Notes: a model not told the origin generated them from the letters alone. 64,000 bases of DNA from Embleya scabrispora (GCF_002024165.1 NZ_MWQN01000001.1:4753501-4817500); one strand, 5' to 3'. Counted from the first letter of the stretch, positions 1 through 64,000 are shown. Translations and numbers: made by a program.

Positions 1-1287
1 ACGCTGTGCGCGGCGGTCACCGGCGCCTCGCCGTTCCGGCGGGCCACCCCGGTGGCCACGATGCACGCGATCGTGATCGCCGAGCCCGAGGTGCCGGAGG
101 AGATCGGGCCGCTGGAGCCACTGGTCCGCGACCTGTTTCGGCGCGATCCGACGCTGCGCCCGAACAGCGCCGAGGTGGAGGCGCGGCTGAGCGCGGTGGT
201 CGCCGCCGAGGGCCGCCGGCGCGCGGGCGATCCGACCCGGCCGATCCGGCCCACCATGCCCGGGCGGGCGTCGGCGTTCGGGGCGGTGGAGGCGGGGGAG
301 CCGGCCGTGACCGACCCACACCCGACCGACCCACACCCGACCGACCCGCCCGCGACGGACCCGTACCGGACGGATCCGTTCGGCGGTGATCCCGATTCGA
401 CCGACCCGGACGCGACGCTGGTGCCCTCCCCGCACCGGCAACCGCCGCTGCGCGACCTGCTGCCCACCGCGCGGCCCGCCCCCGACGACGCCGGATCGTT
501 CGAGCCGCTGCCCCGGGTGCCCGCCGCGCCGCCGCCCGGGCGCCGACCCGGCGGCCCCGCGGAGGCCGGGGATCCGCCGACCTTCCCGCTGCCCTCCCGC
601 GGCCGGCGCCCGGCCCGCTCGCGCCGTCGGTTGTTGGCGGTCCTGCTCCCGATCGTCACCGTCCTCGTCGCCGGCGCGATCGTGGCGGCGGTGCTGCTCG
701 CCGGCGCCGGCGGCCGGGGCGGCGACACAGCCGGGGCGTCGCCCCGGGCGAACCCGCCGACGGTCACCGGGTCCGGCTCGCGACCGGCCGCCGATCCGCT
801 CGCCGGCCTGGCCGCGTACCCCACCGCGCCCCCGGGAAGCGCGCCGATTCCGATACACCGGGTCGACGAGAGCACTTTCGCCTGGCGGGTCCCGCAGGGC
901 TGGACCCGCAAGGAGCAGAACCAGAGCGTGATCTACACCGACCCCGCCGGCCCGACCGTGTTGACCGGGCGGACCGCCTTCCAGCAGACCAGCGATCTGC
1001 TGGAACAGTGGCGCGACGACGAACAGAACGCCGCCCGGGTATTTCGCGACTATCGAAAAGTGACCTTCGAGTCGCGTGCCATTCACGGCCGCAAAGGCGT
1101 GGTCTGGGAATACACCTGGACCGAGTCCGGTATTGCCCGGCACGCGATGTTGGCGTCGGTGATCATCGACGGGATCTACGTCGAGGTCGATGTGTTCGGC
1201 ACCGAGCAGCTGTGGCCGCGCGACGCGGTCCTGCACGCGCTCGCGATGAACGAATTCACCCTCGCCGGTACCCGGCCGGCCGCCTGA
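1..1287 (+). CDS. Serine/threonine protein kinase, C-terminal part (5' end outside window)
   Basis: The frame is open from the first base and reads into the last helices of a Hanks-type kinase domain (FRRATPVATMHAIV, then RRDPTLRPNSAEVEARL), so the catalytic N-terminus lies upstream. After it come a long Pro/Asp-rich linker with TDPHP-type repeats (about 305-410), an Arg-flanked transmembrane helix (about 637-705), and a roughly 190-residue extracytoplasmic domain (TFAWRVPQGWTRKEQ onward). This is the layout of actinobacterial membrane sensor kinases. The extracytoplasmic domain is not a recognisable PASTA domain and its ligand is unknown. The gene ends 7 bp before the convergent pucR-like gene. 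An internal ATG at 52 is unlikely to be the true start because the kinase fold continues upstream of it. Confidence 0.85.
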   Translation, partial: TLCAAVTGASPFRRATPVATMHAIVIAEPEVPEEIGPLEPLVRDLFRRDPTLRPNSAEVEARLSAVVAAEGRRRAGDPTRPIRPTMPGRASAFGAVEAGEPAVTDPHPTDPHPTDPPATDPYRTDPFGGDPDSTDPDATLVPSPHRQPPLRDLLPTARPAPDDAGSFEPLPRVPAAPPPGRRPGGPAEAGDPPTFPLPSRGRRPARSRRRLLAVLLPIVTVLVAGAIVAAVLLAGAGGRGGDTAGASPRANPPTVTGSGSRPAADPLAGLAAYPTAPPGSAPIPIHRVDESTFAWRVPQGWTRKEQNQSVIYTDPAGPTVLTGRTAFQQTSDLLEQWRDDEQNAARVFRDYRKVTFESRAIHGRKGVVWEYTWTESGIARHAMLASVIIDGIYVEVDVFGTEQLWPRDAVLHALAMNEFTLAGTRPAA

Positions 1288-1294
1288 GCGGCGC

Positions 1295-2908
1295 TCAGCG
1301 CCGGAGCGCCTCCAGGCCGAGCAGCGCCACGTGCAGCGACAGGCAACTCTCCACCTGGTCCAGGTCCACGCCGAGCACCCGCTCGATCCGGTGCAGCCGC
1401 TCGTAGAAGGACGGCCGGGACAGGTGCGCGGCATCGGCGGCGGCGGACTTGTTGCGCCCGTGCTCCAGATAGATCCGCAGCATCGGGACCAACTGGCTGC
1501 CCTGCTGCGCGTCGTAGGCCAGCAGCGGCCCGAGTTCGCGCTCGACGTAGGTCTGCAACCGCGCGTCGTCGCGCAGCAGGTGCAGCAGGCCGCGCAGCCG
1601 TACGTCGGGCAGCCGGTAGAACGCGGCCTTGCCGCCCTGGTGCAGTGCCGCGTCGGCGACCTGGGTCGCCTCCAGGAGCGAGCGTCGCGCGTCGCGCGCC
1701 GCGCCCACCGAGGAGCCCACCGCGACCACGATGTCGTCCGCGAGATCCGGCGCGAGCCGGCGGATCGCGGCCGAGAAGCCCTCCAGCGCACCGTCCTCGG
1801 TGTCCTGCGAGGCGAGCGCGACGAGCAGCCCGACGTTGTCGTCGTCGAGCCCGCCGACCAGCGCGGCCAACCGGCGCTCGCGCACCGCGGCGGCGGCGAT
1901 CTCGGTGAAGTCGCGCAGCCGGGCCTGGGATTCCAGCGCGGCCGGGGTGGTGTTGCGCCGCAGCCGCAACACCACGCCGACCAGACGCCGGCCCTCCAGC
2001 GGGATGCCCAGGGCACGGGCGCGCAGGGTCACCTCGGCCACCGTGTACGAGTGGGTCAGGATCCCGGACAGCAGCGTGCGGTGGGTCTGCCGCTCCAGGC
2101 TCTCCCGATCGCGCACCACCAGCCGGTTCAGCGCCAGCGTGGAGGCCGCCCGCTCCAGGAGCATGGTCTGCCGCGCGGGCGGCGGGGTGCCGTCGCCGAC
2201 CAGCACCAGCCGGCCCCAGTCGTGCCCCCGGGCGCCCACCGTGGTCACCAGCCACCCGGTGCGCTCGTCGAAGGCGGTGCGGGTGGACAGCCGCAGCTGC
2301 CGGGAGCGGTCCTCCCAGTTCTCCAGCAGCGTCTCGGCCGCCGTGCCCGCCGCGTCGTAGGCCAGCACCTGGTGCGCCAGGTTCTCCAGGATCACCGGCC
2401 GCCCGGCCATCCGGGACGCCTGGCGGACCACCTCGGCGGGCTCGGCGCCCTCCACGGCCAGCTCGTTGAACGCCTGGTGCACCGCCTCGGACGCCTGCAA
2501 CTCGGCCAACTGGGCGTCGATGATCAGCGCGTGCACGGCCTCGGTGATACCGATGAACCGGGTCTCGTTGCGCAGCGTGATCACCGGCAGGCCGACCTGC
2601 TCGGCCGCGGCGACCAGCGCGCGCGGCAGTTGTTCGGTGTAGCGCCGGCCCAGTTCGAGCACGAGCCCGGCGGCGTCCACCTCGGCCAGATCGCGGATGT
2701 AGCGCTGCAACCCCTCACGCTCCTCCGGGAGCGCGATGCCGGTGGCCATCACCAGCTCGCCGCCCTTGAGCAGGCGGGTCACGTCGGGCAATTCGCTGAT
2801 GTGCACCCAGCGCACCGGACGGGCCAGGCCCCGCTCGCCCGCCACCACCTGCGGGCGGCCGCGCCGGACGATGTCGAGGGCCAGTACGTCGGAAACGGTG
2901 GGGAACAT
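1295..2908 (-). CDS. PucR-family transcriptional regulator
   Basis: The 537-residue protein has the family architecture. The N-terminal PucR domain (about 1-125) starts MFPTVSDVLALDIVRRG and contains RWVHISELPDVTRLLKGGELVMATG. A GGDEF-like middle segment follows, and the C-terminus carries a PucR-type helix-turn-helix (NKSAAADAAHLSRPSFYERL, then HRIERVLGVDLD). The ATG at 2908 was chosen because a GGAGG sits 7 bases upstream; the longer open frame upstream has no such site. The gene is divergent from an aldehyde dehydrogenase gene across 354 bp, the usual arrangement for a local regulator. Family knowledge links PucR proteins to nitrogen-compound catabolism. Control of the polyamine genes downstream is inferred. 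Confidence 0.9.
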   Translation of the reverse strand: MFPTVSDVLALDIVRRGRPQVVAGERGLARPVRWVHISELPDVTRLLKGGELVMATGIALPEEREGLQRYIRDLAEVDAAGLVLELGRRYTEQLPRALVAAAEQVGLPVITLRNETRFIGITEAVHALIIDAQLAELQASEAVHQAFNELAVEGAEPAEVVRQASRMAGRPVILENLAHQVLAYDAAGTAAETLLENWEDRSRQLRLSTRTAFDERTGWLVTTVGARGHDWGRLVLVGDGTPPPARQTMLLERAASTLALNRLVVRDRESLERQTHRTLLSGILTHSYTVAEVTLRARALGIPLEGRRLVGVVLRLRRNTTPAALESQARLRDFTEIAAAAVRERRLAALVGGLDDDNVGLLVALASQDTEDGALEGFSAAIRRLAPDLADDIVVAVGSSVGAARDARRSLLEATQVADAALHQGGKAAFYRLPDVRLRGLLHLLRDDARLQTYVERELGPLLAYDAQQGSQLVPMLRIYLEHGRNKSAAADAAHLSRPSFYERLHRIERVLGVDLDQVESCLSLHVALLGLEALRR

Positions 2909-3262
2909 TCGACAACCTCCGCGTGCTGACCACGATCCGACCGCGGGGCGGTTGGTTCCCGAGGGAAAGCCGAAGGGAACCGAGGGATCCTGAGAGAAGG
3001 AAACCCGCAAACCGTCAAGCAAGCTGTAAACGGCTCGGCGGGCGGTGCTTCCATGGTGACAGGTCACCCGCGGGTTCGAACTGCCGCCCCGGGGTTCGTC
3101 CCGGCGATTTCCGACCTGTAAAGGCCATGGGCCCGTACCTGTCGATGTGCCTGTTGCGGCACCCCGTGTCGAAACGGCATCGTCCTACGCTGACGCGGCT
3201 CACGCGCATAACCACCACTCGCGACGCCCGTCGGCTCATCGAAATTCCCTTGGAGGGCTCCC
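2909..3262. other. Divergent intergenic region between pucR-like and aldehyde dehydrogenase genes
   Basis: These 354 bp hold no convincing gene. They should contain the promoters of both divergent genes. I see one strong palindrome (3055-3068, listed separately) and a good ribosome-binding site (GGAGGG) just before the start at 3263. A TACGCT at 3186-3191 could be a -10 element for the rightward gene, but no -35 element lies at the right distance. Confidence 0.5.
3055..3068. promoter_or_regulatory. Palindrome GGTGAC-AG-GTCACC, candidate operator
   Basis: A perfect 6-2-6 inverted repeat lies near the middle of the divergent spacer. Its position 147 bp from the leftward start and 195 bp from the rightward start fits a shared operator for the adjacent PucR regulator. 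No binding data; inferred from symmetry and place. Confidence 0.35.
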
Positions 3263-4765
3263 ATGCCTATGCAGGACTTCGGCAACGGTCATCAGTACGT
3301 CGGGGGACAACTGCGGCAGGGCTCGTCCGGGGAGACGTTCGACGTGGTGAACCCCGCCACCGGCGACACGGTCGAGACGCTCACCCTCGCGGACCCCTCG
3401 GACGTGGACGCGGCGGTCGCCGCCGCCAAGGGCGCCTTCCCGCAGTGGTCGGGCGCCACCCCGGGCGAGCGGGCCGGCGTACTGAACAAACTCGCCGCCC
3501 TCATCGAGGAGCGGGCCGAGGACTTCGCCCGGGTGGAGAGCGCGCAGGCGGGCAAGCCGATCCGGCTGACCACCGAGTTCGACGTACCGGGCACGATCGA
3601 CAACACCGCGTTCTTCGCGGGCGCCGCGCGCAACCTGGAGGGCAAGGCGGCCGGGGAGTACGCGGCCGGCTCCACCTCCATGGTGCGCCGCGAGGCGATC
3701 GGCGTGGTCGGCTCGATCGCGCCGTGGAACTACCCGCTGCAGATGGCCGCCTGGAAGATCCTCCCGGCGATCGCGGCGGGCAACACCATCGTGCTCAAGC
3801 CGGCCGAGATCACTCCCCTCACCTCGCTGATGTTCGCCCGCGCGTGCACCGACGCGGGCATCCCCGACGGTGTGGTCAACGTGGTCACCGGCAAGGGACG
3901 CACCGTCGGCGAGTATCTGATGGGCCACGCCGACGTGTCGATGGTCTCCTTCACCGGCTCCACCGGGGTGGGCAAGCGGATCGGCGAGGTGGCCCTGCGC
4001 ACGGTCAAGCGGCTGCACCTCGAACTGGGCGGGAAGGCCCCGTTCGTGGTCTTCGACGACGCCGACCTCGACGCCGCGATCAACGGCGCGGTCGCCGCGT
4101 CCCTGATCAACTCCGGCCAGGACTGCACCGCCGCCACCCGCGCCTATGTCCAGCGCCCGCTCTTCGACGCGTTCGTCGCCGGGGTCGCGGAGCTGTACCA
4201 GGGTGTGCGCCTGGGCGACACCACGGACCCCGCGACCGACCTCGGCCCGCTCGTCTCGCGCCGCCAGCAGGAGTCGGTGGCCGGCTTCGTCGAGCGTGCC
4301 CGCGGCTACGGCGCCACCATCGTCACCGGCGGCGAGATCCCCGGCGGCGACCTGGCCAAGGGCGCCTTCTACCGGCCGACGCTGGTCACCGGGGTGGCCC
4401 AGGACAGCGAGATCGTGCAGGACGAGATCTTCGGCCCGGTGCTGGTGGTGCTGCCGTTCGACAGCGACGACGAGGGCATCCGGCTCGCCAACGACACCCC
4501 GTACGGCCTCGCCGCCTCCGCGTGGACCCGTGACATCTTCCGCTCGCTGCGCGCGACCCGGGAGATCCAGGCCGGCTGCGTGTGGGTCAACGACCACATC
4601 CCGATCATCAGCGACATGCCGCACGGCGGCTACAAGGCCTCCGGCTTCGGCAAGGACATGTCGCAGTACTCCTTCGACGAGTACACCCAGGTCAAGCACG
4701 TCATGTACGACGGCACGGGCATCGCCCGCAAGGACTGGCACCGGACCATCTTCGGAGCTCGGTAG
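3263..4765 (+). CDS. Aldehyde dehydrogenase, probably gamma-aminobutyraldehyde dehydrogenase
   Basis: A 500-residue NAD(P)-dependent aldehyde dehydrogenase of normal length. Visible landmarks are the PWNYPLQ segment (about 154-160), LELGG with general base Glu254, SGQDCTAATR with catalytic Cys288, and EIFGPVL near residue 395. The SGQDC context and overall sequence resemble the aminobutyraldehyde dehydrogenases that turn 4-aminobutanal into GABA in putrescine breakdown. The polyamine-type ABC transporter genes and FAD oxidase gene downstream support that role. The ATG at 3263 has GGAGGG 5 bases upstream; a second in-frame ATG lies 6 bases later. Betaine-aldehyde activity is a less likely alternative. 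Confidence 0.85.
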   Translation: MPMQDFGNGHQYVGGQLRQGSSGETFDVVNPATGDTVETLTLADPSDVDAAVAAAKGAFPQWSGATPGERAGVLNKLAALIEERAEDFARVESAQAGKPIRLTTEFDVPGTIDNTAFFAGAARNLEGKAAGEYAAGSTSMVRREAIGVVGSIAPWNYPLQMAAWKILPAIAAGNTIVLKPAEITPLTSLMFARACTDAGIPDGVVNVVTGKGRTVGEYLMGHADVSMVSFTGSTGVGKRIGEVALRTVKRLHLELGGKAPFVVFDDADLDAAINGAVAASLINSGQDCTAATRAYVQRPLFDAFVAGVAELYQGVRLGDTTDPATDLGPLVSRRQQESVAGFVERARGYGATIVTGGEIPGGDLAKGAFYRPTLVTGVAQDSEIVQDEIFGPVLVVLPFDSDDEGIRLANDTPYGLAASAWTRDIFRSLRATREIQAGCVWVNDHIPIISDMPHGGYKASGFGKDMSQYSFDEYTQVKHVMYDGTGIARKDWHRTIFGAR

Positions 4766-4866
4766 ACACCCCCACCTTCCGGATCGGCGGCCGAGAGCGA
4801 GAGCTCCCGGCCGTCTCGTGTGGCCGGCGGACGGGCCTTCACCCGTCCCGGGCGGCGAGAGGAAAC

Positions 4867-6018
4867 ATGACTGAGCAGCAGCGGGCCGGCGCCTCCGGCG
4901 ATGTCTCCTTGGCGGGTCTGAGCAAGCACTACGGGAGCTTCACGGCCGTCCGCCCCATGGATCTGACGATCCCCGCGGGATCGTTCTTCGCCCTCCTCGG
5001 CGCCTCGGGCTGCGGCAAGACCACGACGTTGCGGATGATCGCCGGACTGGAGCAGCCCTCGACGGGCACCGTCCGCATCGGGGATCGCGACGTCACGGCG
5101 CTGCCGCCGTACAAGCGCCCCGTCAACACGGTGTTCCAGAACTACGCGCTGTTCCCGCACCTGAGCGTGGCCGACAACGTCGGCTTCGGGCTGCGCCGAC
5201 GAGGTATCAAGGACACCGCGAAGCAGGTCGAGGACATGCTCGCCCTGGTCGAGCTCGGACACCTGGCCAAGCGCAAGCCGACCCAGCTCTCCGGCGGCCA
5301 GCAGCAGCGGGTCGCGGTGGCCCGGGCGCTGATCAACACGCCGCAGGTGTTGCTCCTGGACGAGCCGCTGGGCGCGCTCGACCTCAAGCTGCGCCGGCAG
5401 ATGCAACTCGAACTCAAGCGCATCCAGACCGACGTGGGCATCACCTTCGTGCACGTCACGCACGACCAGGAAGAGGCCATGACGATGGCCGACACCATCG
5501 CCGTGATGAACGGCGGCCGCATCGAACAGCTCGGCTCCCCGGTCGAGTTGTACGAGTCGCCGCGGACCACCTTCGTGGCCAACTTCCTCGGGCAGTCCAA
5601 TCTCATCGAGGCCGAGGTGACCGGGCGCGCCGACGGCGATCTGCTGCTCGACGCGCAGGGCAACCGCCTCGTGCTGCCCGCCGCGCGCTCCGCCGCCGAC
5701 GGCGACCGGCTCGTGATGGGCATCCGCCCCGAGAAGATCACCATCGTGCACACGAGCGACGCCAAGGTCGCGGACGGCCGCAACCGGCTCGACGGCGGAG
5801 TGATCGTGGACGCCGCGTTCATCGGCGTCTCCACCCAGTACGTGGTGCGGATGCCGTGGGGCCAGGAATTCACCGTCTTCGAGCAGAACATGGAGCGCGA
5901 CCGGCGCCTGGTGCCCGGCGCGGGCGTGCTGCTGCACTGGAACCCGGAGCACGGTTTCGGACTCGAATCGGGCGACCTGACCGCGGGCATCGCCGAGGCG
6001 AGCGAGGACGCCGCGTGA
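4867..6018 (+). CDS. potA: Spermidine/putrescine ABC transporter ATP-binding protein
   Basis: 383 residues, the usual length for PotA-type ATPases. Walker A is GASGCGKT (45-52), the signature is LSGGQQQR (141-148), Walker B is LLLDEP (161-166), and the stretch after about 280 is the TOBE domain typical of this family. GAGAGGAAAC precedes the ATG at 4867. The next permease gene starts inside its stop codon (GTGA overlap at 6015-6018), so the three transport genes are translationally coupled. PotA energises import of polyamines; the polyamine assignment rests on family resemblance and on the neighbouring aminobutyraldehyde and GABA enzymes. Confidence 0.9.
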   Translation: MTEQQRAGASGDVSLAGLSKHYGSFTAVRPMDLTIPAGSFFALLGASGCGKTTTLRMIAGLEQPSTGTVRIGDRDVTALPPYKRPVNTVFQNYALFPHLSVADNVGFGLRRRGIKDTAKQVEDMLALVELGHLAKRKPTQLSGGQQQRVAVARALINTPQVLLLDEPLGALDLKLRRQMQLELKRIQTDVGITFVHVTHDQEEAMTMADTIAVMNGGRIEQLGSPVELYESPRTTFVANFLGQSNLIEAEVTGRADGDLLLDAQGNRLVLPAARSAADGDRLVMGIRPEKITIVHTSDAKVADGRNRLDGGVIVDAAFIGVSTQYVVRMPWGQEFTVFEQNMERDRRLVPGAGVLLHWNPEHGFGLESGDLTAGIAEASEDAA

Positions 6019-6956
6019 GCGCGCTCGGCACCCTCGGCACGGGCACGACGGGAGGTGCGGACACCGCCGACAAGGGGGGCAACGAGCCGGCCCGGCGCGG
6101 CAGATGGGTGCCGTACGCACTGCTCGCCCCCGGCCTGCTGTGGCTCGTCGTGTTCTTCGCCGTTCCGATGGTGGTCCAGGGCTCCACCTCGCTCCAGACC
6201 GGCAACCTGACCAAGGGCTACGACCTCACCTGGCACTGGGCCACCTACTGGGACGCGATCGAGCAGTACTACCCGCAGTTCCTGCGCTCGTTCGGCTACG
6301 CCGCCGCGGCGACCGTGATGTGCCTGGTGATCGGCTACCCGCTCGCCTACGCGATCGCGTTCAAGGCGGGCCGGTGGCGCGGCATGTGGCTGGTGCTGGT
6401 GATCGCGCCGTTCTTCACCAGCTTCCTGGTGCGCACCCTGGCCTGGAAGACGATCCTCGCGGACAACGGGATCGTCGTGGACGTGCTCAACACGCTGCGC
6501 TTCACCGACGTCACGGCGTTCCTCGGACTCACCCAGGACGACCGGGTGTTGGCCACGCCGCTCGCGGTGATCTGCGGATTGACCTACAACTTCCTGCCGT
6601 TCATGGTGCTGCCGCTGTACGCCTGCCTGGAACGGATCGACCCCAGGCTGCACGAGGCGGCCGGCGACCTGTACGCCTCGCCGCGCACCACGTTCGCCAA
6701 GGTCACCTTCCCGCTGTCGCTGCCGGGCGTGGTCTCCGGCACGCTGCTCACCTTCATCCCGGCCTCCGGCGACTACGTCAACGCGCAGTGGCTCGGCTCG
6801 CCCGACACCGGCATGGCGGGCAATGTGATCCAGACCCAGTTCCTGCGGGTCCTGGACTACCCGACCGCCGCCGCCCTGTCGTTCATCCTGATGCTGCTGA
6901 TCGTGCTGATGGTGACCGCGTACATCCGCAAGGCGGGGACGGAGGACCTGGTCTGA
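6015..6956 (+). CDS. potB: Polyamine-type ABC transporter permease (PotB-like)
   Basis: A 313-residue integral membrane protein with about six hydrophobic segments, beginning with YALLAPGLLWLVVFFAVPM. The cytoplasmic coupling loop is EAAGDLYASPRTTFAKV, an EAA motif. The GTG start at 6015 overlaps the potA stop by 4 bp, and the next permease ATG shares the last base of its own stop (TGATG at 6954-6958). It pairs with the following gene to form the membrane channel. No substrate-binding-protein gene follows, unlike most pot operons. Confidence 0.88.
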   Translation: MSALGTLGTGTTGGADTADKGGNEPARRGRWVPYALLAPGLLWLVVFFAVPMVVQGSTSLQTGNLTKGYDLTWHWATYWDAIEQYYPQFLRSFGYAAAATVMCLVIGYPLAYAIAFKAGRWRGMWLVLVIAPFFTSFLVRTLAWKTILADNGIVVDVLNTLRFTDVTAFLGLTQDDRVLATPLAVICGLTYNFLPFMVLPLYACLERIDPRLHEAAGDLYASPRTTFAKVTFPLSLPGVVSGTLLTFIPASGDYVNAQWLGSPDTGMAGNVIQTQFLRVLDYPTAAALSFILMLLIVLMVTAYIRKAGTEDLV

Positions 6957-7756
6957 TGGCCGTCGTCAACTGGTTGCGTCGCAACGTCATCGTGCTGGTC
7001 GGCCTGCTCGCGCTCGGCTACATGACGCTGCCCAACATCGTCGTGCTGATGTTCTCGTTCAACGACCCGAACGGGCGCTTCAACTACACCTGGAACGGCT
7101 TCACCACCGACGCGTGGGAAAAGCCGTGCGGGGTCGCGGGCATCTGCGACTCGGTCGAGGTCAGCATGAAGATCGCGGTGTTGTCCACCCTGATCGCCAC
7201 CGCCCTCGGCACCGCGATCGCCTTCGCGCTCGGCCGCTACCGGTTCCGGGCCCGGGGCGCGATCAACACGCTGCTGTTCCTGCCGATGTCGATGCCCGAG
7301 GTGGTGATGGGCGCCTCGCTCGGCACGCTGTTCCTGAACATGCGGATCAACACCGGTTTCGTGACCATCCTGATCGCGCACATCATGTTCTGTCTGAGCT
7401 TCGTGGTGGTCGCGGTCAAGGCCCGGGTGCTGGGCATGGACCCCAAGCTCGAAGAGGCCGCGCAGGACCTGTACGCGTCGCCCACCCAGGTGTTCCTGCG
7501 GGTGACCCTGCCGCTCGCGGCACCCGGTATCGGAGCCGGCGCGATGCTCGCGTTCGCGCTCAGCTTCGACGACTTCGTGATCACCAACTTCACCTCGGGC
7601 AACACGGTCACGTTCCCGATGTTCGTGTACGGCGCGGCCCAGCGCGGCACCCCGCCACAGATCAACGTGATCGGCTCGGCGATGTTCGTGATCGCCGTAC
7701 TGATCGTGATGATCGGGCAGATCCGCGCGTCGCGGCGGGCCAGGCAACGCGCCTGA
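6956..7756 (+). CDS. potC: Polyamine-type ABC transporter permease (PotC-like)
   Basis: 266 residues with six hydrophobic segments and the EAA loop (LEEAAQDLYASPTQVFLRVTL), which almost repeats the loop of the preceding permease, as expected for a PotB/PotC pair. Starts at ATG 6956, overlapping the preceding stop by one base. The extracytoplasmic loop WEKPCGVAGICDSVEV has two cysteines. It is the last gene of the transporter unit and is followed by a hairpin and then the FAD oxidase gene. Confidence 0.88.
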   Translation: MAVVNWLRRNVIVLVGLLALGYMTLPNIVVLMFSFNDPNGRFNYTWNGFTTDAWEKPCGVAGICDSVEVSMKIAVLSTLIATALGTAIAFALGRYRFRARGAINTLLFLPMSMPEVVMGASLGTLFLNMRINTGFVTILIAHIMFCLSFVVVAVKARVLGMDPKLEEAAQDLYASPTQVFLRVTLPLAAPGIGAGAMLAFALSFDDFVITNFTSGNTVTFPMFVYGAAQRGTPPQINVIGSAMFVIAVLIVMIGQIRASRRARQRA

Positions 7757-7807
7757 CCGCGCCTGTTGGATGATGAACACTCCCAGATCCGTAGCTATGC
7801 GGTGAAA

Positions 7808-7838
7808 CCGCCGGGGTCCGACAAGGGGACTCCGGCGG
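7808..7838 (+). terminator. Hairpin between potC-like and FAD oxidase genes
   Basis: A 12-bp stem with one G-T pair (7808-7819 with 7827-7838) closes a 7-base loop. There is no T-run after it, so it may be a partial terminator or an mRNA processing or stability element rather than a full stop. The 9-mer GGTGAAACC occurs on both sides (7801-7809 and 7851-7859). Confidence 0.5.
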
Positions 7839-7861
7839 CATCGCGAAAGTGGTGAAACCCC

Positions 7862-9292
7862 ATGGGTCCCCGGAACACGTCGGATCCTGCCCCATCGGTC
7901 GAGGCCGTCCGCTCGCTCGCGGACGCCGCGCCGGTTCCCTTCTGGCTGGACCAGCCGGACCGCCCCGCGCCGCACGCGGCCCTGATCGGCGACGACCACT
8001 GCGATCTCGCGGTGGTCGGCGGCGGGTACTCGGGCCTGTGGACCGCGCTGATCGCGAAGGAGCGCAACCCCTCGCGGGACGTGGTCCTGATCGAGGCACA
8101 CGAGATCGGCTGGGCGGCCTCGGGTCGCAACGGCGGCTTCTGCGCCGCGAGCCTGACCCACGGCTTCCACAACGGCCTCGACCGCTGGGAGGGCGAACTC
8201 GCCCGGCTGGAACGGCTGGGCGAGGAGAACCTCGACGAGATCGAGGCGGCGATCGAGCGCTACGGCATCGAGTGCGACTTCCGCCGCACCGGTGAGCTCA
8301 ACGTGGCCACCCAGCCGCACCAGGTCGAGGAACTGCGCGAGGAGATCGACCTCGCGGCGAAGTACGGCACCGAACTGACCTTCCTGGACCGGGACGAGGT
8401 GCGGGCCGAGGTGGACTCGCCCACCTACCTGGCGGGTGTCTGGGACAGGACGGGCTGCGCGATCGTCGACCCGGCCCGGCTGGCCTGGGGCCTCAAGGCC
8501 GCGTGCGAGTCGCTCGGCGTTCGCGTCTTCGAGCGCACCAAGGTGACCGAACTGGCCGAGCACGGCTCGGGGATGGTGCTGAAGACGCCCTATGGGCGGG
8601 TCTTCGCGGGCCATGTGGCGCTGGGCACCAACGTCTTCCCGTCGCTGGTCAAGCGGCTGCGGCCGTTCGTGGTCCCGGTCTACGACTACGCGATGATGAC
8701 CGAGCCGCTGAGCGCCGGGCAGTTGGCGGCGATCGGCTGGAACAACCGCCAGGGCATCGGCGACACGAACAACCAGTTCCACTACTACCGGCTGAGCGCG
8801 GACAACCGGATCCTGTGGGGCGGTTACGACGCGGTCTACCACTACGGCTCGCGCCTGTCCCCGGAACTGGACCAGCGCCCGGAGACCTTCGCGAAGCTCG
8901 CGGGGCACTTCTTCGAGACGTTCCCGCAGCTCGAAGGCCTGCGCTTCACCCACACGTGGGGTGGCGCGATCGACACGTGCAGCCGGTTCTCGGCGTTCTT
9001 CGGGACGGCATACAAGGGCAAGGTGGCCTACGCGATGGGCTACACGGGCCTCGGCGTGGGCGCCACCCGGTTCGGCGCCGAGGTGATGCTCGACAAGCTC
9101 GACGGCCGCCCGACCGAGCGCACCGAACTGGAGATGGTGCGCACCAAGCCGCTTCCGTTCCCGCCGGAGCCGATCAAGTGGGCCGGCGTCACGATGACCA
9201 AGTGGTCGATGGATCGCGCCGACAAGAACGCCGGCAAGCGCAACCTGTGGCTGAAGACCCTGGACAAACTGGGCATGGGTTTCGACAGTTAG
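7862..9292 (+). CDS. FAD-dependent amine/amino-acid oxidoreductase (PuuB-like)
   Basis: 476 residues of the glycine/D-amino-acid oxidase (DAO) family. The dinucleotide-binding motif VVGGGYSG lies near residues 46-53, and YTGLGVGATRFGAEVM near the end is the FAD-closing segment. In this family PuuB-type enzymes oxidise gamma-glutamylputrescine or putrescine, giving aminoaldehyde, ammonia and hydrogen peroxide. That fits the aminobutyraldehyde dehydrogenase and transporter upstream. No gamma-glutamylputrescine synthetase (PuuA) gene is in the window, so direct putrescine oxidation is equally possible. The ATG at 7862 has only a weak ribosome-binding site. It is the last gene before a strong terminator. 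Confidence 0.8.
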   Translation: MGPRNTSDPAPSVEAVRSLADAAPVPFWLDQPDRPAPHAALIGDDHCDLAVVGGGYSGLWTALIAKERNPSRDVVLIEAHEIGWAASGRNGGFCAASLTHGFHNGLDRWEGELARLERLGEENLDEIEAAIERYGIECDFRRTGELNVATQPHQVEELREEIDLAAKYGTELTFLDRDEVRAEVDSPTYLAGVWDRTGCAIVDPARLAWGLKAACESLGVRVFERTKVTELAEHGSGMVLKTPYGRVFAGHVALGTNVFPSLVKRLRPFVVPVYDYAMMTEPLSAGQLAAIGWNNRQGIGDTNNQFHYYRLSADNRILWGGYDAVYHYGSRLSPELDQRPETFAKLAGHFFETFPQLEGLRFTHTWGGAIDTCSRFSAFFGTAYKGKVAYAMGYTGLGVGATRFGAEVMLDKLDGRPTERTELEMVRTKPLPFPPEPIKWAGVTMTKWSMDRADKNAGKRNLWLKTLDKLGMGFDS

Positions 9293-9301
9293 AACCGCGC
9301 T

Positions 9302-9341
9302 GCGCGCGGGAGGGCGGCCTCCGGCCGCTCTCCTCGCGCGC
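9302..9341 (+). terminator. Rho-independent-type hairpin after the FAD oxidase gene
   Basis: A long GC stem with a 3-base loop (centre at 9320-9322) and one bulge begins 10 bases after the FAD oxidase stop codon. It likely ends the transporter/oxidase unit. Confidence 0.65.
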
Positions 9342-9393
9342 TCGTCGGGCACCGCACGCGATCACGTCGTGGGCGCTGACGCGCCGTCGGGCA

Positions 9394-9420
9394 GCCGGGT
9401 GAGCAGGCACCTCACCCGGC
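9394..9420 (+). other. Second hairpin in the leader region of mmsA
   Basis: GCCGGGTGAG (9394-9403) and CTCACCCGGC (9411-9420) form a perfect 10-bp stem with a 7-base loop. It lies in the 310-bp space between two genes, about 180 bp before the mmsA start. It could be a second terminator or a leader structure. I see no known riboswitch and no other gene in this spacer. Confidence 0.4.
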
Positions 9421-9602
9421 TTCCGGCGTGCCTCCACGCGGGCCGCGGGCCACGATCGGCCGCCTCGCCGCGATGGATCCACGGCACCCGACCGAGACGG
9501 TCTGTAAGCCAAAAGCCGCAACCGCCGACAGCCTGAAGGTTGAGCCGCCCTCACCGGACCACGCAGACTGGCGAAACCACATCCCCTCGGAAGGTCGGAC
9601 CC

Positions 9603-11105
9603 GTGACGAACCACGTAACCCACTGGATTGCCAACGCGGAGTGGACGGGGACGTCCGAGCGTCGTGGTGACATCCACAACCCCGCCACCGGCAAGGTCAC
9701 CGGCACGGTCGACTTCGCGTCCGTGGCGGAGGTCGACGAGGCCGTCTCCGTCGCCGTCCGGGCCTTCGCGACCTGGCGCAACGCCTCGCTGGCCAAGCGC
9801 TCCCAGGTGCTCTTCAACTTCCGCGAGCTGCTCAACGCCAAGAAGGACGAGCTGGCCGCGATCATCGTGGCCGAGCACGGCAAGGTGCACTCGGACGCGC
9901 TCGGCGAGATCGCCCGCGGCCAGGAGGTCGTGGAACTCGCCTGCGGCATCCCGCACCTGCAAAAGGGCGGCCACTCCGAGCAGGCGTCGACCGGCATCGA
10001 CGTCTACTCGATCCGCCAGCCGCTCGGCCCGATCGCGATCATCTCGCCGTTCAACTTCCCGGCGATGGTCCCGATGTGGTTCTTCCCGATCGCGATCGCC
10101 ACCGGCAACACGGTGATCCTCAAGCCGAGCGAGAAGGACCCCTCGACCGCGAACTTCCTCGCCGAGCTGTGGAAGCAGGCCGGCCTGCCCGAGGGCGTGT
10201 TCAACGTCGTGCACGGTGACAAGGTCGCGGTGGACCGCATCCTGGAGCACCCCGACGTCAAGTCGGTCTCCTTCGTCGGCTCGACCCCGATCGCCAAGTA
10301 CGTGTACGAGAACGGCACCCGCTACGGCAAGCGCGTGCAGGCCCTGGGCGGCGCCAAGAACCACATGCTGGTGCTCCCGGACGCGGACCTCGACCTGGTC
10401 GCCGACGCCGCGGTCAACGCCGGCTTCGGCGCGGCCGGCGAGCGCTGCATGGCGATCTCCGCCCTGGTCGCGGTGGAGCCGATCGCCGACGAGCTGATCG
10501 GCAAGATCAAGGAGCGGATGACCAAGCTCCGGGTCGGCGCGGGCAACGACGCCGCGTCCGAGATGGGTCCGCTGGTCACCCGGCAGCACGCCGACAAGGT
10601 GCTGTCCTATGTACAGGCCGGCGTGGACCAGGGCGCGACGCTCGTGGTCGACGGCCGCACCCACCCGATCAACGGGGACGACACGGCGGAGGGCTACTGG
10701 GTCGGCCCGACCCTGTTCGACAACGTCACGCCCGAGATGTCGATCTACACCGACGAGATCTTCGGCCCGGTGCTCTCCGTGCTCCGGGTCGACTCGTACG
10801 ACCAGGGCCTGGCCCTGATCAACGCCAACCCGTACGGCAACGGCACCGCGATCTTCACCAACGACGGTGGCGCGGCCCGCAAGTTCCAGAACGAGGTCGA
10901 GGTCGGCATGATCGGGATCAACGTGCCGATCCCGGTCCCGGTCGCCTACTACTCGTTCGGCGGCTGGAAGAACTCGCTGTTCGGCGACCTGCACGCGTAC
11001 GGCGCCGACGGCGTGCAGTTCTTCACCCGGGGCAAGGTCGTCACCCAGCGCTGGCTCGACCCGAGCCACGGCGGGATCAACCTGGGCTTCCCCACCAACG
11101 ACTGA
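9603..11105 (+). CDS. mmsA: CoA-acylating methylmalonate-semialdehyde dehydrogenase
   Basis: 500 residues. Diagnostic features are ISPFNFPAMVPMWFFP, the missing general-base Glu (QALGGAKNH at 247-254 in place of ELGG), GERCMAIS with catalytic Cys282, and the C-terminal TRGKVVTQRW. The family converts (methyl)malonate semialdehyde plus CoA to propionyl- or acetyl-CoA in valine, inositol and beta-alanine breakdown. Beta-alanine from polyamines could supply malonate semialdehyde here, which would fit the neighbours. The GTG at 9603 was chosen for its GGAAGG 8 bases upstream. Transcribed alone, with a strong terminator downstream. Confidence 0.93.
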   Translation: MTNHVTHWIANAEWTGTSERRGDIHNPATGKVTGTVDFASVAEVDEAVSVAVRAFATWRNASLAKRSQVLFNFRELLNAKKDELAAIIVAEHGKVHSDALGEIARGQEVVELACGIPHLQKGGHSEQASTGIDVYSIRQPLGPIAIISPFNFPAMVPMWFFPIAIATGNTVILKPSEKDPSTANFLAELWKQAGLPEGVFNVVHGDKVAVDRILEHPDVKSVSFVGSTPIAKYVYENGTRYGKRVQALGGAKNHMLVLPDADLDLVADAAVNAGFGAAGERCMAISALVAVEPIADELIGKIKERMTKLRVGAGNDAASEMGPLVTRQHADKVLSYVQAGVDQGATLVVDGRTHPINGDDTAEGYWVGPTLFDNVTPEMSIYTDEIFGPVLSVLRVDSYDQGLALINANPYGNGTAIFTNDGGAARKFQNEVEVGMIGINVPIPVPVAYYSFGGWKNSLFGDLHAYGADGVQFFTRGKVVTQRWLDPSHGGINLGFPTND

Positions 11106-11133
11106 TCACCTCCTCGCCTCGGCGAGACCTCAC

Positions 11134-11178
11134 GGCGAGCCCGCCGGACCCCGACGACGTGGTCCGGCGGGCTTCGCC
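11134..11178 (+). terminator. Strong hairpin terminator after mmsA
   Basis: A perfect 13-bp stem (11138-11150 with 11161-11173) has a 10-base loop and can be extended outward by GGCGA/TCGCC with one bulge. ATTTCC follows. It lies about 30 bases after the mmsA stop. Confidence 0.8.
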
Positions 11179-11269
11179 ATTTCCTCCACACGCCTTCCCT
11201 GGCAGCATGCGTGACGGGTCGTCAGATGATCAGTCGACGGCCGTTACGGACGTGACAGGGGAACGGCGC

Positions 11270-12229
11270 ATGCCCATCCAAGACAGTGCAACCGGCGACA
11301 CCGCCGTCCGGTTGATCCAGATCTCCGACGTGCACTACCGGGACGCTCCGGGCACCCACGGATTCGTACAGCACGACCCGGACGCGGGATTGGCGGCCAC
11401 CCTGGAGGGCGCCGCCGACGCGCTCGCCTCGGCGGACGTACTGGTCGCCTCCGGCGACCTGGCCGACACCGGCGAGCCGGGCGCCTACCGGCGGCTCGGG
11501 GACGTGCTCCAAGGGCTCCCGGTGCCGGTGTACTGCCTCCCGGGCAACCACGACAGCCACGACGCCTACACCGCCGGCCTGCCCCGCACCGGCGTGCACC
11601 TGGAACCCGCGGTACGGATCGGGTCCTGGCTGCTGCTCATGGTGGACACCAACGCGCTCGGCCGCGAACACGTCGGGGACGGGGTGTACCGCGACCTCGA
11701 CGACCGCATGACACGTGCCGACGGGCCGGAGCTGAGCGCGCCGGAGGCGGCCCGGATCCGGGAGATCCTGGCCGGCTCGGACGCCGAGCACGCGCTGCTG
11801 TTCCTGCACCAGCCGCCGCTCGCGGAGATCTGTCCGAACCTGGACCCCTCCGGTCGACTCGGCGCGCTGCTGCGCGACTTCCCGCGGATCCGGGCGATCT
11901 CCGGCGGACACCTGCACGGCTCCCTGGAAGGCGAGTTCGCGGGTGTACCGGTGTTCGTGGCGCCCTCGACCACCTACAGCATCGACTACGACGGCAGGCG
12001 CTTCGACGGCCCCGGCTACCGGACCTTCACCCTGCACCCCGACGGCCGGGTGGAATCCGCCGCGCACACCGTGCCCGGGCCGATCACCGACGCGATGCGG
12101 GCCAGGCCCGCGCCGCGCTTCCTCACCGAACTGATGATGGGCCTGGTGACGGTCGAGGAGATGCGCGCGCTGACCGACGAGCAGTTCGAGGAGCGCTTCG
12201 GCGAACCCCGGCCGGTACGCGGCGCCTGA
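11270..12229 (+). CDS. Metallophosphoesterase, class III cyclic-nucleotide phosphodiesterase-like
   Basis: 319 residues with the full set of calcineurin-type metal ligands: SDVH (Asp20, His22), SGDLAD, PGNHDS, LFLHQPP and GGHLHGS. This ligand order is that of CpdA/Rv0805-type enzymes, which bind two metal ions and cleave cAMP or other phosphodiesters; the true substrate cannot be told from sequence. The ATG at 11270 has AGGGGAA 7 bases upstream and removes a non-conserved N-terminal extension. Followed after 104 bp by a tyrosine phosphatase gene on the same strand. Confidence 0.85.
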   Translation: MPIQDSATGDTAVRLIQISDVHYRDAPGTHGFVQHDPDAGLAATLEGAADALASADVLVASGDLADTGEPGAYRRLGDVLQGLPVPVYCLPGNHDSHDAYTAGLPRTGVHLEPAVRIGSWLLLMVDTNALGREHVGDGVYRDLDDRMTRADGPELSAPEAARIREILAGSDAEHALLFLHQPPLAEICPNLDPSGRLGALLRDFPRIRAISGGHLHGSLEGEFAGVPVFVAPSTTYSIDYDGRRFDGPGYRTFTLHPDGRVESAAHTVPGPITDAMRARPAPRFLTELMMGLVTVEEMRALTDEQFEERFGEPRPVRGA

Positions 12230-12333
12230 GCCCGACGCACCGCCCGCGCGGCGGCCCGATCGACCCCGACCGATCGACCCCGGCCGCGGGTATCGGTTGT
12301 TCCCGTCCCGGCCCGACCAGCACGAGGAGACAC

Positions 12334-13128
12334 GTGACACAGCATCAGGCGCACGCCGGAGTCGCTCTCGAAGGCGTTCGCAACTTCCGCGACATCGGCG
12401 GTCTGCCGACCGTCGACGGCCGACACGTCCGAGCCGGTCGCTACTTTCGCAGCGGCCACCTGGCCACGCCCACCGACGCCGACCGGGCGAGCCTGGCCCG
12501 ACTGGGCATCCGGCTCGTGGTCGACCTGCGCAGCCCGGCCGACATCGAGCTGGACGGCGCGGACGTGCTGCCCGAGGGCGCGCGATGGCTCAACCTGTCG
12601 ATGTCCGACCCGGCCCGGGGCGCGGACTTCTGGCGCGACATGCGCTCGGCCGACCTCGACGTGTTGCGCGAGCGGCTGGGCGACGGGCGGGCGGAGAAGT
12701 CGATCGCCGCCGACTACCGCGACCAGGTGGTGAGCCGGGTCGACAAACACGCGGCACTGGTGCACGCGCTGATCGAGGCCGACGGCCTGCCGGTGGTGGT
12801 GCACTGTTCGGCCGGCAAGGACCGCGCCGGCATCGCGGCGGCCTTGGTGCAACGCCTTCTGGGCGTCGGCGTCGACGACGTGGTGGCGAACTACCTGATC
12901 AGCAACGACCCGGCGAACCGCTACACGCCCAACAGCGACCGGCTCGCGATGCGCCCGGGCCTGCTGGAGCTGTTCCGGCCCTTCCTGGAGGTGCGCGAGG
13001 AATACCTGCGCGGCGCGCTTGAGGTGATGGACACCCACTGGGGAAGCTTCGACGCCTACCTGGACCACGGCCTGGGCCTGGACGCGGACCGGCTGGAGCG
13101 GCTGCGCTCGGCGCTGCTGACCGACTGA
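12334..13128 (+). CDS. Protein-tyrosine phosphatase, PtpB/family-3 type
   Basis: 264 residues. The P-loop HCSAGKDRAG carries catalytic Cys158 and Arg164, and the N-terminal NFRDIGGLPTVDGR is the hallmark of the lipid/tyrosine phosphatases related to mycobacterial PtpB. The KD in the loop (Lys162, Asp163) is typical of the subgroup that also acts on phosphoinositides. The GTG at 12334 is preceded by GAGGAGA. No signal peptide, so it is cytosolic unless exported in another way. Ends at a bidirectional terminator shared with the convergent permease gene. Confidence 0.9.
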   Translation: MTQHQAHAGVALEGVRNFRDIGGLPTVDGRHVRAGRYFRSGHLATPTDADRASLARLGIRLVVDLRSPADIELDGADVLPEGARWLNLSMSDPARGADFWRDMRSADLDVLRERLGDGRAEKSIAADYRDQVVSRVDKHAALVHALIEADGLPVVVHCSAGKDRAGIAAALVQRLLGVGVDDVVANYLISNDPANRYTPNSDRLAMRPGLLELFRPFLEVREEYLRGALEVMDTHWGSFDAYLDHGLGLDADRLERLRSALLTD

Positions 13129-13161
13129 TCGAGGGCCGAGGACCCGAGCCGGCCCGGAACA

Positions 13162-13204
13162 CGCCCGAGGGCGGTGCCCCAGGAGGAGGCACCGCCCTCG
13201 GGCG
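13162..13204. terminator. Bidirectional terminator between phosphatase and permease genes
   Basis: A perfect 17-bp GC stem (13162-13178 with 13188-13204) with a 9-base loop sits between two converging genes and can stop transcription from both sides. Confidence 0.85.
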
Positions 13205-13227
13205 GGTGGTACGGGAACCGGGGAGGC

Positions 13228-14646
13228 TCAGGAGTCGTCGGCCATCAGCTTGATGTTCCAGCGGGTCTCCTGGCGCGGGCGCAGGTAGAGCACCCAGTAC
13301 AGCGAGGCCGCCACGAGGATCCCGCCGGTGATCTCCAGCGCGCGCATCGGCTGTTCGGTCAGTACATAGATCATCGCCGCGATCAGCAGCACCGGGATCA
13401 CCGGCCACAGCGGCATCCGCCAGGCCCGGCCGCTCTTGTGCACACCCCGGCGGGCGACCAGTACGGCCAGCGCCACGGTCAGGTAGAGCGCGGCGACCGC
13501 GACGCCGGTGACCTCACCGAGGATGTCGAGGTTGACGAAGCACAGCAGCGCGCCCGGCACGCCGACCACCAGCGTGGACACCCACGGCGAGCCGAACCGG
13601 TTCACCTTGCCGAAGGCCCGGTTGATCGGCTCCGGCCACGCCTTGTCCCGCGCCGATGCGTAGACCACCCGCGAGTTCTGGATCACCATGACCACGCCCG
13701 CGTTGATGATCGCGAGCGCGATGCACAGCCCGATGAAGGTCGCCATGCCATGGTTGGACCAGCCCTCGACCAGACCGAGGATGTCGCCCTCCGCCAACGC
13801 CGCCTGGGACGGCGCGCCCAGCGAGATCGCGATGGTCGGCACGATCAGGATCACGCCGCCCAGACCCAGGGTCCACAACACGGTTCGGGAGACCGTGCGC
13901 CGCGGGTTCTCCATCTCCTCGGCCAGGTAGACCGCGGTGGAGAAGCCCTGCAACGCGAACAGCGCGCCGGCCATGCCCGCGATGAGCAGGCCCATCTTCA
14001 GCGGGTCGGTCGTGCCTGCCGCGGCGTCCGCGACCACCTCGGGCTTGACCAGCGTCGAGGCGGACTGGTGCACGTTGCCGAAGCCGAGGAAGGCCACGAT
14101 CGCCGCGGCGATCACCTCCAGGGCCAGGAACACACCGGTCACCCACGCGTTCGCGCGCAGGTCGAGCAGGCCCATGATCGTCGCGAGGATCATCACCGCG
14201 GCGCCGGCCCACATCGTGTCGATCGTGGCGATCGAGGTCAGATAGTCGGCGGTGCCGAGCGCGATGATCGGCGGCACGATCATCACCACGATGGTGGCGA
14301 TGATGAAGACCAGCCAGCCCATGAAGCGCCCCATCAGGGTGCCCACCATGGCGTACTCGCCGCCGGCACTGGGGATCAGCGTGCCCAACTCGGAGTAGCA
14401 GAACGCCACCCCGATACACAGCACGGCGGCCACGACCAGGGCCAGCGAGGTGCCGGACCCCAGGTCCGCGAACATGCCCGGCACGATCACGAACAGGGAC
14501 GACGCGGGAGTCAGACAGGACAGGGTGAGCAGTGTGCCGCCGACGACACCGATGGATCGTTTGAGCGGGGCGGGTGCGCCACCGACGTCTTCGAGCGTGA
14601 CTGGAGTCAGGGTCCCGGACGGCGGTGGGGTGGTTTCTACAGCCAT
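13228..14646 (-). CDS. APC-family amino-acid permease
   Basis: 472 residues with about twelve hydrophobic helices. The first helix region is LKRSIGVVGGTLLTLSCLTPASSLFVIVPG, with family features such as SELGTLIPSAGGEY after helix 2 and GFSTAVYLAEEMENPRRTV in the middle. These are typical of amino acid-polyamine-organocation transporters. GABA, another amino acid or a polyamine are all possible substrates; the neighbouring GABA genes make GABA attractive but this is inference. The ATG at 14646 has AGAGGT 8 bases upstream. Two palindromes lie upstream of the start. Confidence 0.85.
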   Translation of the reverse strand: MAVETTPPPSGTLTPVTLEDVGGAPAPLKRSIGVVGGTLLTLSCLTPASSLFVIVPGMFADLGSGTSLALVVAAVLCIGVAFCYSELGTLIPSAGGEYAMVGTLMGRFMGWLVFIIATIVVMIVPPIIALGTADYLTSIATIDTMWAGAAVMILATIMGLLDLRANAWVTGVFLALEVIAAAIVAFLGFGNVHQSASTLVKPEVVADAAAGTTDPLKMGLLIAGMAGALFALQGFSTAVYLAEEMENPRRTVSRTVLWTLGLGGVILIVPTIAISLGAPSQAALAEGDILGLVEGWSNHGMATFIGLCIALAIINAGVVMVIQNSRVVYASARDKAWPEPINRAFGKVNRFGSPWVSTLVVGVPGALLCFVNLDILGEVTGVAVAALYLTVALAVLVARRGVHKSGRAWRMPLWPVIPVLLIAAMIYVLTEQPMRALEITGGILVAASLYWVLYLRPRQETRWNIKLMADDS

Positions 14647-14703
14647 GAGCGCTACCTCTGCGGGACAGCGGGGTGCGGTTATCGCCTCCGGGACGGATGT
14701 GGG

Positions 14704-14750
14704 CCGTTCGCACGTTCCGAACGGTGCGGCGTAATACAAACGCCCGTTTG
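14704..14750. promoter_or_regulatory. Two palindromes upstream of the permease gene
   Basis: CCGTTCG (14704-14710) and CGAACGG (14718-14724) form a 7-7-7 inverted repeat. CAAACG-CC-CGTTTG (14737-14750) is a perfect 6-2-6 palindrome. They lie 58-104 bp upstream of the permease ATG on the minus strand, where operators are expected. The binding factor is unknown. Confidence 0.4.
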
Positions 14751-14757
14751 ATCACGC

Positions 14758-14774
14758 GTCAAGGTTCCGTTACC
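14758..14774 (+). promoter_or_regulatory. GTCAAGGTTCCGTTACC motif upstream of the permease gene
   Basis: This 17-mer differs at one base from the sequence at 54623-54639 upstream of the first WXG100 gene. Here it lies 112-128 bp upstream of the permease start. A shared regulator is inferred only from the match. Confidence 0.35.
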
Positions 14775-14882
14775 AACTGATTCCGTAGGTTGTGCACCCA
14801 GATTTCATCGAATAACGCTTCAAGCTGGCAGGTGATGGTGCGTAATCCGCAGATCGGCCGGCGGGAAAAATTCTCCGACCGT

Positions 14883-15677
14883 TCACCTGGCGAGACGGCC
14901 GCCGGATCCGGTCGTCGTCCGGTCCGCCGGTCGGCCCGTCGGGCGGGTCGCCATCCGGGTCGTCAGGTGCGCCGCCGCCCACAGCACGATCCCGCACAGC
15001 GCCCACGCGGCCAGCACGTCCGCCAACCAGTGGTAGTCGCACCACAGCAGGGAGAAGCCGATCGCCGCGCACAGGACTCCCGCGCCGCGATGCCACCGGC
15101 GGGCCGCACGCGCGGAGCCGACACGCCCGAGCAGAAGCGCGGCCGTGCCGTAGCAGATGGTCGAGGTGGCCGTGTGGCCCGACGGGAAGAAGCCCCACTG
15201 GTCGGCGGGCAGCGGCGACTCGCTCGGCCCGGTCCGGCCGATCAGGGCCTTGCCGCCGATGACCGCGACGGTCACCACGAGCACCGCGCCCGCGGCGATC
15301 GTGATCGGGTACGCCCGGCGCAGCCGCCACGCGGCGAACAGCCCCGCCGCGGCGAGCGCGAGGCCGGCGGGCAGCGGTCCGCCGAGGTCGGCGAGGGTGT
15401 GCATGGGCCCGTCGAGCCAGGCCGCCGCGGTGGCGTCGGCGAGGTTTCGCACACCGTCGCGGACGATCCGGTCCAGCGCGATCGAGGGTCCGCTTTCGGC
15501 CATCACCTGCACCGTGAGCACCAGAAGCACGATGGCGAGAATCAGCGGCACCGCGAGGCGGCGCGTGTACCGGCGCGTGTACTGTGAGTGAACAGACCAC
15601 CGCCCCGGAACGGGGGGCGTTGTCCCGGGGCGGCCACCGGCTTGCTCAGGGCCGGTGTCGGAGGAAGGTCTGTGCAT
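14883..15677 (-). CDS. PAP2-superfamily membrane phosphatase-like protein
   Basis: 264 residues with about six hydrophobic segments. The PAP2 signature is partly kept: motif 1 reads K143-x6-GP where K-x6-RP is usual, motif 2 is PSGH (165-168), and motif 3 reads SL-x5-H216-x3-D220 where SR-x5-H-x3-D is usual. The catalytic His pair is therefore present, but both phosphate-binding Arg positions are changed (Arg148 nearby might compensate). Members of the family remove phosphate from lipids such as undecaprenyl pyrophosphate or phosphatidic acid. The start at 15677 is the only ATG before the first helix but has a weak ribosome-binding site. Transcribed separately from the permease gene. Confidence 0.8.
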   Translation of the reverse strand: MHRPSSDTGPEQAGGRPGTTPPVPGRWSVHSQYTRRYTRRLAVPLILAIVLLVLTVQVMAESGPSIALDRIVRDGVRNLADATAAAWLDGPMHTLADLGGPLPAGLALAAAGLFAAWRLRRAYPITIAAGAVLVVTVAVIGGKALIGRTGPSESPLPADQWGFFPSGHTATSTICYGTAALLLGRVGSARAARRWHRGAGVLCAAIGFSLLWCDYHWLADVLAAWALCGIVLWAAAHLTTRMATRPTGRPADRTTTGSGGRLAR

Positions 15678-15924
15678 CTCACTCGAAGATACGCGGAGAA
15701 GGGGTCGTCGAGTTCCCGACGCGCGGCCTCCTCACAAACCCTGCACACGTTCTCCACGGTCTGGAAGGTGGGACATACACGCTGTACGTTGGAGCATTGA
15801 AGGGTGTGAGCGGGGTCACAGCGCGTGTTCCGTGAGCCCGAACACCCGAGCGGGTCCAAGTACGCGGAGAACATCCGTAAGCAGGGCAAATCGACGGTTA
15901 CTCGAGTGACGTGGCATTGACGCA
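15678..15924. other. Divergent intergenic region with an 11-bp direct repeat
   Basis: Between the PAP2 and STAS genes. The 11-mer TACGCGGAGAA occurs twice in the same direction (15690-15700 and 15861-15871). No credible gene is seen. Promoters for both divergent genes should be here, but I cannot place them with confidence. Confidence 0.4.
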
Positions 15925-16512
15925 ATGTCGTCGATCGCCCCTCTGCTGTCAGCACGCAAAGGTAGGGTTGGCCAGGTGGTTGAAGAGTCCGATTACTCGA
16001 CATACCGCGTGCCGTGCATCCCGGCCCCTGCGGGGAGCGGGCGCGTCCGCCGGATCGAGGCTCCGGTGGTTTCCAAGGGCGTCAAGGCGGGCGGTGCCGT
16101 GTTCGATTCCTCGGTGGAACCCCGGCCGGGTCGCGGCGCGGGCGCGATGGGCGTGGTCCTGACCAGCGACCGCCAGCTTCGCGTCGTGCGCACCACCCGA
16201 CCGCGCGGCCTCCGGCTCGAAGGCGAGATCGACCTGGCGAACGTGGACGTGGTGCGCCGCGTCCTCGGCGCCGCCGCGCGCGACGGTGGCGACGTCCGGG
16301 TGGACGTGAGCAAGCTCGCGTTCATCGACGTCGCGGGTCTGCGCGTGTTCGTCGACCACGCCGGCGCATTGGCGCGGCGCGGTGGACACATGGTTCTGGT
16401 CGGCGCGAGCCGACAGATGGTGCGCGTGCTCACCCTGTGCGGGTGGGACGCCGTTCCGGGCCTGACCATGGTCGAGCGGATCGCTCCGGCGCCGCGCCGA
16501 CCACGGATCTGA
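15925..16512 (+). CDS. STAS-domain protein, anti-sigma-factor antagonist-like
   Basis: The C-terminal ~110 residues form a STAS domain (LRLEGEIDLANVD, VDVSKLAFIDVAGLRVF, then a short helix and GGHMVLVGAS). The Asp-Val-Ala-Gly segment corresponds to the phosphorylatable Ser/Thr region of SpoIIAA/RsbV; here the usual Ser position reads Val-Ala, so phospho-control may be absent. Such proteins usually bind an anti-sigma kinase. The start is uncertain: ATG 15925, GTG 15976 (behind GGTAGGG) and ATG 16147 are all in frame, and the N-terminal 70 residues look non-conserved. No kinase partner is adjacent. Confidence 0.75.
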   Translation: MSSIAPLLSARKGRVGQVVEESDYSTYRVPCIPAPAGSGRVRRIEAPVVSKGVKAGGAVFDSSVEPRPGRGAGAMGVVLTSDRQLRVVRTTRPRGLRLEGEIDLANVDVVRRVLGAAARDGGDVRVDVSKLAFIDVAGLRVFVDHAGALARRGGHMVLVGASRQMVRVLTLCGWDAVPGLTMVERIAPAPRRPRI

Positions 16513-16629
16513 TCGCCCGAACCCGGTTGTTCGACCCCGATCCCCGAGCATTCGGGATCCGAGGCATCCGACCCCGGTCGCCCGCCGAGCGCGGGTCCGA
16601 TCCTTCGACCCGATTTCCCGACACGACGC

Positions 16630-16671
16630 CGAACCCCCGGCCGCCGGAGCATTCCGGTGACCGGGGGTTCG
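16630..16671. terminator. Terminator between STAS and gabT genes
   Basis: CGAACCCCCGG (16630-16640) pairs with 16661-16671, and an inner CCGGA/TCCGG stem closes the loop. It sits between two converging genes. Confidence 0.75.
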
Positions 16672-16703
16672 TGGTGTTCGGGCCGTTCGCGGTGTCGCCC
16701 GAC

Positions 16704-18059
16704 TCAGACCGTCGCGGCGAAGGCCTGCTCCAGCAGGTCCAGACCCTCGACGAGCAGGTCCTCCGGGATCACCAGCGGCGGCAGGAAGCGCAGCACGTTG
16801 CCGTAGGTGCCGGCGGTCAGCACCACCAGGCCCTGCGCGTGGCACGCCTTGGCGAGCGCGCCGGCCAGCTCCGGGTTCGGCTCCTTCGAGCCGGGCTCGA
16901 CCAGCTCGATCGCGATCATCGCGCCGCGCCCGCGGACGTCGCCGATCTCGGCGAACTTCTCGCTCATCGCGCCCAGTCGGCCCAGCATGATCTCGCCGAT
17001 CCGGCGGGCCGCGCCGTTCAGGTCGAGCGCGCGCATGGTCTCGATCGCGCCGAGCGCCGCCGCGCACGCGACCGGGTTGCCGCCGTACGTGCCGCCCAGA
17101 CCACCCGCATGGGCGGAATCCATGATCTCGGCGCGCCCCGTCACCGCGGCCAGCGGCAGGCCGCCCGCGATGCCCTTGGCGGTGGTGATCAGGTCGGGCA
17201 CGATGCCCTCGTCCTCACACGCGAACCACTGGCCGGTGCGGCAGAACCCGGTCTGGATCTCGTCCGCGACGAAGACGATGCCGTTCTCCCGGCAGAACTC
17301 CACGATCCTGGGCAGGAAGCCCTTGGCCGGCTCGATGAAGCCGCCCTCGCCCAGGATCGGCTCGATCACCACGGCGGCGACGTTGTGCGCGCCGATCTGC
17401 TTGGTGATCGCGTCGATCGCCTGCGCGGCGGCCTCCTCGGCGCAGTTCTTTGCGCCGGTGAGCCAGCGGTAGGGGTAGGCGACCGGGACCCGGTACACCT
17501 CGGGCGCGAACGGGCCGAACGACTCCTTGTACGGCATGTTCTTCGCGGTCAGCGCCATGGTCAGGTTGGTACGACCGTGGTAGCCGTGATCGAAGACCAC
17601 GACGGCGGGGCGCTTGGTGTGAGCGCGCGCGATCTTGATCGCGTTCTCCACCGCCTCGGCGCCCGAGTTGAACAGCGCGGTGCGCTTGTCGTGGTCGCCG
17701 GGGGTCAGCTCGTTCAGCTGCTCGGCGACGGCCACGTACGACTCGTACGGGGTCACCATGAAGCACGTGTGGGTGAAGCGCTGCAACTGCTCGGAGGCGC
17801 GACGCACCACGCCCTCGGCCGAGTTGCCGACGCTGGTCACCGCGATGCCGGAGCCGAAGTCGATCAGCGAGTTGCCGTCCACGTCGACGACCACGCCGCC
17901 ACCCGCCTGGGTCACGAAGACCGGCAGGGTGGTGCTGACGCCGCGCGGGACCGCCGCGTTGCGGCGGTTCATCAGCTCGGTCGACTTCGGGCCGGGGATG
18001 GCGGTGACGAGCCGGCGCTCCTGCGGGAGCGAGGGCCCGCCGGGCTGCGAAGCGCCCAT
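16704..18059 (-). CDS. gabT: 4-aminobutyrate--2-oxoglutarate transaminase
   Basis: 451 residues of the class III aminotransferase family. The PLP lysine is Lys295 in ITTAKGIAGG, with Asp266 in VADEIQTGFCRTG. NSGAEAVENAIKIAR and FDHGYHGRTNLTMALT are strongly GabT-like. It moves the amino group of GABA to 2-oxoglutarate, giving succinate semialdehyde, the step after aminobutyraldehyde dehydrogenase. The ATG at 18059 has AGGAG 6 bases upstream. Divergent from the TraG-like gene. The aldehyde dehydrogenase at 22403 could take the next step. Confidence 0.93.
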   Translation of the reverse strand: MGASQPGGPSLPQERRLVTAIPGPKSTELMNRRNAAVPRGVSTTLPVFVTQAGGGVVVDVDGNSLIDFGSGIAVTSVGNSAEGVVRRASEQLQRFTHTCFMVTPYESYVAVAEQLNELTPGDHDKRTALFNSGAEAVENAIKIARAHTKRPAVVVFDHGYHGRTNLTMALTAKNMPYKESFGPFAPEVYRVPVAYPYRWLTGAKNCAEEAAAQAIDAITKQIGAHNVAAVVIEPILGEGGFIEPAKGFLPRIVEFCRENGIVFVADEIQTGFCRTGQWFACEDEGIVPDLITTAKGIAGGLPLAAVTGRAEIMDSAHAGGLGGTYGGNPVACAAALGAIETMRALDLNGAARRIGEIMLGRLGAMSEKFAEIGDVRGRGAMIAIELVEPGSKEPNPELAGALAKACHAQGLVVLTAGTYGNVLRFLPPLVIPEDLLVEGLDLLEQAFAATV

Positions 18060-18186
18060 GCTGGTCTCCTGTGGGGTCGAGGTGGGTCGGCGCGGTGGCA
18101 CCGTGGTCCTCTCCGCAGGCTAGGCGCCGGGCAGTGTTCGCCGCATGCGCCGCATCGGTGAGTCACCCGGTTGCTTGTGTCCGGGA

Positions 18187-18194
18187 TGGACAAA
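18187..18194 (+). promoter_or_regulatory. TGGACAAA motif in the gabT / TraG-like divergent spacer
   Basis: One of four identical 8-mers found on the plus strand in the spacers at 18.2, 20.8, 22.3 and 23.9 kb. Here it lies 128 bp from the gabT start and 141 bp from the TraG-like start. Inferred operator or activator site, perhaps for the PucR protein at 20774. A TAGATT at 18284-18289 may be a -10 element for the rightward gene, without a good -35. Confidence 0.4.
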
Positions 18195-18327
18195 TGCCGA
18201 TCGGGCAGAACAACTCCGAGCGGATTGCGGAACGGATCGCGGACTCGCCTCGGAATGATCGTCACGAGCGCGGGTTCCGCACCTAGATTGAGTCCCGGCC
18301 GAAGGTGTGGTTCCGGAAGGGCGAGGC

Positions 18328-20730
18328 GTGAACGTGGAACGGTCGGATTCCCCTGCGTCGCGGGCCGTCGAGGCCGAGGCCCTTCGCGGTGATCGTAGCC
18401 GCGGTGATCGCGGCCGAGGCGATCCCACCCGTGCCGACGAGCCGCCGGGCCGCCGCCCGCCCGCCGGCCGGGCCCGGGTGCCGGCGCCCACCTCGCCCGG
18501 ACGCGGCCTCGACCCCGACGGCTTCGACCTGCGCGGCTGGCTGCGCGGGCCGCGACACCGCGAAGCCCCCGGCGTCTACGGATTCGGGCGCGACGAGCGG
18601 GAGATCCGGCTGCGCGCGGCCGAGCGCGACGCCCGCACCCGGCCCGAGGCCGCGCTGGTGCGCCGGGCCGTGCTGTGGCTGGTGATCGCGATCGTGAGCC
18701 TGAACTGGGTGATCGTCGCCTACGTCTGGCTGGTCCGGAAGATCCTGCCCGAGTTCCTGTGGCCGCTGCTGTTCAACAACCTGCTCTACGTCCTGCTGTT
18801 CGCGCTCTTTTGCTACCTCGGCCGCTGGTACGAGATCGCCTGGCCGTTCCTGCGCCCGTGGTGGCAACGACTGGACCGGCGCGCCGAGCTGAACGGGCGT
18901 CCGCGCCCCGAACAGTGGCGCCGGGCCGCGCTGTTCCTGGTGCTCGGCTTCGTCGCCTGGATCGCGCTGATGCGGCCGTTCGTCGCGCTGCTCCTGCTGA
19001 TCTTCCCGCGCGGGGCGCTGCACGACGTGCAGTGGCTGGTGCGCCTCGTCTACAACGGCGGCTTCGTCTACGCCGCCGCGGTGCTCGGCCGGTGGCGTGT
19101 GGTGGTCGAGCCGTACACCCGCACCCCCCGCGAGCACGCGGTGCCCGAGGACGAGGAGACGCCCGTCGACGCGGACCTGTGGCCCGAGTTGCGCGAGGCG
19201 GGGCAACACGAGGCGGCCGACGTGCTCGACGACGAGGTGGCGGCGGGGCGCCTGCGGGACGTGGACTACCTGCGGCTGCGCCGGGTGATCGAGGCGGGCG
19301 ACCAGGACCCCGAGTACCTGGCCGACGTGGCCGAGGAGATCGTCGATCACGGCGCCGCGGCCTGTCGGCACGGCTCCGGGCAGCGCGACGTGCGGCCCCG
19401 GCGGGCCGAGCACGACCTGCTGACCGGGCAGGTGCGGATCGGGACGGGCACCGACCACGCGCGCAATCCGGCGCTGTACCGCGCCACGGACTTCGCCCTG
19501 GACCCGGACGTGCTCGGCGCCTCGATGCTGGTGGTCGGCGCGTCCCGGGCCGGCGAGCCGGGGCGGCTGCTGGAACCGGTCGTGGAGGCGATGAGCCTGC
19601 GCGCGCTCACCGGCACCGCCTCGCTGCTGGTGATCGACGCCAAGGGCGACGAGTTCGAGCGCCCCGGCGGCTACGACCGCGAAGTGATCGTCGGCGACCG
19701 CGACTCGCCCTGGGGCCTGGACCTGTACGGCGGCGCCGGCACCCCCGAGGACGCGGCCGATCGGCTCGCCGCCGCCGCGCTGCCGCCGAGCGCGCTGGGC
19801 CTGGGCGAGGGCGCGAGCAACGCGCTGCGCCAGGTGCTGGGCGCGTATGTGGCCGGGCACGACCGCTATCCCGACGTGGGCACGCTGCTCGACCTGCTCG
19901 ACGGCACCGAGGCGGCGCTGACCACGCTGGAGGAGGCGCTGCGCGCGGCGGGCCGCTACCCCGAACACGAGCGGGCGCTGCGGGCGATGGCGCGCGGCGA
20001 CGACGACGCGCGGATGCTGGTGCAGCGGCTCGCGGTGCTGGAGCGACCCGGCGTCGCCGAGCTGTTCCACGCCGACCGGGAGCGGTTCGGCGCCGGCGAG
20101 ATCGACCGGCCGCTGCGGGTGCGGATCGCGCTGAACGAGGCGGCGCACCCCGAGGCGGCCCGGCTGATCGGCCGGCTCGTGCTGGCCCAGTTCGTCCAGG
20201 CGATGGCCACCCCGCGGCGCGAACGCGGACCGCGCCGGGTGTTCGCGTGTCTGGTCGCCGACGACGCGGGCCGGCTGATCGACGAGTACGCGGCCAAGGG
20301 CCTGCAGTGGGCCCGCAACCGCCGGGCCGGCCTGGTCCTGTCGGTGCGCTCGCTCGACGACCTGGCCCCGGCGCTGCGGCACGGCGTGTTCACCGCGGCC
20401 GGCTGCAAGGCGATCGTCCCGGGCGCCTCCCGCGCCGACGCCGAACTGTTCGCCGAACACTGGGGCATGACCAAGGAGCAGGAGCGGTCGATCACCATGG
20501 GCTCGCCGGAGGGCGGCCTGGTCAAACGGCTGCGCTACTCGGTGCTCGGCGCGCTGTTCGGCGAGAAGGCCAGTGGGCGCTCCGAGCGGGTGACCACGCG
20601 CACCGTCGAGCGATTTCGCTGGTCGCCGGCCGAACTCACCAGCGACCTGCCCACCGGGCACGCCGTGCTCAGCCTGACCACCCGAAAAGGTGAGCGCACG
20701 CCTCCCGTGCTGATCGATCTCGGCCGCTGA
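18328..20730 (+). CDS. Membrane-anchored TraG/VirD4-like protein with degenerate P-loop
   Basis: 800 residues. The N-terminal ~85 residues are Arg/Pro-rich. Four hydrophobic segments follow (around 120-150, 152-170, 205-225 and 240-255), then a large cytoplasmic domain. In that domain MLVVGASRAGEPGRLLEPV occupies the Walker A place of type IV coupling proteins but lacks the GK[ST]. LLVIDAKGDEF (about 433-443) resembles the strand after it, and a second VFACLVADDAGRL strand occurs later. It may bind nucleotides weakly or not at all. It sits between gabT and pucR with no conjugation genes, so DNA transfer is not implied. GTG 18328 was chosen because GGAAGGG lies 6 bases upstream. Confidence 0.6.
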   Translation: MNVERSDSPASRAVEAEALRGDRSRGDRGRGDPTRADEPPGRRPPAGRARVPAPTSPGRGLDPDGFDLRGWLRGPRHREAPGVYGFGRDEREIRLRAAERDARTRPEAALVRRAVLWLVIAIVSLNWVIVAYVWLVRKILPEFLWPLLFNNLLYVLLFALFCYLGRWYEIAWPFLRPWWQRLDRRAELNGRPRPEQWRRAALFLVLGFVAWIALMRPFVALLLLIFPRGALHDVQWLVRLVYNGGFVYAAAVLGRWRVVVEPYTRTPREHAVPEDEETPVDADLWPELREAGQHEAADVLDDEVAAGRLRDVDYLRLRRVIEAGDQDPEYLADVAEEIVDHGAAACRHGSGQRDVRPRRAEHDLLTGQVRIGTGTDHARNPALYRATDFALDPDVLGASMLVVGASRAGEPGRLLEPVVEAMSLRALTGTASLLVIDAKGDEFERPGGYDREVIVGDRDSPWGLDLYGGAGTPEDAADRLAAAALPPSALGLGEGASNALRQVLGAYVAGHDRYPDVGTLLDLLDGTEAALTTLEEALRAAGRYPEHERALRAMARGDDDARMLVQRLAVLERPGVAELFHADRERFGAGEIDRPLRVRIALNEAAHPEAARLIGRLVLAQFVQAMATPRRERGPRRVFACLVADDAGRLIDEYAAKGLQWARNRRAGLVLSVRSLDDLAPALRHGVFTAAGCKAIVPGASRADAELFAEHWGMTKEQERSITMGSPEGGLVKRLRYSVLGALFGEKASGRSERVTTRTVERFRWSPAELTSDLPTGHAVLSLTTRKGERTPPVLIDLGR

Positions 20731-20760
20731 GTCACACTGGGGGTCTCTCCCACTCCAGTT

Positions 20761-20768
20761 TGGACAAA
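20761..20768 (+). promoter_or_regulatory. TGGACAAA motif just before the second pucR-like gene
   Basis: Part of the symmetric TTTG-GA-CAAA (20759-20768) that ends only 5 bases before the ATG at 20774. A protein bound here would block initiation, so autoregulation is a reasonable guess. It also takes the place of a normal ribosome-binding site. Confidence 0.45.
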
Positions 20769-20773
20769 TCGAC

Positions 20774-22294
20774 ATGCCGCCCACCCTCGCCTCCCTGGTC
20801 CGCGCGCCCGTCCTCGACCTGCGCGTGCTCGCGGGCAAGGGCGGCCTGGAGCGCGAGGTGCGGTGGGTGCACACCAGCGAACTGGCCGACCCCACGCCCT
20901 ACCTGGAGGGCGGCGAACTGCTGCTCACCACCGGGATGAAGCTCGGCCGCAACAACGCCGAGCGGCGCGCCTACGTCGAGCGGCTGGCCGCCGCCGAGGT
21001 GGCGGGCCTGGGCATCGGCGTGGGCCTGACCCTGGACCGGGTGCCCGCGGTGATCGTCGAGACGGCCGAGAGTTGCGGCTTCCCGGTGTTCGAGGTGCCC
21101 CGACCGACCCCGTTCATCGCGATCAGCAAGGTGGTCTCCTCGGCGCTGGCGGCCGAGCAGTACGAGACGGTCACCACCGGATTCGCGGTGCAGCAGGAAC
21201 TGACCCGGGCCGCCGCCGGGCGCGAGGGCGCCGCGACGCTGATCCGCCGACTCGCGGGCCGGCTCGACGGCTGGGCCGCGCTCTACGACGCCGACGGGAC
21301 GCTGCGCCAGGTGGCGCCGGCGGCCGCCCGTCCGCGTACCGAGGCGCTGCGCGCCGACATCGACAAGCTGCGCCGGATGCCCGCCCCGTCCTCGGCGTCG
21401 CTCCAGGAGGACGAGGGCGACGGGCGGGTGGTGGTGCAGTCGCTGGGCGCCGAGCGGCGGATCAGCGGCTTCCTGGCGGTGGGTACCGACCGGCCCGCGC
21501 GTACCGCCGACCGGCAGACCCTGGGCACCGCCGCGTCGCTGCTCACCCTGGCCCTGGAGCAGTCCCGGGCGGGCGCCGACGCCGGGGCCCGGATGCGGAC
21601 CGCGCTGCTGCGGCTGCTGCTTACGGGGGAGCGGGCGACGCCCGCCGAACTGGCCCACGACATCGAGGCCGATCTGCCGCCGGGGCCGTGGCGGATGGTG
21701 GTGGCCACCGGACCGGACGCGGCGGTGGCCGCGTTCACGGAGCGGCTGTGCGCGCGGGCGGTCCGGGCGGGTACTCCGGCGCTGACCGGCGAACTGGCCG
21801 GCGCGACGGTGCTGGTGCTACCGGACTCGGTGGACCCGGTCGAGCCGGTCGACCTGCCTGGGCTGGTCGCGGGCGTGTCCGGTCCGGTCGAGCCGGACCG
21901 GGCGGGCGACGGCTACCGGCAGGCGCTGGGCGCGCACGCGATGGGCCTGCGCTCGGAGAAGGCGCTGACCGTGCACGGCCGGGACGCGGGCGGCCTGCTG
22001 CCGCTCCTGGACGGCGACGCGGTGCACGCGTGGGCCGACCAGGTGCTCGCGCCGCTGCGCGCGCACGACGCGGGCGGTCGGGGCGACCTGATCGTCTCGC
22101 TGCGCGCGTGGCTGGCCCGGCACGGGCAATGGGACGCGGCGGCGGGCGACCTGGGCGTACATCGGCACACGCTGCGCTATCGCATCCGCCGGGTCGAGGA
22201 GATCCTCGGCCGCACCCTGGACGATCCCGACACTCGCGCGGAACTGTGGTTCGCGCTGCGCGACACGACCGGCACCGCCGAGGACAAGTCGTAG
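20774..22294 (+). CDS. PucR-family transcriptional regulator (second)
   Basis: 506 residues with an N-terminal PucR domain (LRVLAGKGGLEREVRWVHT, then YLEGGELLLTTGM) and a C-terminal helix-turn-helix (QWDAAAGDLGVHRHTLRYRI, then RRVEEILGRTLDD). The start lacks a clear Shine-Dalgarno sequence because a TTTGGACAAA element fills that place. Family knowledge places PucR proteins as regulators of purine, amine or GABA breakdown. It lies between gabT and an aldehyde dehydrogenase gene, and those genes share the TGGACAAA motif, so control of GABA catabolism is the natural inference. Confidence 0.9.
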   Translation: MPPTLASLVRAPVLDLRVLAGKGGLEREVRWVHTSELADPTPYLEGGELLLTTGMKLGRNNAERRAYVERLAAAEVAGLGIGVGLTLDRVPAVIVETAESCGFPVFEVPRPTPFIAISKVVSSALAAEQYETVTTGFAVQQELTRAAAGREGAATLIRRLAGRLDGWAALYDADGTLRQVAPAAARPRTEALRADIDKLRRMPAPSSASLQEDEGDGRVVVQSLGAERRISGFLAVGTDRPARTADRQTLGTAASLLTLALEQSRAGADAGARMRTALLRLLLTGERATPAELAHDIEADLPPGPWRMVVATGPDAAVAAFTERLCARAVRAGTPALTGELAGATVLVLPDSVDPVEPVDLPGLVAGVSGPVEPDRAGDGYRQALGAHAMGLRSEKALTVHGRDAGGLLPLLDGDAVHAWADQVLAPLRAHDAGGRGDLIVSLRAWLARHGQWDAAAGDLGVHRHTLRYRIRRVEEILGRTLDDPDTRAELWFALRDTTGTAEDKS

Positions 22295-22320
22295 CACCGG
22301 CGGCCCGGGATTGGCCGGCA

Positions 22321-22328
22321 TGGACAAA
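22321..22328 (+). promoter_or_regulatory. TGGACAAA motif upstream of the second aldehyde dehydrogenase gene
   Basis: 82 bp before the GTG at 22403. A possible -10 element (TACCGT, 22350-22355) lies downstream of it, so the motif would fall near the -35/-40 region of that promoter. Confidence 0.4.
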
Positions 22329-22402
22329 AACCGGCACGCCCGATCGACGTACCGTGGACGGCACCGGGATCATCGGCGCCCGTTGACGGAGAAGGAGCAG
22401 CA

Positions 22403-23845
22403 GTGACCACCACCCACGCGTTCTGGCTGGCGGGCCGCCAGGCCACCGGCGAGTCGACCTTCGACGTCACCAACTCGTACGACGGCCGGCTGGTCGGCCG
22501 GGTCTCCGAGCCCACCGACGCGCAGATCGAGGAGGCCGTCGCCGCCGCGCACGCGAGCGCTCACACGTTCGCCGCGCTGCCCGCCTACCGCCGCGCCGCC
22601 GCCCTGGACCACGTCGCCCGGCGCCTGGGTGAGCGCACCGAGGAGATCGCCCGGCTGATCACCGCCGAGAACGGCAAGCCGATCAAGTGGGCGCGCGGCG
22701 AGGTCGGCCGCGCGGTATCGGTGTTCCGCTGGGCCGCCGAGGAGGCCCGCCGGTTCAACGGCGAGGGCATGCGCCTCGACACCGACGCGGGCGGCACCGG
22801 CCGCTACGCGCTGGTCCGGCGGATCCCCAAGGGCGTGGTGCTCGGCATCGCGCCGTTCAACTTCCCGCTCAACCTGGTCGCGCACAAGGTGGCCCCCGCG
22901 ATCGCGGTCGGCGCGCCGATCATCCTCAAGCCGGCGCCGGCCACCCCGCTGTCCGCGCTGGTCCTGGGCGAGATCCTGGCCGAGACCGACCTGCCGGCCG
23001 GCACCTGGAGCGTGCTGCCGGTGCCCAACGACCGGATGCCGGCGCTGGTCGAGGACGAGCGGCTGCCGGTCATCTCGTTCACCGGCTCGGGCCCGGTGGG
23101 CTGGAGCATCATGGACTCGGTCCCGCGCAAGCACGTGACCCTGGAGCTGGGCGGCAACGCCGCCGCCGTCGTGCTCGCCGACTGGTCCTCCGAGGCCGAC
23201 CTGGAGTGGGCCGCGCAGCGGATCGCGACGTTCTCCAACTACCAGGGCGGCCAGTCCTGCATCTCGGTGCAGCGGGTGATCGCCGACACGAGCGTGTACG
23301 ACCGCCTGGTCGAGAAGGTCGTGGCCAAGGTCGCCGCGCAGGTCACCGGCGACCCCGAGGACGACGCGGTCGACGTCGGCCCGCTGGTCAGCGTGGCCGC
23401 CGCCGAGCGGGTGCAGGCGTGGGTGGACGAGGCGGTGCAGGCCGGCGCCAAGGTGCTCACCGGCGGCACCCGCGACGGCGCGAACTACGCGCCCACCGTG
23501 CTCAGCGAGGTCCCGGCGGGCGTCACCATCGCCTGCGAGGAGGTCTTCGGCCCGGTGCTCACGCTGACCCGGGTGGACGGCACCGACGCCGCCTTCGCCG
23601 CGGTCAACGACTCCGAGTTCGGCCTCCAGGCGGGTGTGTTCACGCACGACATCCAGACCGCGTTCCGGGCCCAGCGCGAGCTGGAGGTGGGCGGCGTGAT
23701 CATCGGCGACGCCCCGTCCTACCGCGCCGACCAGATGCCGTACGGCGGCGCCAAGAACTCCGGCGTCGGCCGCGAGGGCGTCACCTACGCGATGACCGAC
23801 TTCACGTACGAGCGCGTGATGGTGCTCACCGGCCTCGACCTGTAG
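22403..23845 (+). CDS. Aldehyde dehydrogenase, possible succinate-semialdehyde dehydrogenase
   Basis: 480 residues with all catalytic landmarks: IAPFNFPLN (149-157), LELGGN with Glu248, GGQSC with Cys286, and EEVFGPVL near residue 380. PYGGAKNSGVGREG near the end is the usual substrate-site segment. Placed between pucR and an acyl-CoA dehydrogenase gene and close to gabT, it could oxidise succinate semialdehyde made by GabT, but the sequence alone fits several aldehydes. The GTG start is preceded by GAAGGAG. Followed by a strong terminator. Confidence 0.85.
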   Translation: MTTTHAFWLAGRQATGESTFDVTNSYDGRLVGRVSEPTDAQIEEAVAAAHASAHTFAALPAYRRAAALDHVARRLGERTEEIARLITAENGKPIKWARGEVGRAVSVFRWAAEEARRFNGEGMRLDTDAGGTGRYALVRRIPKGVVLGIAPFNFPLNLVAHKVAPAIAVGAPIILKPAPATPLSALVLGEILAETDLPAGTWSVLPVPNDRMPALVEDERLPVISFTGSGPVGWSIMDSVPRKHVTLELGGNAAAVVLADWSSEADLEWAAQRIATFSNYQGGQSCISVQRVIADTSVYDRLVEKVVAKVAAQVTGDPEDDAVDVGPLVSVAAAERVQAWVDEAVQAGAKVLTGGTRDGANYAPTVLSEVPAGVTIACEEVFGPVLTLTRVDGTDAAFAAVNDSEFGLQAGVFTHDIQTAFRAQRELEVGGVIIGDAPSYRADQMPYGGAKNSGVGREGVTYAMTDFTYERVMVLTGLDL

Positions 23846-23857
23846 GCCCGACCGACG

Positions 23858-23895
23858 AAGGGCCCGGCCACCTGGGGTGGTGCCGCCGGGCCCTT
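23858..23895 (+). terminator. Terminator after the aldehyde dehydrogenase gene
   Basis: AAGGGCCCGGC (23858-23868) pairs with GCCGGGCCCTT (23885-23895) and is followed by TCGTGTGT. Confidence 0.8.
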
Positions 23896-23949
23896 TCGTG
23901 TGTCGGGAAGCATGCGGCGCATGTCTTGACGTCGGCGGTGGCATAGCTC

Positions 23950-23957
23950 TGGACAAA
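23950..23957 (+). promoter_or_regulatory. TGGACAAA motif upstream of the acyl-CoA dehydrogenase gene
   Basis: 101 bp before the ATG at 24051. Two GGTAACA copies (23995-24001 and 24008-24014) lie between the motif and the gene, 13 bp apart. Confidence 0.4.
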
Positions 23958-24050
23958 ACCTCGTCACCCGGCATTCAGTGGACGTGCACGGGCAGGTAAC
24001 ACCGGCCGGTAACAACGTCGGTTCCGCTGCGAGTCCGCGAGGAGTCCGCC

Positions 24051-25975
24051 ATGCCCCCTGTCAGCGAACGCGAAGCGCGCAAGGTCGCCGAGGAAGCGCG
24101 ACAGCAGGACTGGGACAAGCCCAGTTTCGCCAAGGAGTTGTTCCTCGGCCGGTTTCGGCTCGACCTGGTCCACCCGCACCCCGAGGCGGACGCGGAGGAG
24201 ATCCGTCGGGGGAGGACTTCCTCGCGGTGCTGCGCGAGTTCCTGACCACGCGGGTGGACCCCGCCGTGATCGAGCGCGACGCGCGCATCCCCGACGAGGT
24301 GATCAAGGGTCTCGCCGACATCGGCGCGCTCGGGATGAAGATCGACACCGAGTACGGCGGCCTCGGCCTGAGCCAGCTGTACTACAACAAGGCGCTGGTG
24401 CTGGTCGGTTCGGTCAACGCCGCGCTCGGCGCGCTGCTGTCCGCGCACCAGTCGATCGGGGTGCCGCAGCCGGTCAAGCTGTTCGGCACCGACGACCAAA
24501 AGCGCGAGTTCCTGCCGCGCTGCGTACGCGAGGTCAGCGCGTTCCTGCTCACCGAGCCCGACGTCGGCTCCGACCCGGCCCGACTGGCCACCTCCGCGGT
24601 GCCCACCGAGGACGGCGACGCGTACATCCTCGACGGGGTGAAGTTGTGGACCACGAACGGCGTGGTCGCCGGTCTCCTGGTGGTGATGGCCCGGGTGCCC
24701 GAGGCCGAGGGCCGGCGCGGCGGGATCACCGCGTTCGTCGTGGACGCGGACACCCCCGGGATCACCGTGGAGAACCGCAACGCCTTCATGGGCCTGCGCG
24801 GCATCGAGAACGGCGTCACCCGCTTCCACCGGGTCCGAGTGCCCGCGGCGAACCGGATCGGCGCCGAGGGCGCGGGCCTGAAGATCGCGCTGACCACGCT
24901 CAACACCGGCCGGCTCTCGCTGCCCGCGATGTGCGCCGGCGCCGCCAAGTGGTCGCTGAAGATCGCGCGCGAATGGGCGGGCGAGCGCGAGCAGTGGGGC
25001 CGCCCGATCGCCGCACACGAGGCGGTCGCGGGCAAGATCGCCTACATCGCGGCCAACGCCTTCGCGCTGGAGGCGATCCTGGAGCTGACCGCACGGATGG
25101 CCGACGAGGACCGGCGCGACATCCGGATCGAGGCGGCGCTGGCGAAGCTGTACTCCTCCGAGGTGGGCTGGCTGGTCAGCGACGAACTGGTGCAGATCCG
25201 CGGCGGACGCGGCTACGAGACCGCCGCCTCGCTGCGCGCCCGCGGCGAACGCGGGGTGCCGGCCGAGCAGATGTTGCGCGACATGCGAATCAACCGGATC
25301 TTCGAGGGCTCCACCGAGATCATGCACCTGCTGATCGCCCGCGAGGCGGTGGACGCCCACCTGGCCGTGGCCGGCGACATCATCGACCCCGACGCGGACC
25401 TCAAGGCCAAGGGCAAAGCCGCCGCCGACGCGGGCGTCTTCTACGCCAAGTGGCTGCCCAAACTGGTCGCCGGCAAGGGGCAGGTGCCGACGTCCTACCG
25501 CGAGTTCGCCCCCGCCGGCCTGCCGAGCCTGGCCGCGCACCTGCGCTTCGTCGAGCGCACCTCGCGCCGGCTGGCCCGCTCGACCTTCTACGGCATGGCC
25601 CGCTGGCAGGGCGCGATGGAGCGCAAGCAGGGCTTCCTCGGCCGCGTCGTCGACATCGGCGCCGAGTTGTTCGCGATGAGCGCGGTGTGCGTGCGGGCCG
25701 ACATGCTGCGCCGCCGCGACGCCGAGCAGGGCCGGGCCGCGTACGAGCTCGCCGACCTGTTCTGCCGGCAGGCGCAGATCCGGGTGGACGAGCTGTTCGG
25801 CCGGTTGTGGACCAACACCGACACGCTGGACGTGCGAGCCGTCGAGGGCGTGCTGGCGGGCCGCTACCTGTGGCTGGAGGAGGGCGTGCTCGACGTCTCC
25901 ACGGAGGGCCCCTGGATCGCCGACGCGACGCCGGGACCGTCCAAGGCGGAGAACGTGCACCGACCCGTCGGTTGA
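24051..25975 (+). pseudogene. Acyl-CoA dehydrogenase with an apparent one-base frameshift
   Basis: From ATG 24051 about 53 residues are read in one frame ([18 protein letters not shown] ... [14 protein letters not shown]). After a run of five G (24208-24212) the protein continues in another frame ([18 protein letters not shown] onward). Adding one G at that run would join the two. The rest is a complete dehydrogenase: [17 protein letters not shown] for FAD and substrate, [11 protein letters not shown], and the catalytic Glu in [10 protein letters not shown]. It also has a C-terminal extension of about 180 residues (from about 25400) seen in some actinobacterial homologues. It is either a real mutation or a homopolymer sequencing error. 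The second frame is also open further upstream, but that part does not look like the family. Confidence 0.75.
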
Positions 25976-25980
25976 GCTCC

Positions 25981-26020
25981 GCGCGGGGGGCCGGCGGGCG
26001 GGTACCGCGGGCCCCCGCGC
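25981..26020 (+). terminator. GC-rich hairpin after the acyl-CoA dehydrogenase gene
   Basis: GCGCGGGGG (25981-25989) pairs with CCCCCGCGC (26012-26020). It starts 5 bases after the stop codon. Two tandem GCCGATTCGC copies follow (26021-26040). Confidence 0.6.
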
Positions 26021-26116
26021 GCCGATTCGCGCCGATTCGCGCGGGCCAACGCGGTCGCCGCGGGCAATCGGCCGACCTGTGCTCGGCGCCCCGTCGGCGC
26101 GGGCCACAATGGACGG

Positions 26117-27379
26117 ATGGACTCCCTGGCCGATCCGTACGCGCCCTTCGCCGCCCCCGACCAGCCGCCCACCCGACGGGACGTCGTCCTGCTCGGCTCC
26201 ACCGGGTCGATCGGCACCCAGACCATCGACGTGGTGCGCGCCCACCCCGAACTGTTCCGTATCGTCGGCCTGTCCGCCGGCGGCGGCCGGGTGGACGAAC
26301 TGGCCCGGCAGGCACTCGAACTCGGGGTCGAGGTGGTCGCGGTGGCCAAGGCGTCCGCCGCGCAGGACCTGCAACTGGCCTTCTACGCCGAGGCGCAGCG
26401 CCGCGGCTACGCCAAGGGGCAGTACAGGCTGCCGCGCATCCTGGCCGGCCCCACCGCCGCCACCGAACTCGCCGAACATCCGTGCGACGTGGTGCTCAAC
26501 GGCATCACCGGCTCGATCGGCCTGGCCCCCACCCTGGCCGCGCTGACCGCCGGCCGCACCCTCGCGCTGGCCAACAAGGAGTCGCTGATCGTCGGCGGCC
26601 CGCTGGTCAAGGCGATCGCCAAGCCCGGCCAGATCGTCCCGGTCGACTCCGAGCACTCCGCGCTGATCCAGGCGCTCCGCGGCGGCCGGGCCGATCAGGT
26701 CAGGCGGCTCGTGGTCACCGCCAGCGGCGGCCCGTTCCGCGGTCGCACCCGCGCCGACCTGGTCGACGTCACCCCCGCGCAGGCCGCGGCGCACCCCACC
26801 TGGGACATGGGCCCGGTGATCACGATCAACTCGGCGACCCTGGTCAACAAGGGGCTGGAGGTGATCGAGGCGCACCTGCTCTACGACATCCCCTTCGACC
26901 GGATCGACGTGGTGGTCCACCCGCAGTCGATCGTGCACTCGATGGTGGAGTTCACCGACGGCTCGACGCTGGCCCAGGCATCCCCGCCCGACATGCGGCT
27001 GCCGATCGCGCTCGGCCTGTCCTGGCCCGACCGGGTGCCCGACGCGGCGGCCGGCTGCGACTGGACCAAGGCGGCCACGTGGGAGTTCTTCCCGCTCGAC
27101 AACGAGGCCTTCCCGGCGGTCGAACTCGCCTGCACCGCCGGCCGCGCCGGCGGCACCGCGCCCGCGGTGTTCAACGCGGCCAATGAAGAGTGTGTGGACG
27201 CGTTCGTCGCGGGACACCTGGGGTTCAACGGCATCACCGACACGGTCGCCGCCGTGCTGAGCGAGCATGATGTACGTGGGGACGGCAACCGGTTGACACT
27301 GGAGGACGTCCTCGACGCGGAGGACTGGGCGCGCCGACGGGCACGCGAGATCATCGCCCACGGAGGAGAACCCCGTTGA
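26117..27379 (+). CDS. dxr: 1-deoxy-D-xylulose-5-phosphate reductoisomerase
   Basis: 420 residues, slightly longer than usual because of a ~20-residue N-terminal extension. NADPH motif GSTGSIG (27-33), [20 protein letters not shown] and [10 protein letters not shown] identify Dxr, the second enzyme of the MEP isoprenoid pathway, which makes 2-C-methyl-D-erythritol 4-phosphate. The start ATG at 26117 has a weak ribosome-binding site. Its TGA overlaps the TTG start of rseP. The MEP gene ispG follows two genes later, so this is an isoprenoid/membrane-protease cluster. Confidence 0.96.
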
Positions 27380-28677
27380 CCCTGTTCATGACGATCCTCG
27401 GCATCGTCGTCTTTGTCGTGGGCCTGCTGTTCTCCATCGCCTGGCACGAGGCGGGCCACCTGATCACCGGCAAGATGTTCGGTGTCCGGGTGCCGCAGTA
27501 CATGGTCGGCTTCGGCCGGACGTTGTGGTCGAAGAAGATCGGTGAGACCGAATACGGCCTCAAGGCGATCCCGGCCGGTGGCTACTGCCGGCTGATCGGG
27601 ATGTTCCCGCCTGACGCGTCGGGCAAGGTCCAGGCCCGCAGCACCTCGCCGTGGCGCAGCATGATCGAGGACGCCCGGGAGGCGTCCTACGAGGAGGTCG
27701 GTCCCGGCGACGAGGACCGCATGTTCTACCAGCGCAAGCCGTGGCAGCGCACGATCATCATGCTCGCCGGCCCGTTCATGAACCTGATCCTGGCCATCGG
27801 GCTGCTCGCGGTGTACCTGATGGGCTTCGGGATCAACAAGACCACCTCCACGGTGAGCACCGTCTCCGAGTGTGTGGTCAGCGCCGACGCGAAGACCGAC
27901 AAGTGCCCCGCGGACGCGAAGCCGGCACCCGGCAAGGCGGCGGGTCTGCTGCCGGGCGACCGCATCGTGTCGTTCAACGGACAAAAGATCGGCGACTACG
28001 AAAAGCTCCAGGGTCTGATCCGCAAGTCGTCCGGCGAGGTCACCCTGGTGGTCGACCGCAAGGGGCAGAAGCTCACCCTCAAGCCGGTGCTCGAACAGAA
28101 CAAGATGATCAAGCTCGACGGCGACGGGCGGGCCGTGCCCAACCAGTACACCACCACCGGTTTCCTGGGCATCAGCCCCGCGACCGGGATCCAGCGCCAG
28201 AGCGCGGCCGAGTCCGTCGAATTCACGAGCGACATCGTCAAGAACGCCTTCCACGGCCTGCTGCGCATCCCGCAGAAGGTCCCCGCCCTGTGGGGCGCGG
28301 CCTTCCAGGGCGACGAGCGCGACCAGGACTCCCCGGTCGGCGTGGTCGGCGCGGCCCGGGTCGGCGGCGAGGTCGCCGCGCTGGACGTACCGCCGTCCCA
28401 GCGGGTCGGCCTGATGATCTTCATCATCGCCGGCTTCAACGTGTCGCTGTTCCTGTTCAACATGCTGCCGCTGCTCCCGCTCGACGGCGGTCACGTGGTC
28501 GGCGCGTGGTGGGAGTCGATCCGTCGCCGGATCGCGAGCCTGCGCAAGCGGCCGGACCCGGGCCCGTTCGACGTGGCCAGGCTGATGCCGGTCGCCTACG
28601 TCGTGGCCTCGATCTTCATCGCCTTCACCGTCCTGGTGTTGATCGCCGACCTGATCAACCCCGTGAAGGTGACCTAG
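27376..28677 (+). CDS. rseP: Site-2-type membrane metalloprotease (RseP family)
   Basis: 433 residues of peptidase family M50. The zinc-binding HEAGH is at 24-28 in the first helix; a PDZ-like region lies in the middle ([20 protein letters not shown]), and the second active-site motif [12 protein letters not shown] is near residue 370. Such enzymes cut anti-sigma factors or signal-peptide remnants within the membrane. The TTG start at 27376 overlaps the dxr stop (TTGA) with GGAGGA upstream; an ATG at 27388 is the alternative. The target anti-sigma factor is not in the window. Confidence 0.92.
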
Positions 28678-28686
28678 CGTCGAAAA

Positions 28687-28763
28687 CGCGCCCGTACTCC
28701 GCCCTGCCGGCCCACCGTGTGTCGATCAGGCAACAGCTGGGACGGCACAGGGGTACGGGCGCG
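28687..28763 (+). repeat. Long-range inverted repeat between rseP and ispG
   Basis: CGCGCCCGTAC (28687-28697) and GTACGGGCGCG (28753-28763) are perfectly complementary around a 55-base loop. It could be a weak terminator or a leader fold; the long loop makes the terminator idea doubtful. Confidence 0.4.
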
Positions 28764-28834
28764 TCCGTACCGCGGGAGGGTGGCGTAGCGTTGACGACGA
28801 CCTACCCCGCCGAACCCACGGGACTCAAGCGAAC

Positions 28835-29992
<1,158 letters not shown>

Positions 29993-30069
29993 GTCGGCCG
30001 CCGGGCGGGCCGTCGCCGGGGCGGATTTCGGCCGGCGTTCGATCCGGAGTGGCGGACTCGATCCGGCCG

Positions 30070-30186
30070 GATCCACGCGGATCCACGCCGATCGGGACCG
30101 GTCACCCTGATCCATGCGGGTCCACGCTGATCGGGCCTGGTCACCCTGATCCATCCGGGTCCACCTTGATCCGGCCGGTCCACTTC
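30070..30186 (+). repeat. Three tandem 39-bp repeats downstream of ispG
   Basis: Units at 30070-30108, 30109-30147 and 30148-30186 each start GATCC, contain TCCAC near base 12 and GATC near base 21. Units 1 and 2 differ at only a few bases; unit 3 is more diverged. More degenerate GATCCGG copies lie on both sides (about 30035-30220). The period is a multiple of three, yet no likely gene reads through it. The rest of the 338-bp spacer holds only a perfect inverted repeat (30275-30302). Confidence 0.8.
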
Positions 30187-30274
30187 GGTCCACCCCGGTT
30201 CGAGCCCGACCGGATCAATCGGCTCGCCCACGCGAGTGACAAATCGTTGATGCGCCCCGACCCCAGGTAATCGA

Positions 30275-30302
30275 CCCCGATCATCGAGACACATGATCGG
30301 GG
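30275..30302. promoter_or_regulatory. 10-8-10 inverted repeat before the first secreted peptidase gene
   Basis: CCCCGATCAT (30275-30284) and ATGATCGGGG (30293-30302) are a perfect pair around 8 bases, ending 28 bp before the GTG at 30331. It could be an operator or a terminator for ispG. No T-run follows, and it would lie inside the leader of the peptidase mRNA. Confidence 0.45.
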
Positions 30303-30330
30303 CGTCGCCCCCGGGGGAGGGGCGTCGCGC

Positions 30331-31779
30331 GTGGGACGCATCGTCGTGGCCGTGATGGCCATCGCCGCCATGATCGCGGGCACCGCCGCGGGACCCGCGC
30401 CCGGTCCCGACGCGGCGCACCCGGCCGTCGGGAGCAGGCCCGGCGTCGTGTGGGGCGGCTGCCCCGACGACGTCGCCGAACCCGGACTGCGCTGCGGCAC
30501 CCTGACCGTCCCGGTCGACCACGCGCGCCCCGACGGGCCCACCACGACGCTGGGTCTGTCGCTCGCGGCGGCCGGCGGGGGGCGGGCCCGGCGCGGCACG
30601 ATCGTGGTCAACCCCGGCGGACCGGGCGGCGGCGGGATATGGCCGGCCGGGTCGGTCCGCCGCGCCCTGCCCGAACCGGTACGGCAGAGCTACGACATCG
30701 TCGGCGTCGACCCCCGCGGCAACTACCACAGCGACCCGATCTCGTGCGTCGACGCGAGCTTCGACCGGGCGCCGCGGCCCGACCCGGTGCCCGCCACGGC
30801 GCGGGACGAGGAACGGCTGGTCGAGCGCGCCCGCACCTATGCCCGCGGCTGCGCCGAGCGCGCCGGCGACCTCCTCCCGCACCTGGGCACCCTGGAGAAC
30901 GCCCGCGACCTGGACCTGGTCCGCGCCGCGCTCGGCCGGCCGAAACTCTCCTTCATCGGCTGGTCCTACGGCACCTACCTGGGCGCGGTCTACGGACAGT
31001 TGTTCCCCGAGCGGGTCGACCGGATGATTCTGGACAGCATCGTCGACCCGCGCCCCGACCAGGTCTGGTACGGCTCCAACCTGCGTCAGGACATCGCCTT
31101 CCAGGGCCGTTGGCGCGACTTCCTCGACACCTCCGGCGCCGACCTGGACCCGATCTTCACGCGCGTGCTCGCCGCCGCCCGGACCCGTGCCCTCGCCGAC
31201 GTGGTCGGCCCGGCCGAGCTCTACGACCTCGCCACGCGCACCCTGTACAACTCGCGGAGCTGGCCCGGCTTCGCCGACGCTCTGCGCGCCTGGGACCGCG
31301 GCGACCCGGCCCCGCTGACCGCGCTGTACACGCCGCCCACCGCGCAGGACGCCAACGGCACCGCGATCTACACCGCCGTCGAGTGCCACGACGGGCCGTG
31401 GCCGGGCGACTGGGCGGTGTGGGACCGCGACGCGCGCGCCGTGGACGCCGCCGCCCCGCTCACCGCCTGGCCCAACACCTGGCTGAACGCGCCCTGTGCG
31501 TTCTGGCCGGTGCCGGCCCGGACCCCGATGCGCATCGACGGCCACGACCTGCCGCCGGTGCTGCTCGTCCAGGGCACCCGCGATCCGGCGACCCCGCCCG
31601 CCGGGGCGAACGCGCTGCACGACGCGCTGCCCTCTTCGCACCTGATCACCGTGCCCGGCGAAGGCGACCACGGGATCCTCGCGTTCCAGCCCAACGACTG
31701 CGTTCTGGCCGCCGCCGCGGCATACCTGACCGACGGCACGCTCCCGGCGGGCCGCGACACCACCTGTGAGGAATCGTGA
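30331..31779 (+). CDS. Secreted alpha/beta-hydrolase, tripeptidyl aminopeptidase-like
   Basis: 482 residues with an N-terminal signal peptide (hydrophobic 4-20). The nucleophile is Ser212 in GWSYGTYLGAVYGQLFP. VNPGGPGGGG forms the oxyanion region, and the C-terminal lid domain supplies the Asp (VQGTRDPATPP) and the His (GEGDHGI). This is the peptidase S33-type layout of Streptomyces tripeptidyl aminopeptidases (SlpD/SlpE-like). The GTG at 30331 lies 10 bases after GGGGGAGG. Its stop overlaps the start of a paralogous gene, so the two are co-expressed. Confidence 0.85.
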   Translation: MGRIVVAVMAIAAMIAGTAAGPAPGPDAAHPAVGSRPGVVWGGCPDDVAEPGLRCGTLTVPVDHARPDGPTTTLGLSLAAAGGGRARRGTIVVNPGGPGGGGIWPAGSVRRALPEPVRQSYDIVGVDPRGNYHSDPISCVDASFDRAPRPDPVPATARDEERLVERARTYARGCAERAGDLLPHLGTLENARDLDLVRAALGRPKLSFIGWSYGTYLGAVYGQLFPERVDRMILDSIVDPRPDQVWYGSNLRQDIAFQGRWRDFLDTSGADLDPIFTRVLAAARTRALADVVGPAELYDLATRTLYNSRSWPGFADALRAWDRGDPAPLTALYTPPTAQDANGTAIYTAVECHDGPWPGDWAVWDRDARAVDAAAPLTAWPNTWLNAPCAFWPVPARTPMRIDGHDLPPVLLVQGTRDPATPPAGANALHDALPSSHLITVPGEGDHGILAFQPNDCVLAAAAAYLTDGTLPAGRDTTCEES

Positions 31780-33272
31780 CCCGCGCCGTCCGCGCCCTCC
31801 TCGCCGGCGCGCTCACCGCCGCCGTGCTCACCGCCGCCCCCGCACCGGCCCGCGCGAGCACCGAGCCGATCGCGTGGGGCGACTGCCCGACGGGCACCGC
31901 GCCGGGCGAACGCTGCGGCAGCATCGGCGCGCCGCTCGATCACACCCGCCCCGACGGCGCCCGGATCCGGGTCGGCGTCTCGCGGGTGCCGGCCACCGGG
32001 AGTCGGGCCGAATACCAGGGCGTCCTGGTGGTCAACTTCGGCGGCCCCGGCGCCTCCTCCGTCGGCTCGATGGCCGCGCTGGCCGGCGGCCTGCCCGAGC
32101 GGCTGCGCCGGGCCTACGACCTGATCGGCTTCGACCTGCGCGGGCGCGGCACCAGCACGCGGGTCACCTGCACCGACCCGGTCACCTTCGGCCGAGCGCC
32201 CAGGCCCGATCCGGCCGTGCCCGCCGGTCGCGCCGCGCACCTGGCCGCGACCCGCGCGTTCGCCGACGGCTGCCGGGCCTCCGCGCCCGACCTGCTGCCG
32301 CACCTGACCACCCGCGACATCGCCCGCGACCTCGACCTGGTCCGGGCCGCGTTCGGCGCGGAGCGGCTGAGCATCCTGGGCTACTCGTACGGGAGTTACC
32401 TGGGCGCGGTGTACGGGCAACTGTTCCCGCGGCGGGTGCACCGGATGCTCCTGGACAGCGTGGTGGACCCGACCGAGGTCTGGTACGGGACCGGCTTCCT
32501 CCAGGCCCGCGCCTTCTCCGCACGTCAGCGCGACTGGGCGGGCTGGGCCGCCGACCGCGACGACCGCTACCACCTGGGCACGAGCGCGGCCCGGGTGCTG
32601 GCGACCTGGGACGTGCTGCGCGCCCGCCTGGTGGCGCGGCCCGCCGACGGCGTCTTCGGCGGCGTCGAACTCGACCAGTTCACCATCGGCTCGCTCTACA
32701 CCGACCGGGACTGGCCCAGGCTGGCCGGCGCGCTCGCCGACTACGCCTCCGGCGACCCGGCGGCGCTGGTCAAGTCCCGGCGGGCGGCGACCGGCGAGGA
32801 GGTCAACTTCGAGTCGGTGTTCCAGACCGTCTCCTGCGCGGACGCCCCCTTCCCGGCCGACGAGCGGGTCTTCGAGGCGGACATGGTCCGACTCCGGGCC
32901 CGCTACGGCGCGCTCGGCGCCGCGATCGCCTCGCCCGGGGCGTGCCTGTACCTGCAGACCAACACCGCGCCGCCGACCCGGATCGACGGGGCCGGCCTGC
33001 CCGGCGTGCTGCTGATCCAGTCCGTCGGCGACCCGGCCACGCCCTACGAGGGGGCGCTGCGCATGCACGAGGCGCTGCCCTCCTCGCGGCTGCTGACCGT
33101 GCGCGGCAACGGCAACCACGGGCACTACCTCGTCGACGGCCCGTGCGTGGACGACCGGGCCACGGGGTACCTCGTCGACGGGACCCTGCCCGCGCACGAC
33201 ATCGAGTGCGACGCCGCCGCGTCGGAGGGGCCCGTGACGCGCCGACCGGGGGTGCCGAGGCTGCCGCGCTGA
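31776..33272 (+). CDS. Secreted alpha/beta-hydrolase, paralogue of the previous gene
   Basis: 498 residues, same fold and order as its neighbour: signal peptide (about 1-27, ending APAPARA), VVNFGGPGAS, nucleophile Ser204 in GYSYGSYLGAVYGQLFP, DPATPYEGA for the Asp and GNGNHGHYL for the His. The GTG at 31776 overlaps the upstream TGA by 4 bp. The shared gene order and the matching nucleophile segment indicate a tandem duplication. Both probably trim peptides outside the cell. Confidence 0.85.
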   Translation: MTRAVRALLAGALTAAVLTAAPAPARASTEPIAWGDCPTGTAPGERCGSIGAPLDHTRPDGARIRVGVSRVPATGSRAEYQGVLVVNFGGPGASSVGSMAALAGGLPERLRRAYDLIGFDLRGRGTSTRVTCTDPVTFGRAPRPDPAVPAGRAAHLAATRAFADGCRASAPDLLPHLTTRDIARDLDLVRAAFGAERLSILGYSYGSYLGAVYGQLFPRRVHRMLLDSVVDPTEVWYGTGFLQARAFSARQRDWAGWAADRDDRYHLGTSAARVLATWDVLRARLVARPADGVFGGVELDQFTIGSLYTDRDWPRLAGALADYASGDPAALVKSRRAATGEEVNFESVFQTVSCADAPFPADERVFEADMVRLRARYGALGAAIASPGACLYLQTNTAPPTRIDGAGLPGVLLIQSVGDPATPYEGALRMHEALPSSRLLTVRGNGNHGHYLVDGPCVDDRATGYLVDGTLPAHDIECDAAASEGPVTRRPGVPRLPR

Positions 33273-33374
33273 CCCGCCCGCCGATCCCCCTGCCTCCCGG
33301 GCGGCACATACGGCCCGGACCTGCATAGGGTGGTGCCGCACCAACCGGCATTTCCCCAAGGTCCGCCCGATGGC

Positions 33375-34232
33375 ATGGTGAGGCACGTGCTGAGCTCGGT
33401 TTCCACCAAGGTCCTGGACGGGACCGACCTGTCCGCCGTCCAGGCGCTGCTCGACCGCGACCCGGTCACCAACGTCTTCGTCGCGTCCCGGGTCCGGCTC
33501 GCCGGTGTCGATCCGTGGCGCCTGGGCGGCGAGCTATGGGGCTACTACGAGGGCGGCCTGCTCACCTCGCTGTGCTACGCGGGGGCGAACCTGGTCCCCG
33601 TCGAGGCCGGGCCCGACGCCATACGCTCCTTCGCCGAACGTGCCCGGCGCCAGGGCCGGCGCTGCTCGTCGATCGTCGGCCCCGCCGAGGCGGCGGCCGG
33701 TCTGTGGCGGCTGCTCGAACCCGCCTGGGGGCCCGCCCGCGACGTACGCCCGGTGCAGCCGCTGATGGTCGCCGGGCGGCCCTCGGCCGAGGTGCCCGCG
33801 GATCCGCTGGTGCGCCGGGTGCGGCCGGACGAGCTGGATCTGGTGATGCCCGCGTGCGTGTCGATGTTCACCGAGGAGGTCGGAGTCTCGCCCCTGATCG
33901 GCGACGGTGGCACGCTGTATCGCGCACGGGTGTCCGAACTCATCGCCGGCGGCCGTGCGTTCGCCCGGATCGAGGACGGCAGGGTGGTGTTCAAAGCGGA
34001 GATCGGCGCGGTCACCCGGCACGCGTGCCAGATCCAGGGTGTGTGGGTGGCCCCGGAGCGGCGCGGCGAGGGGCTGTCCGAGATCGGCATGGCGGCGGTC
34101 CTGCGGCACGCGCTCGCCGAGGTCGCACCGGTGGCCAGCCTGTACGTGAACAGCTACAACGGCCCCGCCCGCGCCGCCTATCGGCGGGTCGGCTTCGCCG
34201 AGACCGGCGCCTTCATGAGTGTGTTGTTCTGA
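33375..34232 (+). CDS. GNAT N-acetyltransferase with N-terminal DUF4081-like domain
   Basis: About 285 residues. The N-terminal half (DRDPVTNVFVASRVRLAGVD, then GGELWGYYEGGLLTSLCYAG) looks like the DUF4081 module found in actinobacterial acetyltransferases. The C-terminal half has the acetyl-CoA region (QGVWVAPERRGEGLSEIGMA) and ends NGPARAAYRRVGFAETG. The target is unknown. The start is uncertain: ATG 33375, GTG 33378 and GTG 33387 are all possible; GTG 33387 would match the length of relatives I recall. A second acetyltransferase gene follows on the same strand. Confidence 0.8.
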   Translation: MVRHVLSSVSTKVLDGTDLSAVQALLDRDPVTNVFVASRVRLAGVDPWRLGGELWGYYEGGLLTSLCYAGANLVPVEAGPDAIRSFAERARRQGRRCSSIVGPAEAAAGLWRLLEPAWGPARDVRPVQPLMVAGRPSAEVPADPLVRRVRPDELDLVMPACVSMFTEEVGVSPLIGDGGTLYRARVSELIAGGRAFARIEDGRVVFKAEIGAVTRHACQIQGVWVAPERRGEGLSEIGMAAVLRHALAEVAPVASLYVNSYNGPARAAYRRVGFAETGAFMSVLF

Positions 34233-34248
34233 TGGAGTGCGTGTGCTG

Positions 34249-34776
34249 ATGGAGTGGACGTGCCGGGTCGTCGACCTCGCCGCGTACGCGGACGAGGCGG
34301 TCGAGGTACAGGCCCACGCGTTCGGGCTCGCCGACGACGAGATCGCGGTCCGGCAGCGGATAATGCGCCGCCACGCGACCTTCGCCGGGGTGCGCTCGCT
34401 CGGCGCGTTCGACGGCGCCGGTCGCCTGGTCGGCTTCGGCTACGGCTATCCCAACCTCACCGACCAGTGGTGGAGCCTGGTGATCGAGCCGCACCTGGCC
34501 CGGGAGGGCCACCGGTCCTGGCTGGACGAGTCGTTCGTGGTCGGCGAGTTGCACGTGTTGCCGCGCTGGCAGGGGCACGGCATCGGCCGCACCCTGATCG
34601 GCCTGCTGTGCCGGGGCCAGGACCGCTCGCACATCCTGCTCTCCGCGATCGACGAGCAGACCCCGGCGCGCCGGCTCTATCGCGGGCTGGGCTTCGTCGA
34701 CCTGGCCCGCCCGGTGCTGTTCCCGGGCAACAACCGGCCCTACACCGTGATGGGCGCGATCCTGCCCTTCGCGTGA
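34249..34776 (+). CDS. GNAT N-acetyltransferase
   Basis: 175 residues of the GNAT fold: acetyl-CoA site VLPRWQGHGIGRTLIGLL and the end motif TPARRLYRGLGFVDL. ATG 34249 is used; GTG 34243 (behind GGAG) and GTG 34219 are alternatives. It directly follows the DUF4081-type acetyltransferase and probably shares its transcript. Substrate unknown; this type often acts on small amines or antibiotics. Confidence 0.8.
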   Translation: MEWTCRVVDLAAYADEAVEVQAHAFGLADDEIAVRQRIMRRHATFAGVRSLGAFDGAGRLVGFGYGYPNLTDQWWSLVIEPHLAREGHRSWLDESFVVGELHVLPRWQGHGIGRTLIGLLCRGQDRSHILLSAIDEQTPARRLYRGLGFVDLARPVLFPGNNRPYTVMGAILPFA

Positions 34777-34840
34777 CGTCGCCGAGCCCGATCCCGCCGA
34801 GCCCGACCGTGCCGCCGCGCGCCGGTCGCGGGGGTGCGGC

Positions 34841-35758
34841 TCAGGACAGCCACTCCGCGACCGACAGCAGGTCCTCGCCCGCCGGGTCGTCCACCGACAG
34901 GCACCACAGACCCAGCGCCAACGCCTGCACCAGCGCCCACCCGCGCACCCGCTCGGGGTCCAGGTCCAGCGCGTTCGCCAACCACGTCACCCGCCGCCGC
35001 ACCAGCGCCTGCGGCCGCGGCTCGGCGACCACCGTGGCCATCCGGTCCCGGACCAGCGGGCCCAGGTCGAAGGCCCGCTCGCCGAGCATCGGCCGCGGAT
35101 CGATCGCCAGCCACTTCGCCCGAGTGCCCGCGAGCACGTTGCCGTGGTGGCAGTCGGTGTGCAGGACCACGACCTCCGGCTGCGACGCGGCCAGATCGGC
35201 GCACAGCGCCACCGCCTCGTCGACCAGCGCCCTCGGGCAGGGCCCGGCCAGGTCCGCGTAGCGCTGCGGGATCGATTCGCCCCAGTGCCCGGCCCGCTCC
35301 GCGACCGGCTCGATCGGGCAGTCGGCGGGCGGGGCCACCCACAACCGGCGGATCACCTCCGCGGCCTCCAGCATCGCCCGATCCTCGGCCAACGAGCGCA
35401 GCGAGACGTCCGGTTGCAGCCGCTCCAACAGCAGCGCGCCGCGTGCCGGATCCGCCTCCAGCAACCGCACCGCGCCGGCGCCGTCCCACAGCGCGAGCGC
35501 GGTCGGCTCGTGTGCGGTGTAGCGATCCACGAAGCCCAGCTTGAGCGTGGCCGGCGTGTCGTCCGCCCGGCGGACCAGGAAGGTCAGGCTCAGCGCGCCG
35601 CCGGGAATGATCGGCCGCTCCACGGTCAACTCCCAGCGTGCCGCGTACTCCGCGACCGCCTCCGGCAGCCCCGCGAGCCACGCCCGCGCGGCCTCCTCGC
35701 CGCACCAGCGCAGCGCGGTCCGCGTCAGTCGTTCCGGTACCTCGACCCGATCGTTCAC
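34841..35758 (-). CDS. Aminoglycoside/hydroxyurea phosphotransferase, APH(6)-like
   Basis: 305 residues. The Brenner motif reads VVLHTDCHHGNVLAG (His, Asp and Asn of the active site), followed by KWLAIDPRPMLGE with the metal-binding Asp. LKLGFVDRYTAHEPTALALW and LLLERLQPDVSLRSL match the APH(6)/hydroxyurea kinase family, which includes streptomycin 6-kinase. Whether it gives resistance is unknown; such genes are common as housekeeping relatives. The GTG at 35758 overlaps the stop of the DUF4439 gene, and GGGGGG lies upstream. Confidence 0.82.
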   Translation of the reverse strand: MNDRVEVPERLTRTALRWCGEEAARAWLAGLPEAVAEYAARWELTVERPIIPGGALSLTFLVRRADDTPATLKLGFVDRYTAHEPTALALWDGAGAVRLLEADPARGALLLERLQPDVSLRSLAEDRAMLEAAEVIRRLWVAPPADCPIEPVAERAGHWGESIPQRYADLAGPCPRALVDEAVALCADLAASQPEVVVLHTDCHHGNVLAGTRAKWLAIDPRPMLGERAFDLGPLVRDRMATVVAEPRPQALVRRRVTWLANALDLDPERVRGWALVQALALGLWCLSVDDPAGEDLLSVAEWLS

Positions 35759-36240
35759 GTGCGGCCCCCCGCCGTCGCCGTCCCCGAACCACCCTCCTCG
35801 GGCAACCCCGGGAAGGGCGTACTCGCCCCCCGCCAGCGCACCCCCCACACCGCGGCCTCGCGCAACCAGCCCGCCGCCTCCGCCCGCAGCGGTGAGCCGG
35901 CCGCGGCCACCAGCGCGCCGAGGTGCAGCGCGACCCCGTCCTCCAGGTACACCGCGAGCCGGGTCGCGTCCGCCGGCGTGGCCACCGGGAAGGGCACCGT
36001 GTACGCGGGCGCCGCCGGCGGCGCGGTCGCACCCCGATCGGCGATCAGCCGGGTGATCGTGTCCCGCCGGGCGCGATGCGCGTCCAGCGCGGTCCGTGCC
36101 TGGGCCCGGGCGGCGCCGGTCAGCCGCCCGCCCGCGACGCCGTATCCGTAGACCGCCGCGTGCTCCGCGTCCAGCGCGTCGCGCAGCGCCCTCACCTCGA
36201 CGGCGGCGGCCCCCGACGGGGCCGGACGCGGCGTACTCAC
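35755..36240 (-). CDS. Ferritin-like DUF4439 protein
   Basis: 161 residues. ALRDALDAEHAAVYGYGVAGGRL and ARTALDAHRARRDTITRLI form a helical hairpin like ferritin-like domains, with Glu/His residues in likely metal positions; VAYLEDGVALHLG-type helices follow. I recognise this as the DUF4439 family, usually next to a lipoprotein gene, as here. Function unknown. The GTG at 36240 overlaps the stop of the upstream lipoprotein gene (GTGA), so the three minus-strand genes form one translationally coupled unit. Confidence 0.75.
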   Translation of the reverse strand: MSTPRPAPSGAAAVEVRALRDALDAEHAAVYGYGVAGGRLTGAARAQARTALDAHRARRDTITRLIADRGATAPPAAPAYTVPFPVATPADATRLAVYLEDGVALHLGALVAAAGSPLRAEAAGWLREAAVWGVRWRGASTPFPGLPEEGGSGTATAGGRT

Positions 36241-36707
36241 GATGCGCTCCGAAGCAGTTGGGCGTGTCCCGCCAGACACGCCGAGGTGGCCGCCAGTCGG
36301 CGGGCGAGATCGGGGGAGACCCGGTCCAGGTCGACGAGGCGCTCGTCCGAGGCCTGCTGCGCCCGGTCGGCGATCGAGGCGGTCGCCGCGGCGAGGTCGT
36401 CGGGCGCGGCCCCGGGAGGTGGCGCGGAGTGTGTCGCGCGACCGGCGAAGGCGGTCAGGTGTTGCCGCAACTCGACCGCCAGCGGCCGGATCCGCTCGGC
36501 CAACGGGGCGTGTCGCGCGGCCACCGCGTCATAGTGCGCCAGCAGCGCCCCGGTCGCCGTGTACGCCCGCTCCCGCGCCGCGTCGTCGGCCTTGCGCCGC
36601 CCCTGGTCCGAACCCCCGCCGTCGTCGCAACCGGCGACCGCGGCGGCGATCGTCGCCGCGGTCACGGCGCCGAGGACGGCCCGTCGCGTCGGCCCCGCGT
36701 CGCGCAT
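36237..36707 (-). CDS. Small lipoprotein, possibly Tat-exported
   Basis: 156 residues. Begins MRDAGPTRRAVLGAVTA, with a twin Arg followed by a hydrophobic stretch and the lipobox VAGC (Cys27). The mature part is a helical bundle rich in Ala, Asp and Arg without known catalytic residues. The ATG at 36707 has AGGAG 9 bases upstream. First gene of a three-gene operon with DUF4439 and an APH(6)-like kinase, divergent from rimP. Possibly the membrane partner of the DUF4439 protein; inferred from the overlapping genes. Confidence 0.78.
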   Translation of the reverse strand: MRDAGPTRRAVLGAVTAATIAAAVAGCDDGGGSDQGRRKADDAARERAYTATGALLAHYDAVAARHAPLAERIRPLAVELRQHLTAFAGRATHSAPPPGAAPDDLAAATASIADRAQQASDERLVDLDRVSPDLARRLAATSACLAGHAQLLRSAS

Positions 36708-36939
36708 GCGTCCCGCTCCTGAACCTCGTCCGTGATGTCCGTGCCGCCTCCGGCCGTGTCGGACGCTACCGCATGGCCGGGCCCGTGGAGCCCGCCGGAC
36801 ATCCGGCGGTCGACCCGCGTACCCCGGGCGGACGTGCGCGAGATGGCTCCCGGACCGGATACTGTTGTCCTTCTCCGACCCGCCCTCCGGCGGTCGACGC
36901 ACCTAAGACAACAGCACACGCAGCCGAGGAGTCACCCGG

Positions 36940-37506
36940 ATGAGCACCACCACGTTGGACCGGCTGCGGGAGTTGCTGGAGCCGGTGGTATCGACCCTGG
37001 GCGTGGATCTCGAGGAGGTTTCCCTCACTCCCGCCGGCAAGCGGCGTGTGCTGCGCGTGATGGTGGCCGCCGACGGCGGCGTCGACCTGGACAAGGTCGC
37101 CGAGGTCAGCCGCGCGGTCTCCGAGGTGCTCGACCCGAGCGATGTGCTCGGCTCGCTGCCCTACCTGCTCGAAGTCACCACCCCCGGCGTGGACCGCCCG
37201 CTGACGCTGGAGCGGCACTGGCGCCGCGCGGCGGATCGACTGGTCCTGGTGCAGCTGCACGACGGCGGCACGGTGACCGGCCGGATCGGCGCGAGCGACG
37301 CGGAGGGCGTGGAACTGGACGTCGACGGCACGCCGCGGCGGTTGACCTGGGACGAGGTGGCCAAGGCCGTCGTACAGGTCGAGTTCAACCGCAAGGGCAA
37401 GGACTCGGCGACGACCGCCGAGACCGAAGAGGACGACGAGGACGACGAGGACACCGGTGTCGAGCACGACACCGACGCGGACGACACCATGGACGAGGAG
37501 GCGTAG
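36940..37506 (+). CDS. rimP: Ribosome maturation factor RimP
   Basis: 188 residues. LEPVVSTLGVDLEEVSLTPAG and LRVMVAADGGVDLDKVAEVSR are the RimP N-domain, and EVTTPGVDRPLTLERHWRRA its signature. The last 40 residues are very acidic (Glu/Asp-rich), a common actinobacterial extra. RimP is needed for 30S subunit assembly. CGAGGAG precedes the ATG. First gene of the classic rimP-nusA-ylxR-infB operon. Confidence 0.95.
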   Translation: MSTTTLDRLRELLEPVVSTLGVDLEEVSLTPAGKRRVLRVMVAADGGVDLDKVAEVSRAVSEVLDPSDVLGSLPYLLEVTTPGVDRPLTLERHWRRAADRLVLVQLHDGGTVTGRIGASDAEGVELDVDGTPRRLTWDEVAKAVVQVEFNRKGKDSATTAETEEDDEDDEDTGVEHDTDADDTMDEEA

Positions 37507-37509
37507 GAC

Positions 37510-38532
37510 GTGGACATCGACATGAGCGCCCTGCGCGGGCTCGAGCGCGAAAAAGAGATCAAGTTCGACCTCCTGGTCGAGGCCATCGAGTCGGCCCTGT
37601 TGATCGCCTACCACCGCACCGAGGGCAGCCTGCCCAAGGCGCGCGTGGAGCTGGACCGGGCAAGCGGTCACGTCACCGTATGGGCGACCGAGACCGACGA
37701 GGCCGGTCAGCGCGTGCGCGAGTTCGACGACACCCCGGACGACTTCGGCCGGATCGCGGCGACCACCGCCAAGCAGGTGATCCTGCAGCGGTTGCGCGAC
37801 GCCGAGGAGGAGATCACGTTCGGCGAGTTCGCCGGCCGTGAGGGCGAGATCGTCGCCGGTGTGGTCCAGCAGGGCAAGGACAACCGCAACGTCCTGGTGG
37901 ACCTGGGTCGCATCGAGGCGATCCTGCCGCCCCAGGAGCAGGTGCCGGGCGAGCGGTACGCACACGGCATGCGCCTGCGCTGCTATGTCGTACAGGTGCG
38001 GCGTGGGCCCAAGGGGCCGTCCATCACGCTCTCGCGCACCCACCCCAACCTGGTGCGGAGGCTGTTCGCGCTGGAGGTCCCGGAGATCGCCGACGGCAGC
38101 GTCGAGATCGCCGCGATCGCCCGCGAGGCCGGCCACCGCTCCAAGATCGCCGTCTACTCCACGCGCGCCGGGCTCAACCCCAAGGGCGCGTGCATCGGGC
38201 CGATGGGCGCGCGCGTGCGCGCCGTGATGGCCGAGTTGAACGGCGAGAAGATCGACATCGTCGACTGGTCGGACGACCCCGCGCGGATGGTGGCCAACGC
38301 GCTGTCGCCGGCGCGGGTGAGCAAGGTCGAGATCGTGGACCTCGCCGCGCGCTCCGCCCGGGTGACGGTGCCCGACTACCAGCTCTCGCTGGCGATCGGC
38401 AAGGAAGGGCAGAATGCCCGACTTGCCGCGCGATTGACCGGATGGCGCATCGACATCCGGCCGGACACCGAGACCACCGATTCGGACGATCGCACCCGGT
38501 CGACCGAACCAGGTCGCGGTGAGGAGCGGTAG
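37510..38532 (+). CDS. nusA: Transcription termination/antitermination factor NusA
   Basis: 340 residues, the usual short actinobacterial length. N-domain 1-105 ([20 protein letters not shown]), S1 domain ([19 protein letters not shown]), KH1 with [20 protein letters not shown], and KH2 with [19 protein letters not shown]. NusA controls RNA polymerase pausing and termination. The GTG at 37510 follows the rimP stop by 3 bp, with GAGGAGG inside the rimP end. Confidence 0.96.
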
Positions 38533-38540
38533 ACTTGAAC

Positions 38541-38909
38541 ATGTCTGGTCGCAGGCGTGCCCGAGCATGCCCTCGTACAAGGTCGGAAGAGCGGGAGATT
38601 TCCGCTTCCCCGTGCCGAACGTGCGTGGGTTGTCGGCAGCGTGCGGCCAAGGCCGACCTATTGCGGGTCGTGGCGGTCGAGGGCGTTTGTGTCCCCGATC
38701 CCCGCGGCCGAATGCCCGGGCGGGGAGCGCATCTGCACCCCGATCCGGAGTGCCTGGCCCAGGCGGAGCGCCGCAAGGCGTTCGTTCGGGCTTTGCGCGT
38801 GCCGGGGCCGCTGGACTCGGCACCACTGCGTGCTTTTTTGAGCGGTGATGGGTTGTCAGAGGTCGGTCGGACAGGTCCAGCGAAGCGGTACCTCGCGAGT
38901 CGGAAGTAG
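38541..38909 (+). CDS. ylxR: YlxR/DUF448 RNA-binding protein
   Basis: 122 residues. RTCVGCRQRAAKADLLRVV and GRGAHLHPDPECLAQAERRKAF are the YlxR signature. The family is nearly always found between nusA and infB and is thought to bind RNA. The best Shine-Dalgarno spacing (GAGGAG, 8 bases) favours TTG 38535, which would add two residues to the ATG 38541 used here. The C-terminal tail (from about residue 95) is not conserved. Confidence 0.88.
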   Translation: MSGRRRARACPRTRSEEREISASPCRTCVGCRQRAAKADLLRVVAVEGVCVPDPRGRMPGRGAHLHPDPECLAQAERRKAFVRALRVPGPLDSAPLRAFLSGDGLSEVGRTGPAKRYLASRK

Positions 38910-38920
38910 GTCGAGATTGC

Positions 38921-38951
38921 GATGAGCACTCGATGAGTACGCGATGAGTAC
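38921..38951 (+). repeat. Three 11-bp tandem copies of GATGAGYAC before infB
   Basis: Copies start at 38921, 38932 and 38943; each is GATGAG(C or T)AC plus two spacer bases. They lie in the 98-bp gap between ylxR and infB, so they are in the leader of infB. Could be a protein-binding array or a chance slippage product. Confidence 0.7.
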
Positions 38952-39007
38952 AGACATGCGGTAGTGACGGTCCGGCGGACGACCAACCCCGGACCAGAAG
39001 GAGCGAC

Positions 39008-42000
39008 GTGGCAAAGGTCCGGGTATACGAACTCGCCAAGGAGTTCGGAGTCGAGAGCAAGGTCGTCATGGCCAAGCTCCAAGAACTCGGTGAGTTCGTT
39101 CGTTCGGCGTCCTCGACGATCGAGGCGCCGGTTGTTCGCAAATTGACGGAAGCACTCAAGACGGAAGGCGGGCCCGCCCGCCGCGCCCCGCGTCCGCCGG
39201 CCTCGCCCGGTGCGTCGCAGGGTGCCCCCTCCCCGCAGGGCGCCGCGCGCCCTGCCCCCGCTCCGGGCCCGCGCCCGGCGGGTGCGCCGACGCCGGGCCC
39301 GCGCCCGACGCCGCGCCCGGCCCCCCAGGGCAGCACCGCCCCGCCCGTGGTGCCGGCCGCGCCGGCCGCGGAGGCGGCTCCGGCCGCCCCGCGTCAGGCG
39401 GAGCGTCCCGCGGCACAGTCGGGTCCGCGTCCGGGCGGCGCGCCCGCTCCGGGTCCGCGTCCGGCCGCACGTCCCGCCGAGCGCGGTCCGGCCGAGCGTG
39501 GCCAGGGCGACCGCGGCCCCGCCGAGCGCGGTCCGCGTTCGGACCGTCCCGCCGCGGCCTCCTCGGGTCCGGCGGCGGGCAGCCGTCCGGGTCCGCGTCC
39601 GGGTGGTCCCGGTCAGGGCGGCCCCGGTGGTCGTCCCGAGCGTGGTGACCGTCCCGAGCGCGGCGAGCGTTCGTCCGGTCCGCGTACCGGCGGCGCACCG
39701 TCCGCCGGTGGCCCGCGTGCCGGTGGTCCCGGTCAGGGTGGTGCCCCCCGTCCGGGTGGCGCGCGTCCGGCCGGCCCGCGTCCGGGCAACAACCCCTTCA
39801 CCTCGGGCAGCACCGGTATGCCGCGGCCGCAGGCCGCCGGCGGCGGTCGCCCCAGCCCGGGCGGCATGCCGCCGCGTCCGCAGGGTCCTGCGGCCGCCGG
39901 CCCGCGTCCGGGTGGTTCGGGTGGTCCCGCGGGCCCGCGTCCGGGTGGTAGCGCAGGCCCCGGTGGCCCGCGTCCGAACCCGGGCATGATGCCCAACCGT
40001 CCGGCGCCCGCGCGTGGCCCGGGTGGTCCCGGCCGTCCGGGCGGTGCGCCCGGACGTCCCGGTCCCGGTGGCGGCGGCGGTCGTCCGGCGGGTGCCGGCG
40101 GCGGTGGCGGTCGTCCCGGTGGTGGCGGTGGCGGCTTCGGCGGTCCCCGTCCCGGCGGTGGCGGCGGCGCTCCGGGTCGTCCCGGTGGCGGCGGCGGCTT
40201 CGCCGGTCGTCCCGGCGGCGGCGGTCGTGGCGGCCCGGGTGGTCGCGGCGGCACGCAGGGCGCGTTCGGTCGTCCCGGTGGGCGTCCGGGCCGCGCGCGC
40301 AAGTCGAAGCGTCAGCGTCGTCAAGAGTTCGACCAGATGCAGGCTCCGTCCGCCGGTGGCGTGATGGCTCCTCGCGGCAACGGGCGGGTCGTCCGGATGT
40401 CGCGCGGTGCCTCGCTCACCGACTTCGCGGAGAAGATCAACGCGAACCCGGCGGCACTGGTCCAGATCATGTTCAACCTGGGCTCGATGCTGACCGCGAC
40501 GCAGTCGGTGAGCGACGACGAGCTGCAGACCCTCGGGGCCGAGCTCGACTTCGTGATCCAGATCGTCTCCCCGGAGGAGGAGGACCGCGAGCTGCTCGAG
40601 TCCTTCGACCTCGAATGGGGCGAGGACGAGGGCGACGAGGACGACCTCGAGGCGCGTCCGCCGGTGGTCACCGTCATGGGTCACGTCGACCACGGCAAGA
40701 CCCGCCTGCTCGACGCGATCCGCAAGACGAACGTGATCGCGGGCGAGGCCGGCGGCATCACCCAGCACATCGGTGCCTACCAGGTCGCGACCACGGTCAA
40801 CGACGTCGACCGCAAGATCACCCTGATCGACACCCCCGGTCACGAGGCGTTCACCGCCATGCGTGCCCGCGGCGCCAAGTCGACGGACATCGCGATCCTC
40901 GTGGTCGCGGCGGACGACGGCGTGAAGCCGCAGACGATCGAGGCGCTCAACCACGCGCAGGCCGCGGGCGTGCCGATCGTGGTGGCGGTCAACAAGATCG
41001 ACAAGGAGGGCGCGGACCCGACCAAGGTGCGCGGCCAGCTCACCGAGTACGGGCTCGTGGCCGAGGAGTACGGCGGCGACACGATGTTCGTCGACATCTC
41101 GGCGAAGCAGGGCATGGGCATCGACGACCTGCTGGAAGCGGTCGTGCTGACCGCCGACGCGGCTCTCGAGCTCACCGCCAACCCGCACCAGGAGGCCCAG
41201 GGCATCGCGATCGAGGGTCACCTCGACAAGGGCCGCGGCCCGGTCGCCACCGTCCTGGTCCAGCGCGGCACGCTGCACATCGGCGACGCGATCGTGGTCG
41301 GCGAGGCGTACGGCCGCGTCCGCGCGATGATCGACGAGAACGGCAACAACCTCACCGAGGCCACGCCGTCGCGTCCGGTCATGGTGCTCGGCCTGACCTC
41401 GGTGCCCGGCGCCGGTGACAACTTCCTCGTGGTCGAGGAAGAGCGCACCGCGCGGCAGATCGCCGAGAAGCGGGCGGCCCGGGAGCGCAACGCGGTCCTG
41501 GCCCGTCGGTCGAAGCGGGTCTCGCTGGAGGACCTGGACAAGGCCCTCAAGGCCGGCGAGATGCAGCAGCTCAACCTCATCCTCAAGGGCGACGGCTCCG
41601 GTTCGGTGGAGGCGTTGGAGGACGCGCTGCTCAACCTGGACGTCGGCGAAGAGGTCGAGCTGCGGATCATCGACCGCGGCGTCGGTGCCATCACCGAGTC
41701 CAACGTCACCCTGGCGATGGCCTCGGACGCGATCATCATCGGCTTCAACGTCCGGCCGGAGGGCCGGGCGCGGACGATGGCCGACCGCGAGGGCGTCGAC
41801 ATCCGCTTCTACTCGGTGATCTACCAGGCCATCGAGGAGATCGAGGCCGCGCTCAAGGGCATGCTCAAGCCCGAGTTCGAAGAGGTCCAGCTGGGCACGG
41901 CGCAGATTCGCGCGGTGTTCCGCTCCTCCAAGCTCGGCAACATCGCGGGCTGCATGGTCACCGGCGGGACGATCAAGCGCAACACCAAGGCGCGGATCAT

Positions 42001-42178
42001 CCGGCAGGGGGCCGTGGTCGCCGACAACCTCAACGTCGAGGGCCTGCGCCGCGAGAAGGACGACGTCACCGAGGTCCGCGAGGGCTTCGAGTGCGGTATC
42101 AACCTCGGTTCGTTCAACGACATCAAGGTCGAGGACGTCATCGAGACGTTCGAGATGCGGGAGAAGCCGCGAGGCTGA
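39008..42178 (+). CDS. infB: Translation initiation factor IF-2
   Basis: 1056 residues. The IF2 N-domain ([20 protein letters not shown], 3-50) is followed by about 380 residues of Gly/Pro/Arg-rich low-complexity linker, then the GTPase: GHVDHGKT (near 558), [12 protein letters not shown] and SAKQGMGI, and domains II-IV to the end. IF-2 brings initiator tRNA to the ribosome. Long linkers are usual in actinobacteria; this one is near the long end. GTG 39008 is preceded by AAGGAGCGAC. Last gene of the nusA operon. Confidence 0.96.
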
Positions 42179-42253
42179 TCCGGTAGGGCGTTCGAGCGCC
42201 TCCGGCCGCCGATCCGGTGGTCGAAGGCACTCGGACCCACCGAGACGACGCGA

Positions 42254-42285
42254 CGGATCCGCCCGGTGCACACCGGGCGGATCCG
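42254..42285 (+). terminator. Terminator after infB
   Basis: A 15-bp perfect stem (42254-42268 with 42271-42285) with almost no loop lies 76 bp after the infB stop. Confidence 0.75.
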
Positions 42286-42403
42286 CCGTGTCGCGAAGCA
42301 GAGTGGTGGTATCCGGGCCGCGACGTGCGTGCCCGGTTCTTTTCGTCGGCGGCCCCCGGTGGCCCCGACCCGAGGCCTCCCGGGCCGGCCAGGCCCGTCG
42401 CCT

Positions 42404-42697
42404 ATGTTTGTGGGAACGATCAGCCTCGATGTGTTGTTCGGCGATGTGCACTCGTTGAAGGAAAAACGATCTTTGATCCGCCCCATCCTGGCGGACCTTC
42501 AGCGCAAGAATGCCGTTGCCGCCGCCGAGGTGGAGCATCAGGATCTGCATCGGCGCAGCGTGATCGGGGTCGCGGTGGTCTCCGCGACCGTCGAGCGGTG
42601 CGCCGAGGTGTTGGACAGTTGCGAGCGGCTCGTCGCCGGCCGGCCCGAGTTGGATCTGCTCTCCGCACGCCGCAGGGTGTACGGGGACGACGACTGA
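42404..42697 (+). CDS. DUF503 protein (YlxP-like)
   Basis: 97 residues. MFVGTISLDVLFGDVHSLKE begins the DUF503 family, and VEHQDLHRRSVIGVAVVS is conserved. The family lies between infB and rbfA in many genomes; it is a small ferredoxin-like fold protein of unknown role, perhaps in ribosome assembly by context. ATG 42404 matches the family length. Confidence 0.88.
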   Translation: MFVGTISLDVLFGDVHSLKEKRSLIRPILADLQRKNAVAAAEVEHQDLHRRSVIGVAVVSATVERCAEVLDSCERLVAGRPELDLLSARRRVYGDDD

Positions 42698-42825
42698 CGA
42701 ACCCGGCGAGGGTGGTCGCCCTCGCCCTCGCCGTCGCAGAGAAGAAGAACGAGAGCGGTCCTCGCGCCCGGTGATCCCGGGCGCGGGGAACCCCGCCGAA
42801 ACGCCGAGCAATCGCAGGAGGATCA

Positions 42826-43320
42826 GTGGCCGACACCGCGCGGGCGCGCAAACTCGCGGACCGCATCCAGGTCGTGGTCGCGGAGACCTTGGAGCGCCGG
42901 ATCAAGGACCCCCGTCTGGGGTTCGTGACGATCACCGCCGCACGAGTGACCGGTGACCTCCGTGAGGCGACCGTGTTCTACACGGTCTACGGCGACGAGA
43001 CCGAGCGCGCGGCGACCGCCGCCGCGCTGGAGAGCGCCAAGGGCGTGCTCCGCAGCGAGGTGGGCCGGCAGACCGGCGTGCGCCACACCCCGTCGCTGAC
43101 GTTCGTCGCCGATGCCCTTCCGGACAGCGCCAAACTCATCGACGATCTCCTCGCCCGGGCACAGCAGGCCGATGCGGCGGTACGCTCAACCGCCGCAGGC
43201 GCCGGTTATGCCGGTGACGCGGACCCCTATCGGACCCCGGCCGCGGGCGATGCCGACGACTCCGACGACGAGTCGACGGCGAAGACCGAGGCGGACACAC
43301 AGGAGGGCGACCGACCTTGA
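42826..43320 (+). CDS. rbfA: 30S ribosome-binding factor RbfA
   Basis: 164 residues. [22 protein letters not shown] and [16 protein letters not shown] are RbfA signatures; [21 protein letters not shown] is the last strand and helix. The C-terminal ~40 residues are an acidic, poorly conserved tail. RbfA helps 16S rRNA maturation and cold growth. GTG 42826 follows AGGAGG. Its stop overlaps the TTG of the next gene (TTGA). Confidence 0.94.
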
Positions 43321-44447
43321 CACCAGGCGTGGCGGCGGACCGGGACTCCGGTCCGGCCGCGGGAGCGAAGCCGCGGACCGGCGGTGGTTCCGACGCGGAG
43401 ACGAGGCCGCCGACCGCGCCGGGTGCGGCCGACTGGGACGAGGCGGTACGCCTGCTCCTGACGGCCGAGGACATCACCCTGCTGGCCCACGTCAGCCCCG
43501 ACGGCGACGCGCTGGGTTCGGCGCTCGCCGTCGGGCTCGCGCTGCGCGAGCTGGGGCGGAGCGTGCGGGTCTCCTATGGCGACGACCCCCTCGTGGTGCC
43601 GTCCTCGTTGGAGTTCCTGCCCGGTCAGGACCTGCTGGTGCCGCATACCGAGGTCCCCGAGGAGCCGGAGTTGGTCGCGGTCTTCGACGCGGCCGGTTCG
43701 GCCCGGCTCGGCCTGCTCGAAGGCAGGGCCAAGGCGGCCGGGACGCTCCTGGTGGTCGACCACCACGCCTCCAACACCCGGTTCGGCACCCACCACCTGA
43801 TCGACATCGACGCGCCCGCCACCGCGGTGCTCGCCGACGAGTTGATCACCCGGCTCGGCGCCACGCTGACCACCGACATCGCCACCGCGCTGTACACCGG
43901 CCTGGTCACCGACACGGGCTCGTTCAAGTACGTGGGGACCACGCCCGAGACGCACACCTTCGCGGCCCGGCTGATGGCCACCGGGATAAGGCACGACCTG
44001 ATCCAGCGGGCGATCTGGGACACCTGCCGATTCGGCTACCTCAAGGTGCTCGCCGCCGCCCTCGCCGGGGCCCGGCTCGACACCGGCGCGGCCGGCGGTC
44101 TGGGCCTGGTCTCCACGGTGATCACCCGCGCCGAGCGGGCCGCGCACGGGATCCGCCTGGACGAGATCGAGGGCGTGATCGACGTGGTCCGCAAGAGCGG
44201 CGAGGCCGAGGTCGCGCTGGTGCTCAAGGAGGACGACGACGGCGCGCTGCGCGCCTCCGCGCGGTCCAAGGGCGCGGTGGACCTGGGACGGGTCTGCGGC
44301 GCCTTCGGCGGCGGCGGACACGCGTTCGCGGCGGGTTTCACCGCATACGATCCACCGGCCGAGGTGGTAGCCCGATTCCGGGACCTCCTCGCCGACGCAC
44401 TACTGCCGGTCGCCCCGGCGCAGGCAACCCCGGGAGACGACGCGTGA
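43317..44447 (+). CDS. DHH-family phosphoesterase (NrnA-like)
   Basis: 376 residues. Motifs: [34 protein letters not shown] (the DHH motif) and [11 protein letters not shown] of the DHHA1 domain. This family includes NrnA, which degrades very short RNAs and dephosphorylates pAp. The TTG at 43317 overlaps the rbfA stop; GTG 43329 is an alternative. Its stop overlaps the truB start (GTGA), so rbfA, this gene and truB are translationally coupled. Confidence 0.9.
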
Positions 44448-45337
44448 AGCGCCGCAACGCAGGACCCCCGCCGCCCGACGGTCTGGTGATCGTGGACAAG
44501 CCGGCCGGACTGACCTCGCACGACGTGGTGGGCCGGCTGCGCCGGATCGCCGGTACCCGCCGGGTGGGCCACGCCGGGACGTTGGACCCGATGGCCACCG
44601 GCGTCCTGGTGATCGGTGTCGAGAAGGCCACGCGCCTGCTCGGCCACCTCGCGCTCACAGAGAAGGGCTACGACGGCACGATCCGGCTCGGGCAGAACAC
44701 GGTCACCGACGATGCCGAGGGCGAGGTCACCGACTCGACCCCGGCCGGGCACGTGGGCGACGCCGCGATCGCGGCGGGAGTGGCCGCGCTGACCGGGCCG
44801 ATCATGCAGGTGCCCTCGAAGGTGTCGGCGATCAAGATCGACGGCAAGCGTTCCTACTCGCGGGTGCGGGCCGGCGAGGAGTTCGAGCTGGCCGCCCGCC
44901 CGGTCACCGTCTCCGCGTTCGAGGTGCTGGCCACCCGTCGCGAGGGCGAGACGATCGACCTGGACGTGCGGGTGACCTGCTCGTCCGGCACCTACATCCG
45001 GGCGCTGGCCCGGGACCTGGGCGCCGGGCTCGGCGTGGGCGGCCACCTGACGGCGCTGCGGCGCACCAGGGTCGGTCCGTACGGCCTGGACCGTGCTCGC
45101 ACGCTGGAGGAGTTGGAGGAGTCCTTCGGCGTGTTGCCGATAGCCGACGCGGCCGCGGCGGCGTTCCCGCGCCGCGAGGTGAGCGAGGACGAGGCGCGGG
45201 CGGTCTCGCACGGCGGGCGGCTGCCGGCGGACGAGGCGTCGGGGCCGGTGGGCGTGTTCGGGCCGGACGGGACGTTCCTGGCGTTGGTGGAGAACAGCGG
45301 GGGCGTGGCGCGGCCGCTCGCGGTGTTCGTGGGCTGA
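44444..45337 (+). CDS. truB: tRNA pseudouridine(55) synthase
   Basis: 297 residues. GLVIVDKPAGLTSHDVVGRL and RRVGHAGTLDPMATGVL contain the catalytic Asp; VSAIKIDGKRSYSRVRAGEE and VTCSSGTYIRALARDLG are further TruB blocks. It makes pseudouridine at position 55 of the T-loop of tRNAs. GTG 44444 shares four bases with the preceding stop. The 208-bp gap after it has only short GTGGGCTCGG-like repeats and no gene. Confidence 0.95.
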   Translation: MKRRNAGPPPPDGLVIVDKPAGLTSHDVVGRLRRIAGTRRVGHAGTLDPMATGVLVIGVEKATRLLGHLALTEKGYDGTIRLGQNTVTDDAEGEVTDSTPAGHVGDAAIAAGVAALTGPIMQVPSKVSAIKIDGKRSYSRVRAGEEFELAARPVTVSAFEVLATRREGETIDLDVRVTCSSGTYIRALARDLGAGLGVGGHLTALRRTRVGPYGLDRARTLEELEESFGVLPIADAAAAAFPRREVSEDEARAVSHGGRLPADEASGPVGVFGPDGTFLALVENSGGVARPLAVFVG

Positions 45338-45545
45338 GGTTGTGGGCTCGGCCCGTGGGCAGGGTTCGTGAGCCGAGGCCGTCGGGCGGGCTCGTGGGCT
45401 CGGTTCGTCGGTCGGATCCGGGGCTTGCCCGGGTGTGTGCTCGGGCCCGGGGTGATCGTCGCCACGGCGGGGTCGGGACCGGGCCGGGGCCGGTACGTGG
45501 GAGGCTGGACCCGCGACACACCACGGAGAACGAGGAGCGGTTACG

Positions 45546-46496
45546 GTGCAGCGTTGGCGGGGCTTGGAGGACGTCCCCAGCGATTGGGGACGCTCCGTCG
45601 TCACGATCGGGTCCTATGACGGTGTGCATCGCGGACACCGGCGGACGATCGGCCGAGCGGTCGAGATCGGTCGCGAGCGCGGTCTGCCCGTGGTCGTGGT
45701 CACGTTCGACCCGCACCCCAGCGAGGTGGTCCGCCCGGGCAGCCATCCGCCGCTGCTGACGCCGCACCATCGGCGCGCGCAGTTGATGGCGGACCTCGGG
45801 GTGGCGGCGGTCCTGGTTCTCCCGTTCACCCTCGAATTCTCCCGGCAGAGCGCGGTCGACTTCGTCCGCCAGGTGCTGGTGGACACGCTGCACGCGGCCG
45901 TGGTGGTCGAGGGACGCAACTTCCGTTTCGGCCACAAGGCGACGGGCAACGTCGCCCTCTTGGAGGAGTTGGGCGTGGCGAACGACTTCACCGTCGTCGA
46001 GCCGGAGCTGTTCGTCTCCGGCGAGGTGACCTTCTCGTCCACCGTCGTCCGGGCCCGGGTCGCCGAGGGCGACGTGGCGGGCGCGGCCGAACTGCTCGGC
46101 CGACCGCACCGGGTCGAGGGCGTGGTGGTGCGCGGGGACCAGCGCGGGCGCGAACTGGGCTATCCGACGGCCAACCTCGAGGTGCTTCCGTATACGGCGA
46201 TTCCGGCCGACGGGGTGTACGCGGGGTGGCTGGTGATCGACGGCGAGCGGTTGCCGGCGGCGATCTCGATCGGGACGAACCCGACCTTCGACGGTACGGA
46301 GCGCCGGGTCGAGGCGTACGCGCTGGACCGGACCGATCTGGACCTGTACGGGGTGCACGTCGCCGTGGACTTCCTCGAATACCTGCGCGGGACCGTGCGG
46401 TTCGAGTCGGTCGACGACCTGCTCGACCAGATGGCGCGGGACGTGAAGCGGGCGCGCGAGTTGATCGACGCGACGGATCTCGACGCCGCGCGCTGA
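45546..46496 (+). CDS. ribF: Bifunctional riboflavin kinase/FAD synthetase
   Basis: 316 residues. The N-terminal FAD synthetase half has IGSYDGVHRGHR and TFDPHP; the C-terminal kinase half has GYPTANLE, PADGVYAG and SIGTNPTFDG. FSSTVVRARV stands where most relatives have FSSTxIR. Makes FMN and FAD. GTG 45546 is preceded by GAGGAGCGG. Ends at a perfect bidirectional terminator. Confidence 0.95.
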   Translation: MQRWRGLEDVPSDWGRSVVTIGSYDGVHRGHRRTIGRAVEIGRERGLPVVVVTFDPHPSEVVRPGSHPPLLTPHHRRAQLMADLGVAAVLVLPFTLEFSRQSAVDFVRQVLVDTLHAAVVVEGRNFRFGHKATGNVALLEELGVANDFTVVEPELFVSGEVTFSSTVVRARVAEGDVAGAAELLGRPHRVEGVVVRGDQRGRELGYPTANLEVLPYTAIPADGVYAGWLVIDGERLPAAISIGTNPTFDGTERRVEAYALDRTDLDLYGVHVAVDFLEYLRGTVRFESVDDLLDQMARDVKRARELIDATDLDAAR

Positions 46497-46504
46497 GCGA
46501 ACCG

Positions 46505-46545
46505 ACGAGGGCCGCCCCGGAGACTTTCTCCGGGGCGGCCCTCGT
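46505..46545. terminator. Bidirectional terminator between ribF and the ESX locus
   Basis: A perfect 18-bp stem (46505-46522 with 46528-46545) with a 5-base loop ACTTT lies between two converging genes. It marks the edge between the translation genes and the ESX locus. Confidence 0.9.
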
Positions 46546-46549
46546 GCGT

Positions 46550-49500
46550 TCAGCCCTGTCGCGGTGGTTGCCAGTCGCCGGGCGGGGGCTGCTGGTAGTA
46601 CGGCTGTTGGGGCTGCGGTTGTTGCGGCTGCGGCTGCGGCTGTTGGTGTTGTGGGTGCGGGTGTTGCGGCTGCTGCGGGTGTTGTTGCTGTTGGTATGGC
46701 TGCTGTTGCGGGTACGGCTGGGGCTGTTGGGGCCCGCCGTAATAGGGCTGCTGCGGCGGCTGTTGTTGGTACTGCGGTTGCCACTGCTGCTGCTGCTCGC
46801 CGGGCTGGGTGCGGTGGAAGTCCTCGGCGACCAGCGCGGCGAGTTCGAAGTACGCCTCGCGGGTCTTGGGGCGCATCATGTCGAGGTCCAACTCGGCGCC
46901 CGCGGACAGGTGTTCGTCGAAGGGGACGACCACGACCGCGCGGCAGCGGGTCTCGAAGTGGGCGACGATGTCCTCGGTCTTGACCATCTTGCCGGTCTCG
47001 CGGACCCCGGAGATCACCGTGATGCTGTTGGCCACCAGGTCGGCGTAGCCGTGTGCGACCAGCCAGTCGAGTGTGGTGCTGGCGCTGGTCGCGCCGTCCA
47101 CGCTGGGCGTGCTGATCACGATCAACTGGTGGGCCAGGTCCAGGACTCCGCGCATCGCGCTGTAGAGCAGGCCGGTGCCGGAGTCGGTCAGGATGATCGG
47201 GTACTGCTTGCCGAGCAGGTCGATCACCGAGCGGTAGTCGTCGTCGTTGAACGTGGTCGAAACCGCCGGGTCCACGTCGTTGGCCAGGATCTCCAGGCCG
47301 CTGGACGACTGTGAGGTGAACCGCCGGATGTCCATGTAACTGTGCACGTGGGCCATCGAGTTGACCAGGTCGCGAATGGTCGCGCCGGTCTCCCGGCGGA
47401 CCCGGCGGCCGAGGGTGCCGGCGTCCGGGTTGGCGTCGATCGCGATCACCCGGTCCTGGCGCTCGGTGGCCAGGGTCGAGCCGAGGGCGGTGGTGGTCGT
47501 GGTCTTGCCGACGCCGCCCTTGAGGCTGATCACCGCGATCCGGTAGCAGCCCAGGACGGGTGTGCGGATGCGTTCGAGGCGTTCGGCGCGGCGGGCGTCG
47601 GCGGACTTGCCCCCGAGCCGGAAGCGCGGGGTCTGCCGACGGGGTTGCGGTTGTTTGCGAAGCAGGCGGTCGCTGGTCAGTTCGACGGCCGCGGTGTAGC
47701 CGAGGGGCGCGCCGCCGACGGTGCGGGCCGGGGCGCCGCCGCCGTCGGGGGACCAGGGCTGCTGCTGGGGTTGCGGGTTGCCCTGGGGCGGAGTGCCCGG
47801 GTGGTAGGGCTGGGGTGCCTCGGGGGGTTGGGCGGCGTACGGGTCGGCCGGGTCGGGGTGTTGGGGCGTGGGGTGACTGGGGTATCCCGGTTGCCCCGGC
47901 TGCGCGGGGTGGGCCGGCTGTCCCTGTGTTCCCGGTGCTCCCTGTGCGCCCGGTGCGGCCTGGGGGCCGGGGGCGCCGTGTGGGGGCGTGCCCTGGTGGG
48001 GCGGTTGGGCGTCGGCGGGAGGTTGGCCGTACGCGGGTTGCTGCGGGGCCGCGGCGCCCTGGGGCGGGGTGCCCTGGGCGTAGGGCGGTTGCGGGTGGCC
48101 GGGGTTCGGCTGTCCGTAGGGGGCGCCCTGGGCGTAGTCCGGTCCCTGGGGGCCGGGGGGTGCCTGGCCGTAGGGCGGCTGACCCGGCTGCGCCTGGGCG
48201 TACGGGTTGGGTCCGCCCTGCTGCGGATCGGGCTGCGGGTACGGGGCGTGTGGCTGCGGGCCGGGGGCACCGTGCGGCGGGGTGCCCTGGGCGTACGGTC
48301 CGGGGGCCTGCTGGTACGGGCCGGGGGCCTGGGCGTAGGGCGGTTGGCCGCCGTGCTGTTCCGGTGCGGTGGCCTGGTCGTTGCCGCCGCCGAAGGCACG
48401 GCGCATCCACGAACGTTCGTCGCGCTGCTGCTGCGGGGGCGCGATCGGCTCGCCACTCGGCGGCGGCAGCGGTTGTCCGGTCGGCGGCGGTGCCGAGCCG
48501 CCCCAGGCCTCGCCGTGTCCGGGAGCGGAGCCGGTCCAGGCCGGCGGCGGCAGCGGCGAACCCTGCGGAGGCGTCATCGGGCGCGGCGGGGCGCCGGCCG
48601 GCGGGCCCTGCTGCGGGACGCCGGGCGGGGCGGCCATGTCGTCGGTGACGGGCGGGATCAGCCGGGTCGCCTGATCGGGCGTCGGGGGGCTTTGCCGACC
48701 GGGATACGGCTGCTGCGGGGCTCCCGGGTGCGCGGGGCCCTGGTATTGCGGGTAGGGCAGCGGCCCGCCCGGGGGCGGGGGCGGCTGCTGGTGTTGTCCG
48801 TAGGGCGGGTATGCGCCGGCGGGCGGTTGGGGTGCCGGGGCGGTCGGCGGGGCCGGGGGCTGAGGCTGCTGCGGTTGGCCGGCGGCCGGTGGTTGCGGCG
48901 GCTCCGGTGCCTGCGGTCCCTGCGGCGGGGCGGGCGGCTGCGCTTCGGCCGCGTACGGCTGCGCCTGGGGGTTCTGGTCGTAGCCCTGCGGCGGTTGTGG
49001 TGGCGGCGCGGGTGTGTCGGCCGGCTTGGTGTGGGGGGCTTCCGGGGCCGCCGGGGACGGTTCGACGGCGGAGAGGCCGGGGATCGGCGTGCCGCCGGCG
49101 GGGGTGGTGGGTACGTCGTGCGGGTCGAACGGCGCGGGTGCGTCCGGGCGGGCTTCCGCGGCCGGGGGCGCCTCGTCGGCGCGGTCGGGTGCGGAGTCGG
49201 GCCGCGGGGCGGCTTCGCCGGGTGGACCGGCGGGCGACTGTTCCGGGGACGCGGCGTCGGTCGGGCGCGCGTCGCCGGCCTCGGCGTCGGGGCGGGGCGG
49301 CTCGACCGGCTCCGGGTGCTCCGGGCCGGGCGGGGCCGCGTCGACCGGAGCGCCGGCGGGCGGGTCGGCGGGACCGGGCTCGGCCGGCTCCGTGGCGGGG
49401 CGGCCCGGGTCGTAGGAGGGCGGTACGACCATGGTCGGGTCGCCGGGCGTGAAAGCCGGGCCGGGGTGGTTCGGGTCGCCGGACGGCGGGACGACGGTGG

Positions 49501-50509
49501 TGCGGTCGTCGGCCGGGGGAGTGGGCTCGGGCCGGCTTTCGTCGAACGACGGCGGGACGACCGTCGTCGGGTCGCCCGGGGCGAAGCTCGGGTCCGGGCG
49601 GCTTTGGTCGTGGGAGGGCGGGACGACCGTCGTCCGGTCGTCCGTCGGTACGAGCCCGCCCGAGTGGTCCCGGTCGAGGGACGGGGGTACGACCATCGTC
49701 GGGTCGCCGGGGGTGAAGGGCTGTTCCGGTCGGTCGTCCTGGGCGGACGACGGCGGGGCGGCCGGGCCCGGGCGGTCCTGATCGGTCACCGGCGGCATCA
49801 CCATGGTCTGGTCGCCGGGGGTGAAGGTCGGGCCGGGGCGATCCTGTGCGGCGGGCGGCTGGCCGCCATACGGCAGGGGGGCCGAGGGCTGGTGCGGGGT
49901 GTACTGCGGCGGGACGACGGTGGTCGGCTCGGCCGAGCCCGCGCCTGCGCCCGAGCCCGCGCCGAACGCGGGCGGGGGCTGGGGCGCGGGCGCGTTCGCG
50001 TCCACGCGGTACGGCGCCGGCGGCTCGGGGTTGGGGTGGGCCTCGCCGGGGCCGGCCGGGCGGTGCGCGCCGTGGTCGACGGCGGCCGGGGGCGCGGGCT
50101 CGTGCGTGCGGGGCTCGTCGGCCGGCGGTCGGTGGGTGGGCTCGTGCGTCGGGGCGCCCGTCCCGGGCAGGCCGGCGGGCGGCGATACCGGTGCGCCGGA
50201 GCCGTACGGGCCCGGGGCGCCGGCGGTCGGGCCGGCCGGGTGCGCGGCGCCGTGGTCCGCCCCGTACGGCAGCGGCGCGGGCGCGTCCGGCGTGCGTGCC
50301 GGCGGCACGAGCGTGGGGTCCTCACTGCCGTAGCGGGGCGCCTGGCTCGGCCCCGGTGGTGCGGGCGCACGGACCCCGGACGGGGGTGGCGCGGGCGCGC
50401 CGCCGTCCTGGTGGGTGTACCACGAGGGCATGGTGAAGTCGGGTCCCGACCACTCCTCTTCCTCGTCCGCCCCCGCCTCGATGTGTGCGCCGTCCTGCTC
50501 GCTGCTCAC
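46550..50509 (-). CDS. EspI-like MinD/ParA-family ATPase with long Pro-rich N-terminus
   Basis: 1319 residues. About 1-960 is low-complexity Pro/Gln/Gly. Within it, eight copies of a roughly 22-residue unit centred on D-x-T-x-V-V-P-P lie between about 65 and 375. A deviant-Walker ATPase follows: [11 protein letters not shown] near residue 990, then [18 protein letters not shown], ending about 1235; then a Gln/Pro tail. This is the layout of mycobacterial EspI, an ESX ATPase with a Pro-rich head. GTG 50509 was chosen because GGAAGGACC lies upstream. Last gene of a three-gene unit with eccE. Its role is probably energy sensing or control of secretion, inferred from EspI. Confidence 0.85.
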
Positions 50510-50713
50510 GGTGTGGTCCTTCCGATCGTCCGGAGGCGGCTCGGCATCAGAGCACACGGCGCCGCCGTCGGCCGTACCCCGACCAGGGTCGAGGTTGCCC
50601 CCTACACGAGCCTCACAGCGTAGTCAGCGGCGTCGGCGGTCGTCGCCGGTCCGTCCACTGTTCGCGCCGAGGCGGTGCTCGGAACCGCGCGCCCGGTGCG
50701 CCCGGACTCGGGG

Positions 50714-51538
50714 TCAGTCCATCCGGCGCGGCGGCCCGAGCAGGTCGAGTTCGGCCCGAGTGGGCGTCAGCATCACGTACTTGCGCGATTTCCTGGTGCT
50801 CCACAGGGTCAGCTCGTCGGCGAGCGTGGGCAGCGCGGCCTCGTCCTCGCCGGGCAGGCTCAGTACGGTCGCGGCCGCCTGCGCCTCCATCGGCGAGACC
50901 CGCTGGATGCCGATCAGCCCGACGCCCGCGCCGATCCGCTGCCGGGCCTGCGCCGGGTCGAGGAAGGGCAGCAGGGTCAGCGTGGTCTGCCAGGCGGCCG
51001 GCGCGAGCCGATTGCGCGGCGGCCGGGCGCCGCAGTCGCGGACGACCAGGACCGGACTGCCGGGAGTGGGGCCCTGCGGGCCGAGCCGACCCACCTGATG
51101 CACCGTCACGCACGGCTGCGCGCCGCCTGCCGCCTGGGCCATCGCGGACCACAGTTGCGGTCGGCCGGACTCGATCGCCACCCGGGCGCCGATCGCCGCC
51201 GCCCGCAACGCGATGATCTGCACCACATACGCGCCGCCGACGAACGCCACCTCCAGCGGCTCGGGCCGGAACAGGCCCAGGACCGCCGGATCACGATCCG
51301 CGTCGACCCCGATCACCACGCCGTCGTCGCCCACCGGCAGGCCGAGCGCGGGCAACTGGGCGGCGGTCAGCAGATGCCGCTCGTGGCGCGGGCCGATCAA
51401 CCGGGCGAGGCCTCCGCGCCGCGCCGGCTGCGGGGCGGGGGTGCCGGATCCCGGGGTCGGGGCCGGCGTCGGCGCGGGGGCCGGATTGCGCCCGTTCGGC
51501 GCCCGGCGTCGGCCGCGGCCGGTGTTGGTCGTGCTCAC
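50714..51538 (-). CDS. ESX-locus conserved protein of unknown function
   Basis: 274 residues. The first ~45 are Pro/Ala/Arg-rich, and the rest is an alpha/beta domain (GVVIGVDADRDPAVLGLFRP, FVGGAYVVQIIALRAAAIGA) without a recognisable active site. I do not recognise the family. It lies between eccE (41 bp away) and the EspI-like gene on the same strand, so a part in ESX secretion is likely by context. GTG 51538 has GGAGGA upstream. No signal peptide or strong membrane helix is apparent, though one hydrophobic stretch lies near residue 105. Confidence 0.75.
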   Translation of the reverse strand: MSTTNTGRGRRRAPNGRNPAPAPTPAPTPGSGTPAPQPARRGGLARLIGPRHERHLLTAAQLPALGLPVGDDGVVIGVDADRDPAVLGLFRPEPLEVAFVGGAYVVQIIALRAAAIGARVAIESGRPQLWSAMAQAAGGAQPCVTVHQVGRLGPQGPTPGSPVLVVRDCGARPPRNRLAPAAWQTTLTLLPFLDPAQARQRIGAGVGLIGIQRVSPMEAQAAATVLSLPGEDEAALPTLADELTLWSTRKSRKYVMLTPTRAELDLLGPPRRMD

Positions 51539-51578
51539 AGGTGGGTCCTCCCCGTACGCGTGCACATGTGACGCCTCG

Positions 51579-52865
51579 TCACGACAGGCCGCCGAGCGGC
51601 AGCGTGGCCAGCAGGGCCGGCTGCTGCTCCCAGTCGAGCCGGGTCAGCCCGATCCGCTCGGACCGCGCGCGGCGCTCCAGCTGTCGGGTCACGTCCGCCA
51701 GTTCGCTGCCGGAGCGGGCGGCGATCCGTACGTGCGTGGTGAGCGCGGTGGTCCCGCCCACACCGTGCCTGGCGGTCAGCGCGAAGGTGGTGGCGATCGC
51801 CGGGGTCGCGGTCAGCGCGCCCACCAGGTCGGAGGTCCGCCCCTGGGTCAGCTGCGGCCAGCGGTTCGCCCAGTACGTGGTGTGCCACCGGTCGTCGCAG
51901 CGCCACGCGCGCTTGGACTCGGTGGTCCGCCGCCCGCCGCGCCCGTACTGGCGCGTGGTGCGGTTCACGCTGCACGAGGTGGCGAGCGCCTGGACCAACT
52001 CGGCCTCGTCCAGGGCCCGGGCCTCGAAACCGGCGCCGGTCAGGTTGCCGGCGAGTTGGTTGACCGCGCGCAACAGCGCCCGCTGGGCGCCCTCCTCGCC
52101 GCCGCCGCGCGCGGCCACCGCGCCCGCGCACAGCTCGGGTTCGAAGCGCAGCGCGATCCAGGTCAGCCGCAGCGCGGGCACGTCGTGCAGGCCCTGCTCG
52201 ACGAGTTGCCGGTAGGAGCGGGTGGCCAGCGCCTCCTCGGGCAGGTGGGTGGCCGGCGCCGGCTGGGTGTGCTGGACCACCTGGACCGAGGCCAGCGTCA
52301 CGTCGTCCACGTCGAGCGTGCTCACGATCGCGGGCAGCGGCAGCGGTCGTTGGGCCCGCGAGGGGCGCAGCGGTTCGTCGCGCGAGGTGACCAGCAGTAC
52401 GGCGGTGAGGAAGGTGCCGTCGCCGATCAGGCCGATCGAGCGGCGGTCGCGGTCGGTGACCGAGGTGGTGGTCAACCGCGGCGCGCACTCCAATACCGGG
52501 ACCAGGACCGGATCCGCGTCGTCCGGCACGGCCGGCATCCGACGCCTGCGGCGGAAGTCGTACATGATCGGCAACCACTGCGCGAGCCACCGACCGCGCA
52601 GCCGCACGAGCGCGGGCACCACGAGCAGGATCGCCACGGCACCCAGACCGATCAGCACCGCGGGGTTGGCGGCCAGGCCGATCGCGACCAGCAGCACCGC
52701 GAGTTGGATCAGTACGATCTGCTGGACCAGCACGCCGCCGATCCGGCCCGCGCGCGGATGTACCCGCAGAGAGGCGCGTTGGGGCGGCGTCGGTGGCGAC
52801 GTCCCGTCGGGTGGTGTGGGCGGGCGGGTCTGCCGATGCGTCCCTACCGGCGTGGGTGCGGCCAC
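51579..52865 (-). CDS. eccE: Type VII secretion protein EccE
   Basis: 428 residues. Two membrane helices lie near residues 45-90 (VLVQQIVLIQLAVLLVAIGL, then AVAILLVVPALVRLRG), followed by a large soluble domain containing VTDRDRRSIGLIGDGTFLTA and SYRQLVEQGLHDVPALRLTW, as in actinobacterial EccE. EccE sits at the edge of the ESX membrane complex. GTG 52865 has GGGGGA 9 bases upstream. Divergent from eccB. Confidence 0.88.
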   Translation of the reverse strand: MAAPTPVGTHRQTRPPTPPDGTSPPTPPQRASLRVHPRAGRIGGVLVQQIVLIQLAVLLVAIGLAANPAVLIGLGAVAILLVVPALVRLRGRWLAQWLPIMYDFRRRRRMPAVPDDADPVLVPVLECAPRLTTTSVTDRDRRSIGLIGDGTFLTAVLLVTSRDEPLRPSRAQRPLPLPAIVSTLDVDDVTLASVQVVQHTQPAPATHLPEEALATRSYRQLVEQGLHDVPALRLTWIALRFEPELCAGAVAARGGGEEGAQRALLRAVNQLAGNLTGAGFEARALDEAELVQALATSCSVNRTTRQYGRGGRRTTESKRAWRCDDRWHTTYWANRWPQLTQGRTSDLVGALTATPAIATTFALTARHGVGGTTALTTHVRIAARSGSELADVTRQLERRARSERIGLTRLDWEQQPALLATLPLGGLS

Positions 52866-52935
52866 GTTTGTAGATCCCCCATGTCACGACTTGTCCCCGT
52901 ACGCCGTCGCCCGGCTGTCACAACGGGTGCGGCAC

Positions 52936-52945
52936 ACCGTACGGT
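52936..52945. promoter_or_regulatory. Palindrome ACCGTACGGT in the eccE/eccB spacer
   Basis: A perfect 10-bp palindrome lies 71 bp from the eccE start and 88 bp from the eccB start, in the divergent promoter region. A candidate site for shared control; no other evidence. Confidence 0.3.
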
Positions 52946-53032
52946 ACGGGGCCGGGGGTCTGGCCGCGACCCTGCGACCGCGACGGTGGTAGAACCGTCA
53001 GCCGGAGCGTTCGGTCGATCACGGGGAGAACG

Positions 53033-54508
53033 ATGGCATCGCGCCGCGAGCAGCTTGAGGCGTACATCTTCGCGCGCCGCCGGATGGTGGCGGCCTTCCT
53101 GCAACCCGCGCCCGGCGGGGGCACCGAGGAGAACGCCCCCAAGCCGATGCGGATGGTCACCCCCAGCATCGTGGTCGCGATGCTGGTGCTGGCCGGGTTC
53201 GGGGTCGTCGGTCTGATCAAGCCCGGGACGCCGCCCGGTTGGAAGGACAAGAGCAGTCTGATCGTGGGCCGCGACTCGGCCAGCCGATACGTCTTCCTCG
53301 ACGGCAAGCTGCACCCGGTGCTCAACATCGCGTCGGGCCGACTGCTCCTGGACCCGGGCAACTTCAAGGTCAACATGGTGCCGGAGAAGCAGCTCAACAG
53401 CGTGAGTCACGGCGCGCCGCTGGGAATTCCGAACGCGCCGGACCGGCTGCCCACCGCCAAGGAGGTCCGGGGGCGCAAGTCCTGGACCGTGTGCGAGCGT
53501 CCGGCGATCGGCAAGGACGGCAGGCCCGACCCGGCCGGCGAGCCGCAGCGCAGCGTGTTCATCGGCGCGTCCCCCGCGGACGGGCCGCTCGCCCCCGGTC
53601 AGGGGCTGTTCGTGCAGGACCGCAACCAGCGCAAGTACCTCGTCTACCAGGGCAAGCGCTACGCGGTGGAGGCGCCGACGGTGATCGGCGCGCTCAACCT
53701 GGTCGGGATACCTGCGCAGCCGATGAGCGACTCGTGGTTGGCCACGCTGATCGACGGCGGGGTGATCGACCACCCGCTGCCGGCCGACTACGGCAAGCCC
53801 ACCTCGCTGCCGTTGGCCAGGGAGTACAACAGGATCGGCATCGTGCTGCGGGCCGAGGGCGGTGCCCAGCGGCAGAACTACGTGGTCACCAAGGAGGGCG
53901 TGATGCCGATCAGCGAACTGACCGCCGTCCTGCTCACCACGAACCCGAGGGTCAAGGAGGCGTACGGCAACACGCCGCCGAACGCGTTCCCGGTGAACAT
54001 CGGCACGCTCGGCACCGCCGTGGTGCAGGACCGCACCTACGCCGCGGACAAGGGATGGCCGGAGATCCCGCCGACCCCGATGAACCGGATGACCCGCAAC
54101 GACCTGGAACTGCCGCGCAACGTGGTGTGCAACACCTTCGCCGACAACTGGCGCGGCACCCAGCCGGTGACCACGCAGTCCGCGGGGACCCGGCCGCCGG
54201 AGCAACTGGTCGACGGCATGGGCGGGGTGTGGGTCAAGCCCGGCGCGGGGGCGCTGTACCGGGAGGTCACCGGTACGCCAGAGGGTGGTCCGATGTATCT
54301 GGTCGCCGACTCGGGACTGCGCTACAGCGTGCCGGAGGAGGCGCAGACCGGCGGCGGGCAGGCGCAGTCCGGGCAGGAGAGCGAGGCGAAGCAGCGCCTG
54401 GGGTACAAGGGCGTGGAGCCCGCGTCGTTGCCCCGGGCGTGGTCGGAACTGGTGTCCCGCGGACCGCGATTGAGTACGGTCGATGCCAAGAAGCCACAGG
54501 GTTCCTGA
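53033..54508 (+). CDS. eccB: Type VII secretion protein EccB
   Basis: 491 residues. Starts ASRREQLEAYIFARRRMVAA, the family's N-terminal block, with one membrane helix about 43-62 and a large periplasmic part containing NIASGRLLL and NVVCNTFADNW. EccB is the core membrane subunit of the ESX channel. ATG 53033 is preceded by GGGGAGA. The next genes on this strand are the secreted WXG100 pair, after 276 bp holding a good promoter. Confidence 0.9.
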   Translation: MASRREQLEAYIFARRRMVAAFLQPAPGGGTEENAPKPMRMVTPSIVVAMLVLAGFGVVGLIKPGTPPGWKDKSSLIVGRDSASRYVFLDGKLHPVLNIASGRLLLDPGNFKVNMVPEKQLNSVSHGAPLGIPNAPDRLPTAKEVRGRKSWTVCERPAIGKDGRPDPAGEPQRSVFIGASPADGPLAPGQGLFVQDRNQRKYLVYQGKRYAVEAPTVIGALNLVGIPAQPMSDSWLATLIDGGVIDHPLPADYGKPTSLPLAREYNRIGIVLRAEGGAQRQNYVVTKEGVMPISELTAVLLTTNPRVKEAYGNTPPNAFPVNIGTLGTAVVQDRTYAADKGWPEIPPTPMNRMTRNDLELPRNVVCNTFADNWRGTQPVTTQSAGTRPPEQLVDGMGGVWVKPGAGALYREVTGTPEGGPMYLVADSGLRYSVPEEAQTGGGQAQSGQESEAKQRLGYKGVEPASLPRAWSELVSRGPRLSTVDAKKPQGS

Positions 54509-54624
54509 GCCTGGATGCGGGAGTTGGGGTAGCGTCGGGAGAGTCGTGTGTGGCGACGAACCGACCCGAAAGCACCACTGAAGACCCGCGCATTGCACAA
54601 GACCCGCAGTGGTATCGACCGGGT

Positions 54625-54642
54625 CAAGGTTCCGTAACCTTG
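54625..54642. promoter_or_regulatory. CAAGGTTCCGTAACCTTG, palindrome upstream of the esx promoter
   Basis: A perfect 7-4-7 inverted repeat, 14-31 bp upstream of the likely -35 element at 54656. That is an activator position. A 17-mer across it (54623-54639) matches 14758-14774 with one difference. The factor is unknown. Confidence 0.5.
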
Positions 54643-54655
54643 CGTAGGGCGTCGC

Positions 54656-54685
54656 TTGGGTGGCGTCCGGGGTTGCGGTTAGAGT
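54656..54685 (+). promoter_or_regulatory. Candidate vegetative promoter for the WXG100 pair
   Basis: TTGGGT (54656-54661), an 18-base spacer and TAGAGT (54680-54685) fit the Streptomyces housekeeping-sigma consensus well. It is 100 bp before the first WXG100 start. Confidence 0.5.
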
Positions 54686-54784
54686 TCCCACGACGTCGCA
54701 ACGGTGACGTTGGTGCGGGGGCACCCGACACGGGTGACACGAACCTTCCCTCGCGCACGTCTGTCTCATGGGGGATGGTGAAAC

Positions 54785-55090
54785 ATGGCAGGTGAAGCGT
54801 TCAAGATCACTCCGCAGATGTTGGCGGAGTTGTCGAAGAAGGTTCAGGGTGTCGCGACCGACCTCGAGGCGGCCATCCAGGAGATGAACCGCAAGGTCGA
54901 CGCGATCGAGGGTCAGTGGCAGGGCGCTGCCAGGAACCAGTTCGACCCGCTGCAGGAGCAGGCCGTGCAGAAGGCGCTCGGGGTGAAGCGCGCTCTGGAC
55001 GCCATCTCCGGGGCGATGGGCCACAACGCCAACTCGTACGACCAGACCGAGACGACGGTGTCCGGCAACATCTCGAAGTTGATGTTCTGA
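54785..55090 (+). CDS. WXG100 protein (EsxA/EsxB type), first
   Basis: 101 residues, the WXG100 size. The WXG turn is Trp45-Gln-Gly47, between two helices, and the C-terminal export-type motif is Y85-D-Q-T-E89 (YxxxE). These proteins form heterodimers and leave through the ESX channel. The ATG at 54785 follows GGGGGATGG. The gene for the likely partner is 136 bp downstream. Confidence 0.92.
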   Translation: MAGEAFKITPQMLAELSKKVQGVATDLEAAIQEMNRKVDAIEGQWQGAARNQFDPLQEQAVQKALGVKRALDAISGAMGHNANSYDQTETTVSGNISKLMF

Positions 55091-55226
55091 CCGAGGTTCG
55101 TTCCGGGATTCGTACCGTCGTCGCCGTGCGCTTGGTCGCCCCTGTCGCCGACGGTCGAGTCCGCTCTCGTGGCGCTCGGGGCGATGCCCCGGTCGTTCGC
55201 CCGTCATCCGACACTGGGGAGAAAGC

Positions 55227-55514
55227 ATGTCGCAGGTAGTTGTCACTTTCGCTGCGCTCGAACAGGCCGCAGCCGATATCCGCGCCCTCAACGCCCGTCT
55301 GGCCGACATGCAGTCGGGTCTGAAGCGGGACATCTCGCCGGTCACCGAGTCGTGGTCCGGTGACGCCCGTGAGGGCTACCTCGTCCAGCAGGCGAGCTGG
55401 GACCAGAACGCGCAGGGGCTGCAGGACGCGCTCAACGGCATCGCCGACGGCCTGATGCGCGCGGCCGACGCCTACCGCCAGACCGAGGCGTCGAACGCCA
55501 AGATGTGGCAGTAG
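55227..55514 (+). CDS. WXG100 protein (EsxA/EsxB type), second
   Basis: 95 residues with Trp43-Ser-Gly45 and the C-terminal motif Y83-R-Q-T-E87. ATG 55227 is preceded by GGGGAGA. It likely pairs with the preceding WXG100 protein. Unusually, both members carry a YxQTE motif; in most pairs only one has the YxxxD/E signal. Confidence 0.92.
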   Translation: MSQVVVTFAALEQAAADIRALNARLADMQSGLKRDISPVTESWSGDAREGYLVQQASWDQNAQGLQDALNGIADGLMRAADAYRQTEASNAKMWQ

Positions 55515-55740
55515 TCGCCGCTTCGTTCCTCGGCGCGGAGCGTCGTCGGCGAAGTGCGCGAGTGCGCGAGTGCGTTGGTGCGTGTGCGAGTGAGTGACGT
55601 GATGTGAGGAGGCGGGCTCGTGCCCGCCTCCTCCCGCGTCCGTCATCGGTCTTACGGGGGCCGGGGACACCCATGAGACGAACCGCCCGGTCCGGTGGAA
55701 CGGGGTCGGGCGGTCGGTGATCCGGAAGGCGAACGAACCG

Positions 55741-56988
55741 ATGCGACCCGTGCGGCGACGGTGGGCGGCACCCCTTCTGGCGCTGGGTCTGGTGCTTCCC
55801 GCCGGATCGGTGGGCGCGGGGGCGGGGGACGCTGCCTCGGCCGGCCGGGGCCCGGTGGACACCACGCTGCTCGCGGGGAGCGACTGCCAGTACCCGTCGA
55901 AGCCGATGCCCGGCAAGCCGTGGTCGTTGCAACGGGTGTTGCTCGACGAGCTGTGGCAGAAGGCGACCGGCAAGGGGGTCACGGTCGCGGTGATCGACAG
56001 CGGGATAGACGACGACAACCCGCAGTTGGCGCCGGCGATCGTGGCCGGCAAGGACTTCTTCAACGACAAGGCGAACGGCACCGACGACACCAACGGCCAC
56101 GGCACGATGGCCGCGGGCATCATCGCGGCCCGGCCCGGGGATCGGCTGACCCCCAGGCTGGAGACCGGATTCGCCGGGATCGCGCCCGAGGCGATGCTGC
56201 TGCCGATCCGGCAGAACGGCGGCGACGACGCGACCAAGGGCAACGAGGACACCCTGGCCCAGGCGATCGACTTCGCGGTCGCGGGGGGCGCCTCGGTGAT
56301 CAACATTTCGCAGGACACCGTGGGCGGCCAGGAGCCGGGCCAAAAGTTGCGGGACGCGATCCAGCGGGCGCTGGCCAAGCAGGTCGTGGTGGTGGCCGCG
56401 GCGGGCAACTCCGGCGACAAGGACAACCTCGACTCGTGGCCCGCGAAGTATCCGGGCGTGCTGGGCGTCGGCGCCGCCGACCGCAACAACGAGCGGGCGC
56501 CGTTCTCGCAGAACAAGCCGTATGTGGGCGTGATGGCGCCCGGCGTGGACATGTGGTCGACGGTCCCCAAGGGCGGCCACTGCCGGGGTGACGGCACCTC
56601 CTTCGCGACGCCGTACGTGGCGGGCGTCGCGGCGCTGATCCGCTCGGCGCACCCCGACTACACCGCGGCCCAGGTCATCACCCTGATCGAACAGACCGCC
56701 CAGCGCACCGCCCCGGGCCACATGGACGGCGTCGGCTGGGGCGTGGTCGACCCCCTGCGCGCCCTCGCCTTCACCGGCGTCCCCGGCTCCGTCCCGGTCC
56801 CCGACCCCAAGGTCGACCGCAGCACGGAACTGGTCAACGTGGCCCCACTGGCCCACGGCCCCACCCGAGCCGACCGCGACCGCCGCAAGGCCTCGGTAAC
56901 CCTCTTCGTCGCGATCGGCCTCACGATCGTGGTGATCAGCGGCGCCATCGTCATCCGCGACGCCCGCAACCACCCTCCGACCGGCTGA
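55741..56988 (+). CDS. mycP: Mycosin, S8-family subtilisin-like protease (MycP)
   Basis: 415 residues. A signal peptide (RRRWAAPLLALGLVLPAGS) leads to a subtilisin domain with Asp86 (AVIDSGID), His120 (NGHGT), Asn223 (AAGNSG) and Ser287 (GDGTSFATP); a C-terminal membrane helix (LFVAIGLTIVVISGAIVI) anchors it. Mycosins stabilise and process at the ESX membrane complex. ATG 55741 is taken because GGAAGG lies upstream; GTG 55717 would add eight residues. Cys49 and Cys281 could form the conserved extra disulfide. Confidence 0.9.
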   Translation: MRPVRRRWAAPLLALGLVLPAGSVGAGAGDAASAGRGPVDTTLLAGSDCQYPSKPMPGKPWSLQRVLLDELWQKATGKGVTVAVIDSGIDDDNPQLAPAIVAGKDFFNDKANGTDDTNGHGTMAAGIIAARPGDRLTPRLETGFAGIAPEAMLLPIRQNGGDDATKGNEDTLAQAIDFAVAGGASVINISQDTVGGQEPGQKLRDAIQRALAKQVVVVAAAGNSGDKDNLDSWPAKYPGVLGVGAADRNNERAPFSQNKPYVGVMAPGVDMWSTVPKGGHCRGDGTSFATPYVAGVAALIRSAHPDYTAAQVITLIEQTAQRTAPGHMDGVGWGVVDPLRALAFTGVPGSVPVPDPKVDRSTELVNVAPLAHGPTRADRDRRKASVTLFVAIGLTIVVISGAIVIRDARNHPPTG

Positions 56989-57079
56989 ACCAACAACCGG
57001 CACTTGGTTCCCGGGGCACCAGGCCCTGCCGGAACCGTCGGCGCGTTTGGTGACTCCCACCCCGATCAGCGGAGTGAAA

Positions 57080-57658
57080 ATGGCTGAGCACAACATTCCC
57101 GACACGAATATAAACCGGGTTCTGTCACCCGAATATTTCCGAGTGGACCCGACCGACCCACCGTCGAATCCACTCCTTTCTGCTCCGGCAGCGCCCCGGC
57201 CACCCATGCCGTCGGCGGACACCGATCCGGCTCTGTTCGATGGTGGGCCCAGGTTCGCCGACAATCCGGACGGTCAGCGGGCGGGGCCAGGGATGAATCA
57301 GATTCTCAGCGGCCCCGGGGCGCGGACGGCATTACCCGAGGTCATGTCTCCTGTCCTTTCGCCCCCGGGGAACAACTTCGCGGTCGATGTCGACAAGCTC
57401 GTTCCTGCGGCCGGCAAGGCAGTCTCCATCGGCCAAGACCTCAAAGCTGTGAGTGGAGACGTGGGCCACGGTCCGCCGATCGGGACGCCGGGCTTCAAAA
57501 CCGGATTCCAAATGGGTGAATTGAGCCGGGAATGGTCGGCCGCGATAATGCGACTGGCGAATGGATGCCAGGCGGCTGCCGACAAGATTTACCGCACCCG
57601 GACAAAGTATCGTGAGAACGAGACCGAATTGAAGACGATGTTCGACGGAAAGTCTTAG
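57080..57658 (+). CDS. WXG-like ESX substrate candidate with N-terminal Pro-rich part
   Basis: 192 residues. The first ~100 are Pro/Asp-rich and look disordered. The last ~90 form a helical hairpin with Trp152-Ser-Ala154 near the turn and the C-terminal Y177-R-E-N-E181 (YxxxE). This matches the look of long ESX substrates, not a known family. The ATG at 57080 has GGAG upstream. The codon use is visibly AT-richer than in the neighbours. Followed 2 bp later by a hydrolase gene, so the two are probably translated together. Confidence 0.65.
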   Translation: MAEHNIPDTNINRVLSPEYFRVDPTDPPSNPLLSAPAAPRPPMPSADTDPALFDGGPRFADNPDGQRAGPGMNQILSGPGARTALPEVMSPVLSPPGNNFAVDVDKLVPAAGKAVSIGQDLKAVSGDVGHGPPIGTPGFKTGFQMGELSREWSAAIMRLANGCQAAADKIYRTRTKYRENETELKTMFDGKS

Positions 57659-57660
57659 AT

Positions 57661-59364
57661 ATGGTCAACTTTGTCGAACTCAGGGATGCAAAATTCGATG
57701 GGTGGCGTGATTTTGCCGCTGCCTGGAGCAAAGCGACCACCCGTCTGCACGACCTGGAGACATCCTTCCGGGCCGGCGTCAACGACGTGGTCGAGCAGGC
57801 CGGGTGGAAGGGTATATCGGCGCAGACCGCCGACAAGGATCTCGAACGTGTCGTTCGACAGATTGCCATCTCCGCCATGCAGGCCCAATCGATAGGATCC
57901 GCTGCCGACCAGGCGGCAGCCGAGATGCCGGTCATCCAGAATGCCTTGCTGACAGTCGTTCGAGAGGCGGAGGCGGCCGGGATAAAGGTCTCGGAGTCGG
58001 GTGGGGGCTACGTCCTCGACACCGCTGCACCTCGTGGCGCAGAAGGCGGAGGGGCTGCTCCCGGAGATCCGGCCAGGATGCAAAGCTTGCTGGATGAATT
58101 CAAGCGGCGCCTGGATACGATAATTCGTCAGGCATGCGAGGTGGATGACAAGCTTGCCGGAGTGCTCGCCGGACTCAATCCCTCGGATGTTGCCGCGACG
58201 GCACTGAACTCGTGGGAAAATGCGCAGGAGGACGCTCGACGCGTCGCCGCTCTACATGGTGTGAACGGCCTTCCGAAAGATATGGACCCCGCTGGATCGG
58301 CGGCCTGGTGGGGAGGGTTGACGGAGGAGCAGCGGCGCCTTTACTTGAGCAGCTACCCGCACGAGATCGGGAGTATGGATGGGATTCCGGCCGCCGACCG
58401 TGACAAGGCGAATCGGAGGGCGCTCGATGCACGCCTGGCCGATTTGTCGGGGCGGCCGCTGAGCGATGGAGAATTCCGGGAGATCAAGAATCTCCAAGCC
58501 ATAGAGTCGGCCTTGACGAAGAACGGGACATGTGCCGCGGACGACTCGGGAATACTGCTGCTGAAGTTCGGCAACAAGTTTCTCGACGGCCAGGTGGTCA
58601 TGTCGATCGGAAACCCGGACCTGGCTAGGCACACCGCAATCCTGGTGCCCGGCACGAATACCGATGTAGCGGGCGGTTTGGAGGGGCAGATGAAGCGTCT
58701 GGACAAGATCCAGGATGCTTCCGACCGGTTGACCCCCCAAGCGGGTGATGTGGCGTCGGTTTTCTGGCTGGACTACGACGCTCCCGAAGCTTCTTTCGGT
58801 GGGATCGACAAGCCTTGGGAATCGAAAGTCTCCAGCGTCGTCGGCTGGGATCGATCGCAGGAGGGAGCGCCGCGTCTCGACACCTTCGTCGGCGGCCTAC
58901 GTGCTCAATCCACGGACCACCACATCAGTGTCGTCGCGCATAGTTATGGGTCGTCACTCCTGGGTGATGCCGGGCGGAAGGGCGACGGCATCGCCGTTGA
59001 CGACATGATCGTGGTGGGGAGCCCCGGCACGCATACCGACAGCGCGGATGACCTGCACATCGACCCACGCCACTTTTGGGCCGAGGTCGCGGACAACGAC
59101 GGAATACCGGGACTGGGCGCGGCAAGTCACGCCGGATGGCAGGCCGAACACGGTAAGACTCTGCCCCACGACAAGGACTTCGGGGGAAATCGGCTCGTGG
59201 CATCACCGGGCGATCACAGTAGCTACTGGAGCATGAATGGCGATCAACCGGAGTCGAGTCTCGAGAACCAGGCAAGAGTGATCATGGGGCTCTACGACGA
59301 TCCCAACCCTGCTCGCCGCCCGGAACTGGAGCACGGTCGGCTTCCGACCGCATCGAAGCCATGA
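57661..59364 (+). CDS. WXG-like head plus DUF1023 alpha/beta-hydrolase
   Basis: 567 residues. The N-terminal ~110 form a WXG-type helical domain (Trp49-Lys-Gly51). The remainder is the DUF1023 alpha/beta-hydrolase, with LTEEQRRLYLSSYPHEIGSM, the LVPGTNTDV strand and the nucleophile segment AHSYGSSLLG (Ser near 428). Enzymes of this family are esterase or lipase-like. The fusion suggests a secreted enzyme carried by the ESX system, acting outside or on other cells. Lower GC than the rest of the locus. Its stop overlaps the ATG of a lipoprotein gene (ATGA). Confidence 0.72.
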   Translation: MVNFVELRDAKFDGWRDFAAAWSKATTRLHDLETSFRAGVNDVVEQAGWKGISAQTADKDLERVVRQIAISAMQAQSIGSAADQAAAEMPVIQNALLTVVREAEAAGIKVSESGGGYVLDTAAPRGAEGGGAAPGDPARMQSLLDEFKRRLDTIIRQACEVDDKLAGVLAGLNPSDVAATALNSWENAQEDARRVAALHGVNGLPKDMDPAGSAAWWGGLTEEQRRLYLSSYPHEIGSMDGIPAADRDKANRRALDARLADLSGRPLSDGEFREIKNLQAIESALTKNGTCAADDSGILLLKFGNKFLDGQVVMSIGNPDLARHTAILVPGTNTDVAGGLEGQMKRLDKIQDASDRLTPQAGDVASVFWLDYDAPEASFGGIDKPWESKVSSVVGWDRSQEGAPRLDTFVGGLRAQSTDHHISVVAHSYGSSLLGDAGRKGDGIAVDDMIVVGSPGTHTDSADDLHIDPRHFWAEVADNDGIPGLGAASHAGWQAEHGKTLPHDKDFGGNRLVASPGDHSSYWSMNGDQPESSLENQARVIMGLYDDPNPARRPELEHGRLPTASKP

Positions 59365-59876
59365 GGGCCGATCGGCTTTTGGCTTCGGTGATCGGTCTGG
59401 TCGTCTTCGGTTCAGCCTGTGGAGGAAATGTGTCCAAAAAGAACGAACCGCTGCGCGTCAAGCCGCTGGAGGAGTCCCGCGCGATTGCGGAGCGGCATGC
59501 TCGGGCGGTGCTGGACGTCATCGGTGCCCCGGTTACGCCGCAGGGAGTCTCCTCCAAGGACGGGCCCTGTGAAAATTCCGACGGAGGTGTCTCCGGGGCC
59601 GACTCCTATTCCCTGCTGCACATGTACAACGTGGTCGTGGCGCCCGCGCGCCAGGTGGAGGTCCTTCGTCGAGTCCGCGACGCGTTTGCGGCGCAGGGGG
59701 TGAGGGTGGCGCAGGACGAGATTTATGACATTCCGGAGAGCCCGGGGGGCAAGGTTTCCGGAGTCGACGAGGCCGACGGCTTTCGGATCCTGGTGAGCAG
59801 TACTTCCCCGCCCGAGCAGATCACGGTCTGGGTGACGTCGCCGTGCTTTGCGAATCCGGGGCAGGGCTCGCGATAA
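59361..59876 (+). CDS. Small lipoprotein, possible partner of the hydrolase
   Basis: 171 residues. Signal peptide with a lipobox-like VFGSAC (Cys20), then a small alpha/beta domain (YNVVVAPARQVEVLRRVRDA, GFRILVSSTSPPEQITVWV). It overlaps the stop of the hydrolase gene by 4 bp, so the two are translated together. By context it could protect the cell or anchor the hydrolase; this is inference, and no known immunity family is recognised. It ends 4 bp before the converging mycosin gene. Confidence 0.65.
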   Translation: MRADRLLASVIGLVVFGSACGGNVSKKNEPLRVKPLEESRAIAERHARAVLDVIGAPVTPQGVSSKDGPCENSDGGVSGADSYSLLHMYNVVVAPARQVEVLRRVRDAFAAQGVRVAQDEIYDIPESPGGKVSGVDEADGFRILVSSTSPPEQITVWVTSPCFANPGQGSR

Positions 59877-59880
59877 CCCG

Positions 59881-61179
59881 TCAGCGCCGGTCGTAGGGGC
59901 CGCTGCCCGGCGGGTGGTAGGTCGGCGGTTGGCTGGGCCACTGGGGTGCGATGGGGGCTTGGCGGCGGGCGAGTTCGCGGGCCCGGCGCCGACGCGTGGC
60001 GATGACACCGGCGCCGGCGGCGAGGGCGACGATGATCGCGGTGCCGACCAGGACCGGAACGACGAGGCCGTCGTCGTTGCCGTCGTCGGACTCGGCGACG
60101 CCCTTCGCCGGTGGCGCGCTCGCGGGCGGGCCCACGGCCGCGGAGGGCGCAGCCGAAGCAGCGGCCGTGGCCGGCCCACTCGGCTTGTCCCCCCGCACCC
60201 CGACAAGCGGATTCACATCGGCCGGCCCAGGCGTGTCGGTCGCAGCAAGCGCCTTGCGGGGGCTCACGGCCCCATAGCCGAAGGTATCCGAAGGCACGGG
60301 CTCGGTAGGCCGATTGGCAGTATCGATCAGCCGCCGAATGACCTGATTAGCCGTCCAATCCGGATGCACCGACCACACAAGCGCGGCCACCCCGGAGGTG
60401 AGTGCGGTGGCATCACTGGACCCGGTGCCAAGGCAGTAATGGGACTGGGTCACGCAAGCTCTCGGGATCTCTTCCCCAGGAGCGCTAAGGGAAATCCATG
60501 GCCCTCGCACACTATTTGTTGCTGGTGCACCATCACGATTTACTGCACTCACGGAGAGAACTCCCGGATAAGCGGCAGGGTATAGCTGTACGCCATCCTT
60601 ATCTGCTGGCGCGTTGCCACCAGCAGCAATGACCATCTTGCCTCTACTCAATGCGTAGGCGACGGATTCTTCCAGAGTCGGGGTGTTAATGCTTGAACCG
60701 ACAGAGAGATTGATAATCTGAGCTGAAGAGTCGGCGGCGAGACGAACACCTTCGGCAAGGGAGGTTTGGTCGACCCCTCCCACCGGAGCCGGGTTTGTGC
60801 GAAAGGGGAGGATCTTGGCTCCTGGAGCTACGCCAAAGACGCCTTGTCCACCCCCTGCTCGGCCTTGCCCCGCGATGAGGCTGGCCATTCCCGTGCCATG
60901 TCCGTTCTGGTCCCCGGGGGCGTTTAGGCTGGGCAAAATCTGTCCGGCGAGATCCTCATGAGTGGCATCGACACCCGAATCCACAACGGCGATGGTGATT
61001 CCTGCGCCACGAGCAGCTTTCCAGACATCATCGATCTTCCACGTGTCCAGATACCACTGCTGTGCACGGATGGAATCGGCTTGTGCCGGTGCAGCGGAAA
61101 TGCTTCCACCAACCAAGATCATTACGAGAAGACCGAGCAGGACAGACGGCCGCGATGCTCGGGTGGGGCGTCCGCTCAT
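59881..61179 (-). CDS. Second mycosin-type S8 protease
   Basis: 432 residues. Signal peptide (VLLGLLVMILVGGSISAAPA), Asp67 (AVVDSGVD), His94 (NGHGT), Asn189 (AAGGN) and Ser255 in GSSDA, where subtilisins usually have GTSxA; a membrane helix lies near 377-400 with an Arg-rich tail. It differs from the first mycosin in the Ser context and lacks its long loops, so it may have another substrate. Lies in the same operon as the long WXG protein and the small 133-residue protein; the middle of the gene (60.4-61.2 kb) is less GC-rich. Confidence 0.85.
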   Translation of the reverse strand: MSGRPTRASRPSVLLGLLVMILVGGSISAAPAQADSIRAQQWYLDTWKIDDVWKAARGAGITIAVVDSGVDATHEDLAGQILPSLNAPGDQNGHGTGMASLIAGQGRAGGGQGVFGVAPGAKILPFRTNPAPVGGVDQTSLAEGVRLAADSSAQIINLSVGSSINTPTLEESVAYALSRGKMVIAAGGNAPADKDGVQLYPAAYPGVLSVSAVNRDGAPATNSVRGPWISLSAPGEEIPRACVTQSHYCLGTGSSDATALTSGVAALVWSVHPDWTANQVIRRLIDTANRPTEPVPSDTFGYGAVSPRKALAATDTPGPADVNPLVGVRGDKPSGPATAAASAAPSAAVGPPASAPPAKGVAESDDGNDDGLVVPVLVGTAIIVALAAGAGVIATRRRRARELARRQAPIAPQWPSQPPTYHPPGSGPYDRR

Positions 61180-61221
61180 CGACGGAGGTGTCCTTCCTGA
61201 GTTACTGACGTGAGGCGCTTG

Positions 61222-62835
61222 TCACTCGATTACCGGTGGTACAACGCCTGGTTGTCGTGGACCATCCCACAGGTTGTCATCATCTTCTTCAGAGCGTGGG
61301 GCTCGTCGTCGTACTTGCTCGGAGCGCGTGCCGCCCGTGAAGGGTGTTCGTTGACCGAAAGGCCGCCTCGGCGTCTGATTCTCCGATGGCGCGTTGTCGC
61401 CTTCGACGGGCAGTGCTCGCAGCCTGGGTGAGTTTCGATTGGATGGGGTTCCCGAGGCATTTCCCACGGAGCCACCTCTTGAGGCTGCGAGTCTCCGACC
61501 CGAGCCACCGGCCGGCGAAGATCCAACTGTGCCTCCTGCGGCGCCCGGAACCCCAGGCATGCCAACCGGACGCCCCTGTGAGCTAGTACTAGATGCATTC
61601 CCCGGCCCGTGTGTAGTCGGGTTGCGCGCTTCGGGACGTCCGGTAAAAGGCCCTTGGCCGCCGCCGAAGCCGGGCGAGGCACCAGTACGCGGCGAAGTTT
61701 TTGGGACGGCCCCGCTTCCACTCGGTACCGCGCCGGGAATGCCTCCGCTGCGCGAAGTTACGCCCGAAGTACTACCACCCGAGGCGCCGGATCGGGGGTC
61801 GTTAACAGTGCGCACGGGGCCAGCGGTGCCGGGGATGATGCCAGGGACTGGGGGACTGCTACCCGGCGGGCCTCCGATAGGTCCGCTGCTACCTGGAACA
61901 TATCCCGGCCCTGATCCCGATCCGCCGTTTCCAGAGGCCTGGGGTGTCCACGGGGTGTCTGCCGTGCCATACGGTGCAGTAAGGGAACTGTTCCCTTGAA
62001 GCTCGGTAGCTTGCGGCACAAAGCGGTGCCCACTCTCTGGCGTGCTGCCGCCGAGAGTTTCAACATGGGGCGAAGCGCCTTGCGGCATGGAGTAGATTCC
62101 CGAGTTCGGGCGACTCGATCCCGGGGTGCGCTTGGTGCCACCGGACTGACTGTCGCTCCCACTAGTCGGGCGACTGTCACTCGACCTGCTACCTGGTCCG
62201 TCAATTGCTTGGTCGCCGTCTCGAAAATCGCCTGGTGGCTGCGGGAACACCGGGGTTGGCAAAGCCTTCAAATCGGACGCTGCCACTCGGTATGTCGATG
62301 CCAGGGTGCGCATTTGGGTTACTGCTTCTCGGTGGGCTGCGTCTACCTGGGCCTTGGCTTCCTGGTGGGCCTTGATGGGGTCCGTGCCGGCCGGGTTGCC
62401 GCCGGTGGGTGGGTTGGTGGCGGCTGAGATCACCGCTACCGGGCCCTGGTTGGCCGTGGCCAGGATTGTTGGGGACACCTGGGGCATGCGCATCTTGGCG
62501 ACGAAGATTTGCTGGCCCACGTGGTTGATGTGGCTGCCGGCTGCCGAGACGTAGTCGCCCAGGCCTGTTGCGGCGGCGGTGACGCTGCCGGCCCACGCGC
62601 GGAAGCTTTCGGCTGCCGGGCCCTCCCAGGCGCCGCCGAGGGCCTGGATGCACTTGGTGAGGCCGTCGGTGGCCGCGTGGATGCGTTGAGCGGTCCCGTG
62701 CAGCCTGTCGGCGTAGACGCCCAGTGCCGAGGGGTTCGCCCCGGCGATCATCGCCTGTAATTGTTCGAGCGTGTATCCCTCGAAGTCGGTTCCGCCGCCC
62801 GTCCCCCCGGTCGGCGCGCCGTCCGCGTGCACCAT
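61222..62835 (-). CDS. Long WXG100-like protein with Gly/Ser/Pro-rich tail
   Basis: 537 residues. The first ~170 form a WXG-type helical domain (Trp70-Glu-Gly72 between two helices, LQAMIAGANPSALGVYADRL before it). After about 200 comes a long, disordered Gly/Ser/Pro-rich tail ending PGVVPPVIE. Resembles the long WXG/PPE-like ESX substrates. The tail is much less GC-rich than neighbouring genes, with varied codons. ATG 62835 has GGGGGGA upstream. Ends 42 bp before the second mycosin gene on the same strand. Confidence 0.7.
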   Translation of the reverse strand: MVHADGAPTGGTGGGTDFEGYTLEQLQAMIAGANPSALGVYADRLHGTAQRIHAATDGLTKCIQALGGAWEGPAAESFRAWAGSVTAAATGLGDYVSAAGSHINHVGQQIFVAKMRMPQVSPTILATANQGPVAVISAATNPPTGGNPAGTDPIKAHQEAKAQVDAAHREAVTQMRTLASTYRVAASDLKALPTPVFPQPPGDFRDGDQAIDGPGSRSSDSRPTSGSDSQSGGTKRTPGSSRPNSGIYSMPQGASPHVETLGGSTPESGHRFVPQATELQGNSSLTAPYGTADTPWTPQASGNGGSGSGPGYVPGSSGPIGGPPGSSPPVPGIIPGTAGPVRTVNDPRSGASGGSTSGVTSRSGGIPGAVPSGSGAVPKTSPRTGASPGFGGGQGPFTGRPEARNPTTHGPGNASSTSSQGRPVGMPGVPGAAGGTVGSSPAGGSGRRLAASRGGSVGNASGTPSNRNSPRLRALPVEGDNAPSENQTPRRPFGQRTPFTGGTRSEQVRRRAPRSEEDDDNLWDGPRQPGVVPPVIE

Positions 62836-62872
62836 CAGATTCCCCCCACGACGCCGAATTCGTGTAGTCGCG

Positions 62873-63274
62873 TCATTCCAGACCCACCGTGCCGCTCGAC
62901 TTGGCCGTCGATCCCGTCGTCACCGGCCCCTGTCCACCCTGGCCGATCCGCGCCATGATCGCGGCCAGCTCCCGGCGCGTGTCGTCGTCCACGTCGGCCG
63001 TGTTCGCGCCGTTGACCTTGACCGACAACTTCATCGCCGTGATCTGGTCGTGCAGCGTGGCGATCAGCGCGCGCAATCGGGTGGCGGTCTCCTGGATCAC
63101 GCCGCCGATCATCGGGGCCTCGGCGAACGAGACGCCCAGGTCTCCGGCGCCGATTCCGTGTTCCGCCGCGTTCGCCCCCGGATCCTCGCCGACCAGCTCG
63201 GCGAGTACTCCCTCCAACGCCCCCTGAAACTTCTCCAGCATCTCCAGGCTGATCTGAAAACCGGATCCCGCCAT
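62873..63274 (-). CDS. Small ESX substrate-like protein of unknown function
   Basis: 133 residues with two amphipathic helix regions (SLEMLEKFQGALEGVLAELV and QETATRLRALIATLHDQITA) and a Gly/Thr/Ser-rich end. There is no Trp and no YxxxE, so it is not a typical WXG100 protein, though its size and place suit an EspC-like or WXG-related partner of the next gene. ATG 63274 is chosen by length; the Shine-Dalgarno sequence (GGGGGA) is a little far. First gene of the unit with the long WXG protein and the second mycosin. Confidence 0.65.
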   Translation of the reverse strand: MAGSGFQISLEMLEKFQGALEGVLAELVGEDPGANAAEHGIGAGDLGVSFAEAPMIGGVIQETATRLRALIATLHDQITAMKLSVKVNGANTADVDDDTRRELAAIMARIGQGGQGPVTTGSTAKSSGTVGLE

Positions 63275-63354
63275 AGCCAACGTTTCCCCCGGGCTTGGTG
63301 ACCTTCGGCCGCAACCCTCCCCGGCGGACGTCGGACACGCCTGCGCGTCGCGGC

Positions 63355-63382
63355 GCTGACCATTGATCCACGAATGGTCAGC
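63355..63382. promoter_or_regulatory. 10-8-10 inverted repeat upstream of the second substrate operon
   Basis: GCTGACCATT (63355-63364) and AATGGTCAGC (63373-63382) are a perfect pair with an 8-base spacer, 81 bp upstream of the ATG at 63274 and after the eccC terminator. An operator is more likely than a terminator because no T-run follows. Confidence 0.45.
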
Positions 63383-63449
63383 AGATCGCAAGAGGAGGCT
63401 GACGTTCCGTTATAACTATTCGGATGGTGGCTTCGGCCTAACGACGCAA

Positions 63450-63484
63450 AACGGGACCCAATCACCTGGTGATCGGGTCCCGTT
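63450..63484 (-). terminator. Terminator after eccC
   Basis: AACGGGACCC (63450-63459) pairs with GGGTCCCGTT (63475-63484), and ATCACC/GGTGAT continues the stem inside. On the minus strand it is followed by TTTT, a textbook stop just after the eccC stop codon. Confidence 0.85.
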
Positions 63485-63498
63485 CGCGTCGAATGCCG

Positions 63499-64000
63499 TC
63501 AGTTGTCCGGCAGCCAGGCCGTCTGGATCAGCTCCACGCCTCGCCGCCGGGTGATCAACTGCCCACGTCCCGGCGGGAGTTGGGTCGGCTTGACGTTGGC
63601 CATCAGGGCGCCCTCGTCCCGGTTGCCGGACAGGATCAGGCCGGACGTGCCCAGGTCGAGGAGCTTTTGCAGCACGGGCTCGTACAGCGCGCGGCCCGCA
63701 CCGCCGCTGCTGCGGGCGATGATCAGGTGCAGGCCCACGTCGCGGGCCAGCGGCAGGAACTCGGCGATGCTGCCCACCGGGTTGCCGCTGGAGGAGGCAA
63801 CCAGGTCGTAGTCGTCGATCAGCAGGAACAGTTCCGGGCCGCTCCACCAGCTCCGGTTGCGCAGCTGTTCCTGCGTCACCTCCGGCCCGGGGAGCCGCCG
63901 TTCGATGCCGCCGCGGATCTCGCCCATGAACGACGTCAGCGCCGGCGCCGCCGCCGCGTACTCCAGCAGGTGCGATTCCGGGACCACGTCCAAGAGCGTG
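63499..64000 (-). CDS. eccC: Type VII secretion ATPase EccC, C-terminal end (gene continues past the window)
   Basis: About 167 residues of the last FtsK/SpoIIIE-type ATPase domain. PELFLLIDDYDLVASSSGNP holds the Walker B strand, HLIIARSSGGAGRALYEPVL follows, and GTSGLILSGNRDEGAL and PPGRGQLITRRRGVELIQTA are typical EccC ends. EccC drives substrate through the ESX channel and binds the C-terminal tails of Esx proteins. Its 5' part and eccD must lie to the right of the window, if present. Confidence 0.9.
   Translation of the reverse strand, partial: TLLDVVPESHLLEYAAAAPALTSFMGEIRGGIERRLPGPEVTQEQLRNRSWWSGPELFLLIDDYDLVASSSGNPVGSIAEFLPLARDVGLHLIIARSSGGAGRALYEPVLQKLLDLGTSGLILSGNRDEGALMANVKPTQLPPGRGQLITRRRGVELIQTAWLPDN

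What the first reader, a model, noticed from the sequence alone, without database searches (positions are those of the whole stretch)
57080..59876. Possible ESX effector module: WXG-like protein, WXG-hydrolase and lipoprotein
Three tightly spaced genes (2-bp gap, then 4-bp overlap) encode a Pro-rich WXG-like protein with a YxxxE tail, a WXG-headed DUF1023 hydrolase and a lipoprotein. The DNA is less GC-rich than the rest of the ESX locus, which suggests a swapped-in cargo cassette. The lipoprotein may be an immunity protein or a surface partner.
Basis: inference. Interest (0 to 1): 0.65.

Follow-up and report, generated by a model that had tools for sequence, protein, structure and literature searches.

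The report
Secreted lipase-like toxin with immunity lipoprotein
Inside the protein-export (ESX) gene cluster of a soil bacterium (Embleya) sits a swappable three-gene cassette that looks like a secreted fat-splitting toxin, the small partner that gets it exported, and a membrane-anchored protein that protects the producer; relatives of the cassette are common in actinomycetes that have this export machine and were found in none of the sampled genomes that lack it.

Summary
In detail: 57080-57658 (192 aa), 57661-59364 (567 aa) and 59361-59876 (171 aa), with a 2-bp gap and a 4-bp overlap, lie inside an ESX locus of an Embleya genome. The cargo-cassette reading is supported and extended. (1) The slot between two mycosin genes varies in the genus: same module in E. 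hyalina, none in E. scabrispora, an unrelated T7SS-signal effector cassette in SID3343, while eccB, esxA/B and mycP stay. (2) The order partner / WXG-leader + Abhydrolase_8 / lipoprotein recurs across actinomycetes; 47 of 57 full-length hydrolases are followed by a lipobox ORF versus 2 of 314 control genes. (3) The leader also carries other C-termini (amidase/CHAP, Tox-REase-2, DUF6973, DUF6571). (4) Partner tracks leader; lipoprotein tracks the catalytic half. (5) 0 of 14 eccB-less versus 103 of 136 eccB-positive genomes have the leader. (6) The lipoprotein occurs in tandem and as an orphan. Best reading: a T7SSa-exported lipase/esterase toxin with an extracytoplasmic immunity lipoprotein, analogous to but built differently from S. 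aureus TslA/TilA. Correction: low GC does not delimit the cassette; neighbouring mycP2 and PPE-like genes are equally low. Toxicity and secretion are untested.

The parts
57080..57658 (+). Partner protein: Pro-rich N-terminal extension plus PE/EspC/EsxB-like helical core with Trp152 and a YxxxE export motif (Y177RENE181)
57661..58260 (+). Leader of the effector (residues 1-200): helical hairpin with WKG (49-51) at the turn
58261..58545 (+). Middle region (residues 201-295) with the invariant WW(x)GL...GxxDGxP..RD.AN motif shared by other effectors of this leader class
58546..59364 (+). Abhydrolase_8 (DUF1023) catalytic domain (residues 296-567); inferred triad S428 (HSYG), D480, H519
59361..59876 (+). 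Lipoprotein, proposed immunity protein; two near-invariant cysteines C70 and C162; alpha+beta fold
55717..56988 (+). mycP1 mycosin protease, left border of the variable slot
   Evidence: TIGR03921, 5e-95
59881..61179 (-). mycP2, second mycosin-like protease, right border of the slot (4 bp from the lipoprotein stop, convergent)
61222..62835 (-). PPE-like protein with WXG head and Pro/Gly-rich tail; fast-diverging
53033..54508 (+). eccB
54785..55090 (+). esxA-like WXG100 protein
55227..55514 (+). esxB-like WXG100 protein
63499..63987 (-). C-terminal end of eccC (continues beyond the window); eccC and eccD follow in E. hyalina

Best explanation
The three genes are an effector-immunity cassette of the local type VIIa (ESX) secretion system. 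Gene 1 is a PE/EspC-like partner that pairs with the WXG hairpin at the N-terminus of gene 2, and the pair is exported by the neighbouring ESX machine using the partner's YxxxE motif. The exported gene 2 product carries a serine alpha/beta hydrolase that most likely acts as a lipase or esterase on envelope lipids outside the cytoplasm of competing bacteria. Gene 3 is a lipoprotein that sits on the outer face of the producer's membrane and neutralises the hydrolase there. Shown by computation: anatomy, conservation of the operon, variability of the slot, leader swapping, co-divergence and co-occurrence with eccB. Inferred: export, catalytic activity on lipids, toxicity, and inhibition by the lipoprotein.
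For: Slot between mycP1 and mycP2: same module in E. hyalina; about 700 bp with no trace of the module in E. scabrispora; in SID3343 a cassette with a PF21725 T7SS_signal effector. Of 57 hydrolases with a leader, 54 have an upstream small gene, 31 of those with YxxxD/E, and 47 a downstream lipobox ORF; control 2 of 314. Partner family profile hits EsxB/PE25; leader profile hits EsxA/EsxB weakly. Leader fused to Amidase_6/CHAP, Tox-REase-2, DUF6973, DUF6571, with other downstream genes. Distances: lipoprotein~catalytic r 0.87 (partial 0.77), partner~leader r 0.88 (partial 0.79), cross partials 0.24 and 0.05. Leader in 103/136 eccB+ and 0/14 eccB- genomes, P=2e-8, also within genera g6 and g9. 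Three tandem lipoproteins after one hydrolase; orphan lipoproteins in three loci. Catalytic S428 and H519 invariant, D480 at least 90%; fold matches esterases, cutinases and lipase A, among them esterase PE8. Functional precedent: TslA/TilA (PMC10730906).
Against: No measurement of secretion, activity or toxicity. Partner lies next to the leader and lipoprotein next to the catalytic half, so linkage with recombination in between would give the same co-divergence without contact. 10 of 57 hydrolases lack a detectable downstream lipobox (some starts may be misplaced). The lipoprotein fold has only weak matches (best E 1.3e-3, TM about 0.3), none a proven lipase immunity protein. The P0003 lipobox (FGSAC) fits the broad but not the strict actinobacterial pattern (own knowledge of the patterns). 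Most copies lie away from ESX loci. dN/dS of the lipoprotein against E. hyalina is 0.21, so no sign of positive selection.
Confidence: 0.68

Rival explanations
1. The hydrolase is an ESX-exported enzyme for the cell's own envelope or for nutrition (lipid turnover, ester degradation), and the lipoprotein is a surface partner, foldase or regulator, not an immunity protein.
For: The fold resembles cutinases and secreted esterases. The operon is very widespread and often away from ESX loci. The lipoprotein's weak fold matches include LpqN, MTC28 and DcrB, envelope proteins without a known immunity role, and Eag chaperones.
Against: Leader swapping onto a nuclease toxin domain and an amidase, tandem arrays and orphans of the lipoprotein, and presence/absence/replacement at the same slot fit conflict systems better.
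Confidence: 0.2
2. A host- or predator-directed T7SS effector: the lipase acts on eukaryotic (amoebal, fungal, plant) membranes and the lipoprotein only anchors or stores it at the surface.
For: Mycobacterial PE/PPE proteins include secreted esterases (an esterase named PE8 is the second-best fold match); Embleya lives in soil with fungi and protozoa (general knowledge).
Against: A dedicated, co-diverging lipoprotein with tandem and orphan paralogues is not needed for a host-directed enzyme; a sister leader protein carries Tox-REase-2 with a downstream protein lacking a signal peptide, as expected for antibacterial toxins.
Confidence: 0.08
3. The cassette is a decaying or neutral insertion: low-GC DNA that happens to sit in the ESX locus and has no connection with the ESX system.
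For: Low GC3; absent from E. scabrispora at this site.
Against: All three ORFs are intact, and the two that could be measured are under purifying selection (dN/dS 0.12 and 0.21); catalytic residues kept; strict association of the leader with eccB.
Confidence: 0.04

Closest known systems
TslA / TilA / TlaA1-TlaA2 of Staphylococcus aureus (T7SSb lipase toxin, PMC10730906)
   Same: Lipase-type hydrolase exported by a T7SS with small helical partners; the cognate inhibitor is a lipoprotein, multi-copy and variable between strains.
   Different: TslA has the hydrolase first and the helical targeting domain last, two partners, T7SSb machinery, and TilA is a DUF576 protein. Here the leader is N-terminal, there is one PE/EspC-like partner with YxxxE, T7SSa machinery, a different hydrolase family (Abhydrolase_8) and a lipoprotein family without any Pfam or NCBIfam model.
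Mycobacterial PE/PPE and PE-PPE-domain esterases, EspC (ESX substrates)
   Same: Helical partner with YxxxD/E plus a WXG/PPE-like hairpin protein that carries a C-terminal alpha/beta hydrolase; encoded in or near ESX loci.
   Different: There is an adjacent lipoprotein; the catalytic domain matches PF06259, not the PE-PPE domain; Pfam PE and PPE models are not met at their cut-offs.
WXG/LXG polymorphic toxins of T7SS (Zhang et al. 2012, PMC3482391), including Tox-ABhydrolase-3
   Same: One leader with many exchangeable C-terminal toxin domains and a downstream immunity gene; alpha/beta hydrolases already proposed as lipid-acting toxins in WXG systems.
   Different: DUF1023/Abhydrolase_8 and lipoprotein immunity are not among the hydrolase toxins seen in the passages of that paper read here; the leader here includes a middle WWxGL region extending to about residue 295.

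Membership tests
Type VIIa (ESX) secretion substrate | Helical hairpin with WxG at the turn | tested here: met
   AlphaFold2 helices 13-46 and 52-105 with W49-K-G51 between them; G51 invariant in 38 sequences; profile hits EsxA/EsxB structures (weak, E 0.0055)
Type VIIa (ESX) secretion substrate | YxxxD/E motif after the helical bundle of one partner | tested here: met
   Y177RENE181 in gene 1; 31 of 54 upstream partners have YxxxD/E in the last 60 residues
Type VIIa (ESX) secretion substrate | Encoded with, or dependent on, an ESX machine | tested here: met
   Nested in eccB-esx-esx-mycP...eccC-eccD; leader absent from 14 of 14 eccB-less genomes
Type VIIa (ESX) secretion substrate | Export abolished without EccC | not testable with these tools
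   needs a deletion strain
Polymorphic toxin / immunity system | Conserved leader with exchangeable C-terminal toxin domains | tested here: met
   Same leader with Abhydrolase_8, Amidase_6/CHAP, Tox-REase-2, DUF6973, DUF6571
Polymorphic toxin / immunity system | Candidate immunity gene immediately downstream, also found in tandem or alone | tested here: met
   47/57 vs 2/314; triple tandem in SID3343, orphans in L209, L210, L211
Polymorphic toxin / immunity system | Toxin harms cells lacking the immunity protein | not testable with these tools
   needs expression tests
Serine lipase/esterase (alpha/beta hydrolase) | Nucleophile-acid-histidine triad in canonical order on an alpha/beta hydrolase fold | tested here: met
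   S428 after strand 421-427, D480 after strand 472-475, H519; S428 and H519 invariant, D480 at least 90%; fold matches esterases and lipase A. Spatial geometry of the triad was not measured
TslA family | Hydrolase N-terminal, LXG-like domain C-terminal | tested here: not met
   Order is reversed: helical leader at 1-200, hydrolase at 296-567
TilA (DUF576) lipoproteins | DUF576 sequence family | tested here: not met
   No Pfam family in P0003; one isolated weak DUF4972 hit among 36 sequences
PE/PPE proteins | Match to Pfam PE and PPE models | tested here: inconclusive
   Gene 2 hits PPE at E 0.011, below the cut-off; one of 26 partners hits PE

The most novel reading that the evidence does not exclude
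Non-mycobacterial actinomycete ESX (T7SSa) systems are general antibacterial weapons: a leader class (WXG hairpin + WWxGL region with a PE/EspC-like partner) delivers a large set of exchangeable toxins, and DUF1023 hydrolases are a common warhead, countered by a lipoprotein immunity family that has not been described.
Probability: 0.5. Interest if true: 0.8.

Novelty: new variant of a known kind. Interest (0 to 1): 0.64.

Why it matters
T7SS-dependent antibacterial toxins are well established for T7SSb of Bacillota; in the papers searched here no interbacterial role was found for the T7SSa of Streptomyces-like actinomycetes, whose ESX cargo is largely unknown. If right, this assigns a function to the large Abhydrolase_8/DUF1023 family and to an unnamed lipoprotein family, explains why they are so often neighbours, and gives a directly testable toxin-immunity pair in tractable soil bacteria.

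Tried and rejected
Low GC as proof of recent swapping: rejected, because the neighbours mycP2 and PPE-like, conserved in relatives, have equal or lower GC3 here and reduced GC3 there. A remnant of the module in the E. scabrispora gap: none found. An own NCBIfam or Pfam family for genes 1 and 3: none. Solved-structure relatives of the lipoprotein by sequence: only weak hits to de novo or unrelated proteins; by fold only weak MTC28/DcrB/LpqN/Eag-like matches. Mobile-plasmid origin: plasmid hits exist but are 25-35% identical and mostly on non-mobilizable replicons. A hydrolase near the orphan lipoprotein in L211: the single short hit lies in a LysM/BTAD-like regulator by its sequence and looks spurious. 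The dN/dS of gene 1 could not be measured because the automatic ORF comparison failed (15 codons only). A promoter/terminator scan of the module gave nothing above chance.

Full report
OBSERVATION. The three ORFs are exactly where reported: 57080-57658, 57661-59364 and 59361-59876, all on the + strand, with a 2-bp gap and a 4-bp overlap. They lie between a mycosin gene (mycP1, 55717-56988) and a second, convergent mycosin-like gene (mycP2, 59881-61179). The whole stands in an ESX locus: eccE, eccB, two WXG100 genes, mycP1, [module], mycP2, a PPE-like gene, a 133-aa gene and eccC, whose end is in the window; in the relative the order continues with the rest of eccC and eccD. The nearest relatives are Embleya hyalina (91% identical hydrolase) and E. 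scabrispora; the genus is therefore Embleya, family Streptomycetaceae.

ANATOMY. Gene 2 has a helical hairpin (13-46, 52-105) with W49-K-G51 between the helices, further helices, a middle region with an invariant WW..GL and G..DG.P..RD.AN pattern, and an Abhydrolase_8 domain (PF06259, formerly DUF1023) at 310-482, E 9e-31. The predicted model is good (mean pLDDT 87) and its C-terminal half resembles esterases, cutinases and lipase A. S428 (HSYG) and H519 are invariant in 38 sequences and D480 nearly so, in the order expected for a catalytic triad. Gene 1 is a Pro-rich extension followed by a helical core with Trp152 and Y177RENE181; its family profile hits EsxB and PE25 structures, and 12 of 26 members hit EspC. 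Gene 3 is a lipoprotein with two near-invariant cysteines and an alpha+beta fold (pLDDT 87) whose best but weak matches are MTC28, DcrB, LpqN and Eag chaperones. No Pfam or NCBIfam family covers it.

THE SLOT IS VARIABLE. Comparing the ESX locus of the four Embleya genomes: E. hyalina has the same module; in E. scabrispora similarity stops at 56967 and resumes at 59879, with about 700 bp and no detectable module remnant between; in strain SID3343 the slot holds a different set, a 122-aa partner-like protein, a 423-aa protein with a PF21725 T7SS_signal domain and a hydrophobic tail, and further small proteins, two of them with hydrophobic segments. eccB, esxA, esxB and mycP1 are kept in all four.

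THE GC ARGUMENT. GC3 of the module genes is 0.69-0.80 against a mean of 0.91 for 106 genes, but mycP2 and the PPE-like gene are at 0.65-0.66. They are conserved in relatives and are also low there (0.65-0.78). Synonymous divergence from E. hyalina is 0.37-0.42 for genes 2 and 3, about 0.12 for eccB and mycP1, and about 1.0 for mycP2 and the PPE-like gene. The whole stretch 57080-62835 is thus fast-evolving, and low GC alone does not mark a cassette.

THE MODULE IS A RECURRING UNIT. The same genome has a second complete copy at C1:2133366-2136009 (51% hydrolase) in a locus shared by three Embleya species. In 80 named actinomycete loci, 57 hydrolases have the leader; 54 of them have a gene just upstream and 47 a lipobox ORF just downstream, often with the same 4-bp overlap; for other genes of the same loci the figure is 2 of 314 (Fisher P 4e-47). 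Only the two Embleya copies lie within about 20 kb of an eccB among the full-length hits of the 61 genomes (comparison; draft assemblies limit this). Most copies would have to use ESX in trans.

THE LEADER IS POLYMORPHIC. Proteins with the same leader but other C-termini were found: Amidase_6/CHAP followed by a membrane protein (L195, L202), DUF6973 followed by a lipoprotein (L205), DUF6571 (L197, L206), and on a S. decoyicus plasmid a Tox-REase-2 domain that replaces the hydrolase just after its first strands and is followed by a 125-aa protein without a signal peptide. So where the toxin would act in the cytoplasm the neighbour has no signal, and where it would act on the envelope the neighbour is a lipoprotein or a membrane protein. 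The sample is small.

DEPENDENCE ON ESX. In 150 Streptomycetaceae genomes, 103 of 136 with eccB and 0 of 14 without eccB have the leader (Fisher P 2e-8; also within genus g6 P 0.03 and g9 P 0.001). Relatedness of the genomes is only partly controlled by the within-genus tests.

WHO GOES WITH WHOM. In 38 non-redundant triples, pairwise distances of the lipoprotein follow the catalytic half (r 0.87, partial 0.77 given the leader), those of the partner follow the leader (r 0.88, partial 0.79 given the catalytic half), and the cross terms are 0.24 and 0.05; bootstrap intervals of both differences exclude zero. This is what a partner-leader export pair and a toxin-immunity pair would give. It is also what physical linkage with recombination in the middle of gene 2 would give, so it supports but does not prove contact.

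LIPOPROTEIN IN TANDEM AND ALONE. In SID3343 one hydrolase is followed by three paralogues (28-43% identical; the first lacks a clear signal as read); lipoprotein homologues without a hydrolase occur in three other loci (L209, L210, L211), one beside a truncated partner-like gene. Strings of immunity genes and immunity islands are a known trait of T7SSb toxins (PMC9484751 abstract; PMC10730906).

INTERPRETATION. The simplest reading of all this is an ESX-exported lipase/esterase toxin (gene 2) with its export partner (gene 1) and an extracytoplasmic immunity lipoprotein (gene 3). It works like S. aureus TslA/TilA, where a T7SS phospholipase is bound by a lipoprotein with a Kd of 14 nM and inhibited, but it is not a member of that family: domain order, machinery and lipoprotein family differ. 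Within WXG polymorphic toxins (PMC3482391) the hydrolase family and the lipoprotein appear to be new; literature searches for DUF1023/PF06259 gave no functional study in bacteria among the titles and abstracts returned. Export, lipid substrate, toxicity and neutralisation are inferred, not shown.

Noticed in passing
59881-62835: mycP2 and the PPE-like gene have the lowest GC3 of the ESX locus (0.65) and synonymous divergence near 1.0 from E. hyalina, against about 0.12 for eccB and mycP1, as if this pair were exchanged independently of the module.
   Followed up: partly
46550-50509: A 1319-aa protein on the minus strand left of eccE with a MinD/ParA-like ATPase domain at about 990-1230, possibly an EspI-like ESX-associated protein; the region has GC up to 81% and strong skew.
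   Followed up: no
L081:8698-11724 (SID3343 ESX slot): Alternative cargo: 122-aa partner-like protein, PF21725 T7SS_signal protein with a hydrophobic tail, and two further proteins (241 and 200 aa, the latter with a hydrophobic segment), possibly a membrane-acting effector with immunity.
   Followed up: partly
L192:3671-5688 (S. decoyicus plasmid NZ_CP108348.1): Natural chimera in which a Tox-REase-2 domain replaces the Abhydrolase_8 domain after about residue 337, with a partner upstream and a signal-less 125-aa protein downstream.
   Followed up: partly
L195, L202, L204, L205 and L197, L200, L206: Further leader proteins with Amidase_6/CHAP, DUF6973 or DUF6571 regions, most in a partner / effector / small downstream protein order; they look like additional ESX effector types.
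   Followed up: partly
L158, L165, L173, L190 and others: Tandem hydrolase-lipoprotein-hydrolase-lipoprotein arrays in Streptomyces and Saccharopolyspora, the second hydrolase often poorly matching or lacking the leader.
   Followed up: no
L073:9204-11195 (Yinghuangia soli): A copy of the module whose hydrolase ORF is broken into pieces while partner and lipoprotein remain, a possible step towards an orphan immunity gene.
   Followed up: no
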